A stretch of DNA of 22,859 nucleotides from a virus, in the IMG/VR virus record IMGVR_UViG_3300005096_000445, positions 1 through 22,859 of that record, one strand, 5' to 3'. A program made the position numbers and the translations under genes. Numbering within the stretch: position 1 is the first letter of the stretch; each line of letters begins with the position of its first letter. Under the pieces are notes generated by a model. That model was not told the origin of the DNA. It did no database searches and saw nothing but the letters and a program-made list of their open reading frames with translations. Shown here in pieces: positions 1-22,859 of the stretch.

Positions 1-72
1 CTCAGAACCTTATTTATAACTAGGTAGTTACATGGGTAATCCATAGTGATCATTTTTAATTGTCCTTATATA
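1..72. other. Unassigned left flank downstream of the repressor gene
   Basis: This AT-rich stretch follows the stop codon of the leftward repressor gene. In Mu-type phages the left attachment end, a 5'-TG terminus plus repeated transposase-binding sites, lies close to the repressor 3' end. I could not pick out repeated transposase sites or a terminal TG with a target duplication here, so the prophage end may be just outside the window. Confidence 0.3.
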
Positions 73-597
73 TCAAGTATTTAATCGTTTCTTTAGGCTA
101 TCTAACAGGATCGCTGCTCCTGCTTCATCAAGATTATGCGCAAACATTAGTGTCATTAGGGTTTGATGCCAGAATTCATCTGGCTGGTAGCCAATATCAG
201 ATTCAATCTCCTCTAGCGACTCCCTTATGCCTCTTAACCTCTCACCTACTGACACCAGGCGCTGCTCTGACCGCGCTGCCGCTTCTTTATCATCAAAAAA
301 GCGCTCTCTTATGTAATCTGCTTTTGCTTCAGCATGTTCAGGTGATTTTGCATAAATATGATTATCCAGTGAGGCATCTTCACCTGTGGCCAGCAACATG
401 GAGCCTTCACCAGAAATTACCCAATTAGCGTTGTAACCGGCCTGCATCAGCTTTTCCAATACCGTTGAGTCAGGTGTTCGATTCCCTCGCTCATAGTTTC
501 CGAGTGAATTCTTATGTATCCCAATTTCTGCTGCAAATGAAGCCTGGCTACGGTCACCCCGTATGAGTGCTAGTCTTTCACCGATTTTGGTTGTCAC
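73..597 (-). CDS. Phage repressor, XRE/CI-type helix-turn-helix protein
   Basis: 174-residue protein read leftward, diverging from the early genes. The start is GTG (595-597) with an AGAGGT ribosome site upstream. Residues about 5-60 form an XRE-type HTH (QASFAAEIGIHKNSLGNYERG), followed by the NWVISGEG stretch common in CI-like phage repressors. The C-terminal half (about 85-135) is charged and helical, probably a coiled coil for oligomerisation. There is no LexA-type Ser/Lys autopeptidase domain, so direct RecA-stimulated self-cleavage is not expected; relief by Ner, by an anti-repressor or by host proteolysis would fit better. Position and direction match Mu c, though the fold is CI-like rather than Mu c-like. 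It presumably binds the GCTGCAACC repeats next to its start. Confidence 0.85.
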   Translation of the reverse strand: MTTKIGERLALIRGDRSQASFAAEIGIHKNSLGNYERGNRTPDSTVLEKLMQAGYNANWVISGEGSMLLATGEDASLDNHIYAKSPEHAEAKADYIRERFFDDKEAAARSEQRLVSVGERLRGIRESLEEIESDIGYQPDEFWHQTLMTLMFAHNLDEAGAAILLDSLKKRLNT

Positions 598-609
598 TTC
601 ACACCTCTA

Positions 610-653
610 AAGCTGCAACCAAAGTTGCAACTTCGAATATTTGGTTGCAGCTT
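610..653. repeat. Operator inverted repeat next to the repressor start
   Basis: Arms 610-623 and 640-653 are perfectly complementary over 14 bp (core GCTGCAACC). A third half-site palindrome, GTTGCAAC, sits between them. It lies 13-56 bp upstream of the repressor GTG start, so occupancy would autoregulate the repressor. Confidence 0.7.
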
Positions 654-713
654 AAAATATTTCATTTAATAACAAATAGTTATACTGATTTAAGTAAAGT
701 TACCACTCATTTG

Positions 714-731
714 AAAGCTGCAACCTATAAT
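714..731 (+). promoter_or_regulatory. Candidate early promoter -10 overlapped by an operator half-site
   Basis: TATAAT at 726-731 directly abuts the AAAGCTGCAACC half-site (714-725), so a bound repressor would cover it. A -35 at the proper distance is poor (703-708 reads CCACTC). An alternative is TTGACG (737-742) with TACAGT (761-766), spaced 18 bp, which would make ner nearly leaderless. Confidence 0.4.
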
Positions 732-773
732 CGGGGTTGACGCTGCTCCCGTTTGTGGTCTACAGTATCCCAC

Positions 774-1064
774 ATGAGCGAGAAACACACCCCAAAAAAA
801 CAGCCCTTAGAGGACTGGCATCCAGCCGATATTGTGGCCACTCTGCGTAAGGCAGGTTGGTCACTTTCGCGGCTATCAATTCATCATGGCTACAAGGATC
901 GAGGAACACTTAAATGTGCACTGTCTCCTGGTTGGCCAAAGGGCGAGCGGATCATCGCTGAAACGCTTGGTCTGCACCCCTCAGATATCTGGCCTTCTCG
1001 CTATGGTGATAAGTCTACCAGAGCGCGGAAATCCATCAATGTAAAAGATAAGCAGGTGGCTTGA
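774..1064 (+). CDS. ner: Ner-like DNA-binding regulator
   Basis: 96 residues from ATG 774. The DWHPADIVATLRKAGWSLS segment, the HHGY turn and the WPKGERIIAETLGLHPSDIWPSRY signature are those of the Mu Ner/Nlp family, a lambda-repressor-like HTH that turns down early and repressor transcription. Its place as the first rightward gene opposite the repressor matches Mu ner. An in-frame TTG at 753 would add seven residues, but the conserved region starts after the ATG. No clear Shine-Dalgarno sequence precedes either start, so initiation may be leaderless or weak. The C-terminal tail after WPSRY is about 20 residues longer than in Mu Ner. Confidence 0.9.
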   Translation: MSEKHTPKKQPLEDWHPADIVATLRKAGWSLSRLSIHHGYKDRGTLKCALSPGWPKGERIIAETLGLHPSDIWPSRYGDKSTRARKSINVKDKQVA

Positions 1065-1065
1065 C

Positions 1066-1503
1066 ATGAGACGTGTCAAAGATCAGCTAACACAAGACAT
1101 GTTTCTGGTGCCTCAGCCTGATCGCTCCACACCTGGCAGTGCAAATTATGCCTTTGAAGTCTCTCATTTGGTCAGTGAGGTTTTAAAAGAGACTCCGCTG
1201 GATCGCTGGGAGATTGCCGCGCAGATGAGCCGGCTCTCTGGTGATGATGTAAGCAAGAACATGATTGATGCCTGGGCTAGCCCAGGGCGGCCTGATCACA
1301 ACATCCCCCTCTACCGGGTGGCGCTGCTTGAAGAGGTAGCCAGCACTCACGCATTAACAGATTGGTTGGTTGGCAAACGTGGCGGCCGAGTGGCATATGG
1401 CAAGGATGCCTTAAACGCCAAACTCGGAAAACTGACCGTCATGAAAAAACAGGTTGAGCAGCAGATCAGGGAGCTGCAAAAACTAATGGGAGAGACGCCA
1501 TGA
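1066..1503 (+). CDS. Hypothetical phage protein, helical, C-terminal coiled coil
   Basis: 145 residues, starting one base after the ner stop and ending in an ATGA overlap with the next gene, so part of the early operon. I do not recognise a named family. Residues about 35-95 (segments LDRWEIAAQMSRLSG and VSKNMIDAWASPGRPDHNIP) look like a small helical, HTH-like DNA-binding unit. The last 30 residues (KLTVMKKQVEQQIRELQKL) look like a coiled coil. Genes of this size and pattern lie between ner and transposase in several Mu-like prophages. A role as an accessory DNA-binding protein is a guess from the fold alone. Confidence 0.7.
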   Translation: MRRVKDQLTQDMFLVPQPDRSTPGSANYAFEVSHLVSEVLKETPLDRWEIAAQMSRLSGDDVSKNMIDAWASPGRPDHNIPLYRVALLEEVASTHALTDWLVGKRGGRVAYGKDALNAKLGKLTVMKKQVEQQIRELQKLMGETP

Positions 1504-1961
1504 ATAGAGATGAGTTTATGCATCTGCCACCAGAGCAGCAGGAGATGCTGGTCAGACTGGCGGATATCGCCGAGCTGGAAGAGTTGGCAGAAGAGACTGG
1601 GGGGTGGCAGGCCGAGGTTTTGTCAGCCAATGTTGCCGGTATTGATTATGCAACTGATCCCACTTTTAACATGGCCAAGAGCTTGCGTAGCTATTTTGGT
1701 TCACCCAACCCTCAGTTCAACAACACAAAAAAGTGCGGTGTTCTACGGCTGGCTCCCAATGACTTCTGCATGCTGCCTGATGGTCGTTTTGATGTAGATC
1801 GCTATGATGCGGAAACACTGGACTTCTATTTTGTTTTAAACCAGAAGGGGTGGAAAGAAGCCTGGTCATGGGCGCGGGGCACTACTGCTGATTCGGGTGG
1901 TGTAAAACTGATGAACTTTGTATTTGGCAGCTTCGCCGAGCTGGAAGAGGCTGCCGCATGA
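1500..1961 (+). CDS. Hypothetical early phage protein
   Basis: 153-residue acidic protein, translationally coupled on both sides: ATGA overlap with the gene before and a 4-base overlap with transposase after. The N-terminus (EFMHLPPEQQEMLVRLADI) is helical. The middle part is richer in aromatics and glycine (SYFGSPNPQFNNTKKCG). No signal peptide, membrane segment or catalytic motif is visible. Placement directly before the transposase gene suggests an early function in lysogeny or transposition control, but nothing in the sequence identifies it. Confidence 0.65.
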   Translation: MNRDEFMHLPPEQQEMLVRLADIAELEELAEETGGWQAEVLSANVAGIDYATDPTFNMAKSLRSYFGSPNPQFNNTKKCGVLRLAPNDFCMLPDGRFDVDRYDAETLDFYFVLNQKGWKEAWSWARGTTADSGGVKLMNFVFGSFAELEEAAA

Positions 1962-4099
1962 AACAGTGCACTGCCAAAGAGATCGCAGCGGCACTTGGCA
2001 TATCAAGACAAGCTGTTGATAAACGTGAAACCCGCGAATCCTGGCTCTACAAAGAAGCTACTGGCCGAGGCGGCAAACGCCGCCTCTATCAAATTAACGA
2101 TCTGCCAGCTGATGTGCAAGCTGCGCTACTAGCAGGTCAAGAGCCTACGGTAGAGACACCGCTCACCAGCGCCATTGCCGAAGAACTGGGTAACAATGTA
2201 GAGCCATTATTCACCTACGACCGCGACAACCTCTGGGCTAATTATGAACGCAAGCCAGAAAAACAAAAAGCCAAAGCCAAGCTGAAGCTGCAAGCCATTA
2301 ACTCAGCACTTGCCCTTATTGAAAACGGTATTCCTAAAACCAAGGCATGGGCTACCGCAGCCAAAACCTATGGCTTTCATAAAACAACCCTTTATCGCTG
2401 GTATAACGATGTAAAAAAATATGACCAAGCCGACTGGCTTGCCGCACTCGTGCCTGGCTACACCGGCAGAACCGCCACAGCAGAATGCAGCACCGAAGCC
2501 TGGGACTTCTTCAAAGCCGACTACCTAAGGCTCGAAAAACCCACCGCAAGTGCCTGTTACTACCGCCTTAAACGAGCTGCAAACGAACACGGTTGGCAGA
2601 TCCCAACCCTCCGCACTCTAGAACGCCGGATAAAAACAGAAACCCCCGCCACCATCCGCGTACTCAAGCGTGAAGGCGAGCTGGCGTTACAACAACTTTA
2701 CCCAGCACAGCAGCGCACCGTGCGAGACCTCCATGCCCTGCAATGGATTAATGGCGACGGCTACCAGCATAACGTCTTCATAAAATGGCCGAATGGCGAC
2801 ATCGAACGCCCCAAAACATGGGTCTGGCAAGATATCTACAGCCGCAAAATTCTAGCCTACCGAGTAGATGTTACGGAAAACACCGACCAGATCCGCCTCA
2901 GCTTTGGCGACCTGGTTGAAACCTACGGCATCCCCGAACATGCCACCATCGACAACACCCGCGCAGCCGCCAATAAATGGATGACCGGCGGTGTACCCAA
3001 TCGATACAGATTCAAAATCAAAGAAGATGACCCACTCGGCCTATTTCCGCTGCTGGGTATTAAAGTTCACTGGACAAGCGTCCTAAACGGCAAAGGTCAC
3101 GGCCAAGCCAAGCCTGTAGAACGTGCCTTCGGCATCGGCGGCATCGGTGAAGTGGTCGACAAACACCCTGCATTTGCCGGAGCCTACACCGGCCACAACA
3201 CCACCGCAAAGCCCGAAAACTACGGCTCAACAGCCATACCTATAGAGCTGTTTTTAAAAATACTGAGTGAAGAAATCACCGCCCATAACGCAAAAGAGCA
3301 ACGCCGCACCGAAATCTGTGGTGGCATCCAAAGCTACGACCAAGCCTTCAACGCCTCATACAAAACAGCCACGATAAGAAAAGCCACCAAAGAACAACGC
3401 CGCCTCTGGCTCATGACAGCAGAAGCCATCAGAGTCAAACCAGACGGCAGCCTAATTTTAGAGGCAGGCAGTGCCATCGGCGTAGGCAAAAACCGCTACA
3501 GCAGCCCCGCTCTGCACGAATACGGTCGCCACAAAATAGTCGTGCGGTTTGACCCACAAAACCTACACGACACCGTCCACTGCTACACCCTCGATGGTCG
3601 CTACATCGACACAGCACACTGCATAGAAGCCACCGGCTTTGGCAACACCGAAGCTGCTCGTAGCTTTAACAAACACCGCAAGCAATTCATGCGTGCCACC
3701 AAACAGGCTGCCAAAGCCACCACCCGCATGAGCACCCTGGAAGTAGCCCAACGCCTACCAGAAACAGAACAGCCAGAGCCACCCGAAGCCAGCGTAGTGC
3801 ATCCACTGCGCGCAGACCTAAAGCTTGGAAGACCAGCGCCAGAAGCAACACTCACAGAAGAAAAGCAAGCAGACATTGCAGCCTTTCAGGCTGAATTTGA
3901 GCAAGAGCCAGCAGCCGTTATAGCGATAGAAGACCCACGCCAACGCTACCAACGCTGGGTAAGGCTCAACAACCGAATAGAAGCCCAAGAAACCCTAAAC
4001 GAACAAGACCAACGATTCTGGAAAAACTACCCACGAGGAGATGAATACCGCTCAATGAAAGCGTTCTACAACGACTTTGCAGAAAGTATAGAAGCATAA
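1958..4099 (+). CDS. A: Mu-type DDE transposase (MuA-like)
   Basis: 713 residues, close to the 663 of MuA. Residues 1-60 form the Mu-type HTH (TAKEIAAALGISRQAVDKRE) that in MuA binds the internal enhancer. Residues about 100-240 carry further helical DNA-binding domains for the phage ends. The RNase H-like catalytic core holds the acidic triad at near-MuA spacing: D267 (WINGDGY), D332 (ATIDNTR) and E388 (KPVERAFG), against D269/D336/E392 in MuA. A beta-barrel region (about 495-570) follows. The C-terminus (WVRLNNRIEAQETLNEQDQR) is the part that contacts B and ClpX in MuA. It catalyses strand nicking and transfer in integration and replicative transposition. It works with the ATPase encoded 69 bases downstream. 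Confidence 0.97.
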   Translation: MKQCTAKEIAAALGISRQAVDKRETRESWLYKEATGRGGKRRLYQINDLPADVQAALLAGQEPTVETPLTSAIAEELGNNVEPLFTYDRDNLWANYERKPEKQKAKAKLKLQAINSALALIENGIPKTKAWATAAKTYGFHKTTLYRWYNDVKKYDQADWLAALVPGYTGRTATAECSTEAWDFFKADYLRLEKPTASACYYRLKRAANEHGWQIPTLRTLERRIKTETPATIRVLKREGELALQQLYPAQQRTVRDLHALQWINGDGYQHNVFIKWPNGDIERPKTWVWQDIYSRKILAYRVDVTENTDQIRLSFGDLVETYGIPEHATIDNTRAAANKWMTGGVPNRYRFKIKEDDPLGLFPLLGIKVHWTSVLNGKGHGQAKPVERAFGIGGIGEVVDKHPAFAGAYTGHNTTAKPENYGSTAIPIELFLKILSEEITAHNAKEQRRTEICGGIQSYDQAFNASYKTATIRKATKEQRRLWLMTAEAIRVKPDGSLILEAGSAIGVGKNRYSSPALHEYGRHKIVVRFDPQNLHDTVHCYTLDGRYIDTAHCIEATGFGNTEAARSFNKHRKQFMRATKQAAKATTRMSTLEVAQRLPETEQPEPPEASVVHPLRADLKLGRPAPEATLTEEKQADIAAFQAEFEQEPAAVIAIEDPRQRYQRWVRLNNRIEAQETLNEQDQRFWKNYPRGDEYRSMKAFYNDFAESIEA

Positions 4100-4103
4100 A
4101 AAA

Positions 4104-4121
4104 CCCGCCGAACAGGGCGGG
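4104..4121. terminator. GC hairpin between transposase and B genes
   Basis: CCCGCC (4104-4109) pairs with GGCGGG (4116-4121) around a 6-base loop, just after the A stop codon. On the + strand no T-run follows (CTTAGC), so it is a weak terminator or an mRNA-stability or attenuation element lowering B expression. An A-run precedes it (4098-4103), which would make it a better terminator for leftward transcripts. Confidence 0.45.
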
Positions 4122-4168
4122 CTTAGCACCCAGAAAACGGGCACAAGTACTACTTAGGAGATAACAGC

Positions 4169-4921
4169 ATGACCCAAATCAACAACGTCGTCAACATACC
4201 GACATCCGGCACAACCGCCCCGCTGCAAAATGTAGCGCTGTGCACACGGCTGCTAGAACAGGCCATGAACCGCCCAGCACACCTCCCTGGCATCGTCGCC
4301 TTCTATGGTTTTAGCGGCCTGGGAAAATCTATCAGTGCCGCCTACGTAGCCAACAAATACCGCGCCTACTACATCGAATGCAAATCAACCTGGACACGCA
4401 AAGCCCTGCTCCAAGCCATCCTCAAAGAGATGGGCATCGCTCCAGCCAGCACCATCTACGACATGGTAGACCAGATCAGCGAAGAACTCGTGCTTTCCAG
4501 CCGCCCGCTGATCGTCGATGAAATGGATCACATCGTAGAAAAGAAAGCGGTCGAAGTGATACGCGACATTTACGAAGGCTCCAACACAGCCATCTTGCTT
4601 ATTGGTGAAGAGAACCTCCCAACCAAGCTACGCAAATGGGAGCGGTTCCACAACCGCATACTCACATGGGAACTGGCACAACCCGCCAACCTGGAAGACA
4701 CCAAACACCTGGCAGCCCTCTACTGCAAAGAGGTCAAAATTGCCGACGACCTGCTGCAAAGAATCCAACAAGCCAGCCGAGGCACAGTTCGCCGCATCTG
4801 CGTCAACCTGCATCGTGTAGAACAAATCACACTCACCGAACTAGGGCAAGAGAGCATCAACAAAGCCCAATGGGGCAAACGCGAACTCTACACCGGCGAA
4901 GCCCCAGCACGGAGGGTTTGA
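4169..4921 (+). CDS. B: MuB/TniB-like AAA+ ATPase, transposition target activator
   Basis: 250 residues with AGGAGA before the ATG. Walker A is GFSGLGKS (47-54), Walker B is PLIVDEMD (113-120, D117/E118), and a sensor-like AILLIGEEN (141-149) follows. An arginine-rich C-terminal lid (about 190-225, SRGTVRRICVNL) completes a AAA+ module. In Mu, B polymerises on target DNA with ATP, delivers targets to transposase, stimulates strand transfer and gives target immunity. This protein is shorter than Mu B (312 residues) and starts nearly at the ATPase domain, so it lacks the N-terminal HTH of Mu B, as in shorter B/TniB-type proteins. The position after A supports the call. Confidence 0.93.
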   Translation: MTQINNVVNIPTSGTTAPLQNVALCTRLLEQAMNRPAHLPGIVAFYGFSGLGKSISAAYVANKYRAYYIECKSTWTRKALLQAILKEMGIAPASTIYDMVDQISEELVLSSRPLIVDEMDHIVEKKAVEVIRDIYEGSNTAILLIGEENLPTKLRKWERFHNRILTWELAQPANLEDTKHLAALYCKEVKIADDLLQRIQQASRGTVRRICVNLHRVEQITLTELGQESINKAQWGKRELYTGEAPARRV

Positions 4922-4922
4922 G

Positions 4923-5117
4923 ATGGAACTATCCACATCTCAGCACCTAAAGATTCGCCTCGCAGCTACGCGGGCACACTACCGCCCGATACCGTATGCC
5001 ATGCCATTTATCAAATGGCGAGATACACCCTATATCAGGCGCAAAATAGCGAAGACATTAGGCGTTCACCTTAAAGAATACACCCCCCTGCCGACGGGCA
5101 AAAAAGGAGGCCTGTAA
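4923..5117 (+). CDS. Small basic hypothetical protein
   Basis: 64 residues, starting one base after the B stop and ending one base before the next ATG, so tightly packed in the operon. It is rich in Arg, Lys and aromatics (KIRLAATRAHYRPIPYAMPF) with no cysteine. Its small size, positive charge and location beside B would suit a nucleic-acid-binding accessory protein, but I recognise no family. Confidence 0.6.
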   Translation: MELSTSQHLKIRLAATRAHYRPIPYAMPFIKWRDTPYIRRKIAKTLGVHLKEYTPLPTGKKGGL

Positions 5118-5118
5118 A

Positions 5119-5733
5119 ATGCCCAACAAACCGATACATCTCAAAGCATCAGCCCCAAAAAACGACCGACAAGCCATGTGGGAATGCATCCGCAAACAAG
5201 GCATAGAGGGTAAAACATTCACAGCCGCAGACATCAGAAATCAACTACCAGGCTGCCCACCCATTAGTAGAGTGCGCGACTACCTCACCTGCCTAACAGC
5301 CGCCAAATATCTCGAATATAAAAAACAACCCAGGCCAGGTAGCACCGCATCCTACATGCTAAAACGCGACACCGGCATCGAAGCCCCACGAGTGCGTAAA
5401 GACGGCACACCCGTCACCCAAGGATTAGCGCGCGAACAGATGTGGCGCACCATGAAAGTTATTGGCGAATTCAACGCCAAAGAACTAGCAACCAACGCCT
5501 CAACCGAAGCCTGCCAAGTCGCCATAAACGATGCCAAAGACTATGTGCGTCACCTGCACAAAGCCAAATACCTGCACGTAACCACCAAAGCCAAAAACAG
5601 CGGAGGCCTGGCACGTTACCGCCTGCTGCCAACTAAAAACACCGGAGCCAAACCGCCAAAAGTGCAAAAAATAAAAAGCGTCTACGACCCAAATCTAGGA
5701 AAAGTCGTCTGGACACAAGGCGGTGCATCATGA
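5119..5733 (+). CDS. Tandem winged-helix-like protein, hypothetical
   Basis: 204 residues with AAAAGGAGG upstream. The protein reads as two related units. Unit one (about 16-95) runs from RQAMWECIRKQGIEGKTFTA through a helix and wing (YLTCLTAAKYLEYKK) to TGIEAPRVRKDG. Unit two (about 105-188) runs from REQMWRTMKVIGEFNAKELA through YVRHLHKAKYLHVTT to TGAKPPKVQK. Both have the shape of a winged helix (three helices, then a hairpin), ending in the same proline/lysine-rich linker. It is probably a DNA-binding protein that arose by internal duplication. The next gene overlaps it by four bases (ATGA). Confidence 0.75.
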   Translation: MPNKPIHLKASAPKNDRQAMWECIRKQGIEGKTFTAADIRNQLPGCPPISRVRDYLTCLTAAKYLEYKKQPRPGSTASYMLKRDTGIEAPRVRKDGTPVTQGLAREQMWRTMKVIGEFNAKELATNASTEACQVAINDAKDYVRHLHKAKYLHVTTKAKNSGGLARYRLLPTKNTGAKPPKVQKIKSVYDPNLGKVVWTQGGAS

Positions 5734-6059
5734 ATCAGGCTCAAAACACCGGCTGGCTCCAAGCCCTGGTTAACGCATGTGAAAGTGCCTCACAAAGCAT
5801 CGTTGCCGACCGTTTAGGCGTATCAGCCACCATGATCAACCAAGTCATAAAAGGCATCTACCCAAGTCAAAAAGGGCAAAGCCGCCTGCAAGAGCTTGTC
5901 GAAGGCGCACTCATGGGAAACACCGTCAACTGCCCCGTGCTTGATGAGATCACCCGCGATATCTGCATTGAAAAACAAGAGCAACCCTTTGCTGCCACCA
6001 ATCCCCAGCGCGTCAAGCTCTACCGTACCTGCAAAACCTGCCCAAACCGGAGAACCTAG
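5730..6059 (+). CDS. HTH protein with C-terminal cysteine motif
   Basis: 109 residues. The N-terminal half is a clear HTH (ACESASQSIVADRLGVSATM, then INQVIKG), like phage Cro/CI-type or YdaS-type regulators. The C-terminal half has a spaced cysteine set: CPVLDEITRDIC, then TCKTCPNR at the end, probably a zinc- or Fe-S-binding unit. This HTH plus TNP-x-R-x-LYRxCxxCPN arrangement recurs in my memory of Mu-like and other phage early regions, where its role is unknown. It is translationally coupled to the gene before. Confidence 0.75.
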   Translation: MNQAQNTGWLQALVNACESASQSIVADRLGVSATMINQVIKGIYPSQKGQSRLQELVEGALMGNTVNCPVLDEITRDICIEKQEQPFAATNPQRVKLYRTCKTCPNRRT

Positions 6060-6062
6060 ACC

Positions 6063-6362
6063 ATGCACACACTCACCCCACTAACACCACTGGGCGGGAT
6101 AAACCTCACGCGCCCCTCACGCATCATGGAACAGCTTGCTGAGGTTGAAGAGACGCTACAGAACCTTGTGCATCATCATCTAGAAGTGAACGGTATCGAC
6201 CTGCGAGAGCCGGTTCCCATCATCATTATTGACCGACCACATGAACCTATCAGCCTGTTCCAAAATGGCTACACCCTGGTCAGACCGCAGACCAGCGCGC
6301 CATTGTATGGCCAGGCCAAAATCGGTGGCTGCTACATCCGCTGGGAAGAGGAGCTGCTATGA
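6063..6362 (+). CDS. Hypothetical early protein
   Basis: 99 residues, starting three bases after the previous stop. An N-terminal helix (SRIMEQLAEVEETLQNLVHH) is followed by a beta-rich stretch (PVPIIIIDRPHEP) and a C-terminal segment (AKIGGCYIRWEEELL). There is no signal peptide or membrane span. It overlaps the next gene by four bases (ATGA). I recognise no family; the conserved-looking GGCYIRW ending suggests a real folded protein. Confidence 0.6.
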   Translation: MHTLTPLTPLGGINLTRPSRIMEQLAEVEETLQNLVHHHLEVNGIDLREPVPIIIIDRPHEPISLFQNGYTLVRPQTSAPLYGQAKIGGCYIRWEEELL

Positions 6363-6562
6363 CCATCCCCCACTGCTTTAGCTGTCTCGGCTGCGAGGCA
6401 TTAAAAAATGGTGGTTCCACCCGTACCCAAACAGCGGGCACAAGCCAGCCAGGATCTTGCATCGGCTGCCTGAACCACCAGCGGTTGCAACACAACGCGG
6501 AGCAACCAGCCCAGCCGCCAGCACCCAATCACAAACCTAAAACCAAGGAGCAAAGAACATGA
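6359..6562 (+). CDS. Small cysteine-rich protein, putative zinc binder
   Basis: 67 residues with CFSCLGC near the N-terminus and CIGC at about residues 34-37: four or five cysteines in two knuckles, a probable zinc site. The tail is rich in Gln, Pro and Lys (QPAQPPAPNHKPKTKEQRT) and likely disordered. It starts and ends in ATGA overlaps with its neighbours, which supports a translated gene despite its size. Function unknown. Confidence 0.55.
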   Translation: MTIPHCFSCLGCEALKNGGSTRTQTAGTSQPGSCIGCLNHQRLQHNAEQPAQPPAPNHKPKTKEQRT

Positions 6563-7197
6563 GCGAATCGCAGACCCCAGCCGGTTACTGGAAAAACGCC
6601 CAGGGCAACCTGGTACCAGAAGAAGCCATCAAACCAATAGACAAAGAGCGCGACAAACTGGTCAAAAAGCTGGTGGCCTCAGCCCGAGCGCTACAAGCCA
6701 CAATGGCCGCCTTTAAATCCGGTGCAATGGGCGACGTAGAGACCTTCGTTGAACGATCAGCAGAACGCTACGATGTAAAACTCGGCGGTAAAAAAGGCAA
6801 CATCACCCTGCCCAGTTTTGATGGCCAATACAAAATACAACTCGCCGTCGCTGACCGCCTTGTATTTGATGAGCGCATCCAGGCTGCCAAAGCCCTGGTG
6901 GATGAATGTATCCACGAATGGACAACAGACTCCAGCGCCGAAATCAAAGCCCTCATCGAGCATGCCTTTCAGGCAGACAAAGAAGGCCAACTCAATACGG
7001 GGCGAATCCTCGGCCTCATGCGGCTCAGCATTGAGGATAAAAAATGGCAGCGCGCCATGGACGCGATCAAAGACTCCATGCAGGTCGCCTCCACTTGCAG
7101 CTACCTCCGCATCTATGAACGTGTCGGCGACAGCGATACCCAAGCAGCGGGCACAGGCCGATACCAGCAGATATCGCTGGACATAGCCGGGTTATAG
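6559..7197 (+). CDS. DUF3164 family protein
   Basis: 212 residues. The opening AGYWKNAQGNLVPEEAIKPID, the helical segment, the basic core LGGKKGNITLPSFDGQYKIQ and the closing region (LRLSIEDKKWQRAMDAIKDSM with a YLRIYER motif) are those of DUF3164, found in the early operons of Mu-like phages and sometimes mislabelled as a sulfate transporter. It has no membrane segment and is probably a cytoplasmic nucleic-acid-associated protein. It is followed by an unusually long untranslated gap. Confidence 0.88.
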   Translation: MSESQTPAGYWKNAQGNLVPEEAIKPIDKERDKLVKKLVASARALQATMAAFKSGAMGDVETFVERSAERYDVKLGGKKGNITLPSFDGQYKIQLAVADRLVFDERIQAAKALVDECIHEWTTDSSAEIKALIEHAFQADKEGQLNTGRILGLMRLSIEDKKWQRAMDAIKDSMQVASTCSYLRIYERVGDSDTQAAGTGRYQQISLDIAGL

Positions 7198-7382
7198 AAC
7201 ACACCTAGCTCCGCAATGGAGCCGTTATCGCAAGGCAAATGCCCAAGCAAGAGACTGGGCACGAGTGACGAATAACCCTTGCAGCAGGGGCTTGGAGCCA
7301 CAACAAACCTCCTTAGCCCGAGTGACCCTGCCGACTGGCCGCCGTAAGCGGCCAAACCAACACACAAAGGGATAGAGACAAA
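7198..7382 (+). other. 185-base structured untranslated segment
   Basis: The only long gap inside the early operon. Read as RNA it can fold into a run of hairpins: GCTCC/GGAGC (7208-7222); GTTAT/ATAAC (7224-7228 with 7272-7276) enclosing GCCCA/TGGGC (7241-7260); GGGCT-t-GGAG with CTCC-tt-AGCCC (7288-7319), which competes with CCCTT/AGGGG (7276-7290); and TGGCCGC/GCGGCCA (7336-7354). No open frame of credible length runs through it. The DUF2786 gene starts 28 bases after the last hairpin. It could be an RNA regulator or processing site. Confidence 0.55.
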
Positions 7383-8108
7383 ATGAGCAAACCGACAAGC
7401 CATACCCAAACGCCAGGTACAAAAGAGGCTAAGCGCATTGCTGAAAAAATCGCCAAATGCCTGGCACTGGCCAATTCAGAAAATCCAGCAGAAGCCGAAG
7501 CTGCTAAACGCCAGGCCAAAGCCCTAATGAAAAAACACGGGCTAACCGATGCCGATGTGGTTGCCTCTACCGTCACAGAACATGCAGCAAGTACAGGTGC
7601 AAAATACCGGCCAGCAGCCTGGGGTTGTGCTCTTGCACAAGTCATAGCGGGAGCCTTTGCCTGTGAGCCAATTCTAGAGATTAGCAACTGGCGGCATACC
7701 ACTGTCCGCTTCATAGGTGCAGCCACTAAGCCAAAGCTAGCAGCCTACACATTTGAAGTACTCCATCGGCAACTTAAAAAACACCGACGTGAATATCTCA
7801 CCACCCAAAAACGCTGCAAACGCACAACTAAAACCCGCAGAGCCAACATCTTCTGCCAACAGTGGGTTTACCGTGTAGCTGATCAAGTGCAAGAATTTGC
7901 AGGCACAGAAGCTGAAAAAATAGCAATTGCTGCCTACAAAAAAAAGCAGTTTAGCAAGCTAAACACTTACGATAAAAAACCAACCACTGCCATAGATAGA
8001 GGTGACCACGATGCTGCACATGCAGGCAATAAAGCAGCGGGTGATATCTACCTAAACAGGCCTGTGCAAACCAAGAAAAAAGCATACCTGGGTGATGGCA
8101 ATGCCTAA
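7383..8108 (+). CDS. DUF2786 domain protein
   Basis: 241 residues. The N-terminal region (about 15-60: KRIAEKIAKCLALANSENPA, then EAEAAKRQAKALMKKHGLTDAD) is the DUF2786 signature, common in phages including Mu relatives. The remainder is basic with a conserved-looking WCALAQVIAGAFAC segment and a lysine-rich tail. It is soluble with no signal peptide; exact role unknown, probably nucleic-acid related. The 3' end overlaps the start of the gp16-like gene. Confidence 0.88.
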   Translation: MSKPTSHTQTPGTKEAKRIAEKIAKCLALANSENPAEAEAAKRQAKALMKKHGLTDADVVASTVTEHAASTGAKYRPAAWGCALAQVIAGAFACEPILEISNWRHTTVRFIGAATKPKLAAYTFEVLHRQLKKHRREYLTTQKRCKRTTKTRRANIFCQQWVYRVADQVQEFAGTEAEKIAIAAYKKKQFSKLNTYDKKPTTAIDRGDHDAAHAGNKAAGDIYLNRPVQTKKKAYLGDGNA

Positions 8109-8712
8109 AGTCAATATGCGACACATGCTCCAAGGTCTCATTCACAAAGGCGCAAAAACCCTGTTCGATGACGACGAACTCAGGCGCGACTGGCAAAAAC
8201 AACGCACCGGCCACAGCTCATGCAAACAGATGACCATCGAGCAGCTCGACAGCCTGGTCAAAGAGCTACGCAGCAAAGGCGCACTTAAGCCTGCACCCCG
8301 TAAGAAATACAGCCCAAAAACCAGAGACCTGCCCGCCAACCAAAAAACGGTTGCAAGCAAAATTCGCGCTATCTGGATCACCATGCACCAAGAAGGCATC
8401 GTTGACGACCCATCCGAATCAGCCATAGGCAAATACGCCAAGCGCATGACAGCCCCACACAACGACGGCGAAGGCATCCAAAGCCTCGAGTGGCTCTGGA
8501 GCAAACCAAAGCTAGAACAGCGTCTCCTCGAAAGCCTCAAGCAATGGCGTAAACGTGTTTGGAAGCAATGGCTAAAAGAAGACATGGCAAAAATCCCAAA
8601 TGGATTAACCCCAGAAGAAGTCACCGCCCTAATCAAAGCCAACACCATTCGTTACCACCATGAGTTTTATGAATGGTGGGGCATAGCGCCACTGGAAGAG
8701 GAGCAGACATAA
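8101..8712 (+). CDS. Mu gp16-like protein (DUF1018)
   Basis: About 203 residues from ATG 8101; GTG 8092 and ATG 8095 are alternative in-frame starts, and the overlap with the previous gene makes the choice uncertain. The N-terminal region (HMLQGLIHKGAKTLFDDDEL, RRDWQKQRTGHSSCKQM) and the motif TVASKIRAIWITMHQEGIV match the gp16/DUF1018 family of Mu-like phages. It is helical and basic with several tryptophans near the C-terminus (KRVWKQWLKEDM, YEWWGIAPL). Function in Mu is not established. The stop and the next ATG share one base (TAATG). Confidence 0.85.
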   Translation: MPKVNMRHMLQGLIHKGAKTLFDDDELRRDWQKQRTGHSSCKQMTIEQLDSLVKELRSKGALKPAPRKKYSPKTRDLPANQKTVASKIRAIWITMHQEGIVDDPSESAIGKYAKRMTAPHNDGEGIQSLEWLWSKPKLEQRLLESLKQWRKRVWKQWLKEDMAKIPNGLTPEEVTALIKANTIRYHHEFYEWWGIAPLEEEQT

Positions 8713-8888
8713 TGAAATACATAATCGTAGTGGCCAACAGCTTCGAGGAGCTGCAAACCATGGTGCAAGACGAAATAGACGTGGGGTGGCGGCCCATAGG
8801 TGGCATTGCGATAGAGCCAGAAAAAATCATCCTTAGGCATGCCCCCACATTTATCTACTACCAAGCCATGACATTGGAACAGTACTAA
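8712..8888 (+). CDS. Small DUF1737-like protein
   Basis: 58 residues from ATG 8712, which overlaps the stop of the gp16-like gene by one base; an upstream GTG is possible but would lie deep in that gene. The pattern MKYIIVVANSFEELQTMVQD, then GWRPIGGIAI resembles DUF1737, a small alpha/beta domain of unknown role (short strand, helix, then GWxPxGG). A second strand and YYQAMTL follow. No catalytic residues are evident. Confidence 0.65.
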   Translation: MKYIIVVANSFEELQTMVQDEIDVGWRPIGGIAIEPEKIILRHAPTFIYYQAMTLEQY

Positions 8889-8905
8889 AAGCAAGGAGAA
8901 AAACA

Positions 8906-9520
8906 GTGAACGAAACACTCTGGTATGAACAGATCTACCTACCCCGTGATCCACGCACAATACTGAACCACCCCTGGAACTACGCAGGCAGCACCCTGGT
9001 GACCAACGGCTCAATAGCTGTGCTGCTGCCAGGGGCAGGCACATACCAAACGCTCGATAAGCAAATCACGGCAATATTAAATACCTTCATGGAACCCACC
9101 CTGAAGCCCCTCAAAACAACGGTAGAAGCCCTACGCAACTGGGCGGGCGACTTTGTTTTTACCCGCTGCACCCAATGCCAGGGAGAAGGCTACATCCCAT
9201 GCCCAAATTGTAAAGATGGCTGCAATAAATGTGACGATGAGCGAGAGGTGGAGTGCCCAACATGCAAAACAGCATCATGGGCAGGCTTTGACCATAAATC
9301 ACGCGGCCAACTGGGTGAAATCGTCATCAACCTGAAACTGCTGGCAGGCATCGTGAACTGTGTAGCGCCAGGTGATGTTGAACTCCACATCCCAGAGTAT
9401 GTTAAAGGTCGCAGCCAAAAGCCGCTCCTCATCATCGGCACAGCGTGGAAAGCCGTCATCATGCCCATGCGGCTTAATGATGGTGTGCCTTTTAAAGGCT
9501 GGATAGATAAAAATGGCTAA
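8906..9520 (+). CDS. Zinc-finger protein with beta-clamp-like flanks
   Basis: 204 residues from GTG 8906 with AAGGAG eight bases upstream. Residues 88-120 hold four CxxC pairs (C88/C91, C99/C102, C106/C109, C117/C120), the layout of the DnaJ cysteine-rich domain that binds two zincs, but there is no J domain. The flanks are unusual: residues about 28-40 (GSTLVTNGSIAVL) and 140-191 (INLKLLAGIV, then KPLLIIGTAWKAVIMPMRL) resemble the beta sliding clamp, whose E. coli form ends in VVMPMRL after a similar strand pattern. I infer a small clamp-like domain with a zinc finger inserted. Similar genes are usually annotated as DnaJ-like phage proteins. Confidence 0.7.
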   Translation: MNETLWYEQIYLPRDPRTILNHPWNYAGSTLVTNGSIAVLLPGAGTYQTLDKQITAILNTFMEPTLKPLKTTVEALRNWAGDFVFTRCTQCQGEGYIPCPNCKDGCNKCDDEREVECPTCKTASWAGFDHKSRGQLGEIVINLKLLAGIVNCVAPGDVELHIPEYVKGRSQKPLLIIGTAWKAVIMPMRLNDGVPFKGWIDKNG

Positions 9521-10292
9521 ACACCTCCACTGCCCCAACTGCTTCGTAGAGCTAACACCAGACACCCTGGCAACAGCAACAGAAGACGATGCCGCCCGTG
9601 AATACCTCGGCCTCTTCAACACCCATAGCTGGGAGCTGCTCCGCCCCCTGTCTGGCTACATCGGCCTATTTCGCCCCAAGAAAAGCCGCCTATCCTGGAA
9701 TCGCGCCCTAAAGCTTGCCCAAGAAGTGCTGGCGTTAGACGATGTGCATGGAAGCACAAGTGTCGCGGGTGCAGGACGCACAAGAGCGACCAACGACATA
9801 CGCATAGCCGCCGCCCTCATCGAAACCACCGAAGCCATGCGGGTAAAACAGAGAGCAGGCCAGTTCAAACCCCTCACCAACCACAACTACCTGCTGCGCG
9901 TACTTGAATCACTCCCAGCAGGTATCCAGGCGGCTAAAGCACCCGCTGGAGCCACACAAACAACGACACCACAGTCCAAAGCCGCCCAAGCCAGAGCCGC
10001 GCTAGATGCCCATCAAAGCCCCAACAGCGAGATAGACCCACGCTTTGTAAAGCTCGTTTGCGAAGGGCTTAAAGGCTGGTTACTACTCGGTTTAGATGGT
10101 CAACCCGCCGCCGACCTCATTACCGATGTTGCCAACGACTGGATCACCTACCTCTGGCCACGGCGCGATTGGGGCAACAGGCAACACGGCTACACAAAAA
10201 AACTCCGCCTGGGTTTTGAAACCACCGGCCAAACCGCTAAACGCTGGCCAACCAAAGCAGAAGTGATCGCATGCGTCCCAAAATACAACTAA
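9513..10292 (+). CDS. Hypothetical protein with N-terminal CxxC motif
   Basis: 259 residues, overlapping the previous gene by 8 bases and the Mor gene by 22. CPNC (residues 8-11) is an isolated zinc-knuckle half. The central part is helical (RALKLAQEVLALDD; IRIAAALIETTEAMRVKQR), followed by a Thr/Gln/Ala-rich linker. The C-terminal domain (about 175-259: RFVKLVCEGLKGWLLLGLDG, then WPTKAEVIACVP) looks compact. Helical proteins of this type occur just before mor in several Mu-like phages. I recognise no biochemical function. Confidence 0.65.
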   Translation: MAKHLHCPNCFVELTPDTLATATEDDAAREYLGLFNTHSWELLRPLSGYIGLFRPKKSRLSWNRALKLAQEVLALDDVHGSTSVAGAGRTRATNDIRIAAALIETTEAMRVKQRAGQFKPLTNHNYLLRVLESLPAGIQAAKAPAGATQTTTPQSKAAQARAALDAHQSPNSEIDPRFVKLVCEGLKGWLLLGLDGQPAADLITDVANDWITYLWPRRDWGNRQHGYTKKLRLGFETTGQTAKRWPTKAEVIACVPKYN

Positions 10293-10672
10293 TCAACCCC
10301 AATCACCTGCCTGAAAAAGCGCGAGAGATCGCGCAATGCATCGGCCTGCCCGCCTTTCTGAAACTGGTTGAATGGCGGGGTGGAACCCACATCTACGTAC
10401 CCGAAACCCCCAAGCCAGGCCACGCGGTAGTCAACATCATCGGCCTGGAAGCCAGCCGTAAACTGGCCAGCCAATTTGCCGACAAACTCGAAATACCCAA
10501 ATGCGACAGTGCCGCCCGTACCGCCCTGCATGCCGCCATCGCCCAGCGCCGTGCCAATGGCGAATCAGAGCTGGAAGTTGCGCTCGATACCGGCTTTACA
10601 ACACGCTGGATACGGGTAATCCACTCCAGGCATTTTAAAAAAGAAAATAGCGGACAGCAGAAATTACTCTAA
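10271..10672 (+). CDS. mor: Mor-family transcription activator
   Basis: 133 residues. The dimerisation half shows the family pattern twice: AQCIGLPAFLKLVEWRGGTH followed by IYVPE, then IIGLEASRKLASQFADKLEI followed by PKC. The C-terminal HTH follows (RRANGESELEVALDTGFTTR, WIRVI). Mu Mor is made late in the early transcript and activates the middle promoter, while its paralogue C activates the late promoters Plys, PI, PP and Pmom. Only one Mor/C-type gene is visible in this window, so this protein may act directly on the late genes, perhaps at the repeated element before the amidase and I genes. Position at the end of the early operon fits. Confidence 0.9.
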   Translation: MRPKIQLINPNHLPEKAREIAQCIGLPAFLKLVEWRGGTHIYVPETPKPGHAVVNIIGLEASRKLASQFADKLEIPKCDSAARTALHAAIAQRRANGESELEVALDTGFTTRWIRVIHSRHFKKENSGQQKLL

Positions 10673-10710
10673 CTTAAACAGCCCAAATAACGGGCATAAA
10701 AGGAACCACC

Positions 10711-10971
10711 ATGGAAAACAACACCCAAAATACGAGTACAAGAGAAATCACAAAACAGCGCCAGGAAATCCTCAGCCTGCTCTATGCAGCACGGCTAAAC
10801 GAAACCGAAATAAGAAAAGGTTACATCAGCACCAATGACCTCAAGCAAGCGGTTGGCGACAGCCTCTTCAACCTCGGTGTGCTGCAAGAGCTGGGCTATA
10901 TCGAAAAGGACGGCTACCGCTACCGCATCACCGGCCAGGGCGTACTGGCAGCGGAGCGGGTGGAGGCTTGA
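10711..10971 (+). CDS. Small winged-helix-like protein
   Basis: 86 residues with AAAAGGA before the ATG. The sequence KQRQEILSLLYAARL, then DLKQAVGDSLFNLGVLQELG, then YIEKDGYRYRITGQG has the helix-helix-helix-wing shape of a small winged-helix regulator. It lies between Mor and the Rha-type gene, so a role in the transition to late expression or in immunity is likely but unproven. Its 3' end forms the first copy of a 31-base repeat that recurs after the next gene. Confidence 0.7.
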   Translation: MENNTQNTSTREITKQRQEILSLLYAARLNETEIRKGYISTNDLKQAVGDSLFNLGVLQELGYIEKDGYRYRITGQGVLAAERVEA

Positions 10972-10991
10972 TTTGACAACGGCACAACAGC
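10961..10991 (+). repeat. 31-base direct repeat, copy 1 (with TTGACA)
   Basis: Copy 1 matches 11631-11661 at 27 of 31 positions. Each copy covers the last codons and stop of a gene and the motif TGATTTGACA, giving a -35-like TTGACA (10973-10978 here). Copy 1 lacks a good -10 (CATTAA at about the right distance), unlike copy 2. Confidence 0.75.
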
Positions 10992-11020
10992 CCCGCCATT
11001 AACCAACAGGAAAAATCACC

Positions 11021-11641
11021 ATGAACGCAGAGATAATCCCATTCCCCCAAGATGCTGTCATAGTTAAAGGTCGTCACACCATCACCACCAGCCTAATGGT
11101 GGCTGAGGTGTTCGGCAAGCGGCACGATAATGTTTTACGAGCCATACGCAAACTGGAGTGCTCAGATGAGTTTCGACTCCTCACTTTTGAGGAGCGAGAT
11201 TGCATCGACAATCGCGGGAAAAGCCAACCCATGTTTGAAATGACCCGCGATGGTTGGATTATGCTGGTAATGGGATTCACTGGCTCCAGAGCTGCTCGGT
11301 TTAAAGAGACCTACATCAGCGTTTTCAACGCCATGGAGCGGGAATTAAGCTTTCAGGATACCCGCCGCATCGGGCAGCGGCAGCGATGCCTTGAGAAGCG
11401 CAATAACAAGCTCAAACGAGCCATACTCAGTGCCAATACTCGCCTGGCCAAGGTCTACCGCTATCTGGTGCTGGGGCTGAACTACACCGAAATCGCCAAG
11501 CAGCTTGATTGCAGCCGCAGCACTGTACGCAGTGAGGTCAGGCAGTTGGCCGAGTGCGGTATGCTGGAGTTTGCCAACCAGCGTAAGACAGGGCAGACCA
11601 TAGGTAAGCACTACCCCGAAAGCAAGGCATTGGAGGCCTGA
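11021..11641 (+). CDS. Rha-type phage regulatory protein with C-terminal HTH
   Basis: 206 residues with AGGAAAAATC before the ATG. Residues about 18-105 are a Rha domain (TTSLMVAEVFGKRHDNVLRA, MFEMTRDGWIMLVMGFTG, ARFKETYISVFNAME), named from the P22 protein whose expression interferes with growth in hosts lacking IHF. The C-terminal part (about 135-190: YRYLVLGLNYTEIAKQLDCS, then RSTVRSEVRQL) is an HTH closely related to that of the BRO-N protein downstream. It is probably a DNA-binding regulator or anti-repressor. The two genes appear to share a C-terminal module under different N-terminal domains. Confidence 0.85.
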   Translation: MNAEIIPFPQDAVIVKGRHTITTSLMVAEVFGKRHDNVLRAIRKLECSDEFRLLTFEERDCIDNRGKSQPMFEMTRDGWIMLVMGFTGSRAARFKETYISVFNAMERELSFQDTRRIGQRQRCLEKRNNKLKRAILSANTRLAKVYRYLVLGLNYTEIAKQLDCSRSTVRSEVRQLAECGMLEFANQRKTGQTIGKHYPESKALEA

Positions 11642-11661
11642 TTTGACAAAGACGCAACAGC
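11631..11661 (+). repeat. 31-base direct repeat, copy 2 (with TTGACA)
   Basis: Second copy of the 10961-10991 repeat (27/31 identical), again at the end of an HTH gene and carrying TTGACA (11643-11648). Here a good -10 follows, making a functional-looking promoter for the c4-like RNA. Confidence 0.75.
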
Positions 11662-11672
11662 GGGACTATGCT
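11643..11672 (+). promoter_or_regulatory. Sigma-70 promoter for c4-like RNA and BRO-N gene
   Basis: TTGACA (11643-11648), an 18-base spacer and TATGCT (11667-11672). Transcription would start near 11679, within the gap between the Rha and BRO-N genes. It needs no phage activator by appearance, so the small RNA could be made in the lysogen. Confidence 0.6.
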
Positions 11673-11678
11673 TTCCCC

Positions 11679-11755
11679 GTCACGGCAAAATCCGTGGCCG
11701 GGATTGGCATCCTGAAAGTACGAGCGCACCGGCGCTAACTCGAAGCGTCTTTTTT
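11679..11755 (+). ncRNA. c4-type antisense RNA (candidate)
   Basis: From the predicted start to the end of the T-run is about 77 nt, the size of P1/P7 c4 RNA. It folds into CACGG/CCGTG (11681-11696), GGAT/ATCC (11701-11712) and a terminal stem. Three segments, GTGGC (11694-11698), TTGGCAT (11704-11710) and GTACGAG (11718-11724), are complementary, in antiparallel order, to GCCAC (11841-11845), ATGCCAA (11821-11827) and CTCGTAC (11808-11814) in the downstream leader. In P1, P7 and P4-type systems a c4 RNA pairs this way with the anti-repressor leader and shuts it off. The frame through the RNA reads TAKSVAGIGILKV, which I recall from Ash/Icd-like predicted proteins that overlap such RNAs. Exact ends are estimated. 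Confidence 0.65.
11732..11755 (+). terminator. Intrinsic terminator of the c4-like RNA
   Basis: GCGCT (11732-11736) pairs with AGCGT (11744-11748, one G-U) around a 7-base loop, followed by C and six T (11750-11755). An alternative upstream stem AGCGC/GCGCT (11723-11736) would compete with it. Read-through would give the BRO-N mRNA. Confidence 0.6.
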
Positions 11756-11768
11756 GTGCCCGCAGTTT

Positions 11769-11885
11769 ATGGCGGGTGTTTTGGGGGCGTTTTCGAACGC
11801 GCTGGATCTCGTACCCAGTAATGCCAACTCTGAAACACCTGCCACCCTCTTGCTTGGCATCAATGGTGGCAGATTCTCAACTTAA
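11769..11885 (+). CDS. Short leader ORF, Icd/Ash-like position
   Basis: 38 codons from ATG 11769, ending TAA 11883-11885, five bases before the GAGG ribosome site of the BRO-N gene. It encodes a peptide beginning MAGVLGAFSNALDLVPSNAN and ending INGGRFST. No clear Shine-Dalgarno sequence precedes the ATG; TTG 11754 is in the same frame. The position equals that of icd in the P1 c4-icd-ant operon, where translation of the leader ORF is needed for anti-repressor expression. A ribosome on this ORF would open the stem that hides the BRO-N ribosome site. The peptide itself need not have a function. Confidence 0.45.
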   Translation: MAGVLGAFSNALDLVPSNANSETPATLLLGINGGRFST

Positions 11886-11895
11886 GTACGAGGTC
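11805..11895 (+). promoter_or_regulatory. Stem masking the BRO-N ribosome-binding site
   Basis: GATCTCGTAC (11805-11814) can pair over 10 bp (one U-G) with GTACGAGGTC (11886-11895), which contains the GAGG ribosome site of the BRO-N gene. Inside lie two interleaved, hence mutually exclusive or pseudoknotted, stems: ATGCCAA (11821-11827) with TTGGCAT (11854-11860), and CTGCCACC (11839-11846) with GGTGGCAG (11865-11872). Confidence 0.6.
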
Positions 11896-11901
11896 ACTAC
11901 C

Positions 11902-12486
11902 ATGTCTAACATTCAAACCCATCTAGCCGACTTCAACGGCTACCCTATCGAGATTATTGATCACAACGGCCAGCAATGGCTTACCGCCGAACAGATCGGC
12001 AAAGCCCTTGGTTTAAAGCACCCGCGCCAAGGAATTGGTAAAATATTTAACCGTCATCGCAATGAAATCACCAGCGCAGGTGTAACCGAAGTCAATCTGG
12101 GTACGGTTCAAGGTGATCGAAAAATGACTGCTTTTACCCCCCGTGCCGCCCGCACCATCGCCTTCTTCTGTCAGACAGAAACCGCCCAACGGTTCCGTGA
12201 GTGGGTACTGGATGTGCTAGAACAAAGCATAGAAAACCCCAGCCGACTTCGCGAAGAGCTACTCAACGCCCGCCCCCTCTGGCGCAATATCGCCCGTTTC
12301 CGTGAGATGGGTCTCAACCTACAAGAGATCAGCAAGCTACTAGATTACAGTGATGCCACTATCCGCAGTAACCTTCGCCGCATGGAGCAGTGCGGCATCA
12401 TTGAGCCGCCCAAGAATCTGGCACAGATGCAGCGGTGCGCCAAGCACCTGCCCAATATCTCAGCGGGTAAGGGGAAACAGATATGA
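11902..12486 (+). CDS. BRO-N domain protein with C-terminal HTH, putative anti-repressor
   Basis: 194 residues from ATG 11902, preceded by GAGG at 11890-11893; the frame is open upstream to 11776, but that part overlaps the RNA leader. Residues about 10-110 are a BRO-N domain (NGYPIEIIDHNGQQWLTAEQ, IGKALGLKHPRQGIGKIFNR, FTPRAARTIAFFCQTETAQR, FREWVLDVLE), the N-terminal DNA-binding unit of many phage anti-repressors. The C-terminal part (about 125-175: NIARFREMGLNLQEISKLLD, then YSDATIRSNLRRMEQCGIIE) is an HTH related to that of the Rha-type protein. The c4-like leader supports an anti-repressor role acting against the 73-597 repressor, by analogy with P1 Ant. It ends in an ATGA overlap. Confidence 0.85.
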   Translation: MSNIQTHLADFNGYPIEIIDHNGQQWLTAEQIGKALGLKHPRQGIGKIFNRHRNEITSAGVTEVNLGTVQGDRKMTAFTPRAARTIAFFCQTETAQRFREWVLDVLEQSIENPSRLREELLNARPLWRNIARFREMGLNLQEISKLLDYSDATIRSNLRRMEQCGIIEPPKNLAQMQRCAKHLPNISAGKGKQI

Positions 12487-12686
12487 GCCTGCTATCAGAA
12501 AAAGCCCGTGATGCGCTGGATCGTATGGATGAGGTCGGCACCTGCTGGGCGGCAATCAGTGACCTGATGGTGCCAGGGGGTGATTTGCAAGATCCGCAGA
12601 AAGACAATCTGGCCATTCTGACCCGCTTTCTGGGCAAGGAGTATGAGGCTGCCCGCGAGGCTTTTTCACAGGCCATCAGGCAGTAA
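12483..12686 (+). CDS. Small acidic hypothetical protein
   Basis: 67 residues, coupled by ATGA to the BRO-N gene. It is helical and acidic (EKARDALDRMDEVGTCWAAI; ILTRFLGKEYEAAREAFSQA). The coupling suggests a partner of the BRO-N protein, for example a modulator of it, but no family is recognised. It is the last rightward gene before the accessory island. Confidence 0.55.
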   Translation: MSLLSEKARDALDRMDEVGTCWAAISDLMVPGGDLQDPQKDNLAILTRFLGKEYEAAREAFSQAIRQ

Positions 12687-12694
12687 GGCCGCCC

Positions 12695-12823
12695 CCTCGT
12701 TCCCACGCGCCTACAGCGCCTACTTTTGGCTCCTGCGTGGGAATGCATATCAGAGGTTGATTGAAGCCCGCTATACAGCAGCGAGCCTCGTATGCATTCC
12801 CACGCAGGAGCGTGGGAACGAGG
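12695..12823. repeat. MITE-like palindromic element
   Basis: 129 bp with perfect terminal inverted repeats CCTCGTTCCCACGC (12695-12708 against 12810-12823) and inner arms TCCTGCGTGGGAATGCATA (12731-12749 against 12791-12809). The left arm carries an extra 22 bases (12709-12730) which, with the two bases before them, include a tandem GCGCCTAC. There is no ORF inside. It lies between two converging genes and as RNA would be a strong bidirectional hairpin. A shorter related copy is at 16988-17022. Elements of this type are dispersed in gammaproteobacterial genomes as I recall, so it was probably gained from the host. Confidence 0.75.
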
Positions 12824-12839
12824 AACACATGGACTACGG

Positions 12840-13169
12840 CTATTCCTGTACAATAACCGCTGGGCTTCCTTGCAATACCCATATCCCCGTGTTTAACCGT
12901 GCCAGTGTAATGGATATAATCCGCCTTGATGGGGTCGCTTTTGGATCAAGCTTGGTGTAATAAACGGTGTAATAATCACCGCTGCCGGTATAGCCTAAAA
13001 AGTACCGCTTGATGCTGAGGTTTTCATAGTCGCTATCATCAGTGGTCGATACGATTGCCGCATTAATCAACTCAAAAGGCGGTACAGCAACCTCCTTATA
13101 AGGCGCAGCCTGCACCACAGAACCCCAGATAGAACCTATTAAAAGTATTGCAATCAACCGTTTTTTCAT
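12840..13169 (-). CDS. Small exported protein, prophage cargo gene
   Basis: 109 residues on the opposite strand to all neighbours, with a strong GGAGGA ribosome site before the ATG. Residues 1-22 form a signal peptide (MKKRLIAILLIGSIWGSVVQ, then AAP) with cleavage likely after AQA or QAA. The mature part is a short beta-rich domain with many Tyr and Asp residues (KRYFLGYTGSGDYYTVYYTK) and no cysteines, so it is probably periplasmic. Orientation and location at the early/late boundary, beside a MITE, are typical of a moron expressed in the lysogen. I recognise no family; superinfection exclusion or envelope alteration are possible roles. Confidence 0.75.
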   Translation of the reverse strand: MKKRLIAILLIGSIWGSVVQAAPYKEVAVPPFELINAAIVSTTDDSDYENLSIKRYFLGYTGSGDYYTVYYTKLDPKATPSRRIISITLARLNTGIWVLQGSPAVIVQE

Positions 13170-13303
13170 TGTTAATCCTCCTTAAATCCCTTGATATTGC
13201 GGTCTGATTTAAAACCACGTACCCTGTAGTTTATAGCGAAACACCCCGCACACGGAACCCCTACCGGGTTAATCTCATACCCTCAACACCCTAATCTGGG
13301 CGC
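13170..13303. promoter_or_regulatory. Late control region before the amidase gene
   Basis: Divergent gap between the leftward cargo gene and the rightward lysis operon. At 13253-13274 it has the first copy of a 22-base element (CGGAACCCCTACCGG and so on) that recurs at 21050-21071 with two differences. TAATCT (13292-13297) could serve as a -10 but ends only 7 bases before the amidase ATG. In Mu the C-dependent promoter Plys lies at this place. Confidence 0.5.
13253..13274 (+). promoter_or_regulatory. Repeated late-promoter element, copy 1
   Basis: Begins CGGAACCCC and ends CGGGTTAATC; 20 of 22 bases match copy 2 at 21050-21071. AACCC/GGGTT can pair across a 5-base loop. It sits 29 bases before the amidase start codon. 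Candidate binding site for the Mor-type activator. Confidence 0.5.
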
Positions 13304-13849
13304 ATGTCCAGATATCGCAAAGCCACCCAAATTACCCACTTAGTAATTCACTGTGCAGCCACCGTTAATGGCATGCCGGTCTCACTTGTAGAGATTGACC
13401 AATGGCATCGTGACCGTGGTTTTAAACGTGCCTATACCGCCCGTCTGGGTGAGCAGGAGTGGTCTGGTAGAGGGCTGCACGCCGCAGGGCTTGCTGCCAT
13501 TGGTTACCACTTCATCATCGACACCAATGGCGCAGTCCACTGCGGTCGCCGCCTCACCGAAACCGGCGCACATACCGTAGATAAAAAATACCCCAGCGGC
13601 CACCCAAAGCGCCGCTACTATAACGACCGCGCCATCGCCACCTGCCTGATCGGTACCGACAAATTTACCCCCAAGCAGTGGGATGCATTAAAAACCCACA
13701 TCCAGAGCCTTCAGCAGGATTTCCCTGGCATTAAAGTCATCGGTCACCGTGATGTTGATGAGGGCAAAGCCTGCCCCTGTTTTGATATGCAAGCCTGGGT
13801 TGATGGCGGCTTTCAGCCGTTACCTCAAAACACTCTGATAACGGAATAG
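13304..13849 (+). CDS. N-acetylmuramoyl-L-alanine amidase (endolysin)
   Basis: 181 residues. Amidase_2/T7 lysozyme fold: H16 (LVIHCAA), H69 (GYHFIID), GAHT at 88-91, GHRDV with H148, and C157 (KACPCFD) fit the zinc ligands and active-site residues of T7-type amidases. It cuts the amide bond between muramic acid and the peptide stem. An insert of about ten residues (KKYPSGHPKRRYY) after GAHT is unusual. There is no signal peptide, so export would need a holin, and none is obvious next to it. No Shine-Dalgarno sequence precedes the ATG. It is the first gene of the late lysis block, as in Mu (lys). Confidence 0.93.
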   Translation: MSRYRKATQITHLVIHCAATVNGMPVSLVEIDQWHRDRGFKRAYTARLGEQEWSGRGLHAAGLAAIGYHFIIDTNGAVHCGRRLTETGAHTVDKKYPSGHPKRRYYNDRAIATCLIGTDKFTPKQWDALKTHIQSLQQDFPGIKVIGHRDVDEGKACPCFDMQAWVDGGFQPLPQNTLITE

Positions 13850-13854
13850 ACCCT

Positions 13855-14475
13855 ATGGCACGCATCCTGGGAATCAACGGCATCCGCTCAAATGGCAGCG
13901 ATAACACCGATCAGCTACTCGCCAAACTGCAAGCACGGGGGCATAAAACAGTGGATACAAGCTATCCGCTCACCTCGCTCTTTCGTGCCCGTGCGCGTGA
14001 TTATCAATACAGCGATGCCAATCTCATCTTAAACAGACACCACCAGGCCGGTGATGCCGTTATTGCCCACAGCCGTGGTTGCCTGGTTAATCTACGCATG
14101 ATGGAGCTGGGCGCACGGTTTAGCACCGTCTTCTGGTTTCGCCCAGCCATGAACAGGGATTACCTCATCCCGCGCCATAGCTGCCAGCGGCTTGTCATCA
14201 TCCACCACCCCAGTGATCGCGCCATTCGGCTTGGCGAGTGCCTCTGGTGGCATGACTTTGGTGCGGCCGGTCGGCTTGGCCTGCATGCCGGAAACCGCAG
14301 GTGCTATCTGCATGATCATCGCGTAACCAACGTACTTGCACCAAATTACGATACCCACGAACCCTTTCGTCACTCCGATGATTTTCTACCCGAAAACATC
14401 AACACCTGGGTGCAGTTCATCGACGAAATACTGGAAAAAACAGAACAAATAGGAACCCACAATGAAAGGAGTTGA
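13855..14475 (+). CDS. Alpha/beta-hydrolase-like protein in lysis block
   Basis: 206 residues, 5 bases after the amidase stop. A first strand and glycine turn (ARILGINGIRSNG), a nucleophile-elbow-like VIAHSRGCLVN with S73, an acid-position candidate D121 (IIHHPSDRAIRLG) and a late histidine H173 (PFRHSDDF) outline an alpha/beta hydrolase. The elbow is HSRG rather than GxSxG. Possible roles are an esterase or lipase acting on the envelope at lysis, or a non-catalytic fold. It overlaps the next gene by 14 bases. Confidence 0.7.
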   Translation: MARILGINGIRSNGSDNTDQLLAKLQARGHKTVDTSYPLTSLFRARARDYQYSDANLILNRHHQAGDAVIAHSRGCLVNLRMMELGARFSTVFWFRPAMNRDYLIPRHSCQRLVIIHHPSDRAIRLGECLWWHDFGAAGRLGLHAGNRRCYLHDHRVTNVLAPNYDTHEPFRHSDDFLPENINTWVQFIDEILEKTEQIGTHNERS

Positions 14476-14776
14476 CTACTCATCTTGGCAATTCTGGCTC
14501 GATGTCGCGCAAATAATCGCCTTGCTTGTTATGGCCGTTTATACCCACCTGGCCAATCGCAGCAAAGCCAATAAAGGGACGATTGAGCTGTTGAGTGATC
14601 GAGTGGGTAAGTTGGAGGCAGATGTCAGCCACCTGCCCGACCACAACGACATCGGCGCACTACACGACAAGGTTAACGGCGTTAGCAACACTGTTAGCAC
14701 CATCAACGGCCAACTGGTCGCCATAAACCACACCCTGAGCCTCATCAATGAGCACCTCATCAACGGAGGCCGATAG
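14462..14776 (+). CDS. DUF2730 (Mu gp25-like) membrane protein
   Basis: 104 residues. One transmembrane segment near the N-terminus (FWLDVAQIIALLVMAVYTHL), then a long coiled coil with heptad pattern (LLSDRVGKLEADVSHLPDHN; LHDKVNGVSNTVSTINGQLV). This is the DUF2730 layout of Mu gp25, in the same position after the lysis gene. It is inner-membrane anchored with the coil probably outside. It may belong to the lysis machinery (spanin- or holin-like), but its role is not established. Confidence 0.85.
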   Translation: MKGVDYSSWQFWLDVAQIIALLVMAVYTHLANRSKANKGTIELLSDRVGKLEADVSHLPDHNDIGALHDKVNGVSNTVSTINGQLVAINHTLSLINEHLINGGR

Positions 14777-15069
14777 TGAGCTATAACGACATCATTACCG
14801 CTGATATCCGCCTGGCGCTGCTGCGACTGTTAGAGCAAGATGCCAACTACTCCCATAACGAATATGTGCTGCAACGGGCGCTGGAGTCGATAGGCCACGG
14901 TATCAGCGCAGACAAGCTCCGCACCGAACTACGCTGGCTGGAAGAGCAAGGGCTGGTCGCCGTAACAGACGGCAGTGTATTTGTTGCCAAGCTCACCGCT
15001 CGTGGAGCCGATGCTGCCCTGGGTCGCGCCCGGATCGATGGCATTGCCCGCCCTCGGCCTGGTAGCTGA
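14776..15069 (+). CDS. Mu gp26-like winged-helix protein
   Basis: 97 residues from GTG 14776, which overlaps the previous TAG by one base; GGAGG lies six bases upstream. The helical N-terminus (DIRLALLRLLEQDANYSHNE) and the helix-turn-wing (ADKLRTELRWLEEQG, LVAVTDGSVFVAKLTARG) match the ArsR-like gp26/VpaChn25_0724 family always found next to gp25 and gp27 in Mu-like phages. Soluble; role in head assembly or packaging unknown. Confidence 0.87.
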   Translation: MSYNDIITADIRLALLRLLEQDANYSHNEYVLQRALESIGHGISADKLRTELRWLEEQGLVAVTDGSVFVAKLTARGADAALGRARIDGIARPRPGS

Positions 15070-15074
15070 TTGCA

Positions 15075-15620
15075 ATGAGTCGTCAATCCACCATCACCAT
15101 GCTGCCGCCCGATATCCTGGAAATGCTCCAGGAGCTATTGCGTGATCCCCGCTGTACCCAGCTAGCCGCCACCGCCAAAATCAACGCCATTTTAGAGGCT
15201 GACGGGCATCCCGAGCGGGTCACCAAATCTGCCGTCAACCGCTATTCACAGCGCATGGAAGAGGTGGGAGCCAGAATGCGCCAATCACGCGAAGTGGCCA
15301 AGATGTGGATCGGCAAGCTCGGCAACCAGCCGCAGGGTGAGGTCGGCAAACTACTGAATGAGATGATCCGCACCCTGGCCTTTGAGGCCACCATGCAGGC
15401 CGCAGAAGGGGATGAGCCGGTATCCCCCGCCATGCTCAAAGATCTGGCGCTGGCCGTACAGCGGCTGGAAAGCGCGGCCAATATGAACCAGGAGCGGGAG
15501 AAGAAAATCAGGGAGGAGGAGCGCGAGCGCGCCGCCGCCGAATTGGATGATATGAAAAATGGAGGTAACTTCGATCAATCCACCCTGAATGAAGCCATTA
15601 AACGCATCTACGGTGTTTAG
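15075..15620 (+). CDS. DUF3486 (Mu gp27-like), probable small terminase
   Basis: 181 residues. PPDILEMLQELLRDPRCTQL and VNRYSQRMEEVGARMRQSRE form the DUF3486 N-terminus with an HTH-like part (about 25-60). The middle is helical. The C-terminus has a charged coil (QEREKKIREEERERAAAELD) and a short tail ending IKRIYGV. Gp27 proteins precede gp28 and are thought to be the small terminase that recognises the phage left end. The order here is the same. Confidence 0.9.
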   Translation: MSRQSTITMLPPDILEMLQELLRDPRCTQLAATAKINAILEADGHPERVTKSAVNRYSQRMEEVGARMRQSREVAKMWIGKLGNQPQGEVGKLLNEMIRTLAFEATMQAAEGDEPVSPAMLKDLALAVQRLESAANMNQEREKKIREEERERAAAELDDMKNGGNFDQSTLNEAIKRIYGV

Positions 15621-15622
15621 CC

Positions 15623-16963
15623 TTGGTCGCCCCCATACAGCTCTATCCCTACCAAGAGCGCTGGCTCAAAAATGAGAGCCGCTTCAAATGTGGTATGTTC
15701 TCCCGTCAAACGGGCAAAACATTCACCACTACCGCCGAGATTGATATCTCCTGCCTAAAAGCAGAAGCGGGGGGTGGGAAAGAGCGCTGGGTGATTCTCT
15801 CACGTGGTGAACGTCAAGCGCGTGAAGCGATGGAAGAGGGTATAAAAAAGCACCTCCAAGCACTGGGGCAAGCCTTTCGATACCGTGAAAATGATTACCT
15901 GGCTGATGCTGTTTATAAAAGCCTTGAGGTCTCGCTACCTGGCGGCTCGCGTATCACTGCACTACCGGCAAACCCTGATACAGCACGTGGCTTTTCGGCC
16001 AACTGTTTTCTGGATGAGTTTGCTTTTCACCAAGATAGCCGCAAGATATGGAAAGCCCTTTTCCCAGTCATCTCCGCAGGCCATAAACTGCGCGTCGTCT
16101 CCACACCCAATGGCAAAGGCAATAAATTCTACGACCTAATTACCGGCAAAGATCAACGCTGGTATCGCCAGATAACTGATATTTACGAGGCTGTTAAAGA
16201 CGGTTTACCGCGTGATATTAATGAGCTGCGCGAGGGGTGTGATGATGAAGACACCTGGGCGCAGGAGTTCGAACTCCAGTGGCTGGATGAGGCCAGCGCA
16301 TGGCTTTCCTATGCGCTGATTGGAAGCTGTGAAGACAGATTGGCAGGCGACCCAGATCAGTACGCGGGCAATCCCGTGTTTATTGGCAACGACATTGCTG
16401 CCCGTGGGGATCTTTGGGTTGCCTGGGTGCTGGAGCCGGTGGGGGATGTGCTATGGACGCGAGAACTCATCACCCTCAAAAGAGCCACCTTTGCCGAGCA
16501 CGACAGGGTAATGGATGAGCTGTTTGAAAAATACCGTGTGGGTCGTCTATGCATGGATCAGACCGGCATGGGTGAAAAGCCGGTAGAAGATGCCAAACGC
16601 AGATACGGTTCACATCGTGTTGAAGGAGTGCTCTTCACCAGCCCCAATAAACTGGTACTGGCCACCCAGGGCAAAGAGGTGTTTGAAGATCGCCGCATTC
16701 GCATTCCGCTGGGTGACAAACCCCTGCGGGCAGATCTGCACAAGTTACAGAAAGTTGCCAGCGCTACCGGAGCACCACGCTTTGTTGCCGACTCAGATAG
16801 CGCCGGTCACGCCGACCGCACCTGGGCGGGTTTTTTGGCTATCAATGCGGCAACCAACCTCGCCGCCCCAATTGAATGGACACCTCTCCCCACAAAGGCC
16901 GAGCGGGATGATCCTGGGTTTGACAGCGATTATCCCAGTATGGGCAAAGGCGGCTGCTGGTAA
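15623..16963 (+). CDS. Large terminase (Mu gp28-like)
   Basis: 446 residues. ATPase domain: Walker A-like SRQTGKT (27-33), Walker B CFLDEFAF (D131/E132), coupling motif VVSTPNG (159-164). Nuclease domain: D257 (FIGNDIA), D312 (LCMDQTG) and the H396/D398 pair (SAGHADR) fit the metal-binding residues of the RNase H-like terminase nuclease. It drives headful packaging and cuts host DNA beyond the phage ends. The start is TTG 15623, two bases after the previous stop and without an obvious ribosome site; no better in-frame start exists before the ATPase motif, so it is probably coupled to gp27 translation. Confidence 0.95.
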   Translation: MVAPIQLYPYQERWLKNESRFKCGMFSRQTGKTFTTTAEIDISCLKAEAGGGKERWVILSRGERQAREAMEEGIKKHLQALGQAFRYRENDYLADAVYKSLEVSLPGGSRITALPANPDTARGFSANCFLDEFAFHQDSRKIWKALFPVISAGHKLRVVSTPNGKGNKFYDLITGKDQRWYRQITDIYEAVKDGLPRDINELREGCDDEDTWAQEFELQWLDEASAWLSYALIGSCEDRLAGDPDQYAGNPVFIGNDIAARGDLWVAWVLEPVGDVLWTRELITLKRATFAEHDRVMDELFEKYRVGRLCMDQTGMGEKPVEDAKRRYGSHRVEGVLFTSPNKLVLATQGKEVFEDRRIRIPLGDKPLRADLHKLQKVASATGAPRFVADSDSAGHADRTWAGFLAINAATNLAAPIEWTPLPTKAERDDPGFDSDYPSMGKGGCW

Positions 16964-17063
16964 TGGATACCTACTTTATTACCGTTTCCTCGTTCCCATG
17001 CTCCTGCGTGGGGATGCATACCGACGATTAAACAAGACAAAGCAAGCCACCAAGGATAAAAAC
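16964..17063. other. Gap with a short copy of the palindromic repeat
   Basis: 100 bases between the terminase and the next small gene. Positions 16988-17020 match the right arm of the 12695-12823 element (read in reverse complement) at 31 of 33 positions, beginning CCTCGTTCCCATGC and running on to GATGCATA. The rest is a short leader with AAGGA before ATG 17064. Confidence 0.65.
16988..17022. repeat. Single-arm copy of the MITE-like repeat
   Basis: Related to the arm at 12791-12823 (two differences over 33 bases). It lacks the second inverted arm, so it looks like a solo unit or remnant. It interrupts the normally tight terminase-portal junction of Mu-like phages. Confidence 0.65.
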
Positions 17064-17261
17064 ATGTTTAAAAAATACCGCAAAAAAGGAACATCAGACA
17101 TGCGCCCCTATGTGCCAGGTGAAGATATGACCGGCATATCAGTAAGCGCTGAAGATACGCCAGAAGAAGGCGGCATGATCTCCCGTAATCCTGATAACCA
17201 TAAAGATCAGTGGTATGTGGCAAAGCAGTATTTTCAGGATCACTACGAGCCAGCATTATAG
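17064..17261 (+). CDS. Small conserved phage protein before the portal gene
   Basis: 65 residues from ATG 17064 with AAGGA upstream; the same frame is open from 16590, but that is inside the terminase gene. A basic N-terminus (MFKKYRKKGTSDMRPYVPGE) is followed by a conserved-looking acidic segment (DTPEEGGMISRNPDNHKDQW) and YVAKQYFQDHYEP. It resembles the small 'xGDxIxxG...P..FxxxYE' proteins seen near head or connector genes in many phages. It is probably structural or regulatory for the virion; no function is known. Confidence 0.65.
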   Translation: MFKKYRKKGTSDMRPYVPGEDMTGISVSAEDTPEEGGMISRNPDNHKDQWYVAKQYFQDHYEPAL

Positions 17262-17270
17262 GCAAACACA

Positions 17271-18812
17271 ATGGCAATCCTTGATCAATTCGGCGAACTC
17301 TTCAAATGGCGCAACAAAGACCTTGAAGAGGCGCAAACCGCAAAACTTACCAGCCTGCACCAGGAGTTCGCCACCCACCCTGTGAGCGGCCTCACACCGC
17401 AGAAGCTGCGGCGCATCCTGGAGCAGGCCGAGCAAGGTGATATTGTCGAGCAGCACAACCTCTTCAACGACATGGTTGAAAAAGATGCTCACATCTTCGC
17501 CGAGATGTCCAAACGCTGTCGCGTGTTGCTGGGGCTTAACTACAGCATCGAGCCGCCCCCCAATGCCGACAAAAAAGAGCAGGCCAATGCCGAATTCCTG
17601 AAAGAGGTCATCACCGATATCCCCGATTTTGAAGATGTCATCCTGGATGCTGCCGATGCGATTGGCCACGGTTTTAGCTGCATGGAGATGGGGTGGAGCC
17701 GCAGCCAAAACATTTGGCTACCGGATAACGTAGAGCACCGCCCCCAATCCTGGTTTACCCTCGACCGTGAAACCCGCACCGAACTGCGCCTGCGCGACAT
17801 GAGTATCGATGGCGCACAGCTCCAGCCCTTCACCTGGATCGTTCACACCCACCGTGCCAAACCCGGCTACCTCACCCGTGCCGGGCTGCACCGTGTGCTG
17901 GCCTGGCCATTTGTATTCAAAGCCTTCTCTGTGCGTGACCTGGCTGAATTTTTAGAGATTTATGGCCTGCCCTTGCGCCTGGGTAAATATCAATCAGGAG
18001 CCGATGACGACGAAAAAGCCACCCTCATGCGCCCCGTAGCCGGTATTGGCCATGCGGCGGCGGGCATCGTCCCACACGGGATGGAGATTGAATTTCAAGA
18101 GGCAGCCAAAGGCCAAAGTGACCCTTTCATGGCCATGATCAACTGGGCAGAAGCCAGCCAATCAAAAGCTATCCTGGGCGGCACACTCAGCAGCACCGCC
18201 GAAAGCACCGGCCTGGGCAGCGGTCAGAGTGATGTGCAAAATGAGGTCAGAAAGGATCTACGCAACAGTGATGCCCGGCAGATAGAGGGCAGCCTCACGC
18301 GGGATCTGCTCTATCCCATCCTGGCGCTCAATGGCCGCGCCGACAGCCCTCGCCGCACCCCACGGCTGAAATTTGATACCGCAGACCAAGAAGACCTGGA
18401 TGCCAAGTCAGCCCGCGACAAAACCATCTTCGACATGGGTTTTCGCCCCAGCCTTGATTACATCAACAGCACCTACGGCGGTGACTGGGTCGCGATTGAA
18501 CCTGCCGATGCCAAAGAGAAAAAAACGGCCACCGCCGCCGCAAAAACAACCACAAACAGACCGGCAGACCCGCTGGGTGATGGGTTGGATCAACTCATGG
18601 ATGCCCTCACACCTGATGACCTGAACGCGCAGGCCGAAGCCCTGCTGGCTCCCATTATGGCAATGGCAGAAGAAGCCCCCGACCAACTGCTGGGGCGTTT
18701 GGCTGACCTCTACCCAGAGATGGATATCGAGCAGCTTCAGGAGCGCCTGGCGCGCATCCTGTTTGTGGCAGAGATCAAAGGGCAGTTGGATGCAGCGGGT
18801 GATGCGGGGTAA
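17271..18812 (+). CDS. Portal protein, DUF935 (Mu gp29-like)
   Basis: 513 residues. Features of the DUF935 portal family: FNDMVEKDAHIFAEMSKRCR, the central GHGFSCMEMGW strand, and DLAEFLEIYGLPLRLGKY. These are followed by the long helix and tunnel-loop region (WAEASQSKAILGGTLSSTAE) and a proline- and acid-rich C-terminus. It forms the dodecameric connector at the head vertex through which the terminase pumps DNA. It follows the terminase as in Mu, with one small gene between. Confidence 0.95.
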   Translation: MAILDQFGELFKWRNKDLEEAQTAKLTSLHQEFATHPVSGLTPQKLRRILEQAEQGDIVEQHNLFNDMVEKDAHIFAEMSKRCRVLLGLNYSIEPPPNADKKEQANAEFLKEVITDIPDFEDVILDAADAIGHGFSCMEMGWSRSQNIWLPDNVEHRPQSWFTLDRETRTELRLRDMSIDGAQLQPFTWIVHTHRAKPGYLTRAGLHRVLAWPFVFKAFSVRDLAEFLEIYGLPLRLGKYQSGADDDEKATLMRPVAGIGHAAAGIVPHGMEIEFQEAAKGQSDPFMAMINWAEASQSKAILGGTLSSTAESTGLGSGQSDVQNEVRKDLRNSDARQIEGSLTRDLLYPILALNGRADSPRRTPRLKFDTADQEDLDAKSARDKTIFDMGFRPSLDYINSTYGGDWVAIEPADAKEKKTATAAAKTTTNRPADPLGDGLDQLMDALTPDDLNAQAEALLAPIMAMAEEAPDQLLGRLADLYPEMDIEQLQERLARILFVAEIKGQLDAAGDAG

Positions 18813-18964
18813 CACCAACCGCCTGAGCGCCGTTTTAAGCGCAAAACACCGCAAACCTATATAAAGGGTTATCTGAAAATTATTAAACGATTTGAAAGAA
18901 AATTAAACGGGGTCTGGGCGACATTTAAACCTGGGCAGAGCGTGCAATAAGGAAAACAGCGGAA
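18813..18964. other. 152-base AT-rich gap between portal and F genes
   Basis: This junction is usually a few bases or an overlap in Mu-like phages. Here a GCGC/GCGC stem (near 18827-18842) is followed by AT-rich DNA with ATTAAACG twice in direct orientation (18882-18889 and 18902-18909), spaced exactly 20 bases start to start. No ORF is visible. A ribosome site (AAGGA) precedes the F ATG at 18965. Confidence 0.45.
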
Positions 18965-20377
18965 ATGCCAAAGAAAATCAACCTGAGTTATGCCGCCACG
19001 CTCCCCTCCCGTGATGCCATCGCCTACTTTGAGTCCAAGGGCTACAAGATCAGCTTTGACTGGTGGGAGATCGATGCGCGCACCCATGCCCAGGCATTCA
19101 CCGTGGCACACACCGCCAAACTGGATGTGCTACAGGATATTCGCCGGTTCACTCAGAAGATATTCGACCAGGGCTTAACTGAGGCCGAGTTTCTGCGGGT
19201 TATGGAACGCCGCCTGCGGGCTAAAGGCTGGTGGGGCAAGCAGACCCTTGTCGATAGCCAGGGCACGGCCAAGGTGGTGCAACTGGGCAGCCTGCATCGG
19301 CTCAAGACCATCTACCACACCAACAAACGTAACGCCTACAGTGCGGCGATCTATAAGCAGCAGAAAGAGCGATCCGCATCACGCCCCTACTGGATGTACA
19401 GCGCCATCCTCGACAGCGTGACCCGTCCTCGCCATCGCGCACTCAATGGCAGGGTGTTTCGCCATGATGACCCGATCTGGGATGCCATCTACCCCCCCAA
19501 CGGCTTTGGCTGCCGCTGTCGGGTGCGGGATCTCTCTGAATACAAGCTAAAACAGCTGGGGCTGAAGGTTGAATCATCCCAGGGCAAACTGTTCGACATC
19601 GAGCAACGGCTGGGGGTGGATAAATTCACCGGCGAGGAGATCTGGCGATCCGGTAAAGAGTACCGCTTTACCGATCCCCTCACCGGCAAAAAGAGCGCTT
19701 TTGCGCCTGACCCCGGCTGGTCACACAACCCAGGTCAGCTGGCTTATGGGGCAGACATTGAGCTGATGCAAAAACTCACCCGCGTGCCTGATCGCGCCCT
19801 GCGTAGCCAGGTAATACAGCTGATGAACAATAACCCGATCCGCCGCAAAGCCTACGAAACATGGGCTGAAGCGGTGCTGAATGCCGGCTCGCTGCCATCC
19901 TGGCAAGCCGGCATACCGTCCGTCCTGGACATAAAGCGTCGCCCAGGGCATGGTGCGCGCGCTATTGGGTTAATGAGCGAGGATATTGCAGACTACGTGC
20001 GTAACAAAACAGGTGAGGAACCGGCGCGCATTATGGCTATTGGTGAAAAGCAACTTGTGCATGCAGATGCTGAAAAGCACCGGATCAAAGGTGTGGCCAT
20101 GACGCAAGCCGAATACCTGGCGCTGCCCCTCATGATCGCTGACCCCAAGGCCGTGCTCTGGGATAACGCGCACGACAACCTGCTCTATGTTTATGACACC
20201 CAAGGCGACAGCGCCATTAAAATAGTGGTGGAGGCTCCGATGGGGCGCAGGGCGCGACACCAAGTCAAACAGCTGGCTGGTACGCTGGATGTGATTATCA
20301 ACGCCTACCGCACACCAGAAATCGAACTAAGGCGCGGGCGGCAATATGAGGTTGTGAAGGGATGGAAAGCGGAATAA
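18965..20377 (+). CDS. F: Mu F-like head morphogenesis protein with C-terminal nuclease-like domain
   Basis: 470 residues. Residues about 50-200 form the Mu F/SPP1 gp7-type minor head domain, with the typical TIYHTNKRNAYSAAIYKQQ, a DSVTRPRHRALNGRVF motif and the final NGFGCRCRVRDLS. After a linker, residues about 335-470 form a separate domain (LVHADAEKHRIKGVAMTQAE, LALPLMIADPKAVLW, LLYVYDTQGDSAIKIVVEA) that resembles the phage PBECR group (Barnase-EndoU-ColicinE5/D-RelE-like nucleases), in which F-type head proteins serve as carriers. The domain could be injected with DNA or act on host RNA. The F part is confident; the toxin-like reading is from fold pattern only. Confidence 0.9.
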   Translation: MPKKINLSYAATLPSRDAIAYFESKGYKISFDWWEIDARTHAQAFTVAHTAKLDVLQDIRRFTQKIFDQGLTEAEFLRVMERRLRAKGWWGKQTLVDSQGTAKVVQLGSLHRLKTIYHTNKRNAYSAAIYKQQKERSASRPYWMYSAILDSVTRPRHRALNGRVFRHDDPIWDAIYPPNGFGCRCRVRDLSEYKLKQLGLKVESSQGKLFDIEQRLGVDKFTGEEIWRSGKEYRFTDPLTGKKSAFAPDPGWSHNPGQLAYGADIELMQKLTRVPDRALRSQVIQLMNNNPIRRKAYETWAEAVLNAGSLPSWQAGIPSVLDIKRRPGHGARAIGLMSEDIADYVRNKTGEEPARIMAIGEKQLVHADAEKHRIKGVAMTQAEYLALPLMIADPKAVLWDNAHDNLLYVYDTQGDSAIKIVVEAPMGRRARHQVKQLAGTLDVIINAYRTPEIELRRGRQYEVVKGWKAE

Positions 20378-20379
20378 CA

Positions 20380-20448
20380 AGCCTGGGTGAGACTCGAACT
20401 CACATAATGCGGCAAGGCCACAACCGTTACCCGTTGGAAACACAGGCT
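20380..20448 (-). tRNA. Degenerate tRNA-like sequence, antisense to the late operon
   Basis: On the minus strand, 69 nt. Acceptor AGCCTG pairs with CAGGCT (six pairs, then a T-C mismatch). The T arm is perfect: GTGAG-TTCGAGT-CTCAC, with the TTCGA consensus. The D loop has AACGGGTAA, matching A14, G18, G19 and A21, but the D stem is nearly absent. The anticodon arm is weak (TTGTG with CGCAT; loop GCCTTGC, giving CTT if read normally, but with C instead of T before it). No CCA is encoded. It is either a decayed tRNA or a tRNA mimic. Confidence 0.4.
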
Positions 20449-20478
20449 CGTTACCCCCTATTATAGACGAATGATGCC

Positions 20479-20979
20479 ATGACCATAACCATTGAAGTTG
20501 ATGACCGCCAGATCATGGCCGCCCTCCAAAATCTAGTGGATGCAGGCGATGATCTCACCCCCGTCATGAATGAAGTGACGGGGGTATTTCGTGAAGCCAC
20601 CCAGGGGGCATTTGACAAAGAAGCTGACCCAGCAACCGGCGACCCCTGGGCTGATTTGAGTGATGTCACCAAAAAACGCCGGGCTAAAAAGGGTAAATGG
20701 CCAGGTAAAAAGCTTCAGGTTGATGGGCATTTGGCGAACATCCAGAGCGACTACGGTGCAGATTACGCCACCGTCTTCAGTCCAGAGAAACACGCTAAAA
20801 CCCAGCAGTTTGGCGCAAAGAAAGGGCAGTTTGGCAGCTTAAGCATTGTCCGCACTCGGCAGGTGGTTCCGCTCCCTTGGGGCGATATCCCCGCACGGCC
20901 ATTTTTTGGACTATCGGATAAAGAGCGGCAAGAGATTATTGGTATTGCCAAAAAATACCTGGCCAAGGCTGTTCGCTAG
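20479..20979 (+). CDS. G: Mu gpG-like virion morphogenesis protein
   Basis: 166 residues. The N-terminal TITIEVDDRQIMAALQNLVD, then GDPWADLSDVTKKRR, the LQVDGHLANIQSDYG segment and the closing PARPFFGLSDKERQEII are the signature of the phage virion morphogenesis family (Mu gpG, tail completion or head-tail joining type). It follows F as in Mu. A 101-base gap, mostly the antisense tRNA-like sequence, separates the two. Confidence 0.93.
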   Translation: MTITIEVDDRQIMAALQNLVDAGDDLTPVMNEVTGVFREATQGAFDKEADPATGDPWADLSDVTKKRRAKKGKWPGKKLQVDGHLANIQSDYGADYATVFSPEKHAKTQQFGAKKGQFGSLSIVRTRQVVPLPWGDIPARPFFGLSDKERQEIIGIAKKYLAKAVR

Positions 20980-21104
20980 GGGTTCACCTTACCTTGCATC
21001 GCTCAACAAACCTCTATAACCTATCAATTCATCCTGTCTCAAAGCCCCTCGGAACCCCTTCCGGTTTAATCATTCCGCTGTAATTCCTTAACCTTGCTTT
21101 CACT
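20980..21104. promoter_or_regulatory. Late control region before the I protease gene
   Basis: 125-base gap, low in purines on this strand. It contains the second copy of the repeated 22-base element (21050-21071), 33 bases before the protease ATG. In Mu the C-dependent late promoter PI lies here. No strong Shine-Dalgarno sequence precedes ATG 21105, as also for the amidase gene behind copy 1. Confidence 0.5.
21050..21071 (+). promoter_or_regulatory. Repeated late-promoter element, copy 2
   Basis: Begins CGGAACCCCTTCCGG and ends TTTAATC; two differences from copy 1 (13253-13274). CGGAA/TTCCG can pair across CCCC. Confidence 0.5.
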
Positions 21105-22163
21105 ATGAAACGCAAGGCACAACAACCCAACCCTATCGCAGTTTGTGCGCTCCTTGTGCAGGCCGATAGCGATGTCATTCAGCTTTTTCCCGCTGGAGAG
21201 TTCGATGCGCCACGCGGCTCAATGCGTGGATCTGGCACTTGGAAGCTCAACGCTTTAATAGCTGCCACACTGATTGCTCGTGTTGCTCAACGCAAAAACC
21301 CCATACCCATTGATTACGAGCATCAGATCCTAAATGCTGACCAAAACGGACGACCTGCACCTGCTGCCGGTTGGGTTGATCCGCACTCACTGGAGTGGCG
21401 TGATGGTGATGGTTTATATGCTGCTGTGAAATGGACGGACCGTGCGAAGGCACACATCAAAGCTGATGAGTATCGCTACATTAGTCCTGTATTCCCTTAT
21501 AGCAAATCAACAGGGGCTGTTCTGGATCTACTGCATGCCAGTCTGACCAACGTCCCTGCTATCGATGGCATGGATTCTGTTAGTGCGCTTGCTGCTGCCA
21601 AATTCGGTTTAAACCAATCCAATGAGGAACCTCAAATGGAAGAACTCCTAAAACTGTTCGGTCTGGCATCTGATGCTGGCGAAGTTAAGGTTATTGCTGC
21701 CTGTAAAGCAATGATTCAAAAGAACGCTGATCTACAGGCTGATCTCACAAAGAAAGAGGAAGCGATAGCTGCGGCTAAAACTTCAACCCCTGATCCTGCT
21801 AAGTTTGCCCCCATTGCTGTAGTTACAGAACTGCAAACAGAAGTAGCAGCCTTAAAGTCAAGTAATGCAAAACGCGATGTTGATGACCTGATTGAACCTG
21901 CTATTGCTGATGGCCGGTTGGTGGGTGATGAAAATATCAAATGGGCGCGTGAGCTGGGTGAATCTAACTTTGCAGCCCTCAAAACCTATATTGACAATGC
22001 CCAGCCAATAGCCGCTTTGAGTGGCAACCAAACCCAAGGCAAAAAACCCACAGGCTTAAACGCCGAGGGAGAGCTGTCAGACGAAGGGTTAGCCGTCTGT
22101 AAGCAGATGGGAATCGATCCTGAAGAGTACAAAAAGACCCTCGAAGAAGAGTCGCACACCTAA
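21105..22163 (+). CDS. I: Mu gpI-like head maturation protease with internal scaffold
   Basis: 352 residues. The N-terminal protease part (1-175) shows PIPIDYEHQILNA (catalytic His in DYEHQ), AAGWVDPHSLEWRDGDGLYA, YRYISPVFPY and LLHASLTNVPAIDGM (Ser in ASLT), the pattern of the Mu-like protease family. The C-terminal part is a helical scaffold with a coiled coil (MIQKNADLQADLTKKEEAIA) and a short end typical for capsid binding. It guides capsid assembly and is then degraded by its own protease. Confidence 0.94.
   Translation: MKRKAQQPNPIAVCALLVQADSDVIQLFPAGEFDAPRGSMRGSGTWKLNALIAATLIARVAQRKNPIPIDYEHQILNADQNGRPAPAAGWVDPHSLEWRDGDGLYAAVKWTDRAKAHIKADEYRYISPVFPYSKSTGAVLDLLHASLTNVPAIDGMDSVSALAAAKFGLNQSNEEPQMEELLKLFGLASDAGEVKVIAACKAMIQKNADLQADLTKKEEAIAAAKTSTPDPAKFAPIAVVTELQTEVAALKSSNAKRDVDDLIEPAIADGRLVGDENIKWARELGESNFAALKTYIDNAQPIAALSGNQTQGKKPTGLNAEGELSDEGLAVCKQMGIDPEEYKKTLEEESHT
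21636..22163 (+). CDS. Z: Nested scaffold protein (Mu Z-like), internal in-frame start
   Basis: ATG 21636 lies in frame within the I gene (codon 178) right at the protease/scaffold border and is preceded by GAGGAA (21624-21629) six bases upstream. It would yield a 175-residue scaffold, MEELLKLFGLASDAGEV onward, exactly like Mu gene Z inside gene I. The ribosome site is better than that of the full-length gene. Confidence 0.7.
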   Translation: MEELLKLFGLASDAGEVKVIAACKAMIQKNADLQADLTKKEEAIAAAKTSTPDPAKFAPIAVVTELQTEVAALKSSNAKRDVDDLIEPAIADGRLVGDENIKWARELGESNFAALKTYIDNAQPIAALSGNQTQGKKPTGLNAEGELSDEGLAVCKQMGIDPEEYKKTLEEESHT

Positions 22164-22174
22164 TCACTACCGTA

Positions 22175-22192
22175 GGGCGGGCTATGCCCGCC
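22175..22192. repeat. REP-like GC palindrome after the protease gene
   Basis: GGCGGGC (22176-22182), TAT, GCCCGCC (22186-22192): a 7-bp stem with a 3-base loop and no T-run. GTAGGGCGGGCTATGCCCGCC-type palindromes are common dispersed repeats in bacteria. Here it may tune expression between protease/scaffold and the abundant decoration and capsid proteins. Confidence 0.5.
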
Positions 22193-22241
22193 ACTTGTGC
22201 CCGTTTTCTGGGTATCTGATCAACAAGCAGAGGAATCACAA

Positions 22242-22643
22242 ATGACCGCCCTCACGAAAGACCGCAATACCCCTTGCCGCACCGGCTCGTCCTACAACGA
22301 TCCAGTAGCTGCTGGCGTAAAAATATACGCTGGTTCCATCACTGTACTCGACGCTGCGGGTAACGCCGCCCCTGGTAGCGCGGCTACCGGCTTAAAGGCG
22401 CGTGGCATGGCTCAAGAGCAAGTAGACAACAGTGCAGGCTCTGCAGGTGAAAAGGCGGTAAACAGTCGCCCAGGTATTTACCAGCTCGCTAATGACGGCA
22501 CCATTACTCGCGCTGACATTGGCGGCACAGCCTACATCGTGGATGACCAAACCGTTGCAGATAACGACGGCACCGGCACCCGCTCTGCTGCTGGCAAAAT
22601 CGAAGATGTTGACTCAGGCGGTGTCTGGGTGCAGCTCGGCTAA
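22242..22643 (+). CDS. Head decoration/cement protein, DUF2190-like
   Basis: 133 residues from ATG 22242 with AGAGGAA upstream; the frame extends to 22197 but without a ribosome site. The protein is Gly/Ala/Thr-rich and beta-like (KIYAGSITVLDAAGNAAPGS, ATGLKARGMAQEQVDN; GGTAYIVDDQTVADNDGTGT, ending GGVWVQLG). Capsid cement proteins of this type are encoded between the protease and major head genes in many Mu-like phages. They stabilise the expanded capsid. Confidence 0.8.
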   Translation: MTALTKDRNTPCRTGSSYNDPVAAGVKIYAGSITVLDAAGNAAPGSAATGLKARGMAQEQVDNSAGSAGEKAVNSRPGIYQLANDGTITRADIGGTAYIVDDQTVADNDGTGTRSAAGKIEDVDSGGVWVQLG

Positions 22644-22688
22644 CCCCCCCTTCCAGACAGTGTTAATTATTCCTAAAGGAACGCAATC

Positions 22689-22859
22689 ATGAAAACAGTA
22701 ATCTTTTTACTCCTGGCTGTAGTGGCGGTTTTTGCAGCCGTTCCACTCCAGGCCGACCCCACCATTACCGCCCTTGCTGCACTGTCAGATCCCACTGGCT
22801 TGGTTGGCTTTGGTATGGCGGGCATGCTGGTCAATGCTGCCAGCATTAACTCTGTTTTT
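22689..22859 (+). CDS. T: Major head protein (gpT-like) N-terminus with leader, partial
   Basis: 57 codons to the window end; AAAGGA before ATG 22689. Residues 1-22 look like a signal peptide (MKTVIFLLLAVVAVFAAVPL, QA). A short link follows, then MLVNAASINSVF from codon 46, which resembles the usual start of gpT-type major head proteins (I/V-VNAANL-x-x-L/F). The frame is open throughout, with an in-frame ATG at 22824 but no good ribosome site there. Either the capsid protein carries a hydrophobic leader removed later, or a small membrane protein gene has fused to it. It lacks its 3' end. Confidence 0.7.
   Translation, partial: MKTVIFLLLAVVAVFAAVPLQADPTITALAALSDPTGLVGFGMAGMLVNAASINSVF

Follow-up and report, generated by a model that had tools for sequence, protein, structure and literature searches.

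A probable C4-type antisense RNA switch upstream of a BRO-N antirepressor gene in a Mu-like phage

Results

Organization of the locus

The stretch of DNA analyzed here, called the window below, was the metagenomic IMG/VR record IMGVR_UViG_3300005096_000445 at positions 1 to 22,859, with a length of 22,859 nt (22.9 kb). The window carried the genes of a Mu-like phage, including those of a Mu transposase, a MuB-like ATPase, a Mu portal, Mu F proteins and a late activator, as well as a Ner-type regulator with an HTH_35 domain at 753-1064. The scan of the whole window with the Rfam models gave three strong matches side by side, namely c4-a1b1, isrK and C4, which were located between the genes of a Rha-type regulator and a BRO-N protein. 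The features of this region are listed below, with the boxes a1, b1, a2, b2, a′ and b′ named according to P1 usage.

11021-11641, plus strand: gene of the Rha-type regulator (PF09669, 3.4e-30), directly 5′ of the promoter; context, outside the switch
11643-11672, plus strand: sigma-70-like promoter TTGACA-18-TATGCT, 10/12 consensus matches, predicted start near 11679
11679-11755, plus strand: IsrK-like short RNA of 77 nt (isrK, RF01394), which holds the a1b1 targets and ends in an intrinsic terminator
11704-11710, plus strand: a1 target box TTGGCAT, pairing with C4 a′ (11821-11827)
11718-11724, plus strand: b1 target box GTACGAG, 14 nt after a1, pairing with the C4 b′ loop (11808-11814)
11731-11755, plus strand: intrinsic terminator GGCGCT-AACTCGA-AGCGTC-TTTTTT, a hairpin followed by six T
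11765-11849, plus strand: C4 antisense RNA (RF01695, 72.6 bits with a cut-off of 45, E 1e-12, full model 1-87)
11769-11885, plus strand: 38-codon ATG ORF overlapping C4, at the position of orf45 of Gifsy-1; probably not a gene here
11854-11860, plus strand: a2 target box TTGGCAT, a second copy of a1, 3′ of C4
11886-11892, plus strand: b2 target box GTACGAG, overlapping the Shine-Dalgarno sequence GAGG (11890-11893), 9 nt before the BRO-N ATG at 11902
11902-12486, plus strand: BRO-N antirepressor gene, ATG to stop, 194 aa (PF02498, 1.9e-8; phrog_5060, anti-repressor Ant, 1.2e-22)

The promoter, the hairpin with its six T (ending at 11755) and the BRO-N gene had already been named in a sequence-only reading of this DNA, and all of them were present. 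The Rha and BRO-N genes were both open, and the BRO-N protein consisted of the BRO-N domain and a C-terminal winged helix. The N-terminal domains encoded by these two adjacent genes were unrelated, and the C-terminal winged helix/HTH was common to both proteins (33% identity over 75 aa), which suggests a domain exchange or duplication. A long nested inverted repeat at 12695-12823, with arms of 21 and 18 nt that were 100% and 94% complementary, directly followed the small ORF 3′ of the antirepressor gene and resembles a small mobile repeat of the palindromic kind. The small early protein encoded at 6063-6362 showed a weak match to the Kil septation inhibitor (phrog_6381, 1.9e-5).

At the DNA level, the window had no match among plasmids, and phage DNA matched it only over a promoter-leader stretch of 112 nt in Pseudomonas aeruginosa phages, in which C4 was also present at the matching locus. 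The scan with the Mu transposase gave only two relatives. C4 matches were found in 2 of the 42 records collected via the Mu portal. One of them was a distant phage (L199), in which a BRO-N gene followed C4; the C4 match was at 10.6 kb of the record and the portal gene at 16.3 kb. The other was a 58 kb record in which C4 was far from the portal. C4 is thus uncommon in Mu-like phages, but not unique to this one.

Promoter and terminated leader RNA

About one promoter site of this quality was expected by chance in the whole stretch. The start predicted from the promoter spacing coincided with the 5′ end of the isrK match, which covered positions 1-77 of the model with 53.4 bits, only just above the cut-off of 50. 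The c4-a1b1 model (RF03163) matched at 11666-11718 with 55.4 bits, above its cut-off, and the b1 box was located 6 nt before the terminator stem. IsrK is characterized by Hfq binding, activation in trans, and a small ORF that is translationally coupled to the antirepressor. Among the traits of IsrK that can be recognized as sequence features, the window displayed a putative sigma-70 promoter of its own, a predicted intrinsic terminator, and an antirepressor gene in the presumed read-through mRNA.

The promoter-proximal RNA of about 77 nt had been taken for the c4 RNA itself, followed by a leader, in an order ascribed to P1. The three adjacent Rfam matches reversed this assignment, such that the proposed small RNA was the a1b1 region or IsrK and the proposed leader ORF was C4. 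The identification of the promoter-proximal RNA as C4 was rejected by the position of the C4 covariance match, which lies downstream of it, and by the order in P1, which is promoter, a1b1, C4, a2b2, icd and ant. The length of 77 nt common to the leader of the window and the mature C4 of P1 is a coincidence.

C4 RNA and its two target sets

The search with the Rfam C4 model, which had been proposed together with the sequence-only reading, gave a score well above the cut-off, at the position listed above. In the predicted fold of the C4 RNA of the window (-36.2 kcal/mol), a long stem enclosed two hairpins, the b′ segment CUCGUAC was exposed in a hairpin loop, and the a′ segment AUGCCAA was unpaired. 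This fold agreed with the consensus fold of 47 loci.

Three segments of the leader were complementary to C4 in antiparallel order, GTGGC (11694-11698) to GCCAC (11841-11845), TTGGCAT (11704-11710) to ATGCCAA (11821-11827), and GTACGAG (11718-11724) to CTCGTAC (11808-11814), and all three pairs were exact, as had been noticed before. Such an arrangement had been called hard to get by chance. When the 79-nt leader was shuffled with its dinucleotide composition kept, 0/20,000 shuffles had both 7-nt boxes in order, and the result was likewise 0/20,000 for shuffles of the stretch downstream of C4. The only other places in the record with the box pair were the second target (11854-11892) and the strand antisense to C4 itself, the latter trivially. 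The second target set, a2b2 on the Shine-Dalgarno sequence of the BRO-N gene, had been overlooked in the sequence-only reading, and its copy and that of a1b1 both matched C4 exactly. MFE co-folding of C4 with the targets was uninformative, with hardly any gain in energy (-1.0 and +0.6 kcal/mol), since C4 and the targets were each strongly folded and the MFE method cannot represent loop-loop contacts.

The order of promoter, a1b1, C4, a2b2 and next gene was the same as that of c4 in P1, and so were the fold and the a1-b1 spacing of 14 nt. In both P1 and the window, the distance from the end of C4 to a2 was about 4-5 nt, that from the end of b2 to the start codon was 9-10 nt, and b2 was located on the ribosome-binding site. 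P1 differed in that icd lies between a2b2 and ant, whereas a2b2 of the window was positioned directly on the antirepressor start, and in that it has Ant1/2 where the window has BRO-N. The isrK-like leader of P1 had a weaker terminator hairpin and reached 35 bits, below the isrK cut-off. The mature C4 of P1, about 77 nt in length, represses in trans, and a2b2 on the Shine-Dalgarno sequence is the repressive contact in that phage. C4 of P1/P7 is processed by RNase P and blocks translation around the ribosome-binding site (PMC5320573, PMC12197685). The CI RNA of the satellite phage P4 (seqA/CI/seqC; see PMC4825925) is an antisense RNA released by processing. Like C4 of the window, it has one target copy on its 5′ side and one on its 3′ side, but it controls replication genes by transcription termination.

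The 38-codon leader ORF of the sequence-only reading was present, but the segment was that of the C4 RNA and the frame was not conserved. No Shine-Dalgarno sequence for this ORF was seen in the window, and the ORF ended 16 nt before the antirepressor ATG with no overlap. Frame-specific conservation of the leader ORF was absent across the C4 loci. Frames starting from the conserved AUGG of C4 ran through C4 in 25/41 cases, compared with 27/47 and 30/47 for the two remaining frames, and stop codons ended several AUGG frames within 3-18 codons. The 38-codon ORF was accordingly not supported as a conserved gene. With AUGG frames open through C4 no more frequently than the others, the sequences indicate that selection at C4 loci keeps the RNA and not the leader frame.

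Covariation of C4 with its flanking targets

We compared 47 C4 loci, 38 of which came from searches with the C4 model (window included) and the remaining 9 from searches by pattern or similarity. Among these loci, the loop and unpaired segments of C4 varied widely. The complementarity of C4 to its own flanks and to foreign flanks was scored as runs of at least 6 nt, with 5000 permutations. Among the 47 loci, some of which are related copies, the loop segment (b′) matched the upstream flank in 91% of own pairs and 16.5% of unlike foreign pairs, and the downstream flank in 91% and 7.5%, respectively. For the unpaired segment (a′), the values were 98% and 17% upstream, a test biased by those loci that had been collected with the a1b1 pattern, and 96% and 3.6% downstream. 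In each of the four tests, the observed mean was reached by 0/5000 permutations. The boxes thus covaried across the C4 loci, as expected from the sequence-only reading, with matches to 91-98% of own and 4-17% of foreign flanks.

The downstream match of the loop was present at 43 loci, and an ORF started within 22 nt of it in 38 of them, with a median gap of 9 nt, equal to the gap in the window. The next proteins at 40 C4 loci included BRO-N (5), AntA (4), Rha (3), P22_AR_N (1), KilA-N (1) and SymE (1), and many of the others were short and without known family.

C4 also occurred in multiple copies. The Serratia marcescens genome of locus L011 (G001) contained 16 C4 matches, 14 of them above the cut-off in the first search; the loops of these copies differed, most copies had an isrK-like leader, and several were located 5′ of uncharacterised proteins. 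Four tandem copies of C4, repeated every ~350 nt and at least three of them with an isrK-like leader, were found in G266:C9:1700-3092.

Association of C4 with isrK

In 274 gammaproteobacterial genomes, all isrK matches above the cut-off (19/19) had C4 9-63 nt downstream, and an isrK-like leader was present upstream in 40/44 C4 matches. In the Salmonella prophage Gifsy-1 (L151), the isrK match (34240-34316) was next to a C4 match of 69 bits (34131-34214) that fell on the orf45 region. The C4 covariance match over the orf45 region of this published IsrK locus suggests that the stable species STnc1160 of Gifsy-1 is a C4 RNA. The arrangement of IsrK-orf45-AnrP was the same as that of the window, with a promoter, a short terminated RNA, a read-through mRNA with the C4 match, and an antirepressor downstream, although the small ORF of the window does not overlap the antirepressor as it does in Gifsy-1.

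According to the available text of the Gifsy-1 report (PMC4825925), IsrK in trans activated AnrP ~100-fold, the processed STnc1160 was located in the read-through region, and co-expression of the orf45/STnc1160 segment led to more, not less, growth arrest. In that text, the authors explained the switch by refolding in cis together with translation of orf45 and cited CI/seqA of P4, and a C4 of the P1 type was not invoked there.

Association of C4 with sRNA-Xcc1

The nearest IMG/VR relatives of the BRO-N protein of the window, which were 63-64% identical over the matched segment, carried sRNA-Xcc1 (RF02221) instead of C4 in the same place, and two of these records also carried the Mu portal. The window itself gave no covariance match to sRNA-Xcc1 up to E 10, and sRNA-Xcc1 belongs to a sequence family different from its C4. 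The predicted consensus fold of sRNA-Xcc1 had the three-way topology of C4, with a loop complementary to the Shine-Dalgarno sequence of the next gene, together with an unpaired tail that was complementary to the flanks on either side. In L002-L005 (for example, L003:1874-1959) and in L091-L120, the RNA had a terminated leader on one side and the start of a gene on the other. Runs of at least 6 nt with the two own flanks were found at 28 loci in 68% and 57% for the loop and in 82% and 57% for the tail, compared with 5-13% for foreign flanks.

PMC2996969 and PMC12444791 describe sRNA-Xcc1 as an sRNA that acts in trans and is linked to virulence or carried by integrons. Its sequence features point to an antisense RNA of the C4 type and not to an sRNA acting generally in trans. 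The gene behind the RNA encoded SymE at five sRNA-Xcc1 loci and at one C4 locus. The SymE-toxin genes of one genome (G082) were located behind C4 (L053:1501-1832) and behind sRNA-Xcc1 (L093, L111), so the two RNAs appear to serve the same kind of gene. In Mu-like phages, related antirepressors were thus found with one of two RNA versions in front of them, C4 or sRNA-Xcc1.

Discussion

Our results showed that a Mu-like phage has a complete C4-type antisense operon beside its Rha/BRO-N pair, as the sequence-only reading had claimed, with matches to C4, c4-a1b1 and isrK all above the Rfam cut-offs. It is highly probable that this locus is a C4-type antisense switch controlling the BRO-N antirepressor of a Mu-like transposable phage. 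The direct observations behind this reading were the elements and their folds, the double complementarity, the location of a target on the Shine-Dalgarno sequence, and the covariation across loci.

In the proposed mechanism, the promoter at 11643 would produce the leader, and the first 77 nt, corresponding to the IsrK-like RNA, would usually end at the intrinsic terminator. Read-through transcripts would carry C4 and then the antirepressor gene. The C4 RNA, presumably freed by processing as in P1/P7, would pair with a2b2 via its b′ loop and unpaired a′ segment, thereby covering the Shine-Dalgarno sequence of the antirepressor and blocking its translation in cis and in trans. With translation blocked, the lysogenic state would be kept and immunity would be sequence-specific. 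The terminated leader may serve as a decoy which binds C4 and relieves the repression when it is abundant, as can be inferred from the identical copy of the boxes in the leader and from the relief of Gifsy-1 AnrP by IsrK in trans. By analogy with P1/P7 and Gifsy-1, the same processing, translational block and activation in trans would operate in this phage. The BRO-N protein would be an antirepressor by its family and would presumably antagonize a repressor. The sequence-only reading had proposed that the switch adds another layer of immunity to the c/Ner circuit, which may be the case; a Ner-type regulator is encoded in the window.

The locus could instead work as a switch in cis in the manner described for Gifsy-1, in which the leader is silent through the pairing of a1b1 with C4, free C4 is not the effector, and the IsrK-like RNA in trans opens the ribosome-binding site of a small ORF translationally coupled to the antirepressor. 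The layout of the window is the same as that of isrK-orf45-anrP, for which the available text of PMC4825925 gives experimental support, and a 38-codon ORF is present. Furthermore, a1b1 was predicted to pair with C4 in the full cis fold of the window leader, which resembles the silent structure A of the Gifsy-1 authors (PMC4825925, available text). The window data do not separate the decoy role from their cis-refolding model, and the increased growth arrest that they observed on co-expression of the orf45/STnc1160 segment also speaks against a decoy. However, the leader frame was not conserved among the C4 loci, and the ORF of the window had no visible Shine-Dalgarno sequence and stopped short of the antirepressor ATG. 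A switch in cis needs no a2b2, yet a2b2 covaried on the Shine-Dalgarno sequence of the next gene in 91-96% of the loci. Overall, we consider an explanation by cis refolding, with free C4 not acting as the effector, to be very unlikely.

Transcription attenuation, in which C4 bound to a1b1 would free the terminator stem and stop transcription before the antirepressor, as in the case of the CI RNA of P4, appears rather unlikely. The short distance between the b1 box and the terminator stem fits with it, and the predicted probability of the stem in the window increased from 0.07 to 0.93 with a1 and b1 occupied, as calculated by equilibrium folding only, with similar predicted increases in L006 (0.13 to 0.87), L045 and L048. 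Nevertheless, a more than twofold increase was predicted in only 4/27 loci, and the terminator was predicted anyway at most loci (median 0.71 to 0.82). Attenuation, although strongly predicted for the window, was therefore rejected as a general mechanism and may be at most an extra in some phages. It is hardly credible that the locus is a degenerate remnant inherited together with the antirepressor cassette, its function lost. The window is a fragment known from sequence alone and C4 loci are often multi-copy within a genome, but all elements were intact, both target copies matched C4 exactly, and the BRO-N and Rha genes were open.

Beyond the C4 switch of this phage, C4, isrK and sRNA-Xcc1 may constitute one class of antisense/decoy switches, in which two specificity segments match the Shine-Dalgarno sequence of the gene that follows as well as a terminated leader functioning as the decoy, and in which sRNA-Xcc1 would be a regulator of immunity or toxin genes in cis. 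We regard the arguments for and against this unification as evenly balanced. The three families are separate in Rfam, where isrK and sRNA-Xcc1 have no clan label, and almost no literature linking them was found. For Burkholderia, a table footnote states that C4 and isrK are transcribed as a single unit (PMC4603805), and C4-like sRNAs together with further sRNAs antisense to them were described in Acinetobacter (PMC5320573).

The C4 kind of switch is already known. The window is an intact further case, with which the known range of C4 switches comes to include a Mu-like phage, and the membership of isrK, and probably that of sRNA-Xcc1, is worth following. The specificity segments of C4 provide a simple code for predicting which prophages have a common immunity of the C4 type. 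If the unification is true, the purpose of the long-known a1b1 sites would be explained and their function would be directly testable, and the IsrK data of Gifsy-1 would gain an alternative reading. In that case, sRNA-Xcc1 would be recast from a virulence sRNA acting in trans to a cis regulator of immunity or toxins, and its target predictions for plant pathogens would need to be revisited.
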